Below, one piece after another: positions 1 through 64,000 of a stretch of DNA of 64,000 nucleotides; position 1 is the stretch's first letter; the number at the start of each line of letters is the position of its first letter. Source of the DNA: Bryobacterales bacterium (lineage in GTDB: Bacteria > Acidobacteriota > Terriglobia > Bryobacterales > UBA6623); contig JAJEHF010000104.1 in assembly GCA_022823865.1 (NCBI GenBank), forward strand, positions 1 to 64,000. The letters run 5' to 3'. The position numbers and the translations under genes are program-made. The notes under the pieces are model-generated. The model searched no databases, was not told where the DNA came from, and saw only the letters and a list, made by a program, of their open reading frames with translations.

Positions 1-215
1 ACATCAACTCCTCCTGTTCCCGGAAGTCCGAACTCGGACTCCCAGAATTGGAGGATAGGGCAGTATCGGGCCGGTCAGGACCAGACGAACCGGCCATAAT
101 TTCCGGAATTTGGGCGGTCAGATTTTCCGGAACTCGCAACGCCCACCGTGCTATCGCCATACATGGTGGTCGAGGGTGTGGAGCGGCGGATGGTCAACCC
201 ATAAAGCCGAGGGCG

Positions 216-1037
216 TCAAAACGCCAGTTCCTGCTGGAAGTCCCAAGGTATGGGGAATACCCCGATAATTACCCAAGGATTAGGTGCAACGAAATGAAAT
301 TGCTGGGTTGTCCCCAAGAAAAAATGCAAATCAGTCTTGATGAATTCATCGAGGTACTTCTGCCGAACCTTCTTGAGCGCCCGTTCTCGGTCACCTCCAG
401 AGTCCTCTAGGCAGTTCCAGTAGAGGGCTCCAATCTGCCACTCGAGAATCTGAAGTTCACTCGTCGTACCGTGAACGTCCTCAAACCGATAAGAAAAGTT
501 GTATGGCAGCTTTGGGATGATCTTGAAAGTCTCTCGCCATGAATTGTCATCAAATAGGTCGTACTGGCTGTAATAGCTCCTCATTTTCTGCAACTTCTCT
601 TGGTCCCACTCCGGAGTGTCTTCTTCCCATCTGAAATCGAGGATCTTCTTTGGCTTGAATACCGTTAGCGATATCTCGTTGGCCTTTGCTGCATCGATGA
701 TCTCCGCCAATGAGTCAAAGACGGCAGCGTTGTTTAGAAGGATCCGCCTACGTTCCCGCCAGTTGTTGGCGGTGCTCACGTGGTCCACTGGACGAATCAA
801 AGTTGGATCGATTGGCCGAAAAGTCTCCGGTCTTGGATCCGACTGATTTCGCTTCAAGGGTGCCTCGACCCAATCAAACAATTTGTACTGCTCCGATTCA
901 CCGAGTCGCCTAAATGGAACCGGGTAGAGGCGAACCCAAGTGCCATCTTCACGAACACCAGCAGTGCAGACAGTCTCCCCGTACTTCGTCGAGAGCGTGG
1001 GGTACGTCTTTACGGTGATCAATAAGCGTTCACTCAT
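216..1037 (-). CDS. Uncharacterised protein paired with a DUF488 gene
   Basis: Protein of about 273 residues that I cannot assign to a named family. The N-terminus (about residues 1-45) is strand-rich and reads like a small beta domain, with the segments LLITVKTYPTLS and WVRLYPVPFR. The middle is charged and helical, and the last 35 residues return to hydrophobic strands (HFFLGT, WVIIGVFPIP). There is no signal peptide or membrane helix, so it is probably cytoplasmic. The ATG at 1037 is preferred over the GTG at 1040 because an AAGG lies just upstream. It starts 9 bases after the stop of the DUF488 gene on the same strand, so the two are almost certainly co-transcribed. A role with DUF488 in nucleic-acid metabolism or defence is inference only. 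Confidence 0.75.
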   Translation of the reverse strand: MSERLLITVKTYPTLSTKYGETVCTAGVREDGTWVRLYPVPFRRLGESEQYKLFDWVEAPLKRNQSDPRPETFRPIDPTLIRPVDHVSTANNWRERRRILLNNAAVFDSLAEIIDAAKANEISLTVFKPKKILDFRWEEDTPEWDQEKLQKMRSYYSQYDLFDDNSWRETFKIIPKLPYNFSYRFEDVHGTTSELQILEWQIGALYWNCLEDSGGDRERALKKVRQKYLDEFIKTDLHFFLGTTQQFHFVAPNPWVIIGVFPIPWDFQQELAF

Positions 1038-1046
1038 CACCTTGGC

Positions 1047-1970
1047 TCACAGGTGCTTGACTCTTGCAATCGCTCCGCCATCGATTCCTATCGCGCTAGC
1101 GACGCAGCTCCGATGACAGCAGTGTGGTAGTCGCTCGAAGCACGTAAGGGCAACTCGCCCGCCGGAATTGATCCAGTTCCGAATCGTCGCAATTTCATGT
1201 TCTTGCTCAGGCAAGACCTCCCTCTCATACCTGTCGAACAGCCTATCGTAGTCTGCCTGCGACCTGAGATTTCTGCGGTGTTCCCCTGCCACTCCCAATT
1301 GGGGCAAATGCTCGTATCGAATTCCAACACCAGTGCAGGCATGCGCAAGAGTCTTCTTGGAAAAACCATACTTGCGGCTGATCGCATTCCTCCGCACGTC
1401 GCAAAGCAGAGTCACGCCCGCCAAGAGCAACGCATTCAAGTAGCTCTCGATGGTCCGCCCTTCGTAACCAATCGTGGTTAGCGGAGCGGGAGTTGCGATT
1501 GAGCGAGCAGACTCGATCTTTCGTAACGTAACGTTGTCACCACGGAGAATCTTGTCTGCGATCTCACTGCGAATTGCGAAGTACGGGAACTGGCGGTAGG
1601 TTGCCGCGATCAAGTGGTCGCCACGAAGATTCCGATTCCTTCGGACGAAATCCGTCATGTGTGGCTCGTGTGCGCGACCTGCAATCATCCGTCCTTTGTC
1701 CGAGAGGATCCAGCGTCCGTCGATGTCGTTCAGTAGTTGGAGAGCGACAAGTTTCCTGCGATCGGCATATGAAGTGAATGAGAACGCACCGAAGCGATAT
1801 GGAACGAAGTCATAGATTTGTGGCACGTTGGGTTCTCGGCAATAGAGGAACAGCAGCTTTTGGAAGTCTAAGTTGCCAACTCGCCCTCCAAGTAAGTCAA
1901 GCAGTCCAAGTAAGTGTCGCTGCCTGTTTGGGAGCCGCAGTTTGCCCAGTCCAGTTGAGATCTCAGTCAT
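1047..1970 (-). CDS. DUF488 protein with N-terminal winged-helix/Panacea-like domain
   Basis: 307 residues. Residues about 160-300 match the DUF488 pattern: TIGYEGRTIE opening, a DVRRNAISRKYGF segment, a YEHLPQLG segment, and the C-terminal ALTCFERLPHCCHR with the conserved Cys and the CHR motif. DUF488 proteins are small cytoplasmic proteins of poorly known activity. Residues about 1-130 are extra: FQKLLFLYC followed by YDFVPYRFGAFSF resembles the opening of DUF4065/Panacea (SocA-like) domains seen in toxin-antitoxin proteins, but that match is by eye. It is the first gene of a two-gene unit with the uncharacterised protein downstream. The ATG at 1970 has an AGGA about eight bases upstream. 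Confidence 0.75.
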   Translation of the reverse strand: MTEISTGLGKLRLPNRQRHLLGLLDLLGGRVGNLDFQKLLFLYCREPNVPQIYDFVPYRFGAFSFTSYADRRKLVALQLLNDIDGRWILSDKGRMIAGRAHEPHMTDFVRRNRNLRGDHLIAATYRQFPYFAIRSEIADKILRGDNVTLRKIESARSIATPAPLTTIGYEGRTIESYLNALLLAGVTLLCDVRRNAISRKYGFSKKTLAHACTGVGIRYEHLPQLGVAGEHRRNLRSQADYDRLFDRYEREVLPEQEHEIATIRNWINSGGRVALTCFERLPHCCHRSCVASAIGIDGGAIARVKHL

Positions 1971-2491
1971 CCTCAGGTCCTTGGTCTGACTCAGTTGGTC
2001 TCAGCGAGGTAATTGGCATCATGTCAAGAGGTAGGTCAGCGTCTCGACGTGCCAATACGCGCCCGTATCAGAACAGGTGACTTCGCACACGAATCGGACA
2101 CATCCGTTGGGGCTTGGCTTCTCTTCCACGATTCGCATCAGTGAGCGTTGCAAACGCCTACTCGTTAGTGACTTCTCCCACGACGATCAGGTCTTGCTTC
2201 GCCCAAGCGACCATGAGATCAAATTAAACACAGGAATGTCAAACATTGGAGCGCTTATATGTTTAGAGCCATTGCGTCCACCTCCACCGCCGGGTGCTGC
2301 GGCCAGTCGGCCGTCTCTGGTGACGCTACGACGCTCCGGACGGTAACACCTCACGATTGCGCGTTGAGGGGCGGGCCTCCTCTTCGACATTGTGCCTCCC
2401 TCCGCAATCATCAGGCAGTGATGCTGCTGCGGCATCAGACTCTATGAGGTAATGCGCCAGTCATTCTGATGTCACTGGTACCAGAACCGCG
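1971..2491. other. Intergenic stretch without a supported gene
   Basis: About 520 bases between the DUF488 gene and the NIPSNAP-like gene, both read leftward. A TTGACA -35-like hexamer (minus strand, 2022-2027) lies upstream of the DUF488 gene, but no convincing -10 follows. Open frames here show no family resemblance and I see no repeats or RNA genes. Confidence 0.4.
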
Positions 2492-3484
2492 TTACTCGAT
2501 TGCGCGGTACGCTTCGGGCAGGCCTGGGAGGAATTTGGGCGGGCTCTGGTACAGGTAGCCCTCAAGGAACGTCACGGTCTGGCTTCGACTCGCCCTTGAA
2601 AGGGCATCCAAGCTAGCCTTGTAGGCCGCGTAGTCAGGGCCGTCTCCTCCCATGCTCACGATTTGGTCCGGGCGGGCGGCCTTCCAGTGCTCGTAGCCGG
2701 CGTAGCGCACCATCAAGAACACTTCGTCGTACTCAGAGCTCTCCTCGAATCCACTCTCCGGCGGGTAGACAGCCTTCCACTGGCCGACGATGCGGGCACC
2801 GACTTTTTCGAGGTATGGCCAGATCCCTTCGGCGCCGCCTCTCAGCAGGCCGTCCGCTGCGCCCTTCTCCACCTCCCACTTCATCAGAGCGATGATCTCG
2901 CGAGCGGGCCAATTCCGGTCGTTGCGGACAGGGCGCGGCCTGCCTTCGGGTGCCGCCTCGGCCGGTTCGTAGGTCTCGTCCAGCGCGGGCATGTAATACA
3001 CCTGCGTGGTCGCGGTCACGCCCTCGAGGAAATATGCGCCGCTCGAGTCCGCCACATAGTGGTTGCGGGCACTGAGGGCTTCGCGGTTGCGCCGGTAGTC
3101 GGAGCCGTTTCCGCCCAGCAGCAGGTGGCCTTGGCGGGTTGCCTTCCAGTGCTCGTAGCTGGCGTAGCGGGCTAGGCGGTACCCGTGGTCGAACGCAGGA
3201 TCCGCGCTCGAGCCGTCCGGGTGGACCACCATCCATTGCCCGACAATGCGGCTTCCGATCTTCTCGAACCAAGGCCAGACGCCATCCCGGCTCAGCCGGA
3301 GGTAGGCGTCGTGTCCTCCCTTGTGAAACTTCTGGTGGCGCAGGACTAGCAACTCCGTTCCTTCTCTGGGCACGTCGTTGCGCACTGGCCGCGGCGGATC
3401 CGCCGGCTGGCCGAACGCCAGCACGGCCAGCGCCGTCGTGGCCAGGGTCGCTGCAATCGGGGCATTGCGGGGGAATTCGGGCAT
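2492..3484 (-). CDS. Secreted protein with two NIPSNAP-like repeats
   Basis: 330 residues with an N-terminal signal-like stretch (about residues 9-25, IAATLATTALAVLAFGQ) pointing to export. The body is an internal duplication. Residues about 35-165 and 185-325 both carry an ARIVGQW/SRIVGQW core, a RYA(S/G)YEHWKA segment and a GGNG/GGDG loop, typical of NIPSNAP-like ferredoxin-fold domains. Such proteins are frequent in Acidobacteria and Planctomycetes and their substrates are unknown. A second NIPSNAP-type gene starts at the right edge of the window, with a Tat signal instead. The fold assignment is from motif resemblance and the enzymatic role is not known. Confidence 0.7.
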   Translation of the reverse strand: MPEFPRNAPIAATLATTALAVLAFGQPADPPRPVRNDVPREGTELLVLRHQKFHKGGHDAYLRLSRDGVWPWFEKIGSRIVGQWMVVHPDGSSADPAFDHGYRLARYASYEHWKATRQGHLLLGGNGSDYRRNREALSARNHYVADSSGAYFLEGVTATTQVYYMPALDETYEPAEAAPEGRPRPVRNDRNWPAREIIALMKWEVEKGAADGLLRGGAEGIWPYLEKVGARIVGQWKAVYPPESGFEESSEYDEVFLMVRYAGYEHWKAARPDQIVSMGGDGPDYAAYKASLDALSRASRSQTVTFLEGYLYQSPPKFLPGLPEAYRAIE

Positions 3485-3614
3485 TGCGCTCTACAGTGTA
3501 GTGGGCCTCACGTCAGCCGGTGGCCTGGCGCTACGACGCGCAACCGCCCGTCCCAGACCGGCTCGGGCGCGATCTTGCTGCGGGCGATAATGGATCGCTT
3601 GGCACTGTGCGCGA

Positions 3615-4502
3615 ATGTCGCTGCCCGTTAACAAAGTCTCGACCGCGGACTTAGTAGCCTCTGCCCGCGGATGGCACATGCGCCACCCGACGCCGATCTT
3701 CGACGATCCCTATGCGAAGAATCTGTGCGGGCCGGTACTTGGCTTGGCTCTGAGGTTTCGCCCGTTCGAATGGCTGCTGTTCAAGGTCGTACTGGCCCCC
3801 TTGATGCCCGTCAGCATGTGCGTGATCATGCGAGCGCGCTACGCCGAGCAGGGTCTGGGGCGCGCGGTTGAGGTAGGCGTTCGGCAATACGTCATCCTCG
3901 GCGCAGGAATGGATTCTTTCGCGTTTCGCCGGCCGGATCTCTTGGAACTGATCAATGCGTTTGAGGTCGACCACCCGGTGACGCAGAAGAAGAAGCTGGA
4001 TCGCATTGCCAAAGCTAGGCTCGCGGCACCCGCGAACCACCACTTCATCGCCGCGGACTTGTCCGCCGTCTCCATAGTCGACGCCCTGGCCGGTACGGCC
4101 TTCGACATGTCCAAGCCCACGTTTCTTTCCTTGCTGGGAGTCGCCTACTACCTGACTCCCGAGACTCTGGCGGAGACTGCGAGATCCATCTCGCAGGGAT
4201 TGCGCCCGGGTACGCGGCTGGTGATTGACTATCTCTTGGACGAAGAATCGTGCGACCCGGCAACCCAGCCGCTACGGGAGACGCTGCTCAAGTTTGTCGA
4301 GGGAAGGGGAGAGCCGATGCGCGGCTCGTACTCGCTGGCCGAGATGAACGCGCTGATGGCGGACAGTGGCTTCAAGCCGGTCGAGAATTTCGCGATCACC
4401 GATTTGGAAGAGGGCTATCGCGAAGAATTCGGCGGACTGCCGTTCGAGATCCCCGGACTCTTTGGTTTTGGCACGTTCGAGGTTGTAGGCGAGCCCGATT
4501 GA
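3615..4502 (+). CDS. Class I SAM-dependent methyltransferase, leucine carboxyl methyltransferase-like family
   Basis: 295 residues. The SAM-binding motif I is visible as YVILGAGMDSFAFR (about residues 91-104), followed by an acidic FEVDHP that would bind the SAM ribose. The N-terminal segment with FDDPYAKNL and the C-terminal GFGTFEV strand fit the LCM/TIGR00027 branch, which methylates carboxyl or hydroxyl groups of small molecules. The substrate cannot be predicted. It is a monocistronic gene, divergent from the NIPSNAP-like gene at 3484, with a toxin-gene fragment downstream. No signal peptide, so cytoplasmic. Confidence 0.85.
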   Translation: MSLPVNKVSTADLVASARGWHMRHPTPIFDDPYAKNLCGPVLGLALRFRPFEWLLFKVVLAPLMPVSMCVIMRARYAEQGLGRAVEVGVRQYVILGAGMDSFAFRRPDLLELINAFEVDHPVTQKKKLDRIAKARLAAPANHHFIAADLSAVSIVDALAGTAFDMSKPTFLSLLGVAYYLTPETLAETARSISQGLRPGTRLVIDYLLDEESCDPATQPLRETLLKFVEGRGEPMRGSYSLAEMNALMADSGFKPVENFAITDLEEGYREEFGGLPFEIPGLFGFGTFEVVGEPD

Positions 4503-4619
4503 CCTGACATGCGGCGGGTTGGAGGGAACAGCGACTGGCGGGGTTGATCGGCGGGTCTAGGGTTCCGCCGCTGCTGCGGCTTCAACCGAATCGATTGCAA
4601 CCCGCTGATTGCCCCCTCG

Positions 4620-4759
4620 GTGCGCCACCGCCTCCTTGTCGGGCGGCCTGCCGGATTGCAGCGATTGCCCGCTCGCGTGGCATGGCGGTGGCATCACGCA
4701 ATATACGTGACTTCGAAGACACGAGGATCGAAATTCTCGACCCATGGAACAGCGCATGA
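4620..4759 (+). pseudogene. vapC-type PIN-domain toxin fragment (C-terminus)
   Basis: One frame ends with IAAIARSRGMAVASRNIRD followed by FEDTRIEILDPW, which matches the ending of many VapC PIN-domain ribonucleases (AIA..G...TRN..DFE.TG.E..NPW). Just upstream a different frame (from 4620) reads HRLLVGRP, which matches the preceding VapC segment, so a frameshift separates the two. The N-terminal half with the catalytic acids, and any antitoxin, are missing. I take it as a toxin-antitoxin remnant. It lies between convergent genes. Confidence 0.7.
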
Positions 4760-4896
4760 GCGGAGTGCCTCCGGCCATAGTAGTTGCCGCCGCCCGCCCC
4801 CAGCCCTCCCGCTTCAGATGTCGGCTCATCCGCCAGCTCCCATAAAACGGATGTGACGGCAGCCAGCACTTTTTCGGAATCCGTAGACTGTGCCGG

Positions 4897-5460
4897 CTAG
4901 CGGATCGGCAGCCCAGTCAGCGTGCAGGCGTAGGCTTCGAGCAGCCGCGTCTTGCGCATCGGTGCGCGGCGTCCCTTGAGCCGAGCCAAGACGGGGACGA
5001 CACCATGGCAGAACCAGGCGGCGAACGGAATGGCCCCAAGGGTCAAGTAAGCCCAGACTGTCCTCAGCATCCGCCGATGCATGTCGGTGATCTTCATCTT
5101 GGAGCGCAAGTCTGTGACTTGGTCGAGCGCTTCCTCCCAGGCTCGCGTTTGCCGCTGCAGGTTCGCGGACCTCCAGATGTCACGTCCTCGCAGCAGAGCC
5201 AGCCCGGCACGCGTCAGGCTGAAGTCCTGCGAGGCCCACGCGATGCTGCGAAGGCTGTCCCGCAGCAGCAGGTAGGCCGGCTCACCGAATCCGACGTGGC
5301 CGAGACGGGCGAATTCGAACAGTTCCACTTCCATGAAACGAAGTCGGCGTCGCAATCCCTCGGCGCTGCACTGCCTGGAGATCTTGGCAATCGCCAGCGC
5401 GGCTGCGCTGGCGAGCAGCGTTGCTCGCACCAAGCTTACGGTTTCTGGATCAAGCGTCAT
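4897..5460 (-). CDS. Uncharacterised small membrane-associated protein
   Basis: 187 residues from the ATG at 5460, chosen because a perfect AGGAGG lies 9 bases upstream; a longer frame to 5565 lacks such a site. Two hydrophobic stretches are visible: VRATLLASAAALAIAKI near the N-terminus and LTLGAIPFAAWFCHGVVPVL near residue 150. The helical region between them contains many Arg residues. The likely topology is two membrane helices with a cytoplasmic middle. I recognise no family. The leader is unusually AT-rich for this genome and carries a promoter-like pair. Confidence 0.65.
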   Translation of the reverse strand: MTLDPETVSLVRATLLASAAALAIAKISRQCSAEGLRRRLRFMEVELFEFARLGHVGFGEPAYLLLRDSLRSIAWASQDFSLTRAGLALLRGRDIWRSANLQRQTRAWEEALDQVTDLRSKMKITDMHRRMLRTVWAYLTLGAIPFAAWFCHGVVPVLARLKGRRAPMRKTRLLEAYACTLTGLPIR

Positions 5461-5545
5461 GAGTTGTCCTCCTGGTTCTGCCGATCGATCGCCGAGTGGA
5501 CGTTGCTCGCGACGGACGCAGACATTGAATACAAGATTTTCTGGT

Positions 5546-5575
5546 AGTATTTCGGATTTTTGCACGAGATGTCAA
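5546..5575 (-). promoter_or_regulatory. Promoter-like pair for the small membrane protein gene
   Basis: On the minus strand, TTGACA (5570-5575) is followed after 18 bases by AATACT (5546-5551), within an AT-rich stretch (about 5525-5625) that stands out from the surrounding high GC. This would give a leader of roughly 75 bases before the ATG at 5460. Prediction from sequence only. Confidence 0.4.
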
Positions 5576-5784
5576 GTTGATATGCAGATTTTTTCGTATT
5601 TTATTTTCTTTCGGCGTGTAATTGTGAATGGAGTTGGCTAGTGGTCTTCTGAGAATTGCCGAAGCAAGGGCCTGCTCGCTGGCGCGGGCCACGGCTCCGA
5701 AGTGCTGGATTCTTCCGAGGTGCGGGGTCTCATCGAGCGAGCCACGGAACGGCTGGCGCTAGAATCTAGTTTTGCGGTGATCCG

Positions 5785-7197
5785 ATGTATCGAACTGCTC
5801 TTACAATCTGCTTGGCTGCACTGCTAGCGTCCCCGGTCGCTGGGCAGGAGAGCCGACGCCCAAACATCATCTTCATCTTGGCCGACGACCTAGGGTACGG
5901 CGATCTCGGCTCGTACGGACAGACTGTCATCCTGACGCCCGAGCTCGACCGCATGGCCGCCGAGGGAATCCGCTTCACCCAGTTCTACGCCGGAGCCACC
6001 GTGTGCGCCCCGTCGCGGAGCGTGCTGATGACCGGGCAGCACATGGGACACACCCACGTCCGCGGCAACGCCCCTGGTCCCCGGATGGATGCCCAGTCCC
6101 TGCGGGATATCGATGTCACCGTGGCCGAGGTGCTCAAGTCAGCCGGATACTCTACCGCTCTGTTCGGCAAGTGGGGCCTTGGCGAGGTGGACTTGCAGGG
6201 TCACCCGCTCAAGCAGGGCTTCGACACGTTCTTCGGCTACCTGAATCAAGTCCACGCGCACAACTACTACCCAGAGTTCTTGTGGAAGGGTCTGGAAAGG
6301 ATGCCGTTGCGCAACAAGGTCCAGCGCGTATCGCGCACCTATGGCGGATTCACCGGAGGCTGGGCGACGGAGCGCAACGAGTATTCCCACGACGTCATCA
6401 TGAGCGAGGCGATGGCTTGGCTGGAGGATCGCGGCGACGCGCCATTCTTCATGTACCTAGCTCTCACGATCCCGCATGCCAACAACGAGGGCACGCGCGG
6501 CACGGGTGACGGTGCGGAGATTCCCGATCACGGGATCTATTCCGGCAGGGACTGGCCGGGCCCGGACAAGGGGCAGGCAGCGATGATCACCCACATGGAC
6601 CGCGATGTCGGGCGACTGCTCGACAAATTGAGTGAGCTGGGCGTTGCCGAAGACACCTTGGTGATGTTCTCGTCCGACAACGGCCCGCACAACGAAGCCA
6701 ACCATGACTTGCTCAGGTTCAATCCGTCCGGACCCCTGCGGGGCACCAAGAGGGATCTCTATGACGGCGGAATCAGGGTCCCGTTCCTAGCTTGGTGGCC
6801 CGGTACGATCCAGCCTGGCAGAGTCTCCCGACACATCGGCTACTTCGGAGATCTGATGGCAACCTCTGCTGAACTGGCGGGCGCAGACCTTCCGCAAGAC
6901 ACCGACTCGGTGAGCTTTGCTCCGACGCTGACCGGAAGAGCTGGGGAACAGCGGAAGCACGAGTACTTGTATTGGGAGTTTTACGAGGGTGGTTCCGCGC
7001 AAGCCGTGAGGATGGGCCGCTGGAAGGGTGTCCGCCAGCCGATGTTGACAGGTAGAGTCGAACTGTACGACGTGACCCTTGACATTGCTGAAAGGTACGA
7101 CATAGCGAGGAGTCATCCCGAGGTCGTGAAAGAGATCGAGGATGCTATGCAGGAAGCCCACGTGCCCCATCCGAACTGGAAGCCTCCGGCGGAATAG
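5785..7197 (+). CDS. Exported arylsulfatase-family sulfatase
   Basis: 470 residues with a signal peptide (MYRTALTICLAALLASPVAG). The type I sulfatase signature CAPSR is at about residues 74-78; its Cys is the site converted to formylglycine. Metal-ligand motifs are present: PNIIFILADDLGYGDLG near residue 26 and SDNGPH near residue 297. LFGKWGLGE corresponds to the conserved GKWHLG-type segment, with Gly where His is usual. The C-terminus ends in the typical NIAERYDIA-like region. It would hydrolyse sulfate esters, perhaps of sulfated polysaccharides, outside the cytoplasm. The activating formylglycine-generating enzyme is encoded at 40.8 kb. Substrate unknown. Confidence 0.93.
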   Translation: MYRTALTICLAALLASPVAGQESRRPNIIFILADDLGYGDLGSYGQTVILTPELDRMAAEGIRFTQFYAGATVCAPSRSVLMTGQHMGHTHVRGNAPGPRMDAQSLRDIDVTVAEVLKSAGYSTALFGKWGLGEVDLQGHPLKQGFDTFFGYLNQVHAHNYYPEFLWKGLERMPLRNKVQRVSRTYGGFTGGWATERNEYSHDVIMSEAMAWLEDRGDAPFFMYLALTIPHANNEGTRGTGDGAEIPDHGIYSGRDWPGPDKGQAAMITHMDRDVGRLLDKLSELGVAEDTLVMFSSDNGPHNEANHDLLRFNPSGPLRGTKRDLYDGGIRVPFLAWWPGTIQPGRVSRHIGYFGDLMATSAELAGADLPQDTDSVSFAPTLTGRAGEQRKHEYLYWEFYEGGSAQAVRMGRWKGVRQPMLTGRVELYDVTLDIAERYDIARSHPEVVKEIEDAMQEAHVPHPNWKPPAE

Positions 7198-7608
7198 TTG
7201 CGGACGAGACCGGCACTGGCGTATTCGAATCCCTTCTATTCCACACAAGCTGCCGCCCGGTCTGCTCTATGATTGTCTGCTCATTCTGCTGGCCGCACTC
7301 CGACTCGCGACCCTCATGCCGTTGGGCCGGATATAGGTGGCTGTCACGAACCGATGACCGCCACCATTCCATTAGCTTCCTGCCGATTAACACGTGGAGT
7401 ACCCCTAGTCCCAGAACCGTTCCACCGGCTGCGTATCCCAAGCGATATCCCAGCGCAGCACAATGCCACGGGCCGCTGTGTGCTGTTCGTAGCGGCCCGG
7501 AGTCACGTCTCGGGCCATGCAGTATGATGGGCCGGCGGCTGAAGTGCTGGCGCGGCGTCGAGCGCGCATCTGCCATTGGCTGACGGGATACCGGATCGAG
7601 TACTGCTT
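7198..7608. other. Intergenic stretch without a supported gene
   Basis: About 410 bases between the sulfatase and kelch genes. A minus-strand frame (7145-7576) contains one hydrophobic segment (LGYAAGGTVLGLGVLHVLIG), but it overlaps the sulfatase end and resembles nothing known to me. No hairpin terminator with a T tract was seen. Confidence 0.35.
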
Positions 7609-8619
7609 ATGCCCGCTGATAACGGTCTTCGGAGGCGCCGATGCAATCGAACGGCCCCGCTTGTCGCGGCTGCGTTACTCTGTGCTCCAAGCGTTCTCCC
7701 GGGTGAACTGGTGTGGACGGAACTACCGGAAATGCCGGTAGGCAAGTGGGAGACCGCAACCGTCTCGATCGAAGGCAAGCTCTACCTGTTCGCCGGCTAT
7801 ACCCAGGGTGTCCGATCAAGCAAGCGTTCGGATTTTTTCGACCCGACGGACGGGAGCTGGACGCAGATTCAGGACATGCCGAGCGCTGTCACCCACATCA
7901 ACGCAGTTCTGGACAATCGCACAGTCTGGTTCGCCGGAGGCTTCAAGGATGGCTACAAGGGCCACGCCATTGCCGAAGTGTGGAGCTACGACATCGAAAA
8001 GGACCGTTATACTGCGGCGCCGCTGCTCCCAGAACCCCGGGCAGGTGGAGGGCTGGCTAGGGTCGGCCGCGAGCTGCACTACATCGGCGGCTTGAAGGCG
8101 GATCGTGATACCGACTCTGGGGATCATTGGGTTCTCGACCTCGAACGCTGGGCCGAAGGATCGGCAGTTTGGAGGCCTGCGGCACCATTGCCCTTGCCCC
8201 GCAACCAGTTCTCGACCGTTTCCCTCGGTACGCGGATCTATGCAATCGGCGGCCAGTTGCATCACGACAGCGTACAGCTCGACCAGCCACGCGTCGACAT
8301 ATTCGACACCGAGACCGATACTTGGAGCCGTGGTCCGGATTTGCCCAAGGGCCATTCCCATGGGGAGGCCGGGACTTTCGTCCATGATGGGGGGATCTAT
8401 ATGGTGGGCGGGCACACCACTCCAACTGGCGGAACCAAGTCCGTCGATCCGGATATCCTGGTGCTACGGCCCGGCGACGGTTGGGAGCTTCTTGCCAAGC
8501 TGCCAATGCCTCTTTCATCGCCGGCCGCTGCCATCATCGACGGCAAACTCTACGTCGCTGGGGGTTCCAAGGACGGAAGAAGCGTCCAGGGGAGAATGTG
8601 GGTGGCCGACCTGCCCTGA
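7609..8619 (+). CDS. Secreted kelch-repeat beta-propeller protein
   Basis: 336 residues from the ATG at 7609. A TTG at 7576 would add 11 residues, but the later start puts a normal signal peptide at the front (basic RRRRCNR, then TAPLVAAALLCAPSVLPG). At least five kelch blades are visible by their repeated pattern of strand, GG pair and aromatic: YLFAGY, VWFAGGF, LHYIGGL, IYAIGGQ, IYMVGGH, LYVAGGS. Kelch propellers are binding or sialidase-like scaffolds; no catalytic residues can be assigned. It follows the sulfatase in the same direction after about 400 bases, so joint regulation is uncertain. Confidence 0.85.
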   Translation: MPADNGLRRRRCNRTAPLVAAALLCAPSVLPGELVWTELPEMPVGKWETATVSIEGKLYLFAGYTQGVRSSKRSDFFDPTDGSWTQIQDMPSAVTHINAVLDNRTVWFAGGFKDGYKGHAIAEVWSYDIEKDRYTAAPLLPEPRAGGGLARVGRELHYIGGLKADRDTDSGDHWVLDLERWAEGSAVWRPAAPLPLPRNQFSTVSLGTRIYAIGGQLHHDSVQLDQPRVDIFDTETDTWSRGPDLPKGHSHGEAGTFVHDGGIYMVGGHTTPTGGTKSVDPDILVLRPGDGWELLAKLPMPLSSPAAAIIDGKLYVAGGSKDGRSVQGRMWVADLP

Positions 8620-8738
8620 CCGCCACTTCCCTCACACGTGAACGGTCCAGCCTCGTTGATGAACAGGCCTTTGCACCGAGGGCAGCCGTGCGGCACAGCT
8701 CGACGGGGCTCTGATGTCATATCCTGCTCGTTAGCCAT
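8550..8738 (-). CDS. Possible 62-residue CxxC protein
   Basis: Small frame with a good ribosome site (GAGAGG about 7 bases before ATG 8738) and a zinc-knuckle-like pair, GCPRCKG, at about residues 18-24. The last third overlaps the end of the kelch gene on the opposite strand and looks non-coding in character, so the true extent is unclear. It lies downstream of the SPFH and ribbon-helix-helix genes on the same strand. A diverged copy of its upstream and 5' region is present at 10.25-10.41 kb, where the ATG is replaced by GCG. Confidence 0.35.
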   Translation of the reverse strand: MANEQDMTSEPRRAVPHGCPRCKGLFINEAGPFTCEGSGGQGRSATHILPWTLLPSLEPPAT

Positions 8739-8850
8739 CGTCTACCTCTCTTTCTGTTTCTTGCTATCAAGACCTATGGGCATTCGATGGCCTCTCCTGT
8801 CACGCCAGTTTGTTGCAGAGCTATCTAGCGCCGCGACGCAGTGATGGGTA
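8680..8850. repeat. Diverged repeat, copy 1
   Basis: This segment, which includes the start of the small CxxC frame, aligns by eye with 10225-10412 in the same orientation. Matching blocks include GTAGACG followed by GGC-AAC-G-CAGGA-ATGACA (minus strand), and ATGGCCTCTCC with GCAGCTATCT-like ends (plus strand). Identity is roughly 65-75% over about 150 bases. The two copies flank the SPFH/ribbon-helix-helix pair. Confidence 0.5.
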
Positions 8851-8949
8851 GTCTGCAGTTTTTCAGATTGGGTAGCACGGCGCCGTCGGGCGATGCCGTT
8901 GGGAACGCGACCGAATGCTCGCCGAATGCCGTCGGCCGCAACTGGTGAG

Positions 8950-9177
8950 CTAGGATTCCTCGGTGGTGGGCGAGGACTCGGTGCCGTCAGGCGAACGCTC
9001 CCGAGCTCTCGCGTCATGCTTCGCCCGCTGGGGGTAGCGCCCGGCCTGTCGCAGGCTGTGTCGAAGAAGATAGTCGATCTGGCCGTTGACGCTGCGCAAC
9101 TCGTCGGCCGCCCAGCGCTGTAACGCCTCAAAGACCTCGGGGTCGGTGCGGAATAGGAACGGCTTCCGGGCCGACAT
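8950..9177 (-). CDS. Ribbon-helix-helix (Arc-like) small DNA-binding protein
   Basis: 75 residues. The N-terminus has the Arc/CopG pattern: a short strand KPFLFRTDPEV, then helix FEALQRWAADELRSVNG and helix QIDYLLRHSLRQAG. The remaining 25 residues are charged and probably disordered. RHH proteins bind DNA as dimers at inverted repeats and often control their own operon. It begins 43 bases after the SPFH gene on the same strand, with GAGGGGAG just upstream of the ATG. The inverted repeat in the SPFH promoter is the natural candidate target (inference). Confidence 0.75.
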   Translation of the reverse strand: MSARKPFLFRTDPEVFEALQRWAADELRSVNGQIDYLLRHSLRQAGRYPQRAKHDARARERSPDGTESSPTTEES

Positions 9178-9219
9178 TCACCAACTCCCCTCAGCAGCTG
9201 GGCATCGCAGGCATCCAAC

Positions 9220-10089
9220 CTACTGGTAGAGCGTGCCGGTGTTGAGCACCGGCTGGGTGCTCTTGTCGCCACACAAGACGACGAGCAGATTGCTGACCAT
9301 GGCCGCCTTGCGCTCCTCGTCAAGTTCGATGATGTCTTGACTGGCTAGTCGTTCCAGCGCCATCTGGACCATGCCAACTGCGCCCTCCACGATTCGGCTG
9401 CGGGCGGCGATGATGGCGCCGGCCTGCTGCCGCTGGAGCATGGCCGATGCGATTTCTGGGGCATAGGCCAGGTGAGTGATCCGGGCTTCGAGGACCTCTA
9501 CGCCCGCAGCGACGAGACGGCCTTGGATCTCGGTCTTCAATTGGCCGGCGATCTCCTCGGTATTACCGCGTAGGGACAACTGCCCATCCGTCTGCGTGTC
9601 ATACGGGTACCGGGTTGCTAGGTTGCGGACCGCGGCCTCGCTCTGTACCTGCACGAAGTTGATGTAGTCGTCCACCTCGAAACAGGCTTCGGCCGTATCA
9701 ACGACCTTCCAGACCACCACGGAGGCGATCTCGATGGGATTGCCGTCCGTGTCGTTGACCTTGGAGCGCTCGGTCTCGAAGTTGCGCACCCGAACCGAGA
9801 TCCGTCGCTTCGTGTAGAAGGGGTTGGCCCAGCGAAGACCATGCTTGTGCACGGTGCCCGCGTACCTTCCGAACAGTTGCAGCACGCGTGCCTCGTTCGG
9901 GTTGACCATGAACAGGCCGAACATCAGAACCACGTCGACCAGAGCCAGCAAGACACCGGCGGCGATTACGAGCGGTTCGTCGCTTGCGATGCCGACTAGG
10001 AACAGAGTGACGCCTAGGGCGAGCGCGCCCAGCAGGGCGAGCAGCGCAAGTCCGCCGTTCATTGCGTTGACCGTTTTTTCTTGATTCAC
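9220..10089 (-). CDS. SPFH/band-7 domain membrane protein
   Basis: 289 residues from a GTG start at 10089 with CGGAGG upstream. Two N-terminal hydrophobic segments ([22 protein letters not shown] and [21 protein letters not shown]) anchor the protein. The SPFH core follows from about residue 65 ([40 protein letters not shown], and the helical [17 protein letters not shown]). Members form ring-like membrane scaffolds linked to protease control and lipid microdomains. Here it heads a two-gene unit with an Arc-like protein. No NfeD partner is next to it, so it is not the classic QmcA/NfeD pair. Confidence 0.9.
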
Positions 10090-10111
10090 TATTGCCTCCG
10101 ATGATAGCTTA

Positions 10112-10140
10112 ATGATATCGCAACAATATCATCATGTCAA
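10112..10140 (-). promoter_or_regulatory. SPFH operon promoter overlapped by an inverted repeat
   Basis: Minus strand: TTGACA (10135-10140), 17-base spacer, TATCAT (10112-10117), a near-consensus sigma-70-type promoter. A perfect inverted repeat, ATGATAT-N7-ATATCAT (10112-10132), fills the spacer and the -10, and a further ATGATA half-site lies at 10101-10106. Binding here should block RNA polymerase. The RHH protein of the same operon is the likely ligand, by inference. Confidence 0.65.
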
Positions 10141-10224
10141 GAGGACCGAGCGAGAAGCCGAAGATACTGTGAACGATCGGGCCGCAAATCCGGTGGTGGT
10201 TCTGCAGGGCGATTGTGGCAGGAG

Positions 10225-10412
10225 CGGTAGCCGATGCGGCATTGCCCGCCGCCGGCAGACTGCTCGACGGAGTTCACGGCGCATCAGTGTCATCTCCTGC
10301 CGGTTGGCCGCCGTCTACGTCTTCTGCTGGTCTCTGCCAACGAGGCCTGCTGGAAGAGGATGGCCTCTCCCACCTCGCCGGCTTTTCGCGCAGCTATCTG
10401 GATGCAATCCAA
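10225..10412. repeat. Diverged repeat, copy 2 (degenerate)
   Basis: Counterpart of 8680-8850. On the minus strand the position of the small CxxC start codon reads GCG, and the downstream frame is disrupted, so this copy is probably dead. Apart from the promoter region, nothing else is recognised between 10141 and 10486. Confidence 0.5.
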
Positions 10413-10486
10413 TCGTCCAGATCGTCCGTCCGGCTTCCCGCTCTCGCTGCTCGCTCCGCAAGCCTGAAGTAATATGAGGGCTTGGC

Positions 10487-13400
10487 ATGAGGATCGAACT
10501 TCGACAGGTGGGTTGGTGGGTCCTGCTGTTGGGCTCCGGTGCCGCCTTGTGGATCCTGGCCGACGCCCAGAGCCAACCGAATGACGCGCAAGGCTTGCAA
10601 TTGCAAGAAGTCCGCAATCTGGGCAAGGCGTTCTATGAGACGCCGGGCTCTTCTCAGCAGGCTCTTGAACAACTGGCCAGGGCACTGGAGTTGAATCCCG
10701 GCTCTGCACAGGAACACCTCAATTACGGGCTTGCTCTCTTGCGCTCTGGCCAGCGCGAGGAGGGAATCGCCCAAGTTGTTCAAGCGCAAAAGCTTGACCG
10801 GACGCTGCCCCACACCTACTTCAACCTCGGCATCGAGTACAAGAAGGCGGGCGAGGTCGAGATGGCGCTCGACCAGTTGCTCCAAATGGAAAAGCTGGTA
10901 CCGGACGAGGCCAAGACGCAGTACAACCTAGGGGCGCTCTATAAGCAGCAGGGCAACATCCGGCGCGCCATCGAGAAATTCGAGCGGACCATCAGCCTCG
11001 ATCCATCCTTGGCCGCGCCGCACTTCCAGTTGTTCGGGATTCTGCGCCGAACCGATCCCGAAAGGGCAATGCGCGAACTGGATGTCTTCAAGGGCCTAAA
11101 GGCCGCCACCGAAGATGCGGCGGTAGGCGAGGACGTGGATTGGAGCTATTACTCCGAACTCTACGACCCGTCGTTGGCCACCGGCGAAGCGGCATCGGCG
11201 GCACCGTTCGCATTCGGCGTCGAACAGATCGGGGAACTGTCTGGCGACCCCTTGGGCGCCGTCGCCCTGGAAATCAACGGCGACGGTGTCTCCGATGCGG
11301 TGGCTTGGTCCAGCGATTCGGCGGTTGCAGTGGCGGGACGAGCGGCGGGTGGACCGGCTTCCATCGGCGCCGGCCTTGGTGGCGCCACTCATTACGCGCC
11401 AGGGGACTTCGATGGTGACGGGCTGGCCGACCTCTGCCGAGTGGACGGGGACGGGGTAGAGGTCTTGGTGAATCGAGCGGGTCGCTCGTTCGCAAGCGCC
11501 TTCAAGGCTTCCGGCAACTTCGAAACTTGCCTGTTCGCCGACTATGACCGCGACAACGACTTCGACCTGTTCGCCCTCGGTCAGGACAAGCGCCTGCTGC
11601 AGAACGATGGGGAAGGCGGCTTGGCAGATGTCTCAAGTCAGTTTCCTTTCGGCGAGGGCCCGGTCCGCTCGGCGGTGGTCGCTGAGTTGTTCGAGGACAA
11701 CGGGCACGACTTTATCGCCATCTATGGCGACCGAGTGGCAGTCCACCAAGACCGCAAACTCGGCGTCTTCGGAAGCGCGGTCGCTGTTGATGGCGTGACC
11801 GTTCCGGCCGGCCGGGCGCGGCTAGATGTGATCGACATTGACCATGACAGCTACCTCGACGTCGCTGTCACGACCCCCGAGCAGACCGTAGTGCTCGAGA
11901 ACCACCACGGAACCTTGCGTGGCGGTCCAGAACTGGACCGCATCAGGGCATGGGCCGACTTCCAGCTCCGCGGGCGCTTCGACGCCGCGACCGCGACTGG
12001 CTTCTTGGCGAATCGCGGCAGTTTCGAATTCCTGGCAATGCCCGCCAGCGATGTGGCGCGGGCCGGTGCCGCCGCTGCCGGCGACTTAGACGGAGACGGC
12101 CGCCCCGATCTATTGATTGCCGACCCCAACGGGCAGCTCCTTTTTGCGGCCAACCGCACCGAGACGAGCAATCGCGGATTGACGGTCCGACTCGAGGGAG
12201 TCAAGAGCCCTGCCATCGGCAGCGAGGCGCGCGTCGAGGTCAAGGCGGGGCTCACCTATGCCAAGCAGGTCTATGCTGGCGTGCCGCTGCACTTCGGGCT
12301 TGGCAGCGCCGAGTCCTTCGACACCGTTCGCGTCACATGGGCCAACGGCTTGATCCAAAACGAGATGCCGGAGGAACAGGCAAGCGAGATCTCGATCAAG
12401 GAAGCGCCTCGGCTCTCGGGGTCTTGCCCCATGGTATTCACGTGGAACGGCGCGGAGTTCGAGTACATCAGCGAAGTGCTGGGAGTGGCGCCGCTGGGCG
12501 CTAGCCTCGCTCGGGGCGTGTACTTTCCCGTGGATCATGACGAGTACGTCACGATCCGGGGCGACCAGCTCGCCGAGCGGGACGGATTCCTCGACGTTCG
12601 AGTGACCGAGGAATTGCGCGAGACCGCCTACATCGACAAGATCCGCCTGCTTGCGGTCGATCACCCGCAAGACATGCGCGTGATCGTCAACGAAAAGGCC
12701 AAGGGGCCGCCGTTTCCGGAATTCAAGCTGTTCGGTGTGCGCTCCCCGATCGTGCCCGTGGCGGCCCACAACCATCGCGGCGAGGACATCCTCGATCTGG
12801 TGGCCAGCAGCGATCGCCGCTACCCAATGTTCGAACGGGACTACGCGAACCGTGCCGAGCGACACACGCTGACGCTGGAGTTCCCGCACTTCGATGCCGA
12901 GGACGCCGTGCTGTTTCTCGAGGGCTGGGTCGACTGGTCGTCTGCCAGCAGCATCGTGGCAGCGTCGCAGAGCAAGTCCGCGGCGATTCAGCCGCCGTTC
13001 CTGCAGGTGCAGGATCAGAGCGGCGACTGGGTCACCGCCGTCGCCGACGTCGGCTTGCCCGGCGGCACCCTGCGTACCATTCCGGTCGACCTGAGCGGCA
13101 AGTTCCCGTCGGATTCCCGCGCGGTCCGGCTGGTGACCAACATGTGCGTCTATTGGGACGCCGCGTTTGTCGGCGTCCAGCCTTCCGCCGCCGAAGCGCG
13201 AGTCACCACGATGGAAGCTGGCACCGCCAATCTGCGCTTCCGAGGCTTCTCGCGCAACTACGTTGCGGACGGTCGCGCCCAGCCGGAACGGTTCGACTAC
13301 CAGCAAGTGTCGGCCACGACCAATTGGAATCCGACGCCGGGCAGGTACACGCGCTTCGGCGCAGTGGGTGAACTGCTGGATCGGGAAGATGACCGCTACG

Positions 13401-13705
13401 TGATCATGGGTGCAGGAGACGAGCTCGAGCTGCGCTTCAGCGCTGCGGGGCTGCCCGCATTGGCGTCGGGCTGGGTCCGGGACTACCTGCTGCTGGTCGA
13501 TGGCTGGGCCAAGGAGAACGAGGCCAACACTGCGTTCGGGGACTCGGTCCGGCCGCTTCCGTTCCATTCGATGAGCGGCTATCCATATGGCCCGGATGAG
13601 AGTTACCCGACCAGCGCGACCCACCAAGGGGACCTCGTCCGATACCATACACGGCCCGCGATGCGTCTGATCCGGCCGCTCGCGGCCCAGAGCACGCTGC
13701 AGTGA
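10487..13705 (+). CDS. TPR / FG-GAP / UnbV-type propeller protein
   Basis: 1072 residues with an N-terminal membrane or signal segment (VGWWVLLLGSGAALWILADA). Order of parts: TPR units at about 45-195 (ALELNPGSAQEHLNYGLALL and repeats); FG-GAP/VCBS propeller at about 245-555 with calcium-type loops GDFDGDGLADL, DYDRDNDFDLF, DIDHDSYLDV and GDLDGDGRPDLL; an ASPIC/UnbV-like segment at about 565-630 (FGLGSAESFDTVRVTWANG); and a long C-terminal region from about 640 that I do not recognise. It is probably periplasmic or surface-exposed. Its stop overlaps the GTG of the cytochrome gene by four bases, so it is the first gene of a three-gene operon. Function unknown; a carrier or scaffold role is inference. 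Confidence 0.85.
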   Translation: MRIELRQVGWWVLLLGSGAALWILADAQSQPNDAQGLQLQEVRNLGKAFYETPGSSQQALEQLARALELNPGSAQEHLNYGLALLRSGQREEGIAQVVQAQKLDRTLPHTYFNLGIEYKKAGEVEMALDQLLQMEKLVPDEAKTQYNLGALYKQQGNIRRAIEKFERTISLDPSLAAPHFQLFGILRRTDPERAMRELDVFKGLKAATEDAAVGEDVDWSYYSELYDPSLATGEAASAAPFAFGVEQIGELSGDPLGAVALEINGDGVSDAVAWSSDSAVAVAGRAAGGPASIGAGLGGATHYAPGDFDGDGLADLCRVDGDGVEVLVNRAGRSFASAFKASGNFETCLFADYDRDNDFDLFALGQDKRLLQNDGEGGLADVSSQFPFGEGPVRSAVVAELFEDNGHDFIAIYGDRVAVHQDRKLGVFGSAVAVDGVTVPAGRARLDVIDIDHDSYLDVAVTTPEQTVVLENHHGTLRGGPELDRIRAWADFQLRGRFDAATATGFLANRGSFEFLAMPASDVARAGAAAAGDLDGDGRPDLLIADPNGQLLFAANRTETSNRGLTVRLEGVKSPAIGSEARVEVKAGLTYAKQVYAGVPLHFGLGSAESFDTVRVTWANGLIQNEMPEEQASEISIKEAPRLSGSCPMVFTWNGAEFEYISEVLGVAPLGASLARGVYFPVDHDEYVTIRGDQLAERDGFLDVRVTEELRETAYIDKIRLLAVDHPQDMRVIVNEKAKGPPFPEFKLFGVRSPIVPVAAHNHRGEDILDLVASSDRRYPMFERDYANRAERHTLTLEFPHFDAEDAVLFLEGWVDWSSASSIVAASQSKSAAIQPPFLQVQDQSGDWVTAVADVGLPGGTLRTIPVDLSGKFPSDSRAVRLVTNMCVYWDAAFVGVQPSAAEARVTTMEAGTANLRFRGFSRNYVADGRAQPERFDYQQVSATTNWNPTPGRYTRFGAVGELLDREDDRYVIMGAGDELELRFSAAGLPALASGWVRDYLLLVDGWAKENEANTAFGDSVRPLPFHSMSGYPYGPDESYPTSATHQGDLVRYHTRPAMRLIRPLAAQSTLQ

Positions 13706-16479
13706 CGTCGCATTCGGGAATCGGTGCAGAGAGGGAGTCCGCCAGCAATCCCGGGCGGGCGCGCACCCTCGTCGGCGTAGCGTTCCTCGTCTTGCTGCTG
13801 AATTCGGGCTGGCTGCTAGCCTTTCCGTCGGCTGACATTTTCTACGTCACCAACGTCTTGCTGCACGTCGTAGTGGGGATCGCCCTGTCCGCTGGGCTGT
13901 GGTTTTCCGGGATCGAGCTGTTTCGACGGGCTCGCTCCAACCGCCGCGCGATGGTCGTGCTTTCCGCGTGTGCCGCGCTGGGAGCGGTGTTGTGCGTCAT
14001 CGGCGCCACGCGCCCGCACCTTTCCGTCGTCGCGATCCACGCGGCTTGCGGTTTCATCGGCGCTGGACTGCTGGCTGTCGGCATGCGGGACCGGCGCATA
14101 GCCGTTTGCGCTGCCGTGGCCCTCTCGCTGCCCGCCTACTCTGCCGTCAGGGACCGCTGGTTTCCCAGCGCCGACCAGCGGATCGTCAATCCCACGCAGG
14201 CGCCGCTGTCGATGGACTACGAGGGTGGTGGCCGTGAGAGCCCTTTCTTCCCGTCGGCCGCCCAGACCACGACCGGAGGCAAGATACCGTCAGATTTCTT
14301 CCTCGAGTCCGCCGCCTGCGGCGAGTGCCACAAGGATGTGTACGAGCAGTGGCAATCGTCCATGCACCGCTTCTCGTCGTTCAACAACCAGTTCTATCGC
14401 AAGTCGATCGAGTACATGCAGGAAACCGCCGGAGTGGAGGCTTCGAAGTGGTGCGCCGGCTGCCACGACCACGCCATGCTCTTCAATGGCATGTTCGAGG
14501 ATCCCGTCCGCGACCAGCTGGACACGCCCGAAGCCCACGCCGGGCTGGCCTGCGTGTCATGCCACTCCATCGTGCATGTGCCCGACACCATGGGCAACGG
14601 CGGATTCGTCATCCAGTATCCGAAGTTGCACGGCCTGGCGGCGAGCGAGTTCGGGATTGTGCGTGCAGTTCACAACTATGTGACCAACACGGCGCCGGCG
14701 GCGCATCGACGCGCGTTCTTGAAGCCGTTCATGCGCGAGGACCGTTCCGAATTCTGTGCCTCGTGCCACAAGGTGCATCTGGACGTGCCGGTGAACAGCT
14801 ATCGCTGGGTGCGCGGCTTCAACTCCTACGACAACTGGCAGGCCAGCGGCGTCTCGGGGCAGGGAGCTCGCTCGTTCTACTACCCGGAACAGGCGCAGGA
14901 TTGTTCCGACTGCCACATGCCGCTGGTGCCCTCGAACGATCCCGGCAGCAAGGACGGCATGGTGCGCTCGCATCGCTTCGCCGCCGCCAACTCGGCCGTG
15001 CCGTACGTAAACCAGGACCAGCGCCAGCTGGACGAAGTCACGAAATTCCTGCAAGACGGCATCGTATCGGTCGACATCTTCGCGCTGTCGCCGGTCAGCG
15101 AGGAGTCCACGTCGCCCCAGATGGTGCGCTCGTCCGGACAACTCTCGGCCGCGACCAGCTTCGCTGTCGGAGAGGAGGCCGGCGCCCGCCGGGGGCCGGT
15201 CCTGCTGCGCGAGGTGGGCACCCTCGCGGCGCCCCTGGACAGGGCAGCCCCGCGCGTTCGGCCGGGTGAAACGGTCCGGATCGATGTGGTTGTGCGTACC
15301 AGGAAGGTGGGCCATTTCTTTCCCAGCGGCACGGTCGACGCATTCGATGTGTGGGTCGAGTTCGAGGCCTTTGATGCGGGCGGCGAGCGGATATTCTGGA
15401 GCGGCGCCGTGGCTGGAGGCACGGGCCCTGTCGATCCCGGCGCACACTTCTACCGCGCCTTGCAGGTCGACGCGCACGGCAACCCTATCGACAAGCGCAA
15501 TGCGTTCCACATGCGCGGCCTGCTGTACGCCCGCCTGATTCCGCCCGGGGCGGCCGACGTCGTCCATTACCGTCTGGCCGTGCCGGCCGATGCTAGCGGG
15601 CCTCTCACGCTGCGCGCCAAGCTCAACTATCGCAAGTTCTCCCACGCCTACACGGCGTTTGCCTACGCGGGCAAGGCCGGAGCGGGCAGCTTCGGAGAGG
15701 GCTTCGACGACCGCCAGTTCACGTACGACCCGGAAGATATCCCGGACAACGTGCCGGGGGCGATCAAGGACCGGATCCCGGTGTTGCCGATCATCGAAAT
15801 GGCGAATGCGGAAACCGTCATCCATGTGGGCGACCGGAACGACGAATGGTCGCCGCAGGTCGAGCCGGCAGACTGGGAGCGTTGGAACGACTACGGCATC
15901 GGCCTGTTGCTGCAGGGTGACCTCAAGGGGGCCGAGCATGCCTTCCGGCGCGCCGTCGACGCCGATCCCGAGCATCCGGACGGCTGGCTGAACGTTGCTC
16001 GCTCAATGGTCGAGGAAGGCAGAACGTCGGAGGCGGAGCCGTTTCTCGAAAAAGCGCTCGAGCTCTCCCCGGGCCTGCCGCGGGCTCTGTACTTCCGTTC
16101 CTTGGCGCGGCGCGCAGCCGGAGACTACGACGGTGCGCTCGAGGACCTGCGCGATGCTTCCGCCGAGTACCCGCGGGACCGGGTGGTGCTGAACGAGATC
16201 GCCAACATCCTCTTTCTGCGCCGGGAGTACTCCGCGGCGGTCGAAGTGCTGGATCGAGTGGCGGAGATCGATCCCGAGGACCTGCAGATGCACTACACCA
16301 GAATGCGCTGCTACCGTGGCTTGGGCGACTTGGAAGCTGCCGAGCGCGAGGAGGCGCTTTTCTTGCGCTACAAGGCGGACGAATCCGCCCAGACCCGCAC
16401 AGCCGAGTTGCGGCGGGCCAGCCCGGAAGACAACAACGAGCGTCAGGCCATCCATGAACACGTTTCTGCCCATCCGTAA
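13702..16479 (+). CDS. Membrane penta-haem cytochrome c with C-terminal TPRs
   Basis: 925 residues from a GTG that overlaps the previous stop (GTGA). The first 150 residues hold about four hydrophobic helices (FLVLLLNSGWLLAF, VTNVLLHVVVGIALSAGLWF, MVVLSACAALGAVLCVIGA, AIHAACGFIGAGLLAVG). Five CxxCH haem sites follow: CGECH (about 205), CAGCH (252), CVSCH (283), CASCH (353) and CSDCH (404), in a pattern like cytochrome c554/NrfB-type multihaem domains. A beta-rich region (about 510-680) and TPRs (about 720-915) complete it. It should sit in the inner membrane with haems outside the cytoplasm. Electron donor and acceptor are unknown. The haem domain, TPRs and UnbV neighbours suggest a secreted redox assembly. 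Confidence 0.88.
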   Translation: MTSHSGIGAERESASNPGRARTLVGVAFLVLLLNSGWLLAFPSADIFYVTNVLLHVVVGIALSAGLWFSGIELFRRARSNRRAMVVLSACAALGAVLCVIGATRPHLSVVAIHAACGFIGAGLLAVGMRDRRIAVCAAVALSLPAYSAVRDRWFPSADQRIVNPTQAPLSMDYEGGGRESPFFPSAAQTTTGGKIPSDFFLESAACGECHKDVYEQWQSSMHRFSSFNNQFYRKSIEYMQETAGVEASKWCAGCHDHAMLFNGMFEDPVRDQLDTPEAHAGLACVSCHSIVHVPDTMGNGGFVIQYPKLHGLAASEFGIVRAVHNYVTNTAPAAHRRAFLKPFMREDRSEFCASCHKVHLDVPVNSYRWVRGFNSYDNWQASGVSGQGARSFYYPEQAQDCSDCHMPLVPSNDPGSKDGMVRSHRFAAANSAVPYVNQDQRQLDEVTKFLQDGIVSVDIFALSPVSEESTSPQMVRSSGQLSAATSFAVGEEAGARRGPVLLREVGTLAAPLDRAAPRVRPGETVRIDVVVRTRKVGHFFPSGTVDAFDVWVEFEAFDAGGERIFWSGAVAGGTGPVDPGAHFYRALQVDAHGNPIDKRNAFHMRGLLYARLIPPGAADVVHYRLAVPADASGPLTLRAKLNYRKFSHAYTAFAYAGKAGAGSFGEGFDDRQFTYDPEDIPDNVPGAIKDRIPVLPIIEMANAETVIHVGDRNDEWSPQVEPADWERWNDYGIGLLLQGDLKGAEHAFRRAVDADPEHPDGWLNVARSMVEEGRTSEAEPFLEKALELSPGLPRALYFRSLARRAAGDYDGALEDLRDASAEYPRDRVVLNEIANILFLRREYSAAVEVLDRVAEIDPEDLQMHYTRMRCYRGLGDLEAAEREEALFLRYKADESAQTRTAELRRASPEDNNERQAIHEHVSAHP

Positions 16480-18166
16480 GGGGATCCTTGCCGCTGTGGC
16501 GGCGTGCGGCTTGCTGGGCTGCGGCCAGCCGGCGCCCCAACCGGAGCGCTCTGCCCTGGGGCAGGCGCAAGCTACGGTTGTCTTCACCGACGTGACGCAA
16601 GAGGCGGGCATTGACTTCGAGCATCACAACGGCAGGTCGGGCAGGAAGTACCTGCCAGAGACCCTGGGGTCCGGGTGCGCCTTCTTTGACTACGACAACG
16701 ACGGCCTGCCGGACATCTTCCTGGTGAACTCCAGGCCCTGGTCCGGCAGTGCCGAGGGCATTACCTCCAAGCTGTATCGCAACGCGGGCGGAGGGCGGTT
16801 TGAGGACGTGACCGAAGCTGCCGGCTTGGGCTCGGCCATGTATGGTCTGGGCGTCGCGGCGGCCGACTACGACAACGACGGATTCAGCGATCTGTACGTC
16901 ACTGTCTTGGATGGCGACCGGCTGTTCCGCAACCAAGGCAACGGCACCTTCGAAGATGTGACTGGGGCGGCGGGCATCGACAATGCTCGCTTTGGCACCA
17001 GCGCCGCTTGGTTCGATTACGACCTAGACGGGCACCTGGACTTGCTGGTGGCCAACTACGTGCAATGGTCTGCGGACAAGGACCTGTGGTGCTCGATGGA
17101 CGGCTCCACCAAGACGTACTGCACTCCCGAGTCGTACACCGGCCAGCCATCGGCGCTGTACCGCAATCGCGGGGACGGCACGTTTGAAGATGTCAGCGCC
17201 AGGGCGGGAGTGGACGATCCGACGGCCAAGGCGCTGGGCATCGCCATCTTTGACTACGACTCCGATGGCCGGCCGGACGTCTTCCAGGCCAACGACACCC
17301 AGCCCAACAAGCTGTATCGCAACGAGGGCGATGGCACGTTCAGCGAGCACGGGGTCTCGGCCGGGATCGCCTATGCCGAGGACGGCAAGGCCCGCGGCGC
17401 GATGGGGGTTGACGCGGCGGACTACGACCGGAGCGGGCGCTTCCACCTACTGGTCGGCAACTTCGCGAACGAGATGCTCAACCTGTTCCACAACGAGGGC
17501 AACGGCCTGTTCGTGGACGAGGCCCCGACCAGCCAGATCGGTCGCGACAGCCTTCTCTCGCTGACGTTCGGGGCCTTCTTCTTCGACTACGACCTGGACG
17601 GGCACTTGGACATATTCTGCGCGAACGGCCACCTCGACGAGGAGATCGAGATCGTCCAGCCCGCGGTGAAATTCGCTCAAGCGCCGCAGCTGTTCCGCAA
17701 CGACGGCCGCGGCGGCTTCGAGCTGATCCCGGCCTCGCCCGGCCAAGATCTGGCGGAACCCTTGGTCGGGCGCGGAGCGGCGTATGCAGACTACGATCGC
17801 GATGGCGACTTGGACGTCTTGATCACCACCAACGACGGTCCGGCCAAGCTGCTGCGCAACGATGGCGGCAACGCCAACAATTACCTGAGAGTCCGGCTAG
17901 AGGGCTCTGAATCCAACAGGTCGGGATTGGGAACCCTGCTCACGCTTGCCAGCGCGTCCGGCCAGCAGCGACAGGTCGTGCGGGGCGGATCGAGCTATTG
18001 CTCCCAGAGCGAGCTTGTCGCCACGTTCGGACTCGGGGCCGATACCGGGATTGATCTTCTCGAAGCGCGCTGGCCGAGCGGTCGCGTCGACAGGCTCGAG
18101 GGGCTGGAGCCGAACCGCGAAATCATCTTGTCGGAGGGCGGAGCGGTGCGTGCCGCGGGCACGTAG
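16454..18166 (+). CDS. CRTAC1-type FG-GAP/ASPIC-UnbV lipoprotein
   Basis: 570 residues starting at ATG 16454, inside the end of the cytochrome gene (26-base overlap). The longer frame to 16316 is rejected because the later start gives a clean lipoprotein signal, LLGCG, near residue 21-25. Repeated FDYDNDGLPDIF, ADYDNDGFSDLY, FDYDLDGHLDLL, FDYDSDGRPDVF and ADYDRDGDLDVL loops mark an FG-GAP propeller. The C-terminus (about 480-550) is the ASPIC/UnbV domain: NYLRVRLEGS, GSSYCSQSELVATFGLG, WPSGRVDRLEGL. These proteins are abundant in Acidobacteria and are presumed surface binding proteins. It is the third gene of the operon with the TPR/UnbV protein and the penta-haem cytochrome. Confidence 0.9.
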   Translation: MNTFLPIRKGILAAVAACGLLGCGQPAPQPERSALGQAQATVVFTDVTQEAGIDFEHHNGRSGRKYLPETLGSGCAFFDYDNDGLPDIFLVNSRPWSGSAEGITSKLYRNAGGGRFEDVTEAAGLGSAMYGLGVAAADYDNDGFSDLYVTVLDGDRLFRNQGNGTFEDVTGAAGIDNARFGTSAAWFDYDLDGHLDLLVANYVQWSADKDLWCSMDGSTKTYCTPESYTGQPSALYRNRGDGTFEDVSARAGVDDPTAKALGIAIFDYDSDGRPDVFQANDTQPNKLYRNEGDGTFSEHGVSAGIAYAEDGKARGAMGVDAADYDRSGRFHLLVGNFANEMLNLFHNEGNGLFVDEAPTSQIGRDSLLSLTFGAFFFDYDLDGHLDIFCANGHLDEEIEIVQPAVKFAQAPQLFRNDGRGGFELIPASPGQDLAEPLVGRGAAYADYDRDGDLDVLITTNDGPAKLLRNDGGNANNYLRVRLEGSESNRSGLGTLLTLASASGQQRQVVRGGSSYCSQSELVATFGLGADTGIDLLEARWPSGRVDRLEGLEPNREIILSEGGAVRAAGT

Positions 18167-18251
18167 ATCCGCGGTCGCCAAGCTCGCGTTCGAGTCGTAA
18201 GCGCCCGGAGCGAAGGCGCTGTTCCTTGCGGCCGGCTCCCGGCGGAGCGCG

Positions 18252-19454
18252 TCAGTCGTGCTTGCGCAACTCCAACTTCGCCACGGCTTCGCGATGCACC
18301 TCGTCCGGGCCATCGGCCAGCCGCAGCGTTCGCTGGCTCGCCCACGCGCTGGCAAGGAACGCGTCCTGGCACACGCCCAGTGCGCCGTGGGCTTGGATCG
18401 CGCGGTCCAGCACCCGCAGCGCGACGTTCGGCGCGATCACCTTGATCTGCGCGATCTCTTGGCGCGCGACCTTGTTGCCCACGGTGTCCATCATGTACGC
18501 GGCCTTGAAGACGAGCAGCCGCAGTTGTTCGATCTCCATCCGCGAATCGGCGATGTCCTTGCGCAGCGCGCCGTGCTCTGCCAGCGTCTTGCCGAATGCC
18601 ACCCTCTGCTTCGCCCGGCGACACATGGCTTCCAGCGCTCGCTCGGCGATGCCGATCGAGCGCATGCAGTGGTGGATCCGGCCCGGCCCGAGCCGGCCCT
18701 GCGCGATCTCGAACCCCCGACCCTCTCCCAAGAGCATGTTCGATGCGGGAACGCGCACGTTGTCGAAGTGGATCTCGGCGTGGCCGTGCGGCGCGTGGTC
18801 GTAGCCAAACACGTGCAAGACGCGCTTGATCTCCACTCCCGGCGTGTCCAGCGGCACTAGGATCATGGCCTGCTGCTTGTGCTTGGGCGCGCTGGGATCT
18901 GTCTTGCCCATGAAGACCGAGAGCTTGCAACGCTTTTCGCCGGCGCCAGACGACCACCACTTGTGGCCGTTGATCACGTACTCGTCGCCATCACGCTGGA
19001 TTGTGGAGCGGATGTTGGTGGCGTCGCTTGAGGCCACGTCCGGCTCGGTCATCGAGAAACAGGAGCGGATCTCTCCGGCCAACAGGGGCTTCAGCCAGCG
19101 CTCCTTCTGCTCATCAGTGCCGTAGCGCACCAAGACTTCCATGTTGCCCGTGTCCGGTGCCGAGCAGTTGAAGACCTCCGAGGCCATCGGGGAGCGGCCC
19201 ATGATTTCGCACAGCGGGGCGTACTCGAGATTGGTCAGGCCGGCACCGTACTGGCTGTCGGGCAGGAACAGGTTCCAGAGGCCTTCGGCGCGCGCCTTGG
19301 GCTTGAGTTCCTCGAGGATCTGCGGCGGCGCCCAGCGATCCCCTTCGGAGATTTGCTGGCGGAACAGAGCTTCGTTGGGATAGATGTGCTCGTCCATGAA
19401 GGCGAGCAAACGCTGGCGATAGTCTTGGACCTTGGGGCTGAAATCGAAGTTCAT
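18252..19454 (-). CDS. Acyl-CoA dehydrogenase (ACAD10/11-like)
   Basis: 400 residues from ATG 19454 (MNFDFSPK, the usual start of this subfamily); an ATG at 19481 would add 9 residues. Visible features: the FAD-site segment [16 protein letters not shown] (about 135-150), [10 protein letters not shown], the [26 protein letters not shown] middle region and the C-terminal [10 protein letters not shown]. At the catalytic-base position this motif has Asp rather than the Glu of short- and medium-chain enzymes, as is usual in ACAD10/11-type sequences. It should oxidise a fatty acyl-CoA with FAD. The gene is convergent with the CRTAC1 lipoprotein gene. Confidence 0.93.
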
Positions 19455-19515
19455 GAGGCGGCGCCTTGCGGCGTCTGCCATTGTACCCGCCGTGATTTGG
19501 CCGTTCCGGCGGTCC

Positions 19516-19893
19516 TCAGCCGAACTTCCGCCTCTCCGCTGCCCGCACCTCTTTCTCGTTCATGCCGATGTGGTGGGCGAGCTCGTGCCACAGGGTCTCG
19601 TAGATCGCCTGCCGGATGTCGCTGCCAGAGGAACGTTCCAACGGGCCTTGGAACAAGGTGATCCGGTCCGGCAGCGCCATCTGGTAGTACCAGCCGCGCC
19701 GCTTGATGGGCACGCCTTCATACAGCCCTAGCAGCGTGTCCCCGCGCGGCACCTTGGCCTTGGCGAGCTGCTCCTGACTGGGCCAGTCTTCGACGGCGAC
19801 GATCAGATTGGAGAACTCCCTCCGGATGGACTCGGGAATGCTCTCCCAAGCGTCATCCACCCACTCTTCAAAGCGTGTTCTCGAATACCTCAT
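19516..19893 (-). CDS. Small zincin-type metallopeptidase-family protein
   Basis: 125 residues from ATG 19893 ([15 protein letters not shown], the usual opening); the frame extends to 19944 but overlaps the upstream gene. The C-terminal helix [13 protein letters not shown] carries the HExxH zinc motif. This is the minimal zincin family (Zincin_1, PF06262) of about 120 residues found widely as single genes of unknown substrate. It is in the same direction as, and 32 bases downstream of, the DUF6807 gene. No signal peptide, so cytoplasmic. Confidence 0.85.
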
Positions 19894-19925
19894 GCCACTG
19901 GTGACGGGTTTAGATGTGTGGCGTC

Positions 19926-20900
19926 CTATTTCGACTCGGCCCAAGCTCGAAACAGGCGGTTGATCTTCTCAGAGCCGCCCAATCCTTGGTGGATGACGAC
20001 GCGGTAGCGGAAGCGGAGCGTTTCGCCCCTGGCGAGAGTGATGCTGCCGTCCCGGCTGGCGTCAGCGTGGAAGTCGTGCTCGCCGAACACGTTGGCGGCG
20101 AACAGCCCGTATCCGCGCACGTGCCAGTAGGTCGGATGCTTGGGGTTCTCCGGATGGTCGAAGATGGCGATTCCCCTGGGCTTTCCCTCGATGCTGCCTG
20201 CATAGTCCACCCAAGGCGAGCGCTTGCCCCAGGTGTTGGCCTCGGTCTTGGCGTCGTGCGCGTTCGTGATCGTGCCGGTCCGGGGAATGCCCTTGGCCCG
20301 GAAGTGCTGCTCTTCGAGCTCGGTAGCCATCCGCACGGCGAACGTGCCTTCCTTGGTGTCCCCGAACTTCACCGTTTCGCTCTCCGCGCTGAGCAAAATG
20401 TCGAAGTCCACGATGTTGTTCCCGTCGACTTGACGGAAGTGCATCGTTCTTCGTTCCGATACGAGGGTCTTCCCGCTGAGATCATTCCAGTCGAAGGTGG
20501 CTGAGATGCTGCCGCTGTCCGTGCCGGACTCGGCCGAGTCGATCGACCTGTGGGCGATGATGCCCTTCTTCATGCCTCGGTTGCGCTGTTCAGGCTCGTT
20601 GGCCCAGAAATCGATAGCGTTGACGTTTCCGTGGCTGAACCACGCGCCGCGGTGATGGCGATGATCGGTCTGCTCGCCCGCGATCTCCTCCATCGGATAG
20701 CCGCGTGTCACAACCGTGCCGTCAGCGGATCGCAGCGGGTGCAGGTACGGTTTGGTTGCCTCGGGCCCGAAGTAGAAGGACGTGAAAGGCTGTCCGCCGA
20801 TCGCCACTTCGATGCGGTTGCCGTCTCGCGTCAGAGAAACGGTCTCCGCGGACAGGGTCGGGAAACACAGCAGCGGCACAAGCAACAGCGCACGTTTCAT
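19926..20900 (-). CDS. Secreted DUF6807 (PmoA-like) protein
   Basis: 324 residues from ATG 20900, which gives a signal peptide (MKRALLLVPLLCFPTLSAE); an upstream extension to 21068 is Arg/Pro-rich and unlikely to be coding. Typical family segments are LHPLRSADGTVVTRGYP, DHRHHRGAWFSHG, VDYAGSIEGKPRGIAIFDHP and WHVRGYGLFAANVFG. DUF6807 proteins accompany carbohydrate and sulfatase genes in Acidobacteria, Planctomycetes and Verrucomicrobia. The paired His cluster DHRHHRG suggests a metal or sugar site, but activity is unknown. Confidence 0.85.
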   Translation of the reverse strand: MKRALLLVPLLCFPTLSAETVSLTRDGNRIEVAIGGQPFTSFYFGPEATKPYLHPLRSADGTVVTRGYPMEEIAGEQTDHRHHRGAWFSHGNVNAIDFWANEPEQRNRGMKKGIIAHRSIDSAESGTDSGSISATFDWNDLSGKTLVSERRTMHFRQVDGNNIVDFDILLSAESETVKFGDTKEGTFAVRMATELEEQHFRAKGIPRTGTITNAHDAKTEANTWGKRSPWVDYAGSIEGKPRGIAIFDHPENPKHPTYWHVRGYGLFAANVFGEHDFHADASRDGSITLARGETLRFRYRVVIHQGLGGSEKINRLFRAWAESK

Positions 20901-21098
20901 GACCCCATTGTGGAACACCGGTGGTTCGGGCGGAGCGAGTTCCATTCGTGTAGCCGGATGGCGCGCTGCCGGCCGACGGTCGCTGCGGACCACTGCTGCG
21001 GCTATGCGCTTCGTCAGAATCGATGGCGGGATCCGAACGGTCAGCATGGCAGGGGCTCTGGATACCATGATCTGTAGCGTCTGCCTAGAGCGAGAGCT

Positions 21099-22379
21099 CT
21101 AGTCCGTGAGGGCCTGATAGACCAGTGCCCGGAGCTTTGAGTGTTCGTCGAGCCCATTCGCCGGTATCAGCTGGGTCAAATAGACCACCACGAGCCCTTC
21201 CGGAGGATCGACCCAGTAGGTCGAGTGGTAGGCCCCGCCCCAGCCGAACTCGCCCACGCTGCCTGGTTGTCCCCGTGCGCCGAGATCCGTGACGACCGAG
21301 AATCCCAGTCCGAAGCCTTGGCCGGCGCGGAACGGGATGCCGTTCAAGTGGTCGACGGTCATGAGTTCTACGCTCTTGCGGCTCAACACGCGCCTGCCGT
21401 CCAAGCTGCCCCCGTTCAGCATCATCTGTAGGAAGCGCGCGTAGTCCTTCGCGGTGGACAGCAGGCCTGCCCCGCCGGAAAAACTGACGCGCGGGCCTTT
21501 GACATAGTGTCCCTGGCCTATTCCGAGTCCCGGCTCCGGCGCCCGCTCGAGACCGCCTCCTTTCGCTGAGTAGACCGTTGCCAGCCGACCCACCTTGTCG
21601 GGTGGGAGGTAGAAGTGCGTGTCTTCCATGCCCAACGGGTCGAGGATCGCCTCGCGCAAGAAAGCGTCGAGAGACTGGCCGCTGACGCGCTCGATCACGG
21701 CACCCAATATGTCGGTGTTGTAGCCGTAAACGAAACGCTCGCCGGGGTGCGCGGCGAACGGCAGCGCGGCCATCCGAGCGACGGTGTCGCGCACGGTCTC
21801 GTCCCGGTGTGCGAAATACCACCCTTGGATATCGGCCTTGGCCCAGCGATCCTCGGCTATGCCGGTGCCATAGTCGATGCCCGCAGTATGCGTGAGCAAA
21901 TCGCGCAGCGTGATCGGGCGGCGGCTCGGTTCGACCTCGTAGCCGCCGTCATCCTGCTTGACGGCTACGGTCGTTGCCTCGAATTCCGGTAGATATTTGG
22001 ACAGGTCGTCACTGATGAGCAGCTTGCCTTGCTCTTGCAGGACCATGACCGCCACGCTGACCAGTGCCTTGGTCTGGGACGCGATGCGAAAAATGGCGTC
22101 CTTCCGCATCGCGTCGCTCGACTCGATGTCGCGCATGCCGACGGCTTCGTGGTAAACGACTCGACCATGGCGGGCTATCAGGGCTACTGCACCAGCTAGG
22201 TGCCCGTCGTCTACATAGCGGTGAAGGGTGGAAGTGAGCCGTCCCAGGCGCTCGGAGGAGACCGCTTCGCTCTCGGGAACCCTCGGCGCGAGGACTTGCG
22301 CGAGGGCCGGCTGGATTCCGCCCAGGGCCGCGACCAAGCAGAACGTGAGAACAGCGCGGCCCAACCCGAGATTTCGCAT
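21099..22379 (-). CDS. Exported serine hydrolase, class C beta-lactamase-like
   Basis: 426 residues with a signal peptide (GRAVLTFCLVAALGGIQPALAQ). The nucleophile motif SxxK is SQTK within FRIASQTKALVSVA (about residue 95), and the YxN-type motif is YGYNTDILG (about 217). The third active-site box is not clearly visible; the sequence near GQGFGLGFSV and EFGWGGAYHS holds the usual FGWGG ending of the EstB/6-aminohexanoate hydrolase branch. It probably acts as an esterase or D-amino-acid amidase, not a resistance enzyme. Single gene, with nearly 400 non-coding bases upstream. Confidence 0.88.
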   Translation of the reverse strand: MRNLGLGRAVLTFCLVAALGGIQPALAQVLAPRVPESEAVSSERLGRLTSTLHRYVDDGHLAGAVALIARHGRVVYHEAVGMRDIESSDAMRKDAIFRIASQTKALVSVAVMVLQEQGKLLISDDLSKYLPEFEATTVAVKQDDGGYEVEPSRRPITLRDLLTHTAGIDYGTGIAEDRWAKADIQGWYFAHRDETVRDTVARMAALPFAAHPGERFVYGYNTDILGAVIERVSGQSLDAFLREAILDPLGMEDTHFYLPPDKVGRLATVYSAKGGGLERAPEPGLGIGQGHYVKGPRVSFSGGAGLLSTAKDYARFLQMMLNGGSLDGRRVLSRKSVELMTVDHLNGIPFRAGQGFGLGFSVVTDLGARGQPGSVGEFGWGGAYHSTYWVDPPEGLVVVYLTQLIPANGLDEHSKLRALVYQALTD

Positions 22380-22773
22380 GCCTCATGATATCCGAGGCGC
22401 CGGCCAGACTCTTTGCCGGGGGACGCGAATTCAGCCGATTCCCTAGCAACCTGTGCAGGCAAGTCAGCCTGAGAGATTCACCGGCCTTAGCGGAATCCCG
22501 CATCCGGGAGTTTCCGGTTTCTGTTCCAAGGGAGCTGCGGGCAGACGGAATCTTGGGGAAATCCGACTCGCCAGCGACAGGCAGCCAGCGATCTTGGCGT
22601 TCGCTGCTCGTACGGCGATCTTGGAGTGGCGGCGAGTGCCATGTCGCCGGTGCAATGCACGGCGGCCGGCGGGGCGCTCTGGATCTTCGGCGCCCGACCG
22701 GCCCAACCGACTGAGGTGCCAGCTTTCAAGGTGTCCGACATTGAAAGCTATTGCGCGCAAGCGGGCGAATCGA
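22380..22773. other. Intergenic stretch with one strong hairpin
   Basis: About 390 bases between two leftward genes. A perfect inverted repeat, AGCTTTCAA (22721-22729) and TTGAAAGCT (22741-22749), lies 25 bases past the SNF2 stop. It could end that transcript, but no T tract follows. A 15-base match to the 3' strand of glycine riboswitches at 22467-22481 (minus) lacks the rest of the aptamer. No gene is supported. Confidence 0.45.
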
Positions 22774-25700
22774 TCATTCCTCGCGCAGCAACGCCAGCAA
22801 CTCGTCAGCGGACATTTTCCCGGTCATATCCGCTCCCTCGAGAAGGTTCTCAGCGAGGTCGCGCTTGGCCCCGTGCAGGTCTACGATCTTCTCCTCGATG
22901 GTATCCCGCATTACGAGCCGATAGATCGTCACGGGCCGCGTCTGGCCGATGCGGTGCGCCCGGTCGGACGCTTGGTCCTCGACCGCCGGATTCCACCAAG
23001 GATCCAAGTGAATCACGTAGTCGGCAGCGGTCAAGTTCAGTCCCTGCCCTCCGGCCCGGAGGCTGATCAGGAACAGGTCCCCCTGGCCAGCTTGGAACGC
23101 ATCCACCTCTTGTTTGCGGGTCTTGGAAGGCGTGCTTCCGTCAAGGTATCGGTACTCGACGCCTTTCTGGTCAAGGTGCTCCCGCACGATGCGCAGGTGG
23201 TCAACGAACTGGCTGAACACCAAGGCCTTGTGGCCGTTGGCGAGCAGATCTTCGACAGTGTAGGCAAAGGCCTCCAGCTTCGATCCAGGAATGCTCGTCT
23301 CCGGCATGACCAATTGTGGGTGGCAGCACGCCCGCCGCAGCTTCATGATTTGCGCCAAGATCTTGATGTGGCTCTTCGCCTCCTCCTGTGGAGACTCGTC
23401 CTGGAGAGCTTCCACGGCTCGCAACCGCACTGCCTCGTACAGTGCACGCTCCTCTTCCTTCATTGCCACCTTAATGGTGATCTCAGTCCTCGCCGGCAAC
23501 TCCTCCAAGACCGCTGACTTCGTGCGTCGCAAAATGAACGGCTGGATCAGCCGCTTCAGGCGCTGTCGCGCCTCCGCATCAGAGTGCTGGTGGATAGGTG
23601 TGCCGAACTTCTGGCTGAAGGAATCGGTGGAGCCCAGCAGCCCGGGATTGATGAACTGGAACAGGTTCCACAACTCGCCCAAGTGATTCTCCACGGGCGT
23701 TCCGGTGGTGATCATCTTGAAGCGGCCGTTCAGTCTCATCGCGGCGCGCGAGCGCATCGTCAAGCGGTTCTTGATCGCCTGCGCCTCGTCCAGCACGACC
23801 ATCTCCCAGTTCACTTCGGCAAGCAGGTCGACCTCTTGATGCAGCAGCCCGTAGCTGGAGATGACGAGGTCGAACGGCCCGGCCGCTTGCAGCTTCTTTG
23901 CACGATCGCCAGGGCCCAGCATGATCGGACGCAACGTGGGCGCGAATCGACGCGCCTCATCGATCCAATTGGGGCAAACCGAAGTCGGGGCTACGACCAG
24001 CGTCGGGCCCTGGGGAGCGCGGGCGACCGCCACAGTCAGCGCCTGCAGCGTCTTGCCAAGACCCATGTCATCAGCCAAACAGGCGCCCGCGCCCCAAGCA
24101 GCCAGCCGTGCCGCCCAGCGGTACCCCTCCGCTTGGTACTCGCGGAGGTCGGCTTGGATTGTCGAGGGAAGCTTCGGATCCAGCGCCAGTGCCTCTTGAA
24201 ATTGCCGCAGGCGGTTGGACCAGGCCGCGTCGGCGTCGACGGCCCCGGCGTCACCCACCAGCCCTTCCAGAGCGTGGGCGCGGCTGGAATGAAAGCGCAT
24301 GCCCTTTCCGTGGTGATCCACGTAAGCCGCCAGCTCCTCGACATGGCGCCGAAAGCGGTCGCTCAGAGCGATGAAGTCCTTCTTCCCCAGCTGCACGAAG
24401 CGGCCCGAGGCGTTCTCCATGTGATCGAGCAACTCGCGCAGGCCCAGCACCAGCCCGGACTCGAGTTCCAGCTTGCCGTCTATGGTGAACCAATCGTGCC
24501 TCTGACGGATCTTGAGAGAGAAGTGATCAGAAGTGGCCCGATGCGGAACCCGCAGCGTCTCGCCCTTGGGCCAAGCCACCTTGACCGCATCGCCGAGCCC
24601 TTGCAACTCGTCCACCAGTTCCAAGCACTCGAGCGGATCAGGCAGGGTCCACCCCGAGCGATCCCATGTGGCATTTTGCAGCGTCCGGCATGACGCCACA
24701 GCCGCTTCATAGCGGCTCGTCTCCTCGGCTAGGTCACGACTGGCCCGCGAGCGCTTGCCCGCGACTGTCGCATACACCACGGTGCCCCCCTTGCCGGGCG
24801 CGAAAGCTGGCCCCTCGTCCGAGCACGGGCGCACGTACGCCTCCACGCGCAGGCCGCTGTCCAACGGAGTGAGGTGGAATTCGGGCGTGGGATCGGATGC
24901 GATTGTTTCGGCATCGCCGGCTGTGCCCTCGATATCGGAGTGGACCGTTACCAGATCGCTGACTGACAGAATTGCCTTGGCAACCCGATCCTTGGAACGC
25001 TCGGGAACGACCAATCCCCCGGCCCCCAGCACGGCGTGGATCTCCCGGTGCCTGTCTTCGAATGACGTGACGCTCAGGCGATTGCCGCCCTCGTCGGTTA
25101 CCAGCACGCTGCCGAAGTCGGGCGGATCCGGCACGATCTCGACACGGACCTTGCCGCCCGTGCTTGCGACTCGCAGCTGCGGCTCACGGCCCACGATTTC
25201 CAACGCTGTCTTCGGGGCATCGGCACGGAACACCAAGGGGTGCCCAGCCAATGCTGCCAGCGCCGTCTTGTCGTCGATGTAGTAACCTCCTTTTCCGCCG
25301 AATACGCCGTACTGGTCCAAAGAGATCGCCTTGCAGACCTGATTGTCTTGCTTGCTGAGGTAGTCAACTCCATTACGCTCAAACAGGCGCTTGAGCGCGA
25401 CTAAGCGCCCCGCCGACCAGCGTCCTGTCTTGCCCAGCTTTTGCTCGAATGGCTGGACGCGGGAATGCTGAGGTGCCGACAAATCGACGCGCCACGTGAG
25501 GCGCGACTCCCCCGCGGGTGCCCTGCCACCGATTGCGATCCGATCGGTCATACGCTCCAAGGCGACCAAGCTCCGCTCCCAGGCCTCCTGCTCCACAACG
25601 CCATCCAAGACGGAAACGGTGCCGATCCGCCGGTGGGCCTCGCGGGCGGCTGCGACCTGGCTCGCCTCGCCGCTCAATCGAGCCAGCAGCGACGAGGCCT

Positions 25701-26952
25701 CGGCCGCGACCCAAGCGTAGCCATGCTCACTGGCCCGCTCCCGCATGGCCGAGATATTGCGGCGATACCGGCGAGCGGCCCGGATATCGCCCCAACACAG
25801 CGCGGCGTACGCGTAAATCTGCTGCACGGGCAGCAATAGCGGCAATTCGTCGAGCATGTCGGCCGATTCATACGGCTGCCAGGGCTTGCCGTTCACGAAA
25901 TCAACCACCCTGAGTTGGAGGTCGTTCAGATGAGGGAATTCCCATTCAGGCACCTTCGATGATTGGAGATACTTCTGGGCGCGGCCGGCCCCGCTCCCCT
26001 CGCCCGCCGCTAGGAGGGCGTGTATGTAGAACACGCCAAGATCCGTCGGCAAGTGGACGTGCCTCCGCCGGGTAACCTTCTTGAGCGCCTTGAGCGATCG
26101 TTCAAATTCCTCGACCGCGCCACTGTAGTCGCCGCGCACACAGCGCTCCCAGCCCCGATACATGCCGCCATCCAAGTCGGGCTCGCGAAATCTCAGCGAC
26201 TCTAGGCGGTCCAGTCGACCGCACAGCAGCTCATGCACGTAGAGCAGGGCCGTTTCGGTGTCATCGTGTCCTTCATCTCCGGCCAACCCTCTCAGCATCT
26301 CCATGTGTGTCTCAGCGGGAGCGAGCCGCCCGTGCGCGCCGGCGATGATCGGGGCCAAGACAGTCCGGCAGATCGTCGGATGCCTCGCAGCAAACCAGTC
26401 AGCGTCCCGCGGGTCGTTGCAAATCTCGATCAGCGCGCCGACCGCCGTCTCCATGTGGTCCCCGTAAGTCCGGCCTCTATCGAGAACCTGCATGAACTCC
26501 TCTGGCTCATTCAAGAAGACCGTCGCCCGCAGGTCCGCAATCAACTCGAAAGTATTCCAATAGCCAAATTGCTTCCGAGTGGCATAGGTGCCATATTCTC
26601 CCTGTTCGAAGCGCGCCACAGCCTCGGCAGCCTCTTGGAGGCGGCCGCAACGCTCAGCCTCGCGCGTCACCCAGTCAACGATGCGCGCATCGCAAGCAAT
26701 CTCGTAATCGCGGCGCACTAGCAAGCCTCGGCGCCGAAGGCCGTCGACCAAGCGAGTTGCGCGCGCTTCTGCTGTCGGGGAGTTGTGGTCCCCTCCGATC
26801 TTGGCTGATTTCAGGTAGTTGATTGCCGTCGTCTTGTGAACCGGGCGGTAAACGACCGAGAGCAACTCCATCGCTCGCTTGGACTCACCGTCGAGTGATT
26901 TGTACTTCTCCCACAAGAGATCCTGTGCTTGGTGCTGCCGTGGGTCAATCAA
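22774..26952 (-). CDS. Large SNF2-family ATPase
   Basis: 1392 residues from a TTG start at 26952, supported by AGAGGAG upstream. Residues 1-90 look like a helical winged-helix region, and about 100-480 are helical and TPR-like. The C-terminal part is a complete SNF2 helicase-like motor: motif I DDMGLGKT (about 959), DEAQ box (about 1052), ITTGTPVEN motif III, and the C-terminal NLTAADYVIHLDPWWNP and ASDRAHRIGQ (about 1329). Such proteins translocate on double-stranded DNA and remodel DNA-bound proteins. The N-terminal half is unlike the RapA type. It lies beside toxin-antitoxin genes, so a defence or genome-maintenance role is possible, but no nuclease or methylase partner is adjacent. Confidence 0.92.
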   Translation of the reverse strand: MIDPRQHQAQDLLWEKYKSLDGESKRAMELLSVVYRPVHKTTAINYLKSAKIGGDHNSPTAEARATRLVDGLRRRGLLVRRDYEIACDARIVDWVTREAERCGRLQEAAEAVARFEQGEYGTYATRKQFGYWNTFELIADLRATVFLNEPEEFMQVLDRGRTYGDHMETAVGALIEICNDPRDADWFAARHPTICRTVLAPIIAGAHGRLAPAETHMEMLRGLAGDEGHDDTETALLYVHELLCGRLDRLESLRFREPDLDGGMYRGWERCVRGDYSGAVEEFERSLKALKKVTRRRHVHLPTDLGVFYIHALLAAGEGSGAGRAQKYLQSSKVPEWEFPHLNDLQLRVVDFVNGKPWQPYESADMLDELPLLLPVQQIYAYAALCWGDIRAARRYRRNISAMRERASEHGYAWVAAEASSLLARLSGEASQVAAAREAHRRIGTVSVLDGVVEQEAWERSLVALERMTDRIAIGGRAPAGESRLTWRVDLSAPQHSRVQPFEQKLGKTGRWSAGRLVALKRLFERNGVDYLSKQDNQVCKAISLDQYGVFGGKGGYYIDDKTALAALAGHPLVFRADAPKTALEIVGREPQLRVASTGGKVRVEIVPDPPDFGSVLVTDEGGNRLSVTSFEDRHREIHAVLGAGGLVVPERSKDRVAKAILSVSDLVTVHSDIEGTAGDAETIASDPTPEFHLTPLDSGLRVEAYVRPCSDEGPAFAPGKGGTVVYATVAGKRSRASRDLAEETSRYEAAVASCRTLQNATWDRSGWTLPDPLECLELVDELQGLGDAVKVAWPKGETLRVPHRATSDHFSLKIRQRHDWFTIDGKLELESGLVLGLRELLDHMENASGRFVQLGKKDFIALSDRFRRHVEELAAYVDHHGKGMRFHSSRAHALEGLVGDAGAVDADAAWSNRLRQFQEALALDPKLPSTIQADLREYQAEGYRWAARLAAWGAGACLADDMGLGKTLQALTVAVARAPQGPTLVVAPTSVCPNWIDEARRFAPTLRPIMLGPGDRAKKLQAAGPFDLVISSYGLLHQEVDLLAEVNWEMVVLDEAQAIKNRLTMRSRAAMRLNGRFKMITTGTPVENHLGELWNLFQFINPGLLGSTDSFSQKFGTPIHQHSDAEARQRLKRLIQPFILRRTKSAVLEELPARTEITIKVAMKEEERALYEAVRLRAVEALQDESPQEEAKSHIKILAQIMKLRRACCHPQLVMPETSIPGSKLEAFAYTVEDLLANGHKALVFSQFVDHLRIVREHLDQKGVEYRYLDGSTPSKTRKQEVDAFQAGQGDLFLISLRAGGQGLNLTAADYVIHLDPWWNPAVEDQASDRAHRIGQTRPVTIYRLVMRDTIEEKIVDLHGAKRDLAENLLEGADMTGKMSADELLALLREE

Positions 26953-27218
26953 CTCTTCTCCTCTTGGCGCGGTCCGCCTGATGCAAGGAGCCGCCGTTCA
27001 CCCATGCTACTCAACCAACAGGGCGTGGTCTCGGCGGGCTGTCGGCGTAGTGTCGCACCTTGAGAAGAGTTACGTTCCAGCCGGTGGCGAAGCGGCTCAA
27101 GTCCGCAACCGAGTGGTCATGCACGACAGCCATTTCCCGCTGTGAAGAGGCTCTGGAGATCGTGCTGGATCCGTGTGAGACTCGGATCTGAGCCACGCTG
27201 GGCTCCCGCAGTGTCCAG

Positions 27219-27461
27219 TGCGGTGCAACAATCTCGGAGAACGGCCGGATGGTGGTCCCGGCGCAACTGAGCAGGTTGCTCGACGTGGCTGGAGGTCGGG
27301 CTGCCCAGTCGGTCAAGGTCGTCGACACCCAAGTCACACTCACGACTCGTCGTCGGGGACTGCGACAAGTACAAGAGCAGCTGGCTCGAATCGCTCCTGC
27401 ACGAAAGGCGTTGGTTTCCGAAGAGTAGATCGGGAAACGCCGTGTTGGAGCACGGAATTAG
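27219..27461 (+). pseudogene. Decayed vapB (AbrB-type antitoxin)
   Basis: The frame reads ATISENGRMVVPAQLSRLLD, then a segment ending in VKVVDTQVTLTTRRRGLRQV and ALVSEE, the pattern of a looped-hinge AbrB/MazE-type antitoxin (GR.V.PA.LR..L..., LTTRRRALR.AQE). An in-frame TAG at 27426-27428 sits where Leu is expected, after which the frame continues as IGKRRVGARN to a second TAG at 27459. The initiating ATG is missing. The remnant is followed directly by a vapC remnant, keeping the usual vapB-vapC order. Confidence 0.7.
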
Positions 27462-27465
27462 CCGG

Positions 27466-27813
27466 GCGGGGCTGGATGTATCGGCAGTCCTCGCCACAAT
27501 GCTCCAAGATCCGGGTTCCGAGCGCGTGCAGGGCCATCTCGTTCGCACGATCATCGCGGGGCTGAACCGATTCCTGGTCGCCGCCAAGCTCGTCGGCCAC
27601 GGACGATCGATCAGCCAACCTGCAACTCGGCTATCGACGTCGAACCTGGCCTCTGTACCTTGCGACAGGCCCAATTCAAGAAAGCATGGGCGGTTGTTCA
27701 CTGACTCCGGAGGGATTCGCTCGCTAGCTCTGACAAGCAGGTATGCTGTCGTGATAAAGGACGGGGTCTGGACGGAGGTCGCGCCCACTGTCGGAGTGGA
27801 GGTGACTCTGCTT
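27466..27813 (+). pseudogene. Decayed vapC (PIN-domain toxin)
   Basis: About 116 codons. LDVSAVLATMLQDPGSERV matches the PIN start LDASA..A.L..EPGSE.V, and KDGVWTEVAPTVGVEVTLL matches the PIN ending T.DR.W.E....GVEV.L. Catalytic sites are damaged: the Glu of the NL.EV.AKL helix is replaced (NRFLVAAKL) and the GDR motif reads GIR. The start codon appears to be GCG. The frame stays open past the end but has no clear homology between about 27610 and 27700. I read it as an inactive toxin left after decay of the pair. Confidence 0.7.
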
Positions 27814-27932
27814 GTGCCAACTCTGTATCGGATTTCAGTCGTGGTCGTGCCCCTCAACGTGACGCACGTGACTTCCGGGCGATCAATATCGACCGATGGG
27901 AAGGCCCATGCTATCGTCTAAGGCCCGTTCTC

Positions 27933-28211
27933 ATGCCCGCGGTGCCGCTGACGCAAGCCAAGACTCGCCTTGCCAAGTTGGTAGCCGGGTTGGAGAAACT
28001 CGGCGAAGAGGTGGTCATTACCCGATCCGGACGTCCAGTAGCAGTGCTACTTTCGTTTCCGGAATACGAAGGGCTGCTCGAGACCTTGGAGGTTCTAGGC
28101 GACCGCGAATTCTCTAGGCAGATCGAACTCGGCTTGAAGGAGGTGGCTTTGGGAGAGTTGCTGAGCCACGAGGAGGTGTGGGATGGCTTGGACCCTTGCA
28201 TACACCGCTAG
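27933..28211 (+). CDS. Phd/YefM-type antitoxin
   Basis: 92 residues. The opening PLTQAKTRLAKLVAGLEKLG and EEVVITRSGRPVAVLLSFPEYE are the typical Phd/YefM DNA-binding core (short helix, then strand-turn with R.G.P.AVL). The C-terminal helix (FSRQIELGLKEVALGELLSHEE) would wrap the toxin. It overlaps the toxin start by 29 bases, as usual for such pairs. It probably represses its own promoter together with the toxin. Confidence 0.9.
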   Translation: MPAVPLTQAKTRLAKLVAGLEKLGEEVVITRSGRPVAVLLSFPEYEGLLETLEVLGDREFSRQIELGLKEVALGELLSHEEVWDGLDPCIHR

Positions 28212-28515
28212 TGCCGCCCAAGCGATCAGCAAGATCGATCCGGCTATTCGGCGGCGTCTCAATGGCGCTATTGAGACGCTTCGCGAAGAGCCTGACTGCG
28301 GCAAGCCGCTGCAATTCCCCCTCCGAGGTCTCCAGTGCTGGCGATCAGGAGACTATCGAATCGTCTATCGCGCAGTCGAAAAGCGCATTGAAGTGCTCAC
28401 AGTGGCGATCGCCCAAAGGTGGAGTGTCTTCAGTAAGCTGCGGGCCGCGCGACCAGCAGCTGGGCTGGGACGCCCGCACGTGCGGGGCGCGGATTCGGGG
28501 AGTCGTGTCGAATAA
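28183..28515 (+). CDS. RelE/ParE-family toxin with extended C-terminus
   Basis: 110 residues. The RelE fold is recognisable: WTLAYTASAAQAISKIDPAI, LRGLQCWRSGDYRIVYRAVE and VLTVAIAQRWSVF. RelE members cut mRNA at the ribosome; ParE members poison gyrase. Here the normally conserved HR..VY ending reads QRWSVF, and about 20 Arg/Ala/Gly-rich residues follow the point where homologues usually stop. This suggests a lost stop codon and possibly a weakened toxin. It overlaps the antitoxin gene by 29 bases. Confidence 0.85.
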   Translation: MAWTLAYTASAAQAISKIDPAIRRRLNGAIETLREEPDCGKPLQFPLRGLQCWRSGDYRIVYRAVEKRIEVLTVAIAQRWSVFSKLRAARPAAGLGRPHVRGADSGSRVE

Positions 28516-28654
28516 TCGGTTTCTGCTGCTGCCGGGGCGTGCGCCGGTGCGGTAGGACACTCTCGACTTTCGAGGCCATGCCCCGCCGCTTGGCCGAGCT
28601 GCGAAGGCTCAGGCAGCCGGCTCGTGGCCGGTGTTAGTATCCGTCTGGAAGAAG

Positions 28655-28683
28655 GGCGGGGCAGTCTCTGCGTCTGCCCCGCC
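28655..28683 (-). terminator. Hairpin terminator after the TonB receptor gene
   Basis: A perfect 10-bp stem, GGCGGGGCAG (28655-28664) and CTGCCCCGCC (28674-28683), with a 9-base loop begins about 20 bases past the receptor stop. On the minus strand it is followed by the pyrimidine run CTTCTTCC. It may also end the convergent toxin-antitoxin transcript. Confidence 0.7.
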
Positions 28684-28703
28684 GAGCCGTCTGAGCCGCC
28701 GGG

Positions 28704-31700
28704 CTAGAAGCCGTAGCGCAGGCCGAGCTGGAGGATGCGGCCCGAGGCTCCGACCGTCAGGCCCGTGATGTTGCCGAACGCCCGGTTCTGGACGTTGCCT
28801 TGCGGGAGTCCGAAATTCGCGCGGTTCGGCAGGTTGATGACCTCCCCGCGGAACTGGAGGGTGTGCCCCTCCCAAGGCATGTTGAAGGTCTTGATCAATG
28901 ACAGGTCCGCGCGCAGCGCTCCGGGAGCGATGAACGCGTTCCGGCCGACCTCGCCGAAGGTCAAGCGCGCGGGACGCTGGAATATCGACGCGTTGAAGAA
29001 CTTCTCCCCGCGCACGTTGTCGCGCCAGGAGCCGTTTCGCTGGTAATCCCCGTTGACATCGGCGCGGACGCGCGCCGCTGTCGGATAAACTTGGCTGGCA
29101 TTGCCCCAATACGCCGAGAAGGGGGGGCCGGTGCGCGCCTCTATGATGGTGCCGACCGACCAGCCGCCCACGATCTGGTTCAGCACCGAGTTGCTGAGTG
29201 CCACCGCGCGCCCTTGGCCCACCGGGAGTTCGTAGACCAGGCTGAAGATCGCGCGATGCGCGATATGGCTGCCGCCCAGCGACCAGGCCTCACGGCGGTC
29301 GTACTGGTTTGCGAACGGGACGTTGCCCGCCTCGCCGCCCAGTTCGTTGCGTCCCTCGACACTGTCCATCGCCTTGGCCCAGGTGTAGTTGGTCTGGAAC
29401 TGAAGCCCGTTCGAGTAGCGCTTCTCGAGCTTGAAGTTCACGCCATGGTACTCCGAATCCCCGAACGTTGGCGAGATCATCACAACGTTCGAGAACTGTG
29501 GAAACGGGCGCAGCACTTGCGGTGCGATGCCTTGGCTGTCTACGAGGCCGATCTGCGAGGGGTGGACTTGGTTCTGTGTGGCCGAGCCGGGAATGGTCAG
29601 CTTGTGGCCAATCGTCGAGAGATAGCCGACTTCGAACAGCATGTCCCCGGGCAGCAGGCGCTGGAGGTTGAAGTTGTAGGTGATCAGATACGGATTTGGC
29701 CGGTTCTCAGGCTGGAAGAACTGCGGCGAGAACCTCGGGGTGTCTCCGATCGCGACTGCGCCGAAGCCCGGCACGAGGTCCGACTCTGTCGGCTCGACGA
29801 TCCCAGGGAGCCCGTCGCGGAGCAGAAAGGCGGCGTCCGTCGGCCGCAGCGTGCCGAACGAGCCTTGAATCGAGAACCCGGCGTTCGTCACGACCGGAGT
29901 GGCCTGGTCGTACTGGCCCGTGTAAACGACCGACGCTCCGGCTCGAATGACCCAGTCGTCCGTTGCGCGGTAGGAAAGCCCAACCCGCGGTCCGATGTTG
30001 CCGTACACGAAATTGTGCGCGTACTTGCTGCCGCCGCGCGCGTCGCGCCCCGACCACGTGATCACGCCAGGGCAGTCGCAGGCGGGGTTGTTGCCCGTCG
30101 CGTCGAACGAATTCTGGCGGTTGTCGATAGACTCGAAGCGCGGCGTGTCGAAGTCCCAGCGCAGGCCCAGGTTCATTGACAGCTTGGGGGTTATCTTCCA
30201 GTCGTCTTGCAGGTACATCCCCATGGCGTTCGCCCTGCTGCGAATCAGGAACGTCTCCGTGCGGCTCCCGCCGGCGACCCATCCGTAGAGCAGCGCGGCG
30301 ACGGAGTCGCCGGTCGCGTTCTGGTTGAAGTTCATCGAGCCGCCTGCCGAGGACAGGAAGACGTCATCATTGATGGACCAGCGGAACTCGCCTCCCCACT
30401 TCAGGGTGTGCTTGCCGCTCACGTAGGTCCAGTTGGAAACGATGTGGTTGTCGCGGATCGGGAACTGCCGCCGCTCCTGGCCGCCGCCGCGCCCGATGCG
30501 CTGGATCCCCCCGGCCAGGCCGAATCCGGGGAAGAACTCCGGGTTGTTGCCGGTGAAGCCGATCTGTTGGGACAGGCCCAGGCCCTTGGCGGCGATGGTG
30601 GGGTGCCATTTCCGCTTGTTCCACGTGAAGCGGTTCTCGGTGACAAGCTTGTTCGTGAGATTCGAGATTGTCGTCACCGACCAGTTGAAGTAGTGGTACT
30701 GGATGATTCGCTGGTTGTTGTGCACCGGTTGCGGCCAAAATTCCTTGAAGTCCTCTCTGTTGCCGATGGTGTGAACGTATCGACCGTACAACCGGTGGCG
30801 CTCATTCACGGTGTGGTCGACGCGGAGCGACAGCGTGTTGTTGTCGTTCACGTTGCGGGCGTTGTTCTGAAAGTTCCGGCTGCGCGAAGGCCTTCCCGCC
30901 ACGTTCGGCGTCGGCCAGAACTTCGCGACGGCAGCCCCGACCGGGTCCAAGTCGGCTGCGGGGATCATATTGTTCGGAACGGGTTCCATGGTCACCGGAT
31001 TGCGGATCTCCCTGCCCAACCCGGAGAAGTCGCCTAGCGTCTCGGCCGGGTTGGGGATGTTCTCGATCCGGGGAGCCGCCGTCCGTATGTTCGTGTATTC
31101 CTGGCTGGCGAAGAAGAAGCTCCGGTCCTTGGCGATCGGCCCGCCGAGGGCCCAGCCGTACTGGTTTCGGCGGAGGAGTTGCTTGTTCGAGCCCGAGAAG
31201 AAGTGTCGCGAGTCCATCGCGTCGTTGCGAATGAACTCGTAGAGCGCTCCGTGAAGGCTGTTGGTCCCGGACTTGGTCGTCATCTGGATGAAGCCGCCTC
31301 CGGAGCGGCCCATCTCGGCCTTGTAGTTCGAGACCTCGACATTCATCTCTTCCAGCGCCTCGATCGGCGGGTCATAGTTCAGCGAGGCCACGCCCAAGAG
31401 GATGTTCTGCGTCGAGCCGCCGTCCAAGGTCCACATGGCGTTGTTGCTGCGGCCGCCGGCGATCTGGAACTGCGAGCCGTTGCCGCGTTGGACGACGAAG
31501 CCGCTGAGGCGCACTAGCTGGGCCGCTCGCCGCCCGAGCAACGGCATGTTCGCGATGGACCGGTTCTGGATCACGCCGCCAACCGAGGAGTTCTCGGTCT
31601 TGAGCAACGGCACGTCAGCCTCCACGGTGACCGATTCGGTGACTTCGCCGAGTTCCATCACGGCGTCAGCCCTGACCGCCGAAGCCGTGTCGAGGCGGAT

Positions 31701-31973
31701 GCCCTCTCGCGTGTACTGCTTGAAGCCGGCCGTGGTGACGATTAGCTCAAACGTGCCGGGTTTGATGAACGGTATCGTGTAGCTGCCCGTCTCGTTCGTC
31801 GTTGTCGTATACGACTCGCCGGTTTCCATGTTCATGATCACGATCTCGGCGGCGGGAATGACCGCGCCGGTACCGTCGCTGACGGTTCCGGTCAGCGTGG
31901 CGTTGGTTTGTGCTAGCCCGACGGCAGCGCCCATCAACAGCAGCGCGCCCACAAGCCAGATGTTTCGATGCAT
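28704..31973 (-). CDS. TonB-dependent receptor with carboxypeptidase-like N-terminal domain
   Basis: 1089 residues from ATG 31973, chosen because it follows GAGGGGAC and starts a signal peptide (NIWLVGALLLMGAAVGLAQ). Residues about 25-110 form a carboxypeptidase regulatory-like beta-sandwich (TLTGTVSDGTGAVIPAAEI, TTNETGSYTIPFIKPG). A plug region with ALEEMNVEVSNYKAEMGRSG (about 220-240) and a long strand-rich barrel ending in LQLGLRYGF follow. This is the Oar-like outer-membrane receptor type that is expanded in Acidobacteria, taking up or binding large ligands. The ligand is unknown. It lies downstream of the fic gene after about 150 bases, on the same strand. Confidence 0.92.
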   Translation of the reverse strand: MHRNIWLVGALLLMGAAVGLAQTNATLTGTVSDGTGAVIPAAEIVIMNMETGESYTTTTNETGSYTIPFIKPGTFELIVTTAGFKQYTREGIRLDTASAVRADAVMELGEVTESVTVEADVPLLKTENSSVGGVIQNRSIANMPLLGRRAAQLVRLSGFVVQRGNGSQFQIAGGRSNNAMWTLDGGSTQNILLGVASLNYDPPIEALEEMNVEVSNYKAEMGRSGGGFIQMTTKSGTNSLHGALYEFIRNDAMDSRHFFSGSNKQLLRRNQYGWALGGPIAKDRSFFFASQEYTNIRTAAPRIENIPNPAETLGDFSGLGREIRNPVTMEPVPNNMIPAADLDPVGAAVAKFWPTPNVAGRPSRSRNFQNNARNVNDNNTLSLRVDHTVNERHRLYGRYVHTIGNREDFKEFWPQPVHNNQRIIQYHYFNWSVTTISNLTNKLVTENRFTWNKRKWHPTIAAKGLGLSQQIGFTGNNPEFFPGFGLAGGIQRIGRGGGQERRQFPIRDNHIVSNWTYVSGKHTLKWGGEFRWSINDDVFLSSAGGSMNFNQNATGDSVAALLYGWVAGGSRTETFLIRSRANAMGMYLQDDWKITPKLSMNLGLRWDFDTPRFESIDNRQNSFDATGNNPACDCPGVITWSGRDARGGSKYAHNFVYGNIGPRVGLSYRATDDWVIRAGASVVYTGQYDQATPVVTNAGFSIQGSFGTLRPTDAAFLLRDGLPGIVEPTESDLVPGFGAVAIGDTPRFSPQFFQPENRPNPYLITYNFNLQRLLPGDMLFEVGYLSTIGHKLTIPGSATQNQVHPSQIGLVDSQGIAPQVLRPFPQFSNVVMISPTFGDSEYHGVNFKLEKRYSNGLQFQTNYTWAKAMDSVEGRNELGGEAGNVPFANQYDRREAWSLGGSHIAHRAIFSLVYELPVGQGRAVALSNSVLNQIVGGWSVGTIIEARTGPPFSAYWGNASQVYPTAARVRADVNGDYQRNGSWRDNVRGEKFFNASIFQRPARLTFGEVGRNAFIAPGALRADLSLIKTFNMPWEGHTLQFRGEVINLPNRANFGLPQGNVQNRAFGNITGLTVGASGRILQLGLRYGF

Positions 31974-32126
31974 GTGACGTCCCCTCGACTCTTTACCTGC
32001 GTGGATGACCACGCGCACAACACTGCGCAGCAGACCCAAGCTGCGTGCCCGTACTCTACCACCGTCTGCGCGCCGAATGGGAACTGCTATGCCTAATGTG
32101 CTGTGATTCGCCGCGCCCGCGGCCAT

Positions 32127-33524
32127 TCACCGGCTCCAAACCCCCTGCCAAGTGGCGAATTCCGAGGGCGTGACACGATAGCGTGCGAAGTTGCCTTGGT
32201 GCAGGGTAAGCAATTCGCGCTCGACGATGGACCGAAAGCGTTCGCAGTCAGATTTCTCGATGTGCTCGCCCGCCCATGACGCGACATGGGCGGCAGCCTG
32301 CTGCTTGTCCATGGTTGTGCGCACAACAGTGGCTACAACCTCCCGCAACGCATTGCGGTATCGCATCCGGAGCGCGTCGGGCTCGCCGATTGACTGGCGC
32401 ACAGCCGCATAGCGGGCGGCAGACTGCCTGTAAGCCCGGACGAACAGATCGCGCAGCAGTTCGGTGCGCCGGAGTTCGTACACTCCCAGTAGAGCTTTGG
32501 AATATAGGTCGCGCAGCACCTCTTCGAACGATAGGGGCGACAGGTTCGCTCTAATGAACGGGATATTGGCGGCAAGTCGCGAAACCCGCTTGTTGACATC
32601 GTCGAAAGGTTGTAGATAGGGGAATTGCACCATCGTGAAGAACGCCTGCTCGAACGGGTCTTCTATCGCCGAGATCTTCGCGAGAGCCAGGTCGAAGCAC
32701 TCCTCGATCAATTGCGGTACCTCGAGCGGGTGGAAGACCGATCCCGCGATACCAACGCTTCGGTAGCGGAGCCGGCCTGGCGCTGCCGGGTCCGGCAGTA
32801 AGTTATCCGCCAGCAAGGCGTGAAGGCTGAGGATGGTGTGGCGATTGAACCCGATCTCCGCCGCCCCGTCAACGAGAAAGGCGATGGCATCCTTGTGGTT
32901 CAGAATCATCTGGGTTTCGAGTGCACCCTTCCCCTCCGCTTCCTCCCCGGCTTCGATAAGGCGCTGCGTATCGAGCAGAGAATAGGTGTTGCCCTCCAGA
33001 CGGCTGGAGTTCCACGAGAGGTCGATCAGCAGTCGGCTTAAGATCTGCTTGGCGAAAGTGCCCGCCGGCTGTTCAGCGGGCGTGGCCGAGCCAATTCTCC
33101 GAAGCTCAGTTCGTTCCACCTCCGAGAGATAGAAGGTCTGGTTTGGTCGATATGAGTCGAGAAAATCCCGATCATAGCCAACGGGCTTGCGCTCATTGAG
33201 AGGCAGCTGGACCTGTACTAGAACTGCAGCACCTTCCTCGGAAAGAGGGTTCATTGCGGAGAGGCGGCCGCTCGCTGTGGCTCTCCCGCTACGCACTTCG
33301 CCCGACAACTGGACAGTCGCCGGCATTCGATATCGCGTCCAGCGCCCCGAACCCTCGACAGTCAACCGCTGGCTGTCGACTAGGGCCTTGAGACGATACT
33401 GCAGCGTCCGGCGCGGCGGTGCCGGATCGAGCCCTTCCGCGATCTGCTTAGCAGTCGTGCCGTCCGACTGGCCTCGTACAACCTCTTCGATTGCACGTAG
33501 ATTCGCCTCGGAAATGCGCTTCAT
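32127..33524 (-). CDS. Fic-fold protein with altered catalytic motif
   Basis: 465 residues. Residues about 1-70 are a winged-helix DNA-binding domain (GTTAKQIAEGLDPAPPRRTLQYRLKALV). The Fic core contains FPYLQPFDDVNKRVSRLAAN (about 300-320), aligning with HPFxxGN(G/K)RxxR, but the catalytic His is Gln and the following Gly is Val. The N-terminal inhibitory helix motif is present as SSRLEGN (about 172). Classic Fic enzymes transfer AMP to proteins; without the His this one may bind nucleotide without AMPylation, or act mainly as a regulator. A strong ribosome site (AAGGAGG) precedes ATG 33524, and the promoter has operator-like repeats. Confidence 0.9.
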   Translation of the reverse strand: MKRISEANLRAIEEVVRGQSDGTTAKQIAEGLDPAPPRRTLQYRLKALVDSQRLTVEGSGRWTRYRMPATVQLSGEVRSGRATASGRLSAMNPLSEEGAAVLVQVQLPLNERKPVGYDRDFLDSYRPNQTFYLSEVERTELRRIGSATPAEQPAGTFAKQILSRLLIDLSWNSSRLEGNTYSLLDTQRLIEAGEEAEGKGALETQMILNHKDAIAFLVDGAAEIGFNRHTILSLHALLADNLLPDPAAPGRLRYRSVGIAGSVFHPLEVPQLIEECFDLALAKISAIEDPFEQAFFTMVQFPYLQPFDDVNKRVSRLAANIPFIRANLSPLSFEEVLRDLYSKALLGVYELRRTELLRDLFVRAYRQSAARYAAVRQSIGEPDALRMRYRNALREVVATVVRTTMDKQQAAAHVASWAGEHIEKSDCERFRSIVERELLTLHQGNFARYRVTPSEFATWQGVWSR

Positions 33525-33541
33525 GACGGGACCTCCTTTAG

Positions 33542-33609
33542 TTGCGCTTACAGCGTACTATACGCCATGTATGCGCAATTATCAATGTAATTGTCGACTT
33601 AAGTTGCGC
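33542..33609 (-). promoter_or_regulatory. fic promoter with operator-like inverted repeats
   Basis: Minus strand: TTGATA (33580-33585), 17-base spacer, TATAGT (33557-33562). A perfect inverted repeat CAATTA-N6-TAATTG (33576-33593) covers the -35. TTGCGC (33542-33547) and GCGCAA (33573-33578) bracket the -10, and another TTGCGC lies at 33604-33609. The winged-helix domain of the Fic protein is a plausible autorepressor (inference). Confidence 0.6.
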
Positions 33610-34117
33610 GGTCAGGTCGAGACTTGCGCATAGACGGCGCCACTTGGAGTTAGGTCGTTGCCGGCGACCAAGACTACTAGGCACTGATGCCGTGGGAGGC
33701 TGGTCCCCACGGTCCAGCGGTCGCGTGAGGCGCAACCCAGGGCTGCGGCCTGCTAGGCCGGACAGCTGGACTCGCGACCCGATCAACCTTTCCATCCTGT
33801 CCCAGCTAGGCGAGGTGGCATGGAGCCGACGGGGTCGGAGTAGCGTACGAAACTCTCCGCACGGTTGCCTTGGATCGTACCGGATCGACCGCCCCGACCC
33901 CGGACTAGAACCGCGCATTCCTCGGGGACGATTCTCCTCGAGACCGCGAAACGGCGATCGACCGGCAGATGTCCTCGCCGCGGTTCGGCGAACGCGCGGC
34001 GCCGCGAGTTCGACTTGGTCCGATAGGGCGAGTGCCGATGTTTGCCGTGTCCGGCACAAATACCGATACCTGAATGGTAAGCCGCGGCAGTTCGCCCTCA
34101 GGAAGAACAAAACCCGA
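33610..34117. other. Intergenic stretch without a supported gene
   Basis: About 500 bases between divergent fic and TonB receptor genes. Frames on both strands are Arg/Ser/Pro-rich and look non-coding. A hairpin with 7-bp perfect arms (33690-33696 and 33706-33712) has no T tract. No RNA family recognised. Confidence 0.4.
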
Positions 34118-34150
34118 TTGACTGCGGTATCAAATTTAGGTTAACCTAAA
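34118..34150 (+). promoter_or_regulatory. Promoter and metal-regulator-like palindrome of the second TonB receptor
   Basis: TTGACT (34118-34123), 18-base spacer and TAACCT (34142-34147) form a promoter. A perfect 16-bp palindrome, TTTAGGTTAACCTAAA (34135-34150), covers the -10 and ends 13 bases before the ATG. The half-site TTAGGTTA resembles DtxR/IdeR/MntR-family boxes, suggesting iron or manganese control. The very short leader has no clear ribosome site. Confidence 0.6.
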
Positions 34151-34163
34151 AAATAACTTCAGC

Positions 34164-36566
34164 ATGGCAGTGATTCAAATCTTGTTGATGCTAATTCTGT
34201 ATTCAGCATCCCCGGCAAGCGCCAGTCAGGCCGCCGCGACGCTGAACGGAACGGTGGTCGATCCCTCCGGTGGCGCAGTGGCTGGAGCCGCCGTGTTGCT
34301 GAGCCACCCTGTGTCCGGTTTTGAGCGCGAAGTCACAGCCGACGACCAGGGCGAGTTTCGCTTCACCAACGTCCCGTTCCAAGCTTACGAGCTGCGGGCG
34401 ACCCAGCCCGGCTTCGGAGCGGCAAGCCACCGAGTGGAACTCCGCTCGAACCTCCCGGTGAGCGTTGATCTCCAGCTGGAGTTGTTGACCCGATTGGAAT
34501 CGGTGTCCGTTGGCGCCAACGCGAACATCACACTGCTAGACCCGGAGGCCAGCGGGACGCAGGCCCAACTCAGCCGGCTGATCATCGAGAAGCTGCCGAT
34601 CGGCAGTGCTACCAGGGGCTTGGAGTCGGTGCTGCTCGGGTTCCCGGGCTTCGCCGCCAACGCCAACGGCTCGATCCATCCGCGCGGTGCCCACAACCAG
34701 ATGACCTACGTCATCGACGGAATGCCCATCAGCGACCAGTTCTCCGGGCAGTTCGCGACCTCGATCGATCCCAACTTGGTCGAGACACTGGAACTGTTTA
34801 CCGGCAACATTCCTCCCGAGTATGGCGCGAAGGTTTCCGGCGTTGCGCGGGTGACGACGCGATCCGGTTTTGACGGCGGCGGCCGCACTTTCGGACAGCT
34901 CGACCTAGGGGGCGGGGGATTCGACACGTTGTCGCAGGCGGCACAGGTCGGCGGGACAATCGGAACGCTGGGCTGGTTTGGCTCGATTTCCAGCGTCAAG
35001 ACCAATCGCTTTCTCGACTCGCCGTCGCTTGATAACCTCCACAACGGCGGCAACGCCCAGCGCGGATCGCTACGGCTGGACTGGCACCGCCCGAGAGGGG
35101 ATCTGTTCCGCATCATGGCCATGGGCGGGCGGTCTTCGTTCCAACTGGCCAACCTGCGCAGCCAGCACGCCAATGGCCAGCAGCAGAGGCGGCTGCTGGA
35201 TGATCAGGCGGTCTCGCTCGGCTACGTGCGGATCCTGGCGCCGATGGCCACGTTCGATTCCACCACGTCGTTTCGCACAACAGCCGGCCGCCTAACGCCG
35301 AGTCCAGGCGACACTCCAGTCACGGCGGAACTGGCCCGGTCGCTCTCGACTCTGGCGAGCTTTAATCGCTTCAGCTGGCAGCGTGGCTCGCACCAGTTCA
35401 CGCTGGGGCTTGACGGTCAGTATTTTCCCGTGTCTGAGAATTTCGTCTTCGGGCTGACTGACCCGCTCGCGAACGTTCCGCGGTCTGATGACTTCAACCC
35501 GAACTTGCTGCCATTCGACCTGACCCGCAGTGGGGCGCGCTTCCGCTTCCAGCAAAGCGCTTCGGGCCAGCTGCTGACCGCGTTCGTGCGCGACCGAGTG
35601 CGCTGGCGCAACGTTGTGCTCGACCTTGGCTTAAGGCTGGATCGCTATTCCATGCTCGTGGTAGACAGCGAGCTACAGCCGCGGGTTGGCCTGGCCTACC
35701 ACATCGAGTCCACGGGCACGGTGCTGCGGGCCTCCTACAACCGCAACTTCCAGACGCCGCCCAATGAGAACCTGCTCTTGGCGAACTCGCAGCAGGCAGC
35801 CCTGCTCGCGCCCCCGGCCGTGCGCAGGTCCCTGAACGGCGGATCGATTCCGATCCAGCCGCAGTACCAGAACGTGTACGAGGCCGGGCTGCAGCAGAGC
35901 ATCGGGGGTGTCGTGTCGGTCGACGCCGCCTACTACCACAAGCATTCGACGAATCCCCAGGACAACGATAACTTCCTCGACACGGGCATCGTATTCCCCA
36001 CCTCGCTGGCATTCTCGCGGGTGAATGGCGTCGATGCGCGCATCGTCTTGCCAGAGCGGCGCGGCGTTTCGGGATCTGTGGGCCTGACTCACTTCCGAGC
36101 GATCGTGACTCCGCCGTTCACCGGAGGGCTGTTCCTGGCCAGATCGAGCCTGGACGCACTGTCTGAGGGCCCCTTCGTGATCGACCATGACCAAGCCCTG
36201 GGAATGAGTGGAAATGTGATCTATCGCCCCGCGAAGCACTGGTGGACGAGTTGGCAGTTGCGCTATGACAGCGGCTTGGTGTCCAATCCTTCCGATCCCC
36301 GCCAGGTCGCGGCCGATCCCGACTATTTCGATCTGCTGCCGTATGTCGACTTGGCGGGCGACCCACCGCGGATTCGGCCGCGTACGATCATCGACGCTTC
36401 TCTCGGCTACGAGCACTATCGCGCTGACCGGCGGGTGTGGGAAGTTGCGTTCCACGCGTCGAACCTGACAAATCGAGAGGCCCTGTACAGCTTCCAGTCC
36501 GTGTTCGTCGGCACCCGCGTGCTGCAACCCTTCACGGCCAGCGTGCGGCTGCGCCTGTTTTGGTGA
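34164..36566 (+). CDS. TonB-dependent receptor, possibly metal-regulated
   Basis: 800 residues with a signal peptide (MAVIQILLMLILYSASPASA; a second ATG at 34188 is also possible). Residues about 25-110 are a carboxypeptidase regulatory-like domain (TLNGTVVDPSGGAVAGAAVLL, DDQGEFRFTNVPF). The plug has QMTYVIDGMPISDQFSG (about 180) and LFTGNIPPEYGAKVSG, then a barrel ending in the aromatic RLRLFW typical of outer-membrane assembly signals. It is shorter than the receptor at 29-32 kb. The DtxR-like palindrome over its promoter suggests uptake of a metal complex, which is inference. Single gene. Confidence 0.9.
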   Translation: MAVIQILLMLILYSASPASASQAAATLNGTVVDPSGGAVAGAAVLLSHPVSGFEREVTADDQGEFRFTNVPFQAYELRATQPGFGAASHRVELRSNLPVSVDLQLELLTRLESVSVGANANITLLDPEASGTQAQLSRLIIEKLPIGSATRGLESVLLGFPGFAANANGSIHPRGAHNQMTYVIDGMPISDQFSGQFATSIDPNLVETLELFTGNIPPEYGAKVSGVARVTTRSGFDGGGRTFGQLDLGGGGFDTLSQAAQVGGTIGTLGWFGSISSVKTNRFLDSPSLDNLHNGGNAQRGSLRLDWHRPRGDLFRIMAMGGRSSFQLANLRSQHANGQQQRRLLDDQAVSLGYVRILAPMATFDSTTSFRTTAGRLTPSPGDTPVTAELARSLSTLASFNRFSWQRGSHQFTLGLDGQYFPVSENFVFGLTDPLANVPRSDDFNPNLLPFDLTRSGARFRFQQSASGQLLTAFVRDRVRWRNVVLDLGLRLDRYSMLVVDSELQPRVGLAYHIESTGTVLRASYNRNFQTPPNENLLLANSQQAALLAPPAVRRSLNGGSIPIQPQYQNVYEAGLQQSIGGVVSVDAAYYHKHSTNPQDNDNFLDTGIVFPTSLAFSRVNGVDARIVLPERRGVSGSVGLTHFRAIVTPPFTGGLFLARSSLDALSEGPFVIDHDQALGMSGNVIYRPAKHWWTSWQLRYDSGLVSNPSDPRQVAADPDYFDLLPYVDLAGDPPRIRPRTIIDASLGYEHYRADRRVWEVAFHASNLTNREALYSFQSVFVGTRVLQPFTASVRLRLFW

Positions 36567-36626
36567 TGCCGCGATTGCCCGTATGATGGGCTGGCAGGGA
36601 ACGCGGCAACGCGCGGCTGACGCCTG

Positions 36627-37709
36627 ATGCAAGACCACTCGAATCGGCTGGCAGCGCTGCGGAGTCGCGTGCGTGGCCAGCCCTTTTACGTTTCCGCCCT
36701 GCCGAATATCCGTTACCTGACAGGCTTCACCGGATCCGCCGGCCACCTCCTCGTCACAAGGGACGAGGCCACGCTGTTCACCGATGGCCGCTACGCAACC
36801 CAGGCGCGGGAACAGGTCAGTGCTGCCGCAGTCCGCATCTCCCGCGGAGATGCGCGTCCGGAACTGGTCGCGGAAGCGAAGATGCTGGGCTTGAAGCGCC
36901 TGCGCTTCGAAGCCAACCGCATCGACTACGGGACCTACTCCTACTTGGATTCCGAACTGCCCGGCTGCCGGCTTGTGCCCGTTGATTCGATCGTGGAGAA
37001 ACTGCGCCAGATCAAGAGCGAGCCCGAGATCGCCGCCATCCGAGATTCGCTAGCTCTGAATTCCGCTGCCTACGAAGACGTCATCAACAGGCTGGACGAC
37101 CGTTGGAGCGAAGCAGAGATGGCTGCCGAACTGGAATTCGCCATGCGCAAGCGCGGGGCGGCGGGCGCCGCGTTCCCGACCATCGTGGCGAGCGGGGAGC
37201 ATGGCGCTCGTCCCCATGCCGAGCCCCGCGACCAGCGGATCGAGCCGCGGGAGCTCGTGGTGGTGGACCAGGGTGCTATACTCGGGGGCTATTGCAGCGA
37301 CATGACCCGGATGATTGCCTTGGGCGATCCGGGCACGGCACAGAAAGCATTGATCCGAGCCGTTCTAGAGGCCCAAGCGGCTGCGATTGACGCAATCCGT
37401 CCCGGCGTAGAGTGCAGGACAGTGGACGGGCGGGCGCGCGATGTTCTGAAAAAGACCCACGTGGCGGGCGTCCGGCTTGATGAGCTGTTCGTGCATTCCA
37501 CGGGTCATGGCCTGGGCCTGGAGATCCACGAGGGTCCGCGCATTGCGCCCGGCCAGCGGCAGCGCTTGCGGCAGGGCATGGTGGTCACTATCGAGCCGGG
37601 TGTCTACCTGGACGGGGTGGCCGGTGTGCGGATCGAAGACGTGGTGGCCGTCACCGCAAGGGGATGCGAAGTGTTGACCGGCACGCCGCGGGATCTGCGC
37701 GTGCTGTAA
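36627..37709 (+). CDS. Xaa-Pro aminopeptidase / prolidase (M24)
   Basis: 360 residues in two parts: an N-terminal creatinase-like domain (about 1-130, with PNIRYLTGFTGSAGHLLV and FTDGRYATQA) and a pita-bread M24 domain. Metal-site motifs are intact: VVDQGAILGGYCSDMTR with both Asp ligands, HSTGHGLGLEIHEGP with the His, TIEPGVY with one Glu, and VRIEDVV with the second Glu. It releases residues in front of proline and works in the cytoplasm. It precedes accB by 19 bases, a common order (pepP-accB-accC) in many bacteria, so co-transcription is likely. Confidence 0.93.
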   Translation: MQDHSNRLAALRSRVRGQPFYVSALPNIRYLTGFTGSAGHLLVTRDEATLFTDGRYATQAREQVSAAAVRISRGDARPELVAEAKMLGLKRLRFEANRIDYGTYSYLDSELPGCRLVPVDSIVEKLRQIKSEPEIAAIRDSLALNSAAYEDVINRLDDRWSEAEMAAELEFAMRKRGAAGAAFPTIVASGEHGARPHAEPRDQRIEPRELVVVDQGAILGGYCSDMTRMIALGDPGTAQKALIRAVLEAQAAAIDAIRPGVECRTVDGRARDVLKKTHVAGVRLDELFVHSTGHGLGLEIHEGPRIAPGQRQRLRQGMVVTIEPGVYLDGVAGVRIEDVVAVTARGCEVLTGTPRDLRVL

Positions 37710-37728
37710 GGGTTGAGATCGGAGCGAC

Positions 37729-38181
<453 letters not shown>

Positions 38182-38193
38182 GGCCGCGCCGAG

Positions 38194-39534
38194 ATGTTCG
38201 AAAAGGTCCTCATTGCCAATCGCGGCGAGATCGCCCTGCGAGTCGTCGCAGCCTGCCGCGATCTTGGCGTGAAGACGGTCGCGGTCTACTCCACGGCAGA
38301 TCGCGACTCGCTGCATGTCAGCTATGCCGACGAGGCGGTGTGCATCGGAGCGGCGCCGAGCTCCCAGAGCTACCTCAGCGTGCCCGCCATCATCAGCGCC
38401 TCGGAAATCGCCAACGTGGACGCGATCCATCCCGGCTACGGTTTTCTGGCCGAGGATGCGCATTTTGCCGAAATCTGCGGCGACTGCGGAATCCAGTTCA
38501 TCGGCCCCAGCCCCGAGGCGATTCGCCTGATGGGCGACAAGGCGCAGGCGCGCAGGGCGGCGCAGGACGCGGGAATCCCCGTTCTGCCCGGCTCCCAGGA
38601 GCCGTTGCAGTCGCCCTCGGAGGCGCGCGGCTACGCGGAGGAGATCGGACTTCCCGTGATTCTCAAGGCGTCGATGGGTGGCGGCGGCAGGGGCATGCGC
38701 ATCGTGCGCAGCGCCGAGGATCTCGAAGGAGCGTTCCAGCAGGCGCGAGCCGAGGCCGAGGCGGCGTTCGGGGCTGGCGAGGTCTACCTCGAGAAGTTTG
38801 TCGAGCGGCCCCGGCACATCGAGTTCCAGGTCTTGGGCGACAGCTACGGCAAGGCGGTCTCGCTGGGGGAGAGGGAATGCTCCATCCAGCGGCGACATCA
38901 GAAGCTACTGGAGGAGGCCCCGGCCAATGGCTTCGGCGCCGACCGCCGGGCAGAGATGGCCGCGATCCTCTCCAAGGCGCTATCCGCGATCGGCTATTCC
39001 AACGCCGGCACGGTCGAGTTCCTGATGGACGAGGACGGGGAGCTCTACTTTATCGAGCTGAACGCTCGCATCCAGGTCGAGCACCCTGTCACGGAAGCCG
39101 TCACTGGCGTCGACTTGGTGAAGAGCCAACTCTTGCTGGCGGCGGGCGAGCCCCTTGACTCGGTCGTGCCCCAGCCTGTGGAGGTGCGCGGCCACGCGAT
39201 CGAATGCCGCGTCAACGCCGAGGATCCCGAGACGTTCATGCCGTCGGCGGGGAAGATCAATGACTTTTCCGCGCCGGGAGGGATTGGAGTCAGGGTCGAC
39301 ACGGCGGCGTACTCAGGTTCGACCGTTCAGCCCTACTACGACTCCCTTGTTGCCAAGATCACCGCGCACGGCGCGAGCCGGCCCGAGGCGATCCAGCGCA
39401 TGAAGCGCGCGCTGTCGATGTGCAGGCTGGATGGGATCAAGACCTCGATCTCTTTGCACCGCAGGATTCTAGAGACCGCCGCGTTCGCAGAGGGCCGCTA
39501 CGACACGCGCTTCATTGAAGAGCTGGGCATTTGA
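38194..39534 (+). CDS. accC: Acetyl-CoA carboxylase biotin carboxylase subunit
   Basis: 446 residues, full length. ATP-grasp features are complete: the N-terminal FEKVLIANRGEIALRVV, the glycine-rich loop KASMGGGGRGMRIV (about 159-172), the metal site FIELNARIQVEHPVTE (about 285-300) and the C-terminal lobe. It carboxylates AccB-bound biotin with ATP and bicarbonate. It forms an operon with accB. No unusual feature. Confidence 0.97.
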   Translation: MFEKVLIANRGEIALRVVAACRDLGVKTVAVYSTADRDSLHVSYADEAVCIGAAPSSQSYLSVPAIISASEIANVDAIHPGYGFLAEDAHFAEICGDCGIQFIGPSPEAIRLMGDKAQARRAAQDAGIPVLPGSQEPLQSPSEARGYAEEIGLPVILKASMGGGGRGMRIVRSAEDLEGAFQQARAEAEAAFGAGEVYLEKFVERPRHIEFQVLGDSYGKAVSLGERECSIQRRHQKLLEEAPANGFGADRRAEMAAILSKALSAIGYSNAGTVEFLMDEDGELYFIELNARIQVEHPVTEAVTGVDLVKSQLLLAAGEPLDSVVPQPVEVRGHAIECRVNAEDPETFMPSAGKINDFSAPGGIGVRVDTAAYSGSTVQPYYDSLVAKITAHGASRPEAIQRMKRALSMCRLDGIKTSISLHRRILETAAFAEGRYDTRFIEELGI

Positions 39535-39627
39535 GCTTCGCCGCGTCCCTGGCACCACCGCCAAACGCCGGCACCGGCCAGCTGGCTCCTCTGCGGTCCG
39601 CGCGCAGCACACGCTAGAATGGCCGCG

Positions 39628-40518
39628 ATGGCGATCCGCGTCAACGGTGAACTAGTCTCCGACGAATCGCTGGCGCGCGAAGCCGAATCCGTCCGCCAGC
39701 GCTTGGAGACGTTGTCACCGGACCAGCGCGGGGAGATGGGCCTAGACCAGGCTGGGATCCGGGAGCGCGCGATCGAGTGGGGCCGCGAGAACCTGATCGA
39801 ACAGATCCTGCTGCGGCAGCAGGCCTGCTCGGATTCCCGGCCTGTCGACGAAGAGGCCGCCGAGCGGCGATTCGCCGACGCGCTCAAGCGTTATGGCGGA
39901 GCGAAGAAGCTCGCCGAGGCGGGCGTCGACGAAGACGCGCTCCGCGGCGATATCCGCGCCCAGCTCAAGGTGGAGCGGCTGATCGAATCGGTAACGGCGA
40001 AGGCTAGGGCGCCAAGGCCCAAGGAACTCGCGCAAGCCTACCGGCGCAACAAGCAGCGCTACACCGCCGAGGAGACGGTGCGAGCGTCCCACATCGTCAA
40101 GCACATCGAAAAGGGCGTGACTGAGGAGCAGGCCAAGCGCGCCGCGGATGGCATCTACAGCCGCCTTCAGTCCGGCGAGCCCTTCGAGCGGCTCGCCGAC
40201 GAGGAATCCGATTGCCCCGGGGGGGGCGGCGACTTGGGCTACTTCGCGCGGGGCAAGATGGTGAGCGAGTTCGAGGACGTCGTCTTCGACATGCAGGTCG
40301 GCGAGGTCAGCGGGGTTTTCAAGACGGTTTTTGGGTTCCACATTGTCAAGCTCACCGACCGCAAGGCCGCCGGGGTGCGCCCGTTCGCCGAAGTCCAGGA
40401 CGAGCTGACGCGAGAAGCCCTTGAGAACCGGCGCAGGGAGCTGGTCGAGAGGTACTTGGACGGCCTCCGCGAGCGGGCGGTCGTGGAAGAGGCGCCCGCT
40501 CCAGCGAGCGAAGCCTAA
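39628..40518 (+). CDS. Cytoplasmic parvulin-type peptidyl-prolyl isomerase
   Basis: 296 residues from ATG 39628; an ATG at 39619 would add three residues. The parvulin domain lies at about 145-245: VRASHIVKHIEKG, EPFERLADEESDCPGGGGDLGYF, and FGFHIVKLTDRK. The N-terminal 140 residues are helical and chaperone-like, resembling the SurA N-domain. There is no signal peptide, so it probably acts in the cytoplasm, unlike SurA and PrsA. It follows accC after roughly 90 bases. Confidence 0.88.
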   Translation: MAIRVNGELVSDESLAREAESVRQRLETLSPDQRGEMGLDQAGIRERAIEWGRENLIEQILLRQQACSDSRPVDEEAAERRFADALKRYGGAKKLAEAGVDEDALRGDIRAQLKVERLIESVTAKARAPRPKELAQAYRRNKQRYTAEETVRASHIVKHIEKGVTEEQAKRAADGIYSRLQSGEPFERLADEESDCPGGGGDLGYFARGKMVSEFEDVVFDMQVGEVSGVFKTVFGFHIVKLTDRKAAGVRPFAEVQDELTREALENRRRELVERYLDGLRERAVVEEAPAPASEA

Positions 40519-40760
40519 GTCATTGCTGCGCGGCCGCTTCGCCGTTCCGCAGGCTTGGCGTATCCCCGCCGCAGGCAAGCATTTGGGGGGTCATCGTGCT
40601 AAAATCGCCTACGGCCGTGCCGGTGCAGCACCACCACTCGCAAGCGCCAGCCCGGGATAGTCCGGGAACCGAATCCAGCTTGCCCGTGCTCCCGTTCGCG
40701 CCGAGCCCGTGCTGCGTTCCAAGCGTGTCGCGGGCGCAGCGGCTGGCGGAGTCGAAGAGG

Positions 40761-41654
40761 ATGTCGGAGTCGCGGCCGGTAGCGCGCGCAGCCTCGACCG
40801 CCGAGATGTGTCGCATGGCCGGCGGGCGCTTCCTGATGGGCACTGAGACCGAGGTAGGCTTCCCCGCCGACGGGGAAGGCCCGGTCAGGGAGGTGCTGCT
40901 GGATCCGTTCTATATCGACCGGTACCCGGTCACGGTGGAGTCGTTTCGGGACTTCGTGCGCGCCACGGACTACGTTAGCGAGGCCGAGCGCTTCGGCTGG
41001 TCGTTCGTGTTCCACAAGCAACTGCCTGCCGAGCAGTACCGGGATCTGGCCGAGGACACGGTGGCCGGCCACGAGTGGTGGTGCAAGGTCAAGGGCGCTG
41101 ACTGGCGACATCCCGAGGGTCCCGATTCCGGCATTGAGCAGCGCCCCGACCATCCCGTCACCCATATCTCCCACGCGGACGCGCTGGCCTATTGCCGCTG
41201 GGCCGGCAAGCGATTGCCCACAGAAGCGGAGTGGGAGTTCGCCGCGCGCGGCGGCTCGGAACAGCAGCTCTATCCATGGGGTGACGAGCTCGAGCCGGGC
41301 GGGAAGCACCTGTGCAACGTCTGGCAAGGTCGCTTTCCAGACCACGACACGGGCGAGGATGGCTATCGTGGTCCGTGCCCCGTCGACGCGTTTCCGCCGA
41401 ACGGTTTCGGCATCTATTCCATCACCGGGAATGTCTGGGAGTGGTGCGCAGACTGGTTCGATCCGATCTACCATGTCACCGCGACGCGCTCCAATCCGGT
41501 CGGTCCGTCCAACGGGACGGCCAGGGTCATGCGCGGCGGGTCTTTCTTGTGCCACGCTTCTTATTGCAACCGCTATCGCGTGGCCGCGCGCACGTCCAAC
41601 ACGCCGGACAGCGCCACTGCCAACTTGGGCTTCCGCTGCGCTAGCGATGCCTGA
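40761..41654 (+). CDS. Formylglycine-generating enzyme (sulfatase-activating)
   Basis: 297 residues; the start is uncertain (frame open to 40596) and ATG 40761 is preferred because the domain begins soon after (CRMAGGRFLMGTE). The FGE fold is clear: FYIDRYPVTVESFRDFV, FVFHKQLPAEQYRD, KRLPTEAEWEFAARGG and NVWEWCADWF. Near the C-terminus GGSFLCHASYCNRYR holds the two catalytic Cys five residues apart, as in true aerobic FGEs rather than generic SUMF1-like proteins. It oxidises the CxPxR Cys of sulfatases to formylglycine in a copper- and oxygen-dependent reaction. The sulfatase at 5.8 kb is a fitting client. Confidence 0.93.
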   Translation: MSESRPVARAASTAEMCRMAGGRFLMGTETEVGFPADGEGPVREVLLDPFYIDRYPVTVESFRDFVRATDYVSEAERFGWSFVFHKQLPAEQYRDLAEDTVAGHEWWCKVKGADWRHPEGPDSGIEQRPDHPVTHISHADALAYCRWAGKRLPTEAEWEFAARGGSEQQLYPWGDELEPGGKHLCNVWQGRFPDHDTGEDGYRGPCPVDAFPPNGFGIYSITGNVWEWCADWFDPIYHVTATRSNPVGPSNGTARVMRGGSFLCHASYCNRYRVAARTSNTPDSATANLGFRCASDA

Positions 41655-41668
41655 CCGAGAGGCGCCGA

Positions 41669-42211
41669 ATGAGTACCGCTAAGCTCCTAGCGCGAATCTG
41701 CGCCCTGCCGCTGGGCTTGGCGTTGGGGGCAGTGCCGCCGGCCTATCCTCAGGAACCCGAAGCTCCGGCCGACGAGCAGCCCGCGCCCGTGCCAGTCGAG
41801 CAGCCCCTGCCGTACAGCCACAAGACGCATGTCGCGCTGGGCATCCAGTGCCGCGACTGTCATGCCATCGCGGATCCCGGCTTTACCGCCGGCTATCCCG
41901 CGGAGGCGACCTGCATGGCCTGTCATGCGTCGATCAAGACCGAGAGCCCGCACATCCAACTGCTGGCCAAACTCAGCTCCGAGGGCACGGCCGTGCCCTG
42001 GAACCGGATCTACCGAGTGCCGGACTTCGTCTGGTTCTCGCACGCCTCGCACGTGGAAGACGCCGGCGTCGAGTGCGAGACGTGCCACGGTCCGGTGGCG
42101 CAGCGCGAGGTCCTGTTCCAAGAGAAGCCCACTACGATGGCAGCCTGCATGGAATGCCACGCTCGCAACAATGCGCCGAACGACTGCGATCTGTGCCATG
42201 ACCCCGGCTAG
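41669..42211 (+). CDS. Exported penta-haem cytochrome c (c3/c7-like)
   Basis: 180 residues with a signal peptide (LLARICALPLGLALGAVPPAYPQ). Five CxxCH sites are visible: CRDCH (about 62), CMACH (81), CETCH (137), CMECH (160) and CDLCH (172). Spaced His residues (YSHKTHV, FSHASHV) can serve as sixth ligands. The layout resembles class III cytochromes and the small cytochromes of alternative complex III or nitrite/sulfite reduction modules. It starts 14 bases after the FGE stop and may be co-transcribed. Its partner is not evident, because the next gene is dxr. Confidence 0.9.
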   Translation: MSTAKLLARICALPLGLALGAVPPAYPQEPEAPADEQPAPVPVEQPLPYSHKTHVALGIQCRDCHAIADPGFTAGYPAEATCMACHASIKTESPHIQLLAKLSSEGTAVPWNRIYRVPDFVWFSHASHVEDAGVECETCHGPVAQREVLFQEKPTTMAACMECHARNNAPNDCDLCHDPG

Positions 42212-42259
42212 CCTCGGCATGCCAAGGCGGCGGGATGCGGCGCCTGGGGGGCAGCCCTG

Positions 42260-43453
42260 ATGCGGCTCGCGTTGCTCGGGTCCACTGGCTCGATCGGGCG
42301 CAACACCCTGCAGGTGGTGCGCGAGATCGACAGCGAGGTCGAGGTGGTCGCGCTTGCCGCGGGGCGCAACGTCGCCGAACTTGCGCGCCAGGCTGCCGAA
42401 TTTCGGCCGCGCCTGCTCTCGGTGGCCGACGAGGAGTCTCTCGCAGGGTTGCGCGACAGCATCGCCGGCATTCCGGGCTATTCCCCGCGCTGCGTGTGCG
42501 GGCCCGACGGGAACCACGAGGCCGCGGTCGGGATCGACTCCGACGTGCTGGTCTCGGCCGCGGTCGGGGTCGCCGGCCTGGCGGCGACGTACGCGGCGGT
42601 GCGAGACGGTCGGCGCGTCGCCCTGGCCAACAAGGAGGTGCTCGTGGCCGCCGGGGAGGCCGTGATGCGGGCCGCCCGGGAGTCCGGCGCGGATCTGTTG
42701 CCAGTCGATAGCGAGCACAACGCGATCCAGCAGTGCCTGCGAGCCGGGCGGCCCGACGAAGTGGAGCGGATCATCCTGACGGCTTCCGGAGGGCCCTTCC
42801 GCAGCACGCCCGCGGAGCAGCTGGCGCATGTCACGCCAGCCAGCGCCCTGCGCCACCCGACCTGGAACATGGGCAGCCGGATCACCGTTGACTCGGCCAC
42901 GATGATGAACAAGGGCTTTGAGGTTATCGAAGCCTGTCACCTGTTCGCCCTGCCGCCGGAGCGGGTGGAGGTGGTCGTGCATCCGCAGTCGATCGTTCAT
43001 GCCATGGTCGAATTCGTGGACGGCTCGATGATTGCGCAGCTCAGCCCGCCTGACATGAAGCTGCCAATCCGCTACGCCTTGACATTCCCGGCGCGGGAAC
43101 CCAGTCCGCGCGAGCGCATGGACTGGGGCAGCGTGCCACAATTGGACTTCGAGGCGCCTGACCTTTCGAAGTTCCCGCTGCTGGCGCTAGCGTACGAAGC
43201 GTTGCGCGCGGGTGGCCCGTCCGGCTGCCTGCTCAACGCCGCCGACGAGGTTGCCGTAGGGGCTTTCTTGGCAGGCCGGATTGCCTACTTGGACATTCAT
43301 GGCGTGGTCGAGCGGACCTTGGAGTGGGGCGCGGCGCGCCCGGTTTCCGGAATCGAGGACGTCATGGCTTGCGACCGCGATGCCCGCGCCTACGCGTCTG
43401 CCTTGGTCGCGAAGTGCGCACCCCCGGCTCACGTAGGCCAGGTGCCGGCCTGA
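42260..43453 (+). CDS. dxr: 1-deoxy-D-xylulose 5-phosphate reductoisomerase
   Basis: 397 residues, full length. NADPH-site LGSTGSIGRNTLQVV at the start, ANKEVLVAAGE (about 125), the metal/substrate site PVDSEHNAIQQCL (about 150), TASGGPFR (about 175) and MGSRITVDSATMMNKGFEVIEA (about 205) are all intact. It catalyses the second step of the MEP isoprenoid pathway, supplying undecaprenyl carrier for the wall genes at the right of the window. It is followed by rseP after 16 bases, a common dxr-rseP order. Confidence 0.97.
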   Translation: MRLALLGSTGSIGRNTLQVVREIDSEVEVVALAAGRNVAELARQAAEFRPRLLSVADEESLAGLRDSIAGIPGYSPRCVCGPDGNHEAAVGIDSDVLVSAAVGVAGLAATYAAVRDGRRVALANKEVLVAAGEAVMRAARESGADLLPVDSEHNAIQQCLRAGRPDEVERIILTASGGPFRSTPAEQLAHVTPASALRHPTWNMGSRITVDSATMMNKGFEVIEACHLFALPPERVEVVVHPQSIVHAMVEFVDGSMIAQLSPPDMKLPIRYALTFPAREPSPRERMDWGSVPQLDFEAPDLSKFPLLALAYEALRAGGPSGCLLNAADEVAVGAFLAGRIAYLDIHGVVERTLEWGAARPVSGIEDVMACDRDARAYASALVAKCAPPAHVGQVPA

Positions 43454-43469
43454 GGCTGGGAGTCGCCCT

Positions 43470-44768
43470 ATGGTCAATTTCATCCTCGTCCTGAGCGTCT
43501 TGGTGGTGTTTCACGAGCTGGGGCACTACTTGGCAGCTCGATACTTCGGAGTCAAGGTCGAGAGCTTCTCGATCGGTTTCGGCCCCAAGCTGCTGGGATT
43601 CGACCACAACGGCACGGACTTCAAGGTTTGCCTGCTGCCGATCGGCGGCTATGTGAAGATGGCCGGCCATGCATTGGCCGACGAAGCGGTCTATGAACCA
43701 GACGGGTTCTCGGCGAAGCCGCGCTGGCAGCGCCTGATCATCCTCGCTGCCGGCCCTGCCTTCAACTTCATCCTCGCGATCGGCCTGCTGGCCGGCGTCT
43801 ACATGCACCAGTACTCGCGGGCCGCCTACTTGGAGGAAGCCGCCCGGATCGGCTACGTCAGGCCGGGCTCGGCGGCGGACCGCGCTGCGATTCGGACGAA
43901 TGACGTGGTTCGCTCCATCGACGGCGTGGAGACGCCGACTTGGAAGGATTTGATCGTCGCCTCGACGCTCGTTCAGGAGAACGAGGCAGCCTTGACGCTG
44001 GAGCGAGGCGGCGCCGAGCTGAACACCCGCATCACGATTCCCGAGATGCAGGGGGAGCGCGGCGTGCCCGACCCCGGGTGGAGCGCGGCCCATCGGGTGG
44101 AACTGGTCGAGCTAGTCCCGGGGTCGCCGGCAGCCAGCTCCGGGATCGAGGTCGGCGACGTGCTGGCGAGCATCGACGGCTCCGAGATCATCGCCGTGGA
44201 GCAGGTCGCCGAGATCGTTGGCGGTTCGGATGGGAGACCGTTGCTGCTCGAGATCGAGCGGCAGGGCGCGCGGCGGTCTCTGGAACTTCAGCCCGCAAAG
44301 CACGAGGAAGGATGGCGGCTCGGGATCGTCATGCGGCCCATCCGCGAGCGGATCGAAGAGCAGCTGTCCTTCGGCGCCGCGGTCGGCGTGTCGGTCGAGG
44401 AGAATCTCGGGTTCGCGAGCATCATCTTCCGATCTCTCGGAAAGCTGGTCACGGGCGAGATGGCCGTCACGAACCTGGAAGGCCCGGTCGGTATCTACGA
44501 GCACACCCAGGCCGCGGCCTCCTTCGGACTCGCCGCCCTGGTCCAGTTCATGGCGCTGATCAGCGTCAACCTCGGGGTTATCAATCTCGCGCCAGTGCCG
44601 GTGCTCGACGGCGGTCAGATCTTGCTGCTGTTCGTCGAGTCGATGCTGCGCCGCGACGTGAGCATGAAGGTCAGGCAGCGCATCACGCAGGCCGGGTTGG
44701 TCTTCATCATCCTCCTGTTCGGGGTCGTGATGTACAACGACTTGGCGCGCCAGTTCTTCTCGCCTTGA
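43470..44768 (+). CDS. rseP: Site-2 zinc protease RseP
   Basis: 432 residues. The zinc motif HELGH is at about residues 12-16 in the first membrane helix. The third ligand motif, INLAPVPVLDGGQI, is near residue 375. Two PDZ-like segments lie between (RPGSAADRAAIRTNDVV and VPGSPAASSGIEVGDVLASIDG). Last helix VFIILLFGVVMYND. It cleaves membrane-embedded substrates such as anti-sigma factors and leftover signal peptides in the inner membrane. It sits in an operon between dxr and an OmpH/Skp-like gene, as in many Gram-negatives. Confidence 0.95.
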   Translation: MVNFILVLSVLVVFHELGHYLAARYFGVKVESFSIGFGPKLLGFDHNGTDFKVCLLPIGGYVKMAGHALADEAVYEPDGFSAKPRWQRLIILAAGPAFNFILAIGLLAGVYMHQYSRAAYLEEAARIGYVRPGSAADRAAIRTNDVVRSIDGVETPTWKDLIVASTLVQENEAALTLERGGAELNTRITIPEMQGERGVPDPGWSAAHRVELVELVPGSPAASSGIEVGDVLASIDGSEIIAVEQVAEIVGGSDGRPLLLEIERQGARRSLELQPAKHEEGWRLGIVMRPIRERIEEQLSFGAAVGVSVEENLGFASIIFRSLGKLVTGEMAVTNLEGPVGIYEHTQAAASFGLAALVQFMALISVNLGVINLAPVPVLDGGQILLLFVESMLRRDVSMKVRQRITQAGLVFIILLFGVVMYNDLARQFFSP

Positions 44769-44884
44769 TCGGCGCCGCCGTCCTGCCTGGCCCGGCCGCA
44801 GGGACTGCGGGCACCGAGACGGGGCCGCCCTGTGGAATCGAGCGCGCGCGGCATGCCAAAATAGGGATTCGAGGAACACTGACC

Positions 44885-45412
44885 ATGTTGCAACGATGGA
44901 ACCCCATGCGAATGCGAGCCTTCGTGCTGGTGCCGGCTGCGTTGCTTTGCGCCTGGCCCAGCCAGCTGGCAGCCCAGGCGAAGGTGGCCGTCATCAACTT
45001 CCAGGAGGCATTGCTCTCGACCGCCGACATGCAGAAGGAATCGGCGGCGCTCGAAGCCAAGTACCAAGACCGCCAGGAGGAGCTCAATACGCTCTCGGCG
45101 GAGCTGCAAGAGCTTCAGGCGAAGATCCAAGGCGCCGCCGGATCCGAGCTGGCCCAGCTGCAGGCCGAGGGCCAGCGCAAGCAGGTCACGGCCCAGCGTC
45201 TGTCGGAGGACCTCCAGTCTGATGTCGAGTTCGACCGTCAGAACATCCTCACCGCCGCGAGCGGCCGCATGCGGGAAATCGTCCAGGGCTTGCGCGCGGA
45301 GAAGGGCTTCGACCTGATCGTCGACAGCTCGGGCGTGTTGGCCGCTGATCCCTTGATCGACCTGACCGCCGAAGCCACGCAGGCCTACGACGCCAAACAC
45401 CCGGCCAACTGA
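44885..45412 (+). CDS. OmpH/Skp-like periplasmic chaperone
   Basis: 175 residues starting at ATG 44885 (a second ATG lies at residue 8), with signal peptide FVLVPAALLCAWPSQLAAQ. The mature part opens with AKVAVINFQEALLSTADMQ, followed by a long charged coiled-coil (about 55-120) and the closing strands FDLIVDSSGVLAADPLIDLT, as in Skp/OmpH. Skp holds unfolded outer-membrane proteins, consistent with the many TonB receptors here. bamA is not next to it in this window. Confidence 0.88.
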   Translation: MLQRWNPMRMRAFVLVPAALLCAWPSQLAAQAKVAVINFQEALLSTADMQKESAALEAKYQDRQEELNTLSAELQELQAKIQGAAGSELAQLQAEGQRKQVTAQRLSEDLQSDVEFDRQNILTAASGRMREIVQGLRAEKGFDLIVDSSGVLAADPLIDLTAEATQAYDAKHPAN

Positions 45413-45429
45413 TTGCCCGCTCCGCTCGC

Positions 45430-45849
45430 ATGGACTACCTAGGTGCCTACGGCAGCCAGCGTGTTCTGTTCGAGCGCATCGTCAAGGCCGTGCTGATCGC
45501 CTTGGCGGTGGGGGCGCTGCTGGGCGGGGTCTACTACATGTTCTTCCGCAACTGGCAGGAGGAGCGCCAGGCGAGGGCTTTCTTCGAGCTGCTCCAAGAG
45601 CGCCGCTACGAAGAGGCTTACCGCATGTGGGGTTGTTCTGTCGAGGAGCCCTGCCGCTACTACCCGTACGAGGAGTTCTTGGAGGACTGGGGGCCGGAAG
45701 CGCCGTTCGGGGAGCTTTCCCGCTACTCGCTGGGCCGCTCCTACACCCAGCCCGGCGGCGTGATCTTGCGCTACACCATCAACGGCGCCAACGGCGATCC
45801 GCTGTGGATCGAGCTGGATCCTCCGACGATCAACTTCGCGCCGAACTGA
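45430..45849 (+). CDS. Uncharacterised protein with one membrane helix
   Basis: 139 residues. One N-terminal helix (VLIALAVGALLGGVYYMFF, about 20-38) is followed by a soluble domain: helix EERQARAFFELLQERRYEEAYRMWG, then strands GELSRYSLGRSYTQPGGVILRYTING and PLWIELDPPTINFAP. The layout resembles NTF2-like or DUF4864-like small exported domains, but I cannot name the family. Two Cys (GCSVEEPC) might form a disulfide. It lies 17 bases after the OmpH-like gene, so is probably the last gene of that operon. Confidence 0.7.
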   Translation: MDYLGAYGSQRVLFERIVKAVLIALAVGALLGGVYYMFFRNWQEERQARAFFELLQERRYEEAYRMWGCSVEEPCRYYPYEEFLEDWGPEAPFGELSRYSLGRSYTQPGGVILRYTINGANGDPLWIELDPPTINFAPN

Positions 45850-45865
45850 ACCTGGCCGCGCGCGG

Positions 45866-46630
45866 TCAGGCTCGCGCGTCGCCCACTAGTTCCTGCCAAA
45901 GGGCCCGGTAGAAGCGCAGGTAGCGCTCCGGCTCGCAGCTCTGAGCTGTCTCGGCGAGAGTGTACCGGTCGTAGCCGATCGAGGCCAGCAGCCGGAACAG
46001 CTCGCGATGGGGGTAGTCTGGCAGGTCGCGAATATGGACGTTGCGGATGAAGTCTTTGAGCAGGTCGAAGGCCGGCTTGATGGTCCCGTTGCGGATATCG
46101 GTCGGATTCGAGTTCCAGCAGATCCCGACCGACGGGTGGCCGCAGGCGTCCATGATCTGCCGCATGACTTCGGGCTGCTGGGTCTGGCGGCCGTGGACCT
46201 CGACCCAGATTTCGATCCCGTAGCGCAGCGCGTGCTCGCCGCACGCCTGCAGCGCCTCGCCGATCCGGCGGATCGTGACGTCGTGGGGGACTCCCTCCGG
46301 CAGCCCGTTCGGGCGCACCTTGACGCCCCAGCAGCCTAGGTCGTGCGCGAGCTCGACGAAGCCGGCGGTCTGCTCCACGTTCGCCCGCCGTTCGGCCTCG
46401 TCGGGAGAGTGGAACTCGCAGGCCGAGCCCAGGCTCAGCAGCCGCACCCGGCTGTTCTGGAAGCGCGAGCGGACGCGCTCGACCTCCGCTTGCGGCAGCC
46501 CCGGTTCCACCCCGTGGCGATGCGTGCTGCGCAATTCGACAGCTTCGAAGCGTGCCGCCTCGAGCTGCTCGATGATGGTCTCGACATCCCAGTCGCGACC
46601 GACGTTGTACGTAACCAAGCCCAGCTTCAT
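45866..46630 (-). CDS. Sugar phosphate isomerase/epimerase-like TIM-barrel protein
   Basis: 254 residues from ATG 46630, chosen because AAGGAGGA lies just upstream; the frame extends to 46741. The AP-endonuclease-2-like TIM barrel is seen in LGLVTYNVGRDWD, FEAVELRSTHRHG, GIEIWVEVHGRQTQ with a likely metal Glu, SVGICWNSNP and NVHIRDLPDYPHRELF. Xylose-isomerase-like proteins of this group act on sugars or inositols; the substrate cannot be told. It is convergent with the preceding operon and divergent from mraZ. Confidence 0.85.
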   Translation of the reverse strand: MKLGLVTYNVGRDWDVETIIEQLEAARFEAVELRSTHRHGVEPGLPQAEVERVRSRFQNSRVRLLSLGSACEFHSPDEAERRANVEQTAGFVELAHDLGCWGVKVRPNGLPEGVPHDVTIRRIGEALQACGEHALRYGIEIWVEVHGRQTQQPEVMRQIMDACGHPSVGICWNSNPTDIRNGTIKPAFDLLKDFIRNVHIRDLPDYPHRELFRLLASIGYDRYTLAETAQSCEPERYLRFYRALWQELVGDARA

Positions 46631-46843
46631 GGTGGTCGGATCCTCCTTCTGCGCAGATGGTCTGGAAACAGCCTCGATACGCCGCCCACATTGTCGCAAA
46701 TAGTCGATGCCGGGCCTCGCGGCGTTGTGCCCCGGCCCCAATCCCGGGGTTCGGCTCTAGTTCGGCCTAGTTTGAGCGTACAAGATGTACTACTGATAGT
46801 CGTTTGCAGTCAATCGCACCCCATATCTAGTAAATCTTCACGG

Positions 46844-46869
46844 GGCCGAATCTTCTTTGGGATTCGGCC
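46844..46869. promoter_or_regulatory. Perfect inverted repeat abutting the mraZ -35
   Basis: GGCCGAATC (46844-46852) and GATTCGGCC (46861-46869) form a 9-bp perfect repeat with an 8-base spacer that ends exactly where the TTGACA begins. It may be an operator or the end of an upstream transcript. The rest of the 46631-47014 intergenic region shows a smaller palindrome, GTACA-AGA-TGTAC (46778-46790). Confidence 0.5.
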
Positions 46870-46899
46870 TTGACAGGGGGATTTTAAGCTTCCGATAAT
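46870..46899 (+). promoter_or_regulatory. Promoter of the division and cell-wall cluster
   Basis: TTGACA (46870-46875), an 18-base spacer and GATAAT (46894-46899) give a strong sigma-70-type promoter about 115 bases before mraZ. It is the only strong promoter I see for the downstream 14 genes. Confidence 0.7.
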
Positions 46900-46902
46900 G
46901 TT

Positions 46903-46952
46903 GTGGTCGAAAGTGGTTAGGAGTAGAGCAAAGTGGTCCAAATGGGAACTTG
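46903..46952 (+). promoter_or_regulatory. MraZ-type 10-bp direct repeats
   Basis: Units beginning GTGGT at 46903, 46913 and 46933, with a weaker GTAGA unit at 46923 and TGGGA at 46943, recur every 10 bases. MraZ binds several GTGG-type boxes at such spacing upstream of its own gene. The array lies just after the -10, where a bound ring would block transcription of the cluster. Confidence 0.65.
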
Positions 46953-47014
46953 CCCGCTAATGCGGTCGGAACCTGCGGAACGCGCTCGCCTCTGTCCACG
47001 AGGGTGATCGCACC

Positions 47015-47497
47015 ATGTTTTGGGGCACGGAGACAGGCAGAGTCGACGCCAAGGGCCGGCTGAAGCTGTCGGCATCGGTGTATCGCAAGCTCAGGGAGCG
47101 CTGTGGCTCGGCCGAGCGCACGCCCGGTGCAGCGGCCGACACGGACGTCTTCGTCACAAGCCTGGACGGCGAGGAGATCAAGGTCTTTCCGTCCGAGGAG
47201 TGGGCCAAGATCCTGACGCAGCTGGCCTCGGGCGATGCCGCCACCGATGGACAAGCGAACAACAGGCTTCTGATGCAGGCAAACAACTACGGCAAGCCCG
47301 AGGATATCGATGGCCAAGGCCGGTTGCTGTTGCCCGCGGCACTGCGCGACGAGACGGATTTCACCGGCCCGGTCAAGATCCAATGGCGCAACCACCACTT
47401 GGTCGTGTGGCGCGAGGAGACCTTCAAGCAGCGCGTTGAGTCCAACAAGCCGACGGTGGACGACTTGGCCTACGGCGCGAACAAGTTGGGACTGTGA
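47015..47497 (+). CDS. mraZ: Transcriptional regulator MraZ
   Basis: 160 residues, two SpoVT/AbrB-like halves. The first has FWGTETGRVDAKGRLKLSASVYRKL; the second has EDIDGQGRLLLPAALRDETDF. The D.KGR and D.QGR signatures are both kept. MraZ forms rings that bind GTGG-type repeats and controls the mra/fts cluster. It is the first gene of the cluster. Its stop overlaps the start region of rsmH (GTG 47494 or ATG 47497). Confidence 0.95.
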   Translation: MFWGTETGRVDAKGRLKLSASVYRKLRERCGSAERTPGAAADTDVFVTSLDGEEIKVFPSEEWAKILTQLASGDAATDGQANNRLLMQANNYGKPEDIDGQGRLLLPAALRDETDFTGPVKIQWRNHHLVVWREETFKQRVESNKPTVDDLAYGANKLGL

Positions 47498-48402
47498 TGG
47501 AGGCAAGTCTCGGACACTACTCCGTGATGGCAGACGAGATGGAACGCTACCTGTTCGGCCAAGGCGACCCGATCCCGCGCGGAGTCTACTGCGATTGTAC
47601 TGCGGGGGCGGGCGGGCACGCGCGGCGCATCCTGCAACGCGCGGCCGGATGCACGCTGATCGCGATCGACCGGGACGAGGATGCCCTGCGGCGCTGCCGG
47701 ACGCAGCTGTCCGAGTTCGGCAGTCGGGTCCGGTACTTTCACGGCGGATTCTCCAAGCTGGCCCAAGCGGCCAAGGACTGCCTGCCGCTGGTCGGGGTCT
47801 TGGCGGATCTGGGCCTGTCGCGTCTGCAGCTCGACGACGGGCGCCGCGGCTTCAGCCTGCGGAACCCCGGCCCGCTGGACATGCGCTTCGACCGCCGCCA
47901 GGCGCTGCAAGCCGACGAGTTCGTCAATCGGGGCGGCGAAGGCGACCTGGCCGACACGCTGTACGGTCTGGCGGACGAGCGCTTCAGCCGCCGCATCGCC
48001 CGCGCTGTCGTCCGAGCGCGTCCGATTCGCGACACCGCACACCTGTCCGAAGTCGTCGCGGCGGCTGTGCCGCGCAGCGCAGCCGGGCGCATCCACCCCG
48101 CAACCAAGACTTTTCAGGCACTGCGCATGGCAGTGAACGACGAGCTTGGCGAGCTAGGCAAGCTGCTCGCCGAGGTTCCGCGCCTGCTCGCTCCGGGCGG
48201 ACGCTTCGTCGTGTTGAGCTTTCACAGCGGAGAAGACCGCTTGGTGAAGCAGAGTTTCCGGCAGCTTGCCAAGGCCGGAACATATCGCCTTCTGACGCGC
48301 CGGGTCATGCGCCCGTCCGAGGAAGAGGTGCGACGGAATCCAGCCAGCCGAAGCGCCCGCTTGCGAGCGGTGCAGCGCACGGAGATGGCGTATTCCGCCT
48401 AG
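47497..48402 (+). CDS. rsmH: 16S rRNA (cytosine-1402-N4)-methyltransferase
   Basis: 301 residues from ATG 47497 (GTG 47494 is also possible). Features: opening GHYSVMADEM, SAM motif YCDCTAGAGGHARRIL (about 32-47), the acidic AIDRDEDAL, the ADLGLSRLQLDD segment, the GPLDMRFDRR loop, ATKTFQALRMAVNDEL and VLSFHSGEDRLVK. The usual DGT of motif I reads DCT here. It methylates N4 of C1402 in 16S rRNA. The stop codon lies at the edge of the 34-bp duplication. Confidence 0.95.
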   Translation: MEASLGHYSVMADEMERYLFGQGDPIPRGVYCDCTAGAGGHARRILQRAAGCTLIAIDRDEDALRRCRTQLSEFGSRVRYFHGGFSKLAQAAKDCLPLVGVLADLGLSRLQLDDGRRGFSLRNPGPLDMRFDRRQALQADEFVNRGGEGDLADTLYGLADERFSRRIARAVVRARPIRDTAHLSEVVAAAVPRSAAGRIHPATKTFQALRMAVNDELGELGKLLAEVPRLLAPGGRFVVLSFHSGEDRLVKQSFRQLAKAGTYRLLTRRVMRPSEEEVRRNPASRSARLRAVQRTEMAYSA

Positions 48403-48466
48403 AGAGAGGATCGGTTAGCAATGGAGAAGGTACTAGAGAGAGGATCGGTTAGCAATGGAGAAGGTA
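48399..48466 (+). repeat. 34-bp exact tandem duplication over the ftsL start
   Basis: The units 48399-48432 and 48433-48466 are identical. Each contains the GAGAGAGGA ribosome site, an ATG and the first three sense codons after it; the first also holds the rsmH stop. Because 34 is not a multiple of three, the first ATG (48421) opens a 71-codon frame that ends at 48636, out of frame with ftsL, while the second ATG (48455) starts ftsL. Confidence 0.95.
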
Positions 48467-48994
48467 CTAACGAAGAAGGCGCCGCTGGGACGGCGATCCC
48501 ACCACGGCCGGTGTGGCGTGCCCAAGGAGCACGCCACGCCCAGCCCGTCCGCGCCCAGCGGCGCCACCCCGCCTGGAGGAGCTCAAGCGCAGTCGATGTC
48601 GATCGGCGGCGTGCCGCTGTATCCGAAGCGAATTGATAACAGCGGGATCCGCTACAGGCACGACCCGCGGGACCGGGAAGTCTGGCGCGTCGGCCTGAGC
48701 CTCGGCCTGTTCCTGCTGGTCCTGGCCATCTTGCTGTGGGGGCCGCAGCGATTGGTCACCCAGTCCGGCTACAGGCAGGAGGCGCTCCGCCAGCGGGCGG
48801 GACAGTTGCAGGCCGTGCGCGACGAGCTGAAGATGCAGCGCGGGCGGCTGGAGGACCTGCGGCGCGTCGCCGCGCTGGCCGAGCAGATGGGGCTGCGACA
48901 GACCGAGCCAGACAGTTATAGCTGGTTCGCGCTGCCGCCGGGAGACGGCGAGTCGGATGCGACCGTGGCGCGACTGCTGCGGTCAGGCGAGTGA
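48455..48994 (+). CDS. ftsL: FtsL-like division protein
   Basis: 179 residues from the second ATG of the duplicated start region. The N-terminal 75 residues are Pro/Ala-rich with a PLYPKRIDNSGIRYRHDPRD motif. One membrane helix follows (VGLSLGLFLLVLAILLWGP, about 81-99), then a coiled-coil with heptad pattern (about 105-150). Size, topology and position between rsmH and ftsI identify it as FtsL, although sequence identity in this family is low. It should bridge FtsQ/B and the FtsWI synthase in the inner membrane. An internal ATG at 48596 is a possible alternative start. Confidence 0.8.
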   Translation: MEKVLTKKAPLGRRSHHGRCGVPKEHATPSPSAPSGATPPGGAQAQSMSIGGVPLYPKRIDNSGIRYRHDPRDREVWRVGLSLGLFLLVLAILLWGPQRLVTQSGYRQEALRQRAGQLQAVRDELKMQRGRLEDLRRVAALAEQMGLRQTEPDSYSWFALPPGDGESDATVARLLRSGE

Positions 48995-49071
48995 CTTCTC
49001 GGCGAGGCTGCGGGATTCCAACGGTTCGGTCCGAGCGCTGGAGGCAATAGGGGGCAAGCAAAGAGCCGGCG

Positions 49072-51273
49072 GTGAACTTGATGGTCAGAGCGCAGTGGGC
49101 AGGCGGCGCTGCGGCGTCTGTAAGGCGGCTGCTCGGCTCGCGCACCAGGCGTCGCGTGCTGGCCGTGGCCTGCGTCGCGGCGGGAGCGTTCCTTCTCGTC
49201 CTCGCCCGGCTGGTCGACTTGCAGGTCCTCCAGCACGAACAACTCTACGCCAAGGCGATGCGCCAGCACGTCGGTAGCGTGGACATTCCCGCGCGCAGGG
49301 GGCATCTCATCGATCGCCGCGGGCGAGAGCTGGCCCTGAGCATGCAGATGGACTCCATCGGCATCTTCTCCGACCACGTGTCCGACCCACCGGCTGTGGC
49401 GGCCGCTCTGGCCGAGGCCGTCGCCGTGGACGAACACGCGCTGCGCAGGCGGATCGAGCGGGGCGGGTTCCAGTGGGTCAAGCGCACGGTCACCTTGGCC
49501 GAAGCGCAGCGCGCGCGAGCTCTGGGCCTGGACTTCCTGCAGTTCGAGCAAGAGAGCCGCCGCTACTATCCCTATGGCTCTGTGGCGGCCCAGGTGCTGG
49601 GCACCGTAGGCATCGACCACACGGGCCAAGCCGGCCTGGAGCAGAAGTTCGAGAGCCGATTGCACGGCACGCCGGGACGCGGCCTGATGCAATACGACGC
49701 TCTGCAGCGACGCTACGGCTGGCAAGTGCTGCAAGCGCCCAAGCCCGGCAGCGACGTGTTGCTCAACCTCGATCTGGAGTTGCAGTCACTGGCCGACCTG
49801 GAACTCGAGCGCGCCGTGCGCGAAACGAAGTCCCGGTCGGGAACGATCGTCCTGATGCGCCCTGACAGCGGGGAAATCCTCGCCATGGCCAGCTGGCCTC
49901 GGTTCGATCCCAACGATCTTTCGCGAACCAAGGAGGATCTCGAGAATCTACGTAACTTTGCGGTCAGTGCCATGGTCGAACCAGGGTCCACCTTCAAAGT
50001 CCTGACCGCGTCGGCGGCCTTGGAGGAGGGGTTGGTGAGCGTCGACGATGAGTTCGATTGCGAGATGGGTGGCATGTGGATCAACCGGCGGCGGATCCGC
50101 GACCACCACCCATACGGAATCCTGACGATGCCGCAGGTGCTGATGAAGTCGAGCAACATCGGCACGATCAAGATCGGCTACCGGGTCGGGTCGGAGAAGT
50201 TGCACGACTACATCCGGCGCTTCGGGTTCGGCGCCAAGACCGGCGTCAACCTCCCGGGCGAGATCCACGGGCTGGTCCGGCCGTTGGAGAGGTGGTCCGA
50301 TGCTTCGCTAGCGTCTCTCTCGATGGGACAGGAGATCGGCGTGACCGCCGTGCAGATGGCCGGCCTGTTCGGGACGATCGCCAACGGGGGAGTCCGGGTC
50401 AACCCCCGGATAGTCCGCGCGATTCGGGAGAGCGGCGCGCAGGAAGTGCCGCTAGACCGACCGGCGCCCGAGCGCGTGATCAGCCAGGACACCGCCGCGA
50501 CGATGCAGGCGATTCTGGAGCAGGTCGTCCAGAGCGGCACTGGCCGCCTCGCGCAGATCCAGGGCTATCGCGTGGCGGGCAAGACCGGCACGGCCCAAAT
50601 GATCAATCCGGTCAGCCGTTCGTACAGGGACGGCATGTACTTGGCCAGCTTCTGCGGCTTCGCGCCAGTCAACAATCCGGCCGTGGTGGGCGTGGTGATG
50701 CTGTTCGATCCGCGCGGCCAGTTCTACTACGGCGGACGAATCGCCGCGCCGGTGTTCTCGACCGTCGTGCGGCAGGCTCTGCGCGTCTTGGACGTGCCGC
50801 CGTCGCGGATCCCGTCGCTCCCCGTGCGCCCGCCGGCTGAGGTCGACGCGGTGCTGCTGGCGGACTTCATCGAGGGCAGGGCCAATGACGTCGGGGACGA
50901 GCCGATCTTTCCGGGCCGGAACGGCGCAGGGCCGGCGTCGGGGCCGGCAGGGCGGGAGGCTCCCGCTGCCGAAACTGTGGCCGAGGGCATGTCGCGCCAG
51001 GCAGAATCAGTCGCGACAGCGACTCTGGCTCAGGAGCCGTACGGCGAGTCGCTCACCGCTCCCGACGTGCTGGGGCTAACGATGCGCGAGGTGTTTGCGC
51101 TGGGAGCCCAGCACGGCATCCCGATCGAGCCGCACGGCAGCGGATTTGCCCAGCGGCAATACCCGGGACCCAACGAGGCCTTGCCCGCGGGCGATCCGAT
51201 CAAGGTCGTTTTCGGCACGGAGAGGGTTGAACTGCGCGACGCCTCACATCCGGCCGGCGAGGGTGGCGGATGA
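49072..51273 (+). CDS. ftsI: Division transpeptidase FtsI (PBP3) with C-terminal PASTA domain
   Basis: 733 residues from GTG 49072 (ATG 49081 is also possible). One membrane helix (RVLAVACVAAGAFLLVLARLVDLQVL) is followed by the PBP dimerisation domain (VDIPARRGHLIDRRGRELA). The transpeptidase motifs are SxxK = STFK (about 306), SxN = SSN (about 362) and KTG within VAGKTGTAQ (about 503). A single PASTA domain closes the protein (TAPDVLGLTMREVFALG to PAGDPIKVVF, about 660-718). It cross-links septal peptidoglycan. Its stop overlaps the murE ATG (ATGA). The Ala/Pro-rich linker before the PASTA domain is unusually long. Confidence 0.95.
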   Translation: MNLMVRAQWAGGAAASVRRLLGSRTRRRVLAVACVAAGAFLLVLARLVDLQVLQHEQLYAKAMRQHVGSVDIPARRGHLIDRRGRELALSMQMDSIGIFSDHVSDPPAVAAALAEAVAVDEHALRRRIERGGFQWVKRTVTLAEAQRARALGLDFLQFEQESRRYYPYGSVAAQVLGTVGIDHTGQAGLEQKFESRLHGTPGRGLMQYDALQRRYGWQVLQAPKPGSDVLLNLDLELQSLADLELERAVRETKSRSGTIVLMRPDSGEILAMASWPRFDPNDLSRTKEDLENLRNFAVSAMVEPGSTFKVLTASAALEEGLVSVDDEFDCEMGGMWINRRRIRDHHPYGILTMPQVLMKSSNIGTIKIGYRVGSEKLHDYIRRFGFGAKTGVNLPGEIHGLVRPLERWSDASLASLSMGQEIGVTAVQMAGLFGTIANGGVRVNPRIVRAIRESGAQEVPLDRPAPERVISQDTAATMQAILEQVVQSGTGRLAQIQGYRVAGKTGTAQMINPVSRSYRDGMYLASFCGFAPVNNPAVVGVVMLFDPRGQFYYGGRIAAPVFSTVVRQALRVLDVPPSRIPSLPVRPPAEVDAVLLADFIEGRANDVGDEPIFPGRNGAGPASGPAGREAPAAETVAEGMSRQAESVATATLAQEPYGESLTAPDVLGLTMREVFALGAQHGIPIEPHGSGFAQRQYPGPNEALPAGDPIKVVFGTERVELRDASHPAGEGGG

Positions 51274-52751
51274 GGCTGCCTGCGATGTTGGAGGGCAGTG
51301 CAGTCGGTCCGGTGCCGGACCTGGAAGTCACCGGTCTGCAGTACGATTCGCGCAATCTCCTGGCCGGCGAGGCGTTCTTTGCCTTTCCCGGCGAGCGCGT
51401 CGATGGCCACGAGTTCGTGCCCGCCGCCCTCCGGGACGGCGCCGCGGCCATCGTTAGCGAGCGCAGCGCTCCCAACGGACTGGAAACGCGATGGGCGCGG
51501 GTGTCGCACGGCCGCCGCGCCCTGGCGATGGCGGCGCTGCGTTCTTACGGGCGTCCGGACCGTGACGTCAGCATCACGGCCGTCACCGGGACGAACGGCA
51601 AGACCTCGACGGTGCATCTGCTCGATGCGCTGCTCCGGTCGGTCGGCAAGACCACGGCCTTGCTGGGCACGATCGAGCAGCGCATCGGCGATCGGGTAGC
51701 AAGGTCGGTCAACACGACGCCCGAGTCGCTGGATATCGTTCGATCGCTCGCGGAGCTGCGCCAGATTGGCGGCAGCCACGCCACCATCGAGGCCTCTTCG
51801 CACGCCCTTGCTCTCGCGCGCATCTACGGAATCGAGTTCCATACGGCGGTCTTTACCAACCTCTCCAGGGAACATCTCGACTTCCACGGAGACATGGAGT
51901 CCTACGCGGCCGCGAAGAGGCGCCTGTTCGTGGGCGCCGGCGCGCGGCCGCCGCTCAACGCTGTCATCAACGCGGACGACGAGGCGGGGCGGGAGTTGCT
52001 CAAGCTGGCCGGTTCGCGGTTGCTTTCCTACGGCCGGGGCTCGGAGGCACACGTGCGGGCCTCGGGGGTTGAGTCGGACGCCAGGGGCGTCCGCTTCAAC
52101 GTCGAATCGCCGGCGGGCCGGATTCGAGTGGAGTCGAACCTGATCGGCGATTTCAACGTGGACAACATTCTCGCCGCGGTGGGCGCCGCCCAGTGCCACG
52201 GCTTGGGCGCGGCCGAGATTGAAGCGGGGCTGGTGGCGGTGCCGCCGGCGCCGGGGCGCTTCGAGACTGTCGACTGCGGCCAGCCGTTCTTGGTGGTCGT
52301 GGACTACGCCCACACTCCCGACGCCCTGCACCGCTCGATCGAGGCGGCCAGGGAGATCGCTCAGCGCAAGGACCCGCCCGGAAGAGTCTTGACGCTGTTT
52401 GGCTGCGGCGGGGACAGGGACCGGACCAAGCGGGCTCCCATGGGGAATATCGCCGGGGAGCTGAGCGACTTCGTGATGCTGACTTCCGACAATCCTCGCA
52501 GCGAGGATCCGCTAGCCATCATCCAAGAGGTGGCCACAGGGCTGAGACAGGCCAGCGATGCGTGGACGGTCCACCCTGACCGGGCGGAAGCCATCAAGGG
52601 CGTGCTGTACGAGGCGCGCTGCAGAGACATCGTGCTGATCGCGGGCAAGGGGCACGAGACTACGCAGACCACGCGCGAAGGCACGCTCCCGTTCGACGAC
52701 CGCAAGGCCGTTCGGGCGGCTCTGCATGCCAAGGGGTACTTCAGGGCATGA
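51270..52751 (+). CDS. murE: UDP-MurNAc-tripeptide synthetase (meso-DAP type)
   Basis: 493 residues. N-terminal uridine-binding part VTGLQYDSRNLLAGEAFFAF, ATP site VTGTNGKTSTVHLL (about 108), NTTPES, and the ligand-selecting motif DNPRSEDP (about 410), which is the meso-diaminopimelate form. It adds DAP to UDP-MurNAc-L-Ala-D-Glu in the cytoplasm, implying a Gram-negative-type wall peptide. It overlaps ftsI before it and murF after it by four bases each. Confidence 0.97.
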   Translation: MRLPAMLEGSAVGPVPDLEVTGLQYDSRNLLAGEAFFAFPGERVDGHEFVPAALRDGAAAIVSERSAPNGLETRWARVSHGRRALAMAALRSYGRPDRDVSITAVTGTNGKTSTVHLLDALLRSVGKTTALLGTIEQRIGDRVARSVNTTPESLDIVRSLAELRQIGGSHATIEASSHALALARIYGIEFHTAVFTNLSREHLDFHGDMESYAAAKRRLFVGAGARPPLNAVINADDEAGRELLKLAGSRLLSYGRGSEAHVRASGVESDARGVRFNVESPAGRIRVESNLIGDFNVDNILAAVGAAQCHGLGAAEIEAGLVAVPPAPGRFETVDCGQPFLVVVDYAHTPDALHRSIEAAREIAQRKDPPGRVLTLFGCGGDRDRTKRAPMGNIAGELSDFVMLTSDNPRSEDPLAIIQEVATGLRQASDAWTVHPDRAEAIKGVLYEARCRDIVLIAGKGHETTQTTREGTLPFDDRKAVRAALHAKGYFRA

Positions 52752-54112
52752 CACTGCAGCTGTCCCAGATTCGCGCATGGCTGGGCCTGCCTGACGAGGG
52801 TGCCCCCGGGACGGCACGTGGATGTTCGATCGATTCGCGCAGCGTGAAGGCCGGGGAGCTGTTCTTCGCGATTCGCGGGCCGTCGAACGATGGCCATGAC
52901 TACGTCCCCGACGCACTTGCCAAAGGCGCGGCCGCCGCAGTCGTCCAGAGCGACTACCGCGGTGAGGGCCCGCTGTTGCGGGTGGCGGACACGTCGCTCG
53001 CCCTGGGCCGGCTTGCGGCCAGAGCTCGCAGGCGGTGGGGCGGAACAGTCGTCGCCGTGACTGGCAGCAGCGGCAAGACCACCACGAAGGACATCCTTGC
53101 GGAGCTGCTGCGGGACATCCTGCCGGTTGCAAAGTCGCAGGGCAACCTCAACAACGAATACGGCTTGCCCCTATCGCTGCTCAGGATCCCCGATCAAGTT
53201 CGCACGGCGGTGGTCGAGATCGGGATCAACAGGGTCGGCGAGATGCGCCCGCTCGGAGAGATCGCCGCGCCGGACGTGAGCGTCGTGACCAACGTTGGCA
53301 CCGCTCACGTCGGGAATTTCGCCTCCGTTGAAGAGATCGCGGCGGAGAAGGGACGCTTGGTCGAGGCACTGGCGCCAGCGGGCACGGCCGTGCTCAATGC
53401 GGACGACGACCGCGTGGCGGCGTTTCGCGACCGACACTCCGGAACGGTCGTGACCTATGGCATTGAGCGCCCTGCCGACCTGCGGGCCGAGGATGTCGAG
53501 CTGCTGGGCTCCGATGGCGCGCGCTTCCGGCTCAATGGCCATCCGATGCATTCGCCGCTGGCCGGCCGGCACAACGTTTACAACGTCTTGGCTGCTGCCG
53601 CTGCTGCCGCGGCCCTGGGTGTCGCTCCCGAGCGCCTCGGCGAGCCACTGAGAGGCCTCCGGCCCTCCGCCATGCGAGGGATCGTCCGCCGGATCGCAGG
53701 CATCACATTCATCGACGACTGCTACAACGCGAGCCCGCCCGCCATGGAAGCCATGTTGGAGGTCTTGCGCGGCACCCCGGCGTCGCGCCGGATCGCGGTC
53801 CTGGGCGAGATGCGCGAGCTCGGCGCCCAGTCGCGGGAATTGCACCGCCGCGTAGGGGCTGCCGTGGGACGGGCAGGCATTGACCACTTGGTCGCCGTTG
53901 CCGGGGATGCCGCCGAGATCGCCGCGGCAGCAGGGGTCTCGGCGGAGTTCCACGCCTCTCCCGAATCAGCCGCTTCCGCCTTGACGGGAATGCTGCGCCG
54001 GGGCGATGCAGTGCTGTTCAAGGCATCGCGCGGGGTGCAGCTCGAGCGGGCACGGGATATCGTTTGCGGCTGCCTTGGCGCGGCGGCTTCCGAGGGCAGG
54101 GAGGCAGCGTAA
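52748..54112 (+). CDS. murF: UDP-MurNAc-pentapeptide synthetase
   Basis: 454 residues. Opening CSIDSRSVKAGELFFAIRG, ATP site VTGSSGKTTTKDIL (about 102), NLNNEYGLPLSLL, the conserved VVEIGINRVGEM and the C-terminal FIDDCYNASPPAMEA (about 325). It adds D-Ala-D-Ala to the tripeptide. The D-Ala ligase itself (ddl) is not in this cluster. The first four bases overlap the murE stop. Confidence 0.97.
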   Translation: MTLQLSQIRAWLGLPDEGAPGTARGCSIDSRSVKAGELFFAIRGPSNDGHDYVPDALAKGAAAAVVQSDYRGEGPLLRVADTSLALGRLAARARRRWGGTVVAVTGSSGKTTTKDILAELLRDILPVAKSQGNLNNEYGLPLSLLRIPDQVRTAVVEIGINRVGEMRPLGEIAAPDVSVVTNVGTAHVGNFASVEEIAAEKGRLVEALAPAGTAVLNADDDRVAAFRDRHSGTVVTYGIERPADLRAEDVELLGSDGARFRLNGHPMHSPLAGRHNVYNVLAAAAAAAALGVAPERLGEPLRGLRPSAMRGIVRRIAGITFIDDCYNASPPAMEAMLEVLRGTPASRRIAVLGEMRELGAQSRELHRRVGAAVGRAGIDHLVAVAGDAAEIAAAAGVSAEFHASPESAASALTGMLRRGDAVLFKASRGVQLERARDIVCGCLGAAASEGREAA

Positions 54113-54118
54113 GTCCGC

Positions 54119-55252
54119 ATGCTGTACGAGCTTCTCTTCGAGCCGCTGTCCTCCGCATTCGGAGCGTTGCGCGTCTTCGGCTACATCACTGTCCGCACGA
54201 CCATGGCGACCTTCACGGCGTTGGTGATCGGGCTGTTGATCGGCCCTTGGCTGATCCGACGGTTGCGCTCAGCGCAGATCGGCCAGTACATCCGGGCCGA
54301 AGGCCCGCAGTCGCACCAGTGGAAAGCGGGGACCCCGACCATGGGCGGGCTGTTGATCGGAATGGCCACCATCGTTCCGACGCTGCTGTGGGCCGACCTG
54401 AGCAACGTGTACGTTGGAATCGCGCTGGTGGCGTTCGTCGGATTCGGGCTCATCGGGTTCTTGGATGACTACAACAAGTTGGCCAAGAAACAGAACCTGG
54501 GCTTGACGTCGAGGCAAAAGCTCGGCTTCCAGATCGCCCTGACCCTGCTCATCGGGCTGGTCCTGATCGGGCTGAGCAGCCGCGGGGACTATTCGACGGA
54601 GCTGTCGCTGCCGTTCGCGAAGAACCTTCAGCCAGAGCTGGTCATCCAGTCGTTGCTGGGCAGTCCGGTAACGCTTCCGTTCGCCTATGTGGGCTTCTTC
54701 GGGTGGCTGTTCTTCGTGCTGGCCGGCACCGCCAACGGCGTCAACCTGACCGATGGACTGGACGGCTTGGCCATTGGATTGACGGTCGTTTGTGCCGGTG
54801 CGCTGGCGATTCTCGCGTATGTGGCAGGGCACGCCGAGATCTCGGCCTATCTCGACGTGCCCAGCGTCCCGCTGGCGGCGGAACTGACGATCTTCTGCGG
54901 TGCCATTGTCGGAGCCAGTCTGGCGTTCCTGTGGTACAACGCCCACCCCGCGGAGATCTTCATGGGCGACGTGGGCTCGCTCAGCCTCGGCGGAGCACTC
55001 GCCACCGTGGCCGTGCTGGCGAAGCAGGAAGTCGTGCTGCTGCTGATCGGGGCCGTGTTCGTGATCGAGACGGTGTCTGTCATCTTGCAGGTGGGCAGTT
55101 TCAAGCTCACGGGCAAGCGCATCTTCCGCATGTCGCCCATTCACCATCACTTCGAACAGCTCGGCTGGCCGGAGTCCAAGATCATCACGCGGTTGTGGAT
55201 CGTGGGTTTGATCATGGCGCTGATGGCCTTGAGCACCCTCAAGCTGCGATGA
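54119..55252 (+). CDS. mraY: Phospho-MurNAc-pentapeptide transferase
   Basis: 377 residues with about ten membrane helices. Catalytic and substrate motifs are complete: KAGTPTMGGLLI (about 65), FLDDYNKLAKKQNLGL with the DD pair (about 114), NLTDGLDGLAIG (about 210), and the periplasm-facing HHHFEQLGWPE (about 342). It makes lipid I on undecaprenyl phosphate in the inner membrane. It starts 6 bases after murF, and its stop overlaps murD by four bases. Confidence 0.97.
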   Translation: MLYELLFEPLSSAFGALRVFGYITVRTTMATFTALVIGLLIGPWLIRRLRSAQIGQYIRAEGPQSHQWKAGTPTMGGLLIGMATIVPTLLWADLSNVYVGIALVAFVGFGLIGFLDDYNKLAKKQNLGLTSRQKLGFQIALTLLIGLVLIGLSSRGDYSTELSLPFAKNLQPELVIQSLLGSPVTLPFAYVGFFGWLFFVLAGTANGVNLTDGLDGLAIGLTVVCAGALAILAYVAGHAEISAYLDVPSVPLAAELTIFCGAIVGASLAFLWYNAHPAEIFMGDVGSLSLGGALATVAVLAKQEVVLLLIGAVFVIETVSVILQVGSFKLTGKRIFRMSPIHHHFEQLGWPESKIITRLWIVGLIMALMALSTLKLR

Positions 55253-56598
55253 CGTTGCAAGGCAGGCGAGCATTGGTCCTGGGGCTGGGCAAGTCAGGCC
55301 TGGCGGCCGTGCGCTTTCTCCTCGCGCGCGGTGCCGTCGTCGCCGCTGCGGACGCTCGCGCGAAGAGCGAGCTGGCCGCCGCGACGGCCTCGCTCGAGCA
55401 CTTGCCGGTGCGCCTGCACTTCGGCGGGCACCCCGATGCCCTGCTGGCCGGGCAGGATCTCATCGTGCCCTCGCCTGGGGTGCCGTGGGACCTGCCCGGC
55501 CTGGTGTCCGCCCGCCAGCGGGGCGTCGCGGTGTGTGGCGAGCTCGAACTCGCGGCTGGCGCGCTGCGCGGGCGCGTGATCGGCGTGACCGGCACGAATG
55601 GCAAGACCACGACCGTTTCGTTGATCGATCACGTGCTGCGCCGAGCGGGTGTGTCCGGCCGGTTGGCCGGCAACGTCGGCACCCCGGTGCTCGAGATAGC
55701 CGACGGTTCCCGTTCCGAGGACTGGCACGTGCTCGAACTGTCCAGTTTCCAGCTCGAGGCGGCCGCGTCGTTCCGGTGCCACGTTGCCACCGTGCTCAAC
55801 GTGACGCCGGATCACTTGGACAGGCACCGCGACTTCGCCGACTACGCCGCGGCCAAGGCACGCATACTGCGCAACCAGCGTTCCGGGGACACCGCAGTGT
55901 TCAACGCGGCCGATCCGCACTGTCGTGCCATGGAACCGGCGGCCCGCGGCGCGGTGGTTCGATTCGGAATCCGCTGTGCCGAGGGCGTTGATGCCTGCGC
56001 CGCCCAGGGCCGGATCCGCTATCGGGGAGAGGATGTCGCCGAGGCAGACCTGCCGATCCGCGGCGAGCACAACTTGGAGAACGCACTGGCCGCCGTCGCG
56101 GCGTGCGCCTTGGCAGGCGTGAGCGTCGAGGTGATCGGCCGAGCGCTCAAGTCTTTCCAGCCCGTCGAGCACCGCATGGAGTTCGTCGCCACGATTCGCG
56201 GAGTCGACTACTACAACGATTCCAAGGCGACCAATGTCGCCGCCGCTGTCAAGGCGTGCGGCTCCTTCCCCCGCGGCCTGTGGGCGATTCTCGGCGGGTA
56301 CGACAAGGGCTCGGACTACACCCCGCTGGCGTCGGTCTTGCGGCGCAACGCGCGCGAGGCCTTGTTGATCGGCGAAGCCGCACCGCTGATTCGCGATCAG
56401 CTAGGCGGGGCCGTTCCCGTAGTCGAGGCGCGCACGCTCCGAGCCGCGCTGGACCACGCAGCAGCCCGGGCGGAACCGGGTGACACGGTCTTGCTCGCGC
56501 CGGCATGTGCCAGCTTTGACCAGTATCCGAACTACATCCAGCGTGGGCTCGACTTCCGCCGTATCGTCGCGGGGCTTGGGGGTGGGGCATGCCGCTGA
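55249..56598 (+). CDS. murD: UDP-MurNAc-L-Ala--D-Glu ligase
   Basis: 449 residues from ATG 55249, which overlaps the mraY stop; the open frame extends far upstream only as an artefact of overlap. LVLGLGKSGLAAVRFLL is the Rossmann start, VTGTNGKTTTVSLIDHVL the ATP site (about 111), LELSSFQLE and NVTPDHLDRH (about 185) the core, and FVATIRGVDYYNDSKATN (about 312) the C-terminal ligase motif. It adds D-Glu to UDP-MurNAc-L-Ala. The last ten bases overlap ftsW. Confidence 0.96.
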   Translation: MTLQGRRALVLGLGKSGLAAVRFLLARGAVVAAADARAKSELAAATASLEHLPVRLHFGGHPDALLAGQDLIVPSPGVPWDLPGLVSARQRGVAVCGELELAAGALRGRVIGVTGTNGKTTTVSLIDHVLRRAGVSGRLAGNVGTPVLEIADGSRSEDWHVLELSSFQLEAAASFRCHVATVLNVTPDHLDRHRDFADYAAAKARILRNQRSGDTAVFNAADPHCRAMEPAARGAVVRFGIRCAEGVDACAAQGRIRYRGEDVAEADLPIRGEHNLENALAAVAACALAGVSVEVIGRALKSFQPVEHRMEFVATIRGVDYYNDSKATNVAAAVKACGSFPRGLWAILGGYDKGSDYTPLASVLRRNAREALLIGEAAPLIRDQLGGAVPVVEARTLRAALDHAAARAEPGDTVLLAPACASFDQYPNYIQRGLDFRRIVAGLGGGACR

Positions 56599-57668
56599 TG
56601 CTTCGCTTTGATCGCGTGCTGATCTGGACGATCCTCTCGATGGTGCTATTCGGGCTGTTGATGGTCTACAGCGCCACGGCCTCCACCGGGATCTCGGGTT
56701 CGGCACATTTCGTGAAGCAGCTGATTGCCGCCGTGATCGGGCTGGCCCTGATGTACGGGCTGATGTTCGTCAACTACCGATCGTTGCAGGACCCGCGGGT
56801 CGTCTACGCGGTATTGGCCATCGCCGTGCTGATGCTGGTGGTGGCAGCGGGCTTGGGCACAGGGGCGAACACGCGGCGATTCCTCCGATTGGGCCCGCTC
56901 TCGCTGCAACCATCGGAACTGGCCAAGCCCGCGATCATCCTGTACTTGGCGTATCACTTCGACCGCTGCCGGGCCAAGGTGCATCTGGGACGGACGCTGC
57001 TGATGCCGGTTCTGGTGGTTTCCCTGCTGGCTGGCCTGATCATCGCCGGCAGGGACTTCGGCACGACGGCCTGCTTGGTGCTCTTGGCCGGCACCTTGAT
57101 CTTTCTGGCCGGAGTGCCGCTCCGCAGGCTTGCTTCCGCGGCGCTCGCCGCGGTGGCGCTGCTGAGCGGGTTCGTGTTGATGGAGCCCTACCGCGTGAAG
57201 CGGCTGCTGGTGTTCCTTGACCCAGAAGCGGATCCCTTGGGCGGTGGCTTCCAAATCATCCAATCTAGGATCGCTGTCGGATCGGGGGGCCTGCTGGGCA
57301 AGGGTTGGATGGCCGGCAAGCAGAAGATGGACTTCCTGCCCGAGGCGCATTCGGACTTCATGTTCGCCATGGTTGGCGAGGAGCTCGGCCTGATCGGCAC
57401 GGTGCTTCTGGTGGCGGGCTTTGCGGTGATCTTGTGGCGCGGCTTGCGCGCCGCCACGAACGCTCCCGATCGTTTCGGCTTCTACTTGGCCGCCGGGGTC
57501 ACGGTGATGATCGCGAGCCAAGCCATGCTCAACATGGGAGTGGTGCTGGGCATGCTCCCGACCAAGGGAATGCCGCTTCCGTTCATCAGCTACGGCGGGT
57601 CTTCGCTCTGGACGACACTCGCGGCTTCAGGCGGGTTGCTGTCCGTCAGCAGGTTGAGCCAGTCATGA
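56589..57668 (+). CDS. ftsW: Division SEDS glycosyltransferase FtsW
   Basis: 359 residues with about ten membrane helices. SEDS signatures: GLLMVYSATASTG at the first helix, LGPLSLQPSELAKPAIILY (about 98-116), the long loop with GGGFQIIQSRIAVGSGGLLG and FLPEAHSDFMFAMVGEELG (about 217-265), and GMPLPFISYGGSS near the C-terminus. It polymerises septal glycan from lipid II with FtsI. The stop overlaps murG (ATGA). Confidence 0.95.
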   Translation: MPLMLRFDRVLIWTILSMVLFGLLMVYSATASTGISGSAHFVKQLIAAVIGLALMYGLMFVNYRSLQDPRVVYAVLAIAVLMLVVAAGLGTGANTRRFLRLGPLSLQPSELAKPAIILYLAYHFDRCRAKVHLGRTLLMPVLVVSLLAGLIIAGRDFGTTACLVLLAGTLIFLAGVPLRRLASAALAAVALLSGFVLMEPYRVKRLLVFLDPEADPLGGGFQIIQSRIAVGSGGLLGKGWMAGKQKMDFLPEAHSDFMFAMVGEELGLIGTVLLVAGFAVILWRGLRAATNAPDRFGFYLAAGVTVMIASQAMLNMGVVLGMLPTKGMPLPFISYGGSSLWTTLAASGGLLSVSRLSQS

Positions 57669-58771
57669 CGCGGTCCACTACAGAGCGGTGCGTGCTGATC
57701 GCCGCCGGAGGCACCGGCGGACACGTCATTCCGGGCTTGGAAGTGGCCAAGGAGCTGCGTCAGCGGGGATGGGTGTGCGTGTTTGTCGGCACGGCCCGCG
57801 GCTTCGAGAATCGGCTGGTCCCGGCCGCCGGATTCGACCTGCGGCACGTGCCTATCGGAGCGTTGAACCGCGTGTCGCTGCGCCGGCGCCTGGCCACCCT
57901 GCTGTTGTTGCCCGCCGCGCTGTCCGCAGCGGCAGGCTTGGTTCGCAGGTACCGGCCCGCGGCCGCTCTCAGCTTGGGCGGGTACGCGGCCGGCCCCCTG
58001 GTGCTGGCCAGTGCGCTGCTGGACGTGCCGCTCGTCCTGCTCGAGCCCAATGCCCGGCCCGGCCTGGCCAATCGCATGGCGGCGCTGGTAGCGCGGCGGG
58101 CGCTGGTATGCCACCCAAGGGCTGCGAACAGATTCCGAGCCGCCTCCTGCCAGTTGGCGAGACTGCCGGTCCGCAAGGAATTCTTCGAGGCGCGGGAAAA
58201 GGCGCCTGGCGAGCCCTTTACAGTGCTCATCCTGGGCGGCAGCCAAGGCGCGGTCCGCTTGAACGAAGCCGCCTTGGAGGCGGTCCGAATCTGGCGCGGC
58301 GAGGGCCGGCAGTGCCCGCGCTTGCTGCACCAGACCGGCGAGCGAGATGCCGAGGGGGTGTCGGCCGCCTATCGCGAAGCTGGCGTTGAGGCCGAAGCTG
58401 CGGCCTTCTTCGACAACATGCCGCGGCTGTTCTCTCAGGCCGACCTCGTGGTCTGCCGGGCTGGCGCGTCGGTCATTGCCGAGCTGTGCGCCGCCAGCAA
58501 GCCGGCAGTGCTGGTGCCGTTTCCGTTCGCGGCGGACAACCACCAGCAGGCGAACGGGGCCGCCGTCGCCGATGCGGGCGGCGCGCTCTTGTGCGACGAC
58601 TCGGAATGGACGGGCGAGCGCATGGTGCGCGAGATTGACGCCCTTTCCGCAGACCCCAGCCGCTTGCAGCGCATGTCCCGCGCGCTCGCCAAGCTGTCCC
58701 CGAGGGGGGCGGCCGAAGACGCGGCCGACGCGGTCGCGCAGGCCGCTGCGCGATCAGGAGGACTGAACTAG
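57665..58771 (+). CDS. murG: Lipid II synthase, GlcNAc transferase
   Basis: 368 residues from ATG 57665. Motifs: IAAGGTGGHVIPGLEVAKEL (about 12-31), the membrane-facing patch around LSLGGYAAGPLVLA, ILGGSQGAVRLNEA (about 190), DLVVCRAGASVIAEL (about 262) and PFPFAADNHQQANGAAV (about 285). It transfers GlcNAc to lipid I on the inner face of the membrane. Two bases separate it from murC. Confidence 0.95.
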   Translation: MTRSTTERCVLIAAGGTGGHVIPGLEVAKELRQRGWVCVFVGTARGFENRLVPAAGFDLRHVPIGALNRVSLRRRLATLLLLPAALSAAAGLVRRYRPAAALSLGGYAAGPLVLASALLDVPLVLLEPNARPGLANRMAALVARRALVCHPRAANRFRAASCQLARLPVRKEFFEAREKAPGEPFTVLILGGSQGAVRLNEAALEAVRIWRGEGRQCPRLLHQTGERDAEGVSAAYREAGVEAEAAAFFDNMPRLFSQADLVVCRAGASVIAELCAASKPAVLVPFPFAADNHQQANGAAVADAGGALLCDDSEWTGERMVREIDALSADPSRLQRMSRALAKLSPRGAAEDAADAVAQAAARSGGLN

Positions 58772-58773
58772 CG

Positions 58774-60234
58774 ATGCCCTTCAACAAGGAAGCGTTCCAG
58801 CAGAGGCGGCTGCATTTCATCGGCATCGGTGGCATCGGCATGAGCGGGATTGCCGAAATCCTGCTCAACCTCGGCTACACCGTGACCGGCTCGGATCTGC
58901 GCGAATCGCCGATCGTGAGTCGGCTGCGCGAACTGGGAGCCACGATCTGGGTCGGGCACAGCGCCGACCAAGTCGGCCAGGCCGAGGCTGTGGTCACCAG
59001 CTCCGCCATTCCGGCCAACAATCCGGAATTGGCGGAGGCGCGCCGCCGGAAGCTTCCAGTGATTGCCCGAGGCGAGCTGCTGGCCGAGCTGATGCGCGTG
59101 AAGTACGGCATCGCGGTGGCGGGCAGCCATGGCAAGACCAGCACCTCGTCGATCTGCGCGGCGATTCTGGGCGCAGGCGGCAAGGATCCCACCGTGGTGA
59201 TTGGCGGGCGGGTTGCCTCGATTGGCTCCAGCGCGCGCCTCGGCCAAGGCGACTACCTGTTGGTCGAAGCCGACGAGTCCGACGGCTCTTTCTTGGCGCT
59301 GGATCCGATCATTGGCGTCATCACCAACATTGACCGCGAGCACATGGATCACTACGGCACTGACGAGGAGCTGCTCAAGGCCTTCGAGGCCTTCGGCAAC
59401 AACGTGCCCTTCTACGGTGCGGTGATCGTCTGCTCGGACGACCCGCGCGCTCGCTATGTTGCCGAGCGCCTTCGCCGGCGCTGCGTGACCTACGGTCTGC
59501 GCGAAGTCTCGCCCACCGCCGACTTCGTGGCCGACCAGGTCGAGCTTGGCAACGGCGAGGTGTCGTTCGACCTCGAGCGGGAAGGACGGAGCCTCGGCCG
59601 GTTCCACGTTCGCGGCGTGGGCCTGCACACCGTGCGCAACGCCACGGCCGCCATCGCCGTCGGCCTTGAACTGGGGCTATCGCCCGATCAGGTCCGCGCC
59701 GGGCTCGACGACTTTCGCGGCGTCGACCGGCGCTTCCAGACGCGCGGTGTCGAACGCGGCATTGCTGTCATTGATGACTACGGGCACCATCCCACCGAAA
59801 TCCGGGCGACCCTCGCAGCGGCCGCCTCGTGCGGATTCCACGCGGTGAACGTGATATTCCAGCCGCACCGCTACAGCCGCACGGAAGATCTCGCGGCCGA
59901 GTTCGCCGAGTGTTTCGGGCAAGCGGACCGGCTCTGGGTGGTTGACATCTACGCTGCCGGGGAAGATCCCGTTCCCGGCGTGTCGAGCCCTTGGCTGGTC
60001 GGCGAGATCTTGCGATCCGGGCATCGCGGCGTCGACTACTGTCCCACCATGGAGGACGCTGTCGATCAAGCCCTCGCCACCGTCGGGCCGGGCGAAGCCC
60101 TGATCACGTTCGGTGCCGGGAACGTCTGGATGGCGGGCGAGGAACTGTTGAAGCGGCTCCGCGGCAAGGACAGCGCGAAGGGTCCGGGAGTTCGCGTCTC
60201 CCAAGCGCGGGGCAAGGAGAAGAATCGATCGTGA
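58774..60234 (+). CDS. murC: UDP-N-acetylmuramate--L-alanine ligase
   Basis: 486 residues. HFIGIGGIGMSGIAEILL (about 12-29) is the nucleotide fold start, VAGSHGKTSTSSICA (about 115-129) the ATP site, LVEADESDGSF and NIDREHMDHYG (about 185) the core, and IDDYGHHPTEIRATL (about 332) the C-terminal motif. It adds L-Ala to UDP-MurNAc. murB usually follows murC in such clusters but is absent; the stop overlaps ftsQ (GTGA). Confidence 0.96.
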   Translation: MPFNKEAFQQRRLHFIGIGGIGMSGIAEILLNLGYTVTGSDLRESPIVSRLRELGATIWVGHSADQVGQAEAVVTSSAIPANNPELAEARRRKLPVIARGELLAELMRVKYGIAVAGSHGKTSTSSICAAILGAGGKDPTVVIGGRVASIGSSARLGQGDYLLVEADESDGSFLALDPIIGVITNIDREHMDHYGTDEELLKAFEAFGNNVPFYGAVIVCSDDPRARYVAERLRRRCVTYGLREVSPTADFVADQVELGNGEVSFDLEREGRSLGRFHVRGVGLHTVRNATAAIAVGLELGLSPDQVRAGLDDFRGVDRRFQTRGVERGIAVIDDYGHHPTEIRATLAAAASCGFHAVNVIFQPHRYSRTEDLAAEFAECFGQADRLWVVDIYAAGEDPVPGVSSPWLVGEILRSGHRGVDYCPTMEDAVDQALATVGPGEALITFGAGNVWMAGEELLKRLRGKDSAKGPGVRVSQARGKEKNRS

Positions 60235-61091
60235 AGCAGCCAGTGAACGGCAAGGCCGAGACAGCCGAGATTTCGAGAGAGCGCCGGGGCTCGCCGGCAG
60301 CGAGCGCTGGCAGCGGCCCGCAGCCTGGCGCCGCGCACAAGCGCGCCGTGTTGCTTTCGGGCTGCCTGTTGGCAGTGCTGGCTGTCTCTTGGTGGCACGC
60401 ACAGGAGGCTCTCCTGCGGGCCGCAGTCTTTCAGCTCTCCCCGGACGGGTCGTGGTTGACGGTCGACGGCGTCGAGACCCGGGACGAATCCGAAGTGGCG
60501 GCCGTTTTCGAACCTGATCACGGCCAGAGCTTGGCCTCGGTGGACGTTTCGGAGCGGCGCCAGCAGTTGCTGGCTATCCACTGGGTCAGAGAGGCCCGCG
60601 TGTCCAAGGTCTGGCCAAACGCAGTCCGAGTGGTCGTGCGCGAGCGCGCACCGGTGGCATTGGTGCCGCTAGCCGGGGGCGAAGCGGTCCGCATGATCGA
60701 TGCGGACGGCGTACTGCTGGAGTACCGCAGCGCAGGCGGTTATGGCCTTCCTGTAATGACGGGCATTGACGCGGAGATGGACTTGAGGGCGCGCCAGGAT
60801 CGCGTCAAGCTCTTCATGGCGGTGATGGACGCCTGCAGCGTGCAGCGCTTTAGCGAGCGGGTGTCGGAGATCAATGTCGCTGATCTGGAAAACGCCCTCG
60901 TCCTGGCCAAGCACGAGGGTCGACTGGTCAGGCTTGAGATGGGCAACGACCACCTGCGCCACCGCGTGGAGATGTTCCTCAACGGCGTCGACAGCTGGCA
61001 GTCCGCTCTCGGCCCGTTGAAGTCGGTCAACTTGCGCTTGGAAGGTCAGATTCCCGTGGTGCTCGATCTCGGCGGAGACAGACAGTCATGA
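60231..61091 (+). CDS. ftsQ: Division protein FtsQ/DivIB
   Basis: 286 residues from a GTG overlapping the murC stop. A cytoplasmic N-terminal tail of about 40 residues is rich in Gly/Ser/Arg. One membrane helix follows (AVLLSGCLLAVLAVSWW, about 38-54), then a POTRA-like domain (about 70-140, with VAAVFEPDHGQSLASVDVSE and IHWVREARVSKVWPNAVRVVVRERAPVAL) and the FtsQ beta domain (MIDADGVLLEYRS, KSVNLRLEGQIPVVLD). It recruits FtsL/B and FtsWI. The stop overlaps ftsA (ATGA). Confidence 0.9.
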   Translation: MKQPVNGKAETAEISRERRGSPAASAGSGPQPGAAHKRAVLLSGCLLAVLAVSWWHAQEALLRAAVFQLSPDGSWLTVDGVETRDESEVAAVFEPDHGQSLASVDVSERRQQLLAIHWVREARVSKVWPNAVRVVVRERAPVALVPLAGGEAVRMIDADGVLLEYRSAGGYGLPVMTGIDAEMDLRARQDRVKLFMAVMDACSVQRFSERVSEINVADLENALVLAKHEGRLVRLEMGNDHLRHRVEMFLNGVDSWQSALGPLKSVNLRLEGQIPVVLDLGGDRQS

Positions 61092-62323
61092 CGGACAAAC
61101 CGAACACTTTCGTAGGCCTCGACATGAGCGGGGCGCTGACCCGCTGCTTGGTCGCCGTGGCCAACGGGGAGCAGCTGAGGTACTTGAGTTGCGGCGTCAT
61201 GCCTCCGGCGCGCTGGGACAGAGGCGAAGCAGCTGCCAAGGATGCCACTGCAGAGTCCGTATACGAAGTGATCCGCGAGGCCGAGGAGAGCGGCGGAGTC
61301 ACCATCGTCTCGGTAGTGGTGGGCGTCGGCGCCGCGGGCGTGGCGAGCCACTTGGTCCATACGGGCGTCACGCTGCCGGACGGCGAGGCCAAGATCCGGC
61401 CGAGCGACGTGCAAGCCGTGATCGCAAAGGCCGAGCAGGGCTTGTTGCACCGCGGGACGACGGCGCTGCAGCTTGTCCCGCTGGAGTTCATCGCGGGCCC
61501 GTGCAGCGGCCTCCGCGACCCGATCGGCTATCCGGCCAGTCGGCTCGAGGCGTTTGTGCGGATCGTGTCAATGCGCAAGAGCGAGCACGACAGCGTGGGC
61601 GCCATGGTGAATGAGGCCGGCGTTGGCGTCAAGGACACCGTCTTGGGTGGATTCGCCGCCGCTTTTGGCGCGCTCACTCAGGCAGAAATGGTCGAGGGCG
61701 TAGCCCACATCGACTTCGGCAAGGCTGCCAGCAGCCTGACGGTGTACCGTCGGGGCTGCTTGCGGCTGGCCATTGGGCTGCCCATCGGGCGGGACGACCT
61801 GGTGGAGGACATCGCCCGGTCCCTCAAGACGTCCACCGCGGTGGCGTCGTCACTAATTACCGATTTCGGCAGGATCGAGTTCGATCTTGGGCAGGAGGGG
61901 GCGTTGGTCTTCGTGCCCGGACCCGACCCGAAGGACCCGGTCGGGTCCGGGGCGATGCGCTCATGCAACCTGGTGAACAGGATCATCACGCGCCGCGTGA
62001 ATGACTGCCTTCAGATGGCGCACGAGGAGATCAGAAAGATCGCCGTGCAAGGCGATGCCGTGCGCTCTCTCGTGCTCACCGGTGACATGGCAGCGCTGCC
62101 GGGCATCCAGAAACGGGCTAGGGACGTGCTGCGCTTGAGCACGCGCGTTGGCCTGCCATCCAAGTTGCACAACTTACCGCCGGCGTTGCAACACCCGGGC
62201 TGGGCTTGCGCCGCCGGTGCGGTTCTGTACGCGCACAGACTTGCGTACTGGCAAGAGAGGAACACGAACAAGCAGGAGCGGCTTGCTAGCAGCGGCCTGC
62301 GACAGGAGGAGAGAGTACTATGA
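61088..62323 (+). CDS. ftsA: FtsA-like division protein with degenerate nucleotide site
   Basis: 411 residues between ftsQ and ftsZ, with FtsA-type core segments LQLVPLEFIAGPCSGLRDPI and YPASRLEAFVRIVS (about 135-165). The actin-fold phosphate loops are altered: the first reads LDMSGALTRC where LDIGSSK is usual, the second HIDFGKAASSLTVY where VDIGGGTTDIAV is usual, and the adenosine loop reads LTGDMAALPG where LTGGGA is usual. The C-terminus (RNTNKQERLASSGLRQEERVL) has no clear amphipathic membrane-targeting helix. Canonical FtsA binds ATP and tethers FtsZ to the membrane. This one may have lost both activities or work with another anchor. Confidence 0.85.
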   Translation: MTDKPNTFVGLDMSGALTRCLVAVANGEQLRYLSCGVMPPARWDRGEAAAKDATAESVYEVIREAEESGGVTIVSVVVGVGAAGVASHLVHTGVTLPDGEAKIRPSDVQAVIAKAEQGLLHRGTTALQLVPLEFIAGPCSGLRDPIGYPASRLEAFVRIVSMRKSEHDSVGAMVNEAGVGVKDTVLGGFAAAFGALTQAEMVEGVAHIDFGKAASSLTVYRRGCLRLAIGLPIGRDDLVEDIARSLKTSTAVASSLITDFGRIEFDLGQEGALVFVPGPDPKDPVGSGAMRSCNLVNRIITRRVNDCLQMAHEEIRKIAVQGDAVRSLVLTGDMAALPGIQKRARDVLRLSTRVGLPSKLHNLPPALQHPGWACAAGAVLYAHRLAYWQERNTNKQERLASSGLRQEERVL

Positions 62324-63699
62324 CTGACATTCGCGAACCGGTATCGATGACGATCGAACCAGTCGAAGCCACCGAGAAACCGGCCGATGACAAGGTGAAG
62401 TTCATCCTGGAGCAGGTGCCGAAAAGCGCCATCTGCATCAAGGTAGTTGGCATCGGCGGCTGCGGGGGCAACGTCCTCGACACTCTGATTGCGAACGGAA
62501 TAGACCAAGTCGACTACGTCGCTGTCAACACGGACGAGCAGGCCTTGCAGACCTGCTCCGCGCCCACCAAGTTGCAGATCGGCCAGCGCACGACCCAAGG
62601 CCACGGCACCGGCTCGAATCCAGAGGTCGGGAAGCAGTCGGCACTGGAGAACACGGAGGACCTCACCGAGCTGCTCGGTGACGCCGACATGGTCTTCCTC
62701 GTCACCGGCTTGGGTGGCGGCACGGGAACGGGCGCCGCGCCCGTGATCGCGTCGCTGGCCAAGCAAATGGGCGCGCTCACCGTCGCCACCGCGATCAAGC
62801 CGTTCGCATTCGAGGGCTCGCGCCGTGCCCGCATCGCGGACGACGGCCTGGACAGGCTGGTCGAAAACGTGGACACCACCATCACGATCCAGAACGAGCG
62901 GCTCTTGGGCCAGGTCGAGTCTGGCACGGGCTTCTTCGAGGGCTTCCAAGCGGCGCACCAGATTGTTTCCGACACGCTCCAAGGCGTCACGGCCATTCTG
63001 GGCAAGCGGGGCATCATGAATACTGACTTCGCTGATGTCAGGGCCGTGCTCGAGGAAGCTGGCATGGCCGTCGTGGGCACCGCCCAGCGCAGCGGGCGCG
63101 ATGCCGCGATGCAGGCGGCCCGGGATGCGATCGCGAGCCCTGTCATGGAAGCCGAGGGCTTGGTGCGGGCGCGCAAGGTGCTCGTGAACATCACCGGTTC
63201 GACCAAGTTCGGGATGCATGACGCCACCGAGGCCCTGCAGTTGGTCCAGCGAGAGATCTCGTCGGACGCGGAGCTGATCATTGGCGTCGTTCAGGACGAC
63301 TCGATGGGCGAGATGGTCAGGGTGATGATGATCGCATCCGGCTTCGCGCAGCAGAATTTCGAGCTCCGCCCGGAGAACGAAGGGCGGGCAAGTGTCGTGT
63401 CCGACGCGCGCGCAGGCTCTGCGTGGCAGTCCGAGCGCGCTGTCGAACTGCTCCAGAACGATTCGTTGCCGGAAATGGCTCCCGAGGCATCGGTTCATGA
63501 CGGCGAGTCAGAGCCGGGGATGGCGCTGCCCGCCGACGGCGAGCCCGCCGTGCAGCCGCAAGTCGCAGCCAACGGCTCCAACGGGAACGCCGACGAGCCG
63601 CTGGGCTTGATGCCTCCGCCCGCCGTCGCGGCTCAAGAGGCTGACCAAGAAGGCCGAGCGCGGACCGGATTTTTCGGCCGGCGGTCGCTCTTCCGCTAG
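62320..63699 (+). CDS. ftsZ: Division tubulin FtsZ
   Basis: 459 residues. GTP-binding parts are complete: VVGIGGCGGNVLDTLI (about 42-57), NTDEQAL, GLGGGTGTGAAPVIA (about 128-142) and the T7 synergy loop NTDFADVRAVL (about 229). A variable linker from about 355 ends with GFFGRRSLFR, which may stand in for the usual conserved C-terminal peptide. A 35-residue N-terminal extension precedes the core. It forms the Z-ring. The ATG overlaps the ftsA stop (ATGA), giving coupled translation. Confidence 0.96.
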   Translation: MTDIREPVSMTIEPVEATEKPADDKVKFILEQVPKSAICIKVVGIGGCGGNVLDTLIANGIDQVDYVAVNTDEQALQTCSAPTKLQIGQRTTQGHGTGSNPEVGKQSALENTEDLTELLGDADMVFLVTGLGGGTGTGAAPVIASLAKQMGALTVATAIKPFAFEGSRRARIADDGLDRLVENVDTTITIQNERLLGQVESGTGFFEGFQAAHQIVSDTLQGVTAILGKRGIMNTDFADVRAVLEEAGMAVVGTAQRSGRDAAMQAARDAIASPVMEAEGLVRARKVLVNITGSTKFGMHDATEALQLVQREISSDAELIIGVVQDDSMGEMVRVMMIASGFAQQNFELRPENEGRASVVSDARAGSAWQSERAVELLQNDSLPEMAPEASVHDGESEPGMALPADGEPAVQPQVAANGSNGNADEPLGLMPPPAVAAQEADQEGRARTGFFGRRSLFR

Positions 63700-63717
63700 G
63701 TGCCGGCGGCGACCGAC

Positions 63718-63750
63718 GCGGGCGGCCCTGTCCATGCGACGGGCCCCCGC
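63718..63750 (+). terminator. GC-rich hairpin after ftsZ
   Basis: GCGGGCGGCCC (63718-63728) can pair with GGGCCCCCGC (63741-63750) with one bulge and a 12-base loop, starting 18 bases after the ftsZ stop. No T tract follows, so it may slow or end transcription only in part. A TATAAC at 63759-63764 could serve the next gene. Confidence 0.45.
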
Positions 63751-63771
63751 CGAGGTGCTATAACGGTCTAC

Positions 63772-64000
63772 ATGGACAGACGCAATTTCCTAGCGACATC
63801 TTCGGCTGCCGGGCTGGCGGCTGGGTCTGCTGCCGCGGCCGACGAAGCTGGCGGCGAGAACCAGATCTTTGAGATCCGCTGCTATAAGCTGCGCTACTCG
63901 AAGTCCGACCAGTTCGGGCGACTGACGCGGTTCTTGGAGCAGGAGCACCTGCCGATGACGAAGCGGGTGGGACTGGTGCAGGGCTATTTCCGCGTGACCC
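63772..64000 (+). CDS. Tat-exported NIPSNAP-family protein (cut by window end)
   Basis: The first 76 residues are visible from ATG 63772. MDRRNFLATSSAAGLAAGSA is a twin-arginine signal (RRNFL) followed by an Ala-rich stretch, indicating export in folded form. The mature part begins QIFEIRCYKLRYSKSDQFGR and LTRFLEQEHLPMTKRVG, the typical opening of NIPSNAP proteins (YELR.Y...). The gene continues beyond the window. Substrate unknown. Confidence 0.85.
   Translation, partial: MDRRNFLATSSAAGLAAGSAAAADEAGGENQIFEIRCYKLRYSKSDQFGRLTRFLEQEHLPMTKRVGLVQGYFRVT

Follow-up and report, generated by a model that had tools for sequence, protein, structure and literature searches.

A mobile gene pair of a DUF488 protein and a predicted dual OB-fold protein, catalogued as defence candidate PDC-M19, may act at the sliding clamp

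Several described systems share parts with the gene pair analysed in this study. SocB is reported to bind the clamp via the usual clamp motif (PMC9690074), and SocA is described as a Panacea protein (PMC8832971). Among PanAT pairs the antitoxin-first order is the commoner one, with 943 against 325 cases, and a GPV signature was important for neutralisation in one tested PanA (PMC8832971). In DarG, an eraser is joined to a sequestering domain (PMC11481870). Among the archaeal ParB-CTPase/DUF488 fusions, a DUF488-HTH fusion is reported to bind CTP in the available part of PMC12704722, which names no partner protein. The closest entry of all is PDC-M19 in PADLOC-DB 2.0, a two-gene phage defence candidate that has a name without a mechanism. 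The term PDC-M19 was absent from the literature searched, and no described function of DUF488 was found there, most subscription papers and bioRxiv preprints being outside the search.

The window, that is the whole stretch of 64,000 nucleotides that was analysed, is the start of a contig (C193) in a draft genome of about 6.07 Mb. Gene B ends 215 bases from the start of the contig, which therefore lacks the left flank. Protein A matches the PADLOC model PDC-M19A (PDLC04505, E 6.3e-96, residues 15-306 of 307), and the adjoining protein B matches PDC-M19B (PDLC04508, E 3.1e-105, residues 1-271 of 274). The pair, with both genes matched nearly end to end, is an ordinary member of a catalogued and unexplained candidate system; new here are a specific proposed mechanism, the predicted OB folds of B, its homology to DuOB proteins and the link between PDC-M19 and a second candidate, PDC-M45, together with the clamp-type motifs of B, the remote kinship of the N-domain of A and the insertion that holds the pair in this genus. 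PHROGs places A and B both in families of unknown function (14939 and 25907). Searched against Pfam at E up to 1, B gave no match, and neither protein has an NCBIfam match. The preliminary description of this DNA had reported a two-gene unit in which B counts 273 residues and the gap 9 bases; the ATG start at 1037 matches both values, and the GTG codon just before it would give 274 aa and a gap of 6 bases. The features are collected in Table 1.

Table 1. Features of the PDC-M19 pair and of its surroundings in the window.
Feature	Coordinates	Strand	Basis and remarks
Gene A (PDC-M19A)	1047..1970	-	ORF 307 aa, ATG; PF04343 3.1e-25; PADLOC 6.3e-96; pLDDT 94.0
A N-domain, residues 13-151	1518..1934	-	7yk3_B match; hhalign to SocA_Panacea and DarG CTD sets
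A DUF488 domain, residues 160-307	1050..1493	-	PF04343; invariant columns
Gene B (PDC-M19B)	216..1040	-	ORF 273/274 aa; PADLOC 3.1e-105; pLDDT 90.6; predicted tandem OB fold, DuOB superfamily
B first OB fold (predicted), residues 1-93	762..1040	-	1k8g_A and 5d8e_B structure matches
B second OB-like half, residues 103-269	234..734	-	4day_A match; weak alone
B internal clamp-type motif QYDLF, residues 159-163	552..566	-	Family alignment and motif counts
B C-terminal motif QQELAF	219..236	-	Relatives often QxxLF; window tail has the looser six-residue form only
Part of a variable insertion of about 4.4 kb with the pair	1..2489	.	Conserved flank from about 2490; same-genus empty sites

The pairing of the two genes is near-obligate, as seen from B, which was the bait in all pairing surveys. 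B was found in 12 of the 297 genomes sampled from the phylum, and a DUF488 gene adjoins it in all 12; DUF488 itself occurred in 65 of 119 genomes sampled from the phylum. A scan of species genomes yielded at least 542 B relatives, the best 80 of which were kept, and 24 B relatives were found on viral contigs. The resulting set, from which duplicates of the same place were removed and in which near-identical contigs were retained, holds 116 B loci. DUF488 adjoins B in 115 of them, and in the single exception (L049) the contig edge lies 50 bases before B. Conservation of the partner beside DUF488, named beforehand as a check of the module idea, thus extends to independently fetched loci, and the pair exceeds chance. 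In 107 of the 115 pairs the genes share a strand and A comes before B (94 with a long A, 13 with a short A). The remaining eight are convergent, which argues that the proteins themselves, beyond a mere operon, are retained jointly. A plasmid of Natronococcus, outside the 116-locus set, carries a B with no DUF488 gene within 2.5 kb. In a tree of 117 B proteins the loci with a short A stand mostly near the archaeal root and those with a long A in one big group, with weak deep supports.

A structure model of B was built from an alignment that took, out of 87 listed proteins, the 78 with 255-300 aa; the window protein is among the 78 rows. It is beta-rich, with pLDDT 90.6. The best Foldseek match in the PDB is 4jbm_A (E 7.3e-4), a murine DNA-binding protein on dsDNA, with OB proteins of telomere type next in rank. 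At E of 0.001 or below, in the limited structure libraries used, 4jbm_A was the only match of B, and A had none. A sequence search of solved structures returned none at a meaningful E, 7yk3_B appearing only at E 1.7. With VIA-align, residues 1-93 of B superpose on TEBP alpha (1k8g_A, Z 8.3, 2.8 A, 86 aligned) and on human SSB (5d8e_B, Z 8.1, 2.4 A, 82 aligned). The second half, residues 103-269, resembles RMI1 (4day_A, Z 7.2, 3.8 A, 114 aligned), a match that is weak alone, and the full length resembles HIN domains (8i6k_A, Z 7.8, 5.3 A, 158 aligned). Among viral structure models the match is to baculovirus LEF-3. B is therefore a predicted tandem OB-fold protein, for which the Z scores of about 7 to 8 are modest and the separate matches concur on OB.

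The same fold is met in the DuOB proteins. Although window B itself has no match to Pfam DuOB (PF22557), its family profile aligned with ten DuOB proteins at 90.7% in hhalign (E 1.3e-6, 70 columns, first OB fold only), against at most 0.7% in 20 shuffles, and one B relative (G354, the B of locus L022) exceeds the DuOB cut-off with 28.1 against 27 bits. Ten DuOB loci were inspected, L193, L195 and L196 and seven on plasmids, and DUF488 stands beside DuOB in all of them. At the Moraxella locus the gene with the DUF488 motif is annotated as 'hypothetical'. The PDC-M45 models match the DuOB and the DUF488 protein of L193 and both DUF488 proteins of L195, and the L195 DuOB has no match to them; the DUF488 domain of window A also matches the PDC-M45B/C models. 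PDC-M19 and PDC-M45 thus look like two branches of one kind, each with a dual-OB protein beside DUF488. They differ in that DuOB is smaller than B and is usually accompanied by two DUF488 genes, or by DUF488 and DUF4326. No Panacea-like domain was seen in the DuOB modules, and a QxxLF tail occurs on the DUF488 partner in 3 of the 10 loci.

Most B proteins carry motifs of the clamp-binding type, internally or at the tail. The bacterial consensus is given as QL(S/D)LF in the available part of PMC9690074. The strict pattern Qxx[LM]F was counted at 96 sites in the 78 aligned B proteins, against a mean of 4.9 and a maximum of 10 in 200 shuffles. Columns 159 and 163 hold a nearly invariant Q and F; the pattern Qxx[LMIF][FL] is internal in 67 of the 78, and a similar motif is found at the tail, with a loose pattern, in 49. 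Motif counts in tails and internal regions were made on B proteins of at least 230 aa only (110 of 116). The strict motif was found in 45 of 110 B tails, in none of 115 A tails and in one of 517 tails of neighbouring genes, and internally in 84 of the 110. At least one motif, whether a loose or six-residue one at the tail or a strict internal one, is present in 94 and none in 16. Frequent tails are QLDLF, QLGLF and QASLF, near the QL(S/D)LF consensus. The window protein ends in QQELAF, which fits a loose six-residue form of the clamp motif, and has QYDLF at 159-163, a motif of QL(S/D)LF type in a low-confidence and putatively flexible stretch. The two sites lie within the blocks that the model predicts with the lowest confidence (151-170 and 271-274), as expected for a short linear motif. 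The strict pattern is also present inside 75 of 115 A proteins, and window A has QKLLF in a helix of its N-domain. The pattern alone therefore proves nothing, given the kinship among the sequences and the fact that QxxLF can be structural; the variable tail of B makes the stronger case. DUF488 proteins in general were ruled out as clamp binders, for the strict motif follows CHR in only 2 of 42 at the sampled loci.

In archaea the clamp is PCNA. Its binding box reads Qxx[I/L]xxFF in the accessible part of PMC9690074. The Sulfolobales B proteins have QATLDQYI or QATLEQYI in an internal linker, and the Natronococcus B ends in QPGLDSF; both are PCNA-box-like. The joint occurrence in the two archaeal lineages reached 0.001 by shuffling, in a post hoc test whose pattern also matches 43 of 113 bacterial B proteins. 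The Haloquadratum B has an internal QAKLF and no PCNA box. These motifs are no more than suggestive of a swap of the clamp motif for a PCNA-box-like one in some archaeal B proteins. On plasmids of Sulfolobus and Saccharolobus the B homologue adjoins a ParB gene; the Sulfolobus neighbour is composed of ParB_N, HTH_ParB and DUF488. On Haloquadratum PL100, B and a ParB-DUF488 gene stand in reversed order. These fusions have DUF488 in common with the archaeal proteins of PMC12704722, as far as that source was available, and carry ParB in place of the Panacea-like domain of A. No archaeal relatives were found among the viral contigs.

The DUF488 identity of A, proposed from the sequence beforehand, is borne out by PF04343 (E 3.1e-25, residues 174-293, 89.6 bits against a gathering cut-off of 22.2). 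The conserved Cys and the CHR motif had also been noted, and C-x-E...CHR is kept in 115 of 115 A proteins, DxR in 114 and YxH in 113. In the 80 rows of the A alignment D191, R193, Y219, H221, C277, E279, C285, H286 and R287 are invariant. The modelled fold of the domain is about equally close to a PTP-type phosphatase (laforin 4r30_A, Z 9.4, 2.9 A, 118 aligned) and to a CbiL-type methyltransferase (8xj3_A, Z 10.1, 3.6 A, 120 aligned), and for this reason we claim no reaction. The P-loop of PTP-type phosphatases is HCx5R; it is absent here although the fold fits, as the arrangement is C277-x-E279...C285-H-R287 with ten residues from the first Cys to the Arg.

From these findings we tentatively favour, at a little below an even chance, a reading in which A and B form one anti-phage or anti-plasmid machine, with a clamp-docked OB protein that brings a DUF488 effector. 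B would bind single-stranded or otherwise exposed DNA, dock on the sliding clamp via its QxxLF motifs and bring A to replicating DNA. The DUF488 domain would be an alpha/beta enzyme with a fixed set of Cys, His, Glu, Asp and Arg residues, and its substrate a nucleic acid or a nucleotide; the N-domain of A may dock on B or suppress it until a trigger comes. As cargo of variable islands, plasmids and prophages, the pair would most likely counter competing phages or plasmids. The sequences themselves show the near-constant pairing, the enriched motifs, the invariant residues, the mobility and, as predictions, the domain identities and folds; clamp binding, catalysis, contact between A and B and defence are the parts that we infer. 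The reading is supported by the PADLOC candidate listing and the near-constant pairing in both surveys; by the OB and DuOB resemblance, the enrichment of the motifs and the unbroken conservation of C-x-E...CHR; by the archaeal PCNA-box-like motifs and the QxxLF tails on DUF488 at DuOB loci; and by the empty sites, plasmids, Gordonia phage and viral contigs described below. It is weakened by the QxxLF pattern inside many A proteins, the 16 motif-free B proteins and the modest OB scores; by Haloquadratum, with QAKLF instead of a PCNA box, and the Natronococcus B without a nearby DUF488; and by the looseness of the PIP-like pattern, the post hoc character of the archaeal test and a neighbourhood in which defence genes are not clearly commoner. 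The earlier suggestion of a small defence or nucleic-acid-processing module is partly supported, in that it agrees with the candidate listing, the mobile settings and the predicted OB folds.

The N-terminal domain of A bears on the main rival, a toxin-antitoxin pair like SocAB. The model of A, from an alignment mostly of proteins of 280-345 aa, has pLDDT 94.0 over the whole protein, and the N-domain is recovered in the 73 longer rows. Its closest structure is 7yk3_B (Z 11.4, 3.5 A, 135 aligned), taken as the DarG C-terminal domain from the paper title and the aligned family rather than from the entry itself; 6mfv_A and 6lg2_A follow, both with Z 8.2. In hhalign the N-domain reached 86% with 20 SocA_Panacea sequences (E 4.9e-6; shuffles at most 1.2) and 67% with 12 DarG C-terminal domains, and these two sets reached 84% with each other, against at most 5.4% for unrelated, reversed and shuffled controls. 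The N-domain is thus remotely akin both to SocA/Panacea and to the C-terminal domain of DarG. The preliminary description had named an added Panacea-like domain and, as its check, a structural match to Panacea/SocA. The structure matched is that of an antitoxin, DarG, and the profile match is to SocA_Panacea; the domain is real and remotely related, but it is not canonical. Membership in Panacea proper was ruled out, as A has no match to PF13274 (SocA_Panacea) at E up to 1 and lacks the GPV signature, which reads GAF in window A and is found in none of 73 relatives; in our own SocA_Panacea set, GPV turned up in 7 of 20 sequences by simple search.

Under the toxin-antitoxin reading, B would be the toxin, binding the clamp and halting the elongation step of replication, and would be neutralised by the Panacea-like part of A. 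SocB as a clamp-binding toxin and SocA as a Panacea protein make it the main rival, and the likeness extends to the gene order, with the Panacea-related domain encoded first, as in most PanAT pairs, and the protein with clamp motifs after it; SocB was likened here by its published description. We nevertheless consider it unlikely. The Panacea-like domain of A is an add-on to DUF488 without GPV, and it is dispensable: about 20 of the 115 A proteins lack it, the archaeal versions have ParB in its place, and several loci with a short A retain clamp-type motifs in B. B is moreover a predicted double OB protein, and the active-site residues of DUF488 are always kept, although a protein that only binds would have no use for them. 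The common unit is DUF488 with a dual-OB protein and the N-domain is exchangeable, which favours a DNA-binding, clamp-docked targeting subunit with an enzyme over a plain toxin-antitoxin pair.

The pair is mobile, as it was found in a variable insertion, on plasmids, in phages and on viral contigs. In the genus the full-length pair is present in 2 of 11 genomes, the window genome (G000) and one other (G004), and empty sites were found in 3 of 11 (G009, G010, G001), with the flanks 61 to 327 bases apart. The insertion of G004 is about 4.4 kb long (L031, 8538-12920) and contains A, B and a DUF4062/HATPase/wHTH gene; in the window genome the opposite flank is on a separate contig. B was also found on 23 plasmid records, with a convergent A/B order on Rhizobium and Burkholderia plasmids, and in seven Gordonia phage records. 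In the one Gordonia phage examined, B and DUF488 lie between repressor and integrase; the DUF488 gene of the phage is annotated as 'HipA toxin'. Such carriage would also fit a pair that marks or controls the replication of its carrier as an accessory of partition or copy control. The plasmid records, the archaeal fusions of DUF488 to ParB_N and HTH_ParB that neighbour B on plasmids of Sulfolobus and Haloquadratum, and the parA and mobC genes next to a DuOB-DUF488 locus of Klebsiella point in that direction. However, many B matches are chromosomal or on genome contigs of scattered phyla, and the insertion in the genus has no replication genes of its own and lies beside metabolic genes, so that we regard a role in maintenance as quite unlikely.

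Proteins of DNA repair typically carry OB folds and clamp-type motifs, and the pair might be an ordinary repair accessory that deals with post-replicative damage and plays no part in conflict. This is very unlikely in view of the patchy presence of the pair in the phylum sample and in the genus, its empty sites and its carriage by phages and plasmids. Most improbable is a DarTG-like pair, in which B would modify DNA, the DUF488 domain reverse the modification and the DarG-like domain sequester B: the N-domain has the DarG C-terminal fold as its best PDB match and DarG likewise joins a sequestering domain to an eraser, but the likeness concerns the fold of this one domain, on which ground membership was ruled out, since the enzymatic part of A is DUF488 and not a macrodomain, Pfam finds no DarT in B, which resembles tandem OB folds, and A proteins lacking the N-domain are still paired with B.

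Coming back to the clamp-docked machine, we also compared the surroundings of the pair with PADLOC, using randomly taken genes of 120-700 aa, 110 of 315 within 2.5 kb and 110 of 313 beyond 5 kb. Among the near genes, up to 4 matched models of type I specificity and methylase subunits and 3 matched mad3 and mad5; among the far genes, 2 matched SoFic, and the models for DRT, HmaA, BrxH and DISARM had 1 match each. With 110 near and 110 far genes and redundant family tables, defence genes near the pair are not clearly commoner than 5-10 kb off.

A wider proposal would join PDC-M19 and PDC-M45 in one superfamily of clamp-tethered immune machines in bacteria, archaea, plasmids and phages. They would sense invaders by their active replication, and DUF488 would be a new effector delivered to the fork. 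The clamp motif, as beta-clamp motif or PCNA box, would sit on the OB protein or on DUF488, and the regulator would be exchangeable (Panacea-like, ParB or none). We regard this proposal as doubtful as a whole. If the clamp reading is right, prokaryotic immunity would gain a clamp-guided class, and two defence candidates that are listed separately would merge; the pair suggests what the long-unexplained DUF488 family might do. Among the DuOB plasmid loci, NotI restriction-modification, csx16/csm6 or cas1-cas2 genes adjoin the module in 3 of the 7 examined.

The insertion that carries the pair in the same-genus genome G004 (locus L031) is bounded by the counterpart of window gene 2492-3484, for which a Pfam search gave no match, and by a sulfatase gene, and the site is empty in three genomes of the same genus. 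The counterpart of this sulfatase gene in the genome of the window is located on a different contig. Similarity between the window and L031 ends just short of the DUF4062/HATPase_c_4/winged-helix gene, and therefore this gene does not directly follow the pair in the window.

Features at the compared loci
Feature	Coordinates	Position or context	Pfam result
Counterpart of window gene 2492-3484	L031:7547-8536	One flank of insertion	No match
DUF4062 + HATPase_c_4 + winged-helix gene	L031:10878-12761	Next after pair in sister genome	
Sulfatase gene	L031:12964-14448	Other flank of insertion	
gp42, Gordonia phage Nymphadora	L135:6813-7265	DUF488 protein	PF04343, 1.2e-29
DarT gene	G000:C41:3654-4262 (L160)	Same genome as window	

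Three of the ten loci pairing DUF488 with the dual-OB family DuOB (L253, L195 and L196) possess the clamp-type QxxLF tail on the DUF488 protein, not on the OB protein, as QLNLF, QKTLF and QKSLF. DUF4326 genes adjoin DuOB-DUF488 at L250 and L252, and their C-terminal motif C-x-C-K-P...CHGD resembles an altered form of the CxE...CHR site of DUF488; these proteins may represent a divergent second DUF488-like subunit.

In phage Nymphadora, gp43, a homologue of gene B, and gp42 are convergent, with an immunity repressor and an integrase close by gp42. The existing annotation of gp42 is 'HipA toxin', whereas the Pfam search identifies a DUF488 protein.

The DarT gene at L160 is accompanied by a DarG-type C-terminal domain.

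Follow-up and report, generated by a model that had tools for sequence, protein, structure and literature searches.

A 34-bp tandem duplication over the ftsL translation start of a Bryobacterales genome and its predicted out-of-frame decoy start

The translation-start region of the ftsL-like gene in this Bryobacterales genome lies in an exact tandem duplication, and the locus as a whole is in our judgement quite probably explained by a lineage-specific slippage duplication that places an out-of-frame decoy start before ftsL, would cause a modest drop in FtsL and is most likely near-neutral or mildly harmful. Tandem Repeats Finder, run on the window (the whole stretch of 64,000 nt that was analysed), gave a period of 34 with 2.1 copies and 100% matches at 48399-48469, and direct string comparison showed that 48399-48432 is identical to 48433-48466. 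The array has a total length of 71 bp, made up of two 34-bp units and three extra matching bases, CTA (Table 1). Within each unit the layout is AGAGAGGA, then 10 bases, then ATG, and the rsmH stop TAG (48400-48402) falls within the first unit. The 27-base core of the unit occurs exactly twice in the window and was expected 0 times on the basis of shuffles, which together with the perfect matching led us to reject a chance origin of the repeat. The two identical 34-base units with a ribosome site and an ATG, described in an earlier note on this DNA, were thus recovered by both methods.

Table 1 Features at and around the duplicated ftsL start (window coordinates)
Feature	Position	Strand	Basis
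rsmH (mraW), 16S rRNA methyltransferase	47494..48402	+	PF01795, E 3e-86; TIGR00006 above cut-off
First 34-bp unit, with rsmH stop, SD-like AGAGAGGA and decoy ATG at 48421	48399..48432	+	
Decoy ORF, 71 codons, ATG start, in the rsmH frame and out of frame with ftsL	48421..48636	+	ORF list; no family match above cut-off
Second 34-bp unit, with FtsL ATG at 48455	48433..48466	+	
ftsL-like gene, 179 aa, ATG start, between rsmH and ftsI	48455..48994	+	Position, conservation, sub-cut-off FtsL profile matches
CTA, left over from 3-bp microhomology flanking the ancestral unit	48467..48469	+	CTA...CTA spacing in single-unit alleles
Downstream dcw-cluster gene for an ftsI-like PBP with a PASTA-like domain	49072..51273	+	PF00905, E 2e-74; PF03717

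The neighbours of the ftsL-like gene are mraZ, rsmH and an ftsI-type PBP, genes of the division and cell-wall cluster. FtsL was assigned from its position, its size and weak sub-threshold profile matches: the NCBIfam FtsL models scored 21.9 bits (cut-off 55) and 13.9 bits (cut-off 42.45), both below the cut-off, and a Pfam search of the 179-aa product gave no match. Family scores under the cut-off are usual for FtsL, which is a poorly conserved protein. In the FtsI-type PBP (49072-51273), the C-terminal PASTA-like match was just under the Pfam cut-off, and the best NCBIfam match was the SpoVD model, also under the cut-off of that model.

The MEKVL start of FtsL is conserved. The more distant congeners G003, G006 and G008 keep the AGGATCGGT motif, or one close to it, together with the ATGGAGAA start, and the FtsL start MEK is also present in them. 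Because both elements persist further into the genus, the second ATG can be taken as the genuine start of FtsL and the SD-like motif as conserved, and this conservation bears out the proposal that only the second ATG gives FtsL. An FtsL beginning at the first ATG was rejected because the frames differ, and an N-terminal in-frame extension of FtsL into the first unit was rejected because it is blocked by an in-frame TAG at 48434-48436, just 5' of the second ATG. FtsL is single copy, and no second ftsL that could relieve constraint was found in the genome. The gene is intact. It has a normal mix of 8 synonymous and 3 nonsynonymous changes on its own branch and of 7 and 2, respectively, on the branch of the nearest relative, G005; no excess of FtsL changes was seen on its own branch compared with the G005 branch, although most of its own branch may be older than the duplication.

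The nearest genomes were MAGs of Bryobacterales / Terriglobia (Acidobacteriota). Alignment across the whole junction showed a single unit at the same place in all five of the closest relatives (G005, G001, G009, G010 and G004), and their junctions were gap-free apart from the 34-bp difference, so the one-unit alleles that the earlier note had suggested looking for were found in every close relative. Against G005, the 34-bp insert is the sole indel in about 6.9 kb. The junction 34-mer occurs once in the own genome and was missing from 10 congeneric genomes even when up to 3 mismatches were allowed. The repeat was therefore rejected as a genus-wide regulatory feature, given one unit in the relatives and no junction in these congeners.

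In the single-unit alleles of G005 and the other relatives, the unit begins with CTA and CTA follows again 34 bp on. Because the ancestral unit sits between CTA triplets at this spacing, the simplest reading of the locus is a duplication by slippage on this lineage: replication slippage between the two triplets, which flank the ftsL translation-start region, would have produced the tandem duplication, and the comparison places the gain after the split from the nearest sampled relative. The microhomology itself is weak evidence of a slippage mechanism, being 3 bp long. An ancestral two-unit state that has since been lost by all relatives is formally possible, but it requires several losses, whereas a single event suffices if the unit was gained on this lineage.

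The duplication had been called very recent on account of the exact identity of the copies. Recency stands, but it is the single unit in the relatives that argues for it, and copy identity says little. The rsmH gene differs from that of G005 at 6 of 906 bases and at 2 of 186 fourfold sites, and two free 34-bp copies as old as the G005 split would be expected to show about 0.4 differences, with a probability of about 0.7 of showing none; exact identity is for this reason a poor clock. The same expectation calculated with the G001 split was about 2.8 differences between the copies, with a probability of 0.06 of none. Divergence from G005 is uneven along the region (mraZ 0/483, rsmH 0.7%, ftsL 4.2%, ftsI 1.4%, upstream 2.3%), so any clock taken from it is rough. 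The unevenness over 47015-51273 could be the trace of a recombined segment with one end near the duplication.

The frame opened by the first ATG was as had been described, with 71 codons at 48421-48636 overlapping ftsL out of frame, and the upstream copy is out of frame since 34 is not divisible by 3. The locus thus carries an upstream ATG with a predicted ribosome site, in another frame, which overlaps the ftsL start. The decoy ATG lies 18 nt past the rsmH stop, the same spacing as that of the FtsL ATG in the relatives, and the true FtsL ATG now lies 52 nt past it. Predicted pairing with the 16S tail was identical for both ATGs, at -10.6 kcal/mol, and random 20-mers of the window had a median of -4.5 and a fifth percentile of -9.8 kcal/mol, all calculated with the standard bacterial 16S tail, which may not be that of this genome. 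Predicted RNA accessibility of the two starts was about equal (0.57-0.59), and folding favours neither of them. Close relatives with one unit have the FtsL ATG in the rsmH frame, and readthrough of the stop would give an RsmH-FtsL fusion there; this possible fusion is abolished by the duplication.

Under these predictions, ribosomes that end rsmH or load at the first site would partly start on the decoy ATG, read past the FtsL start and terminate about 180 nt into ftsL, a distance over which ordinary reinitiation would not be expected to reach back to the FtsL start. FtsL is presumably still produced from its own unchanged start site, and the competition would give a modest drop in its output. 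Decoy initiation in the wrong frame with some loss of FtsL is plausible. The effect of the decoy on FtsL may nevertheless be small, nil or positive, and a positive effect is conceivable because decoy translation could hold the FtsL start unfolded. The duplication is most likely near-neutral or mildly harmful, and the repeat itself can lose a unit again.

The first alternative concerns the data, namely that the organism carries one unit only and that the second was added during library preparation or, as the earlier note had allowed, during assembly. The window lies on one of the 231 contigs of a draft genome, the duplication is known from this single assembly, and a chimeric read could possibly have given the two-unit junction. 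However, at only 71 bp the array is within the length of ordinary short reads, and no k-mer assembler can make the junction unless it is present in reads; on this anatomy an artefact of assembly alone is unlikely, with flanks that are otherwise collinear with the relatives. A base-rate scan for exact tandem duplications with a period of 15-200, made in stretches over 1.29 Mb of the own genome, found 2 of them, and at so low a rate there is no systematic artefact. Perfect tandem arrays are rare in this genome, though the type itself is common, and the array at the ftsL start is the sole one with a period of at least 20 in the 1.29 Mb. The other is a 17-bp duplication, TTCGTTATGAGACTGAT, at L207 8244-8277 on contig C105. 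We consider an artefact of either kind unlikely, and the duplication is probably a real mutation.

If the mutation is real, it could still have been selected, either as a tuning step or as a reversible switch that lowers FtsL and is toggled by unit gain and loss. The repeat lies exactly on the translation start, its unit length shifts the frame, and such repeats can lose a unit by deletion (PMC8378479); deletion of tandem repeats by RecA-independent template switching was shown for 101-bp repeats (PMC8378479). But the relatives lack the repeat, hence no repeat tract is maintained; there are just two copies and no tract of short units, phase variation is unlikely to target an essential division gene, and the substitution pattern of FtsL shows no alteration. 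No repeat tract of variable copy number was found in the related genomes, and the phase-variable-like role that had been suggested gained no evidence from the five relatives with one unit or the 10 congeners without the junction. Apart from tandem repeats being generally unstable (PMC8378479), nothing here supports phase variation, and adaptive tuning or switching appears very unlikely. That the duplication has been selected to act as a reversible brake on assembly of the divisome, with unit gain and loss by slippage setting FtsL by diverting rsmH-terminating ribosomes to the decoy, is highly improbable. The 71-codon ORF might also be a functional leader peptide or small protein, with a good predicted ribosome site and a frame that is open throughout. 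But its product has no family match above the cut-off in Pfam or NCBIfam, relatives without its start codon already have 38-61 open codons in this frame, and over much of the neighbouring genes a shifted frame runs for 60 codons without a stop. Because of these open frames in neighbours and relatives, the length of the decoy ORF can be ascribed to base composition, and a functional product is scarcely credible. A lineage-specific duplication with a predicted competing start is the reading that we retain.

The locus offers a clean natural case of a small duplication that copies the translation start of a cell-division gene, and it could be used to test start-site competition. It is also a warning, since gene callers may annotate a wrong ftsL start or a false small ORF there. 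Apart from the copying of the start site, it is ordinary genome variation of a known kind. A literature search for a direct precedent at ftsL found none, and three known systems can be compared with it. Duplications by microhomology slippage or template switching resemble it in the two perfect head-to-tail copies, the CTA at either end of the ancestral unit and the single-unit form in all close relatives, and nothing here is distinctive except the position on a translation start. Like out-of-frame upstream decoy ORFs, the locus has an SD-ATG in another frame that overlaps ftsL to about 180 nt past its start, but here it is a perfect duplicate of the start region of ftsL itself and its effect is predicted. 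As in short-sequence-repeat contingency loci, the number of repeat copies alters the frame that is read first, but the locus differs from them in having a 34-bp unit in two copies that is missing from relatives, and in affecting a housekeeping division gene whose FtsL start is intact in both states.
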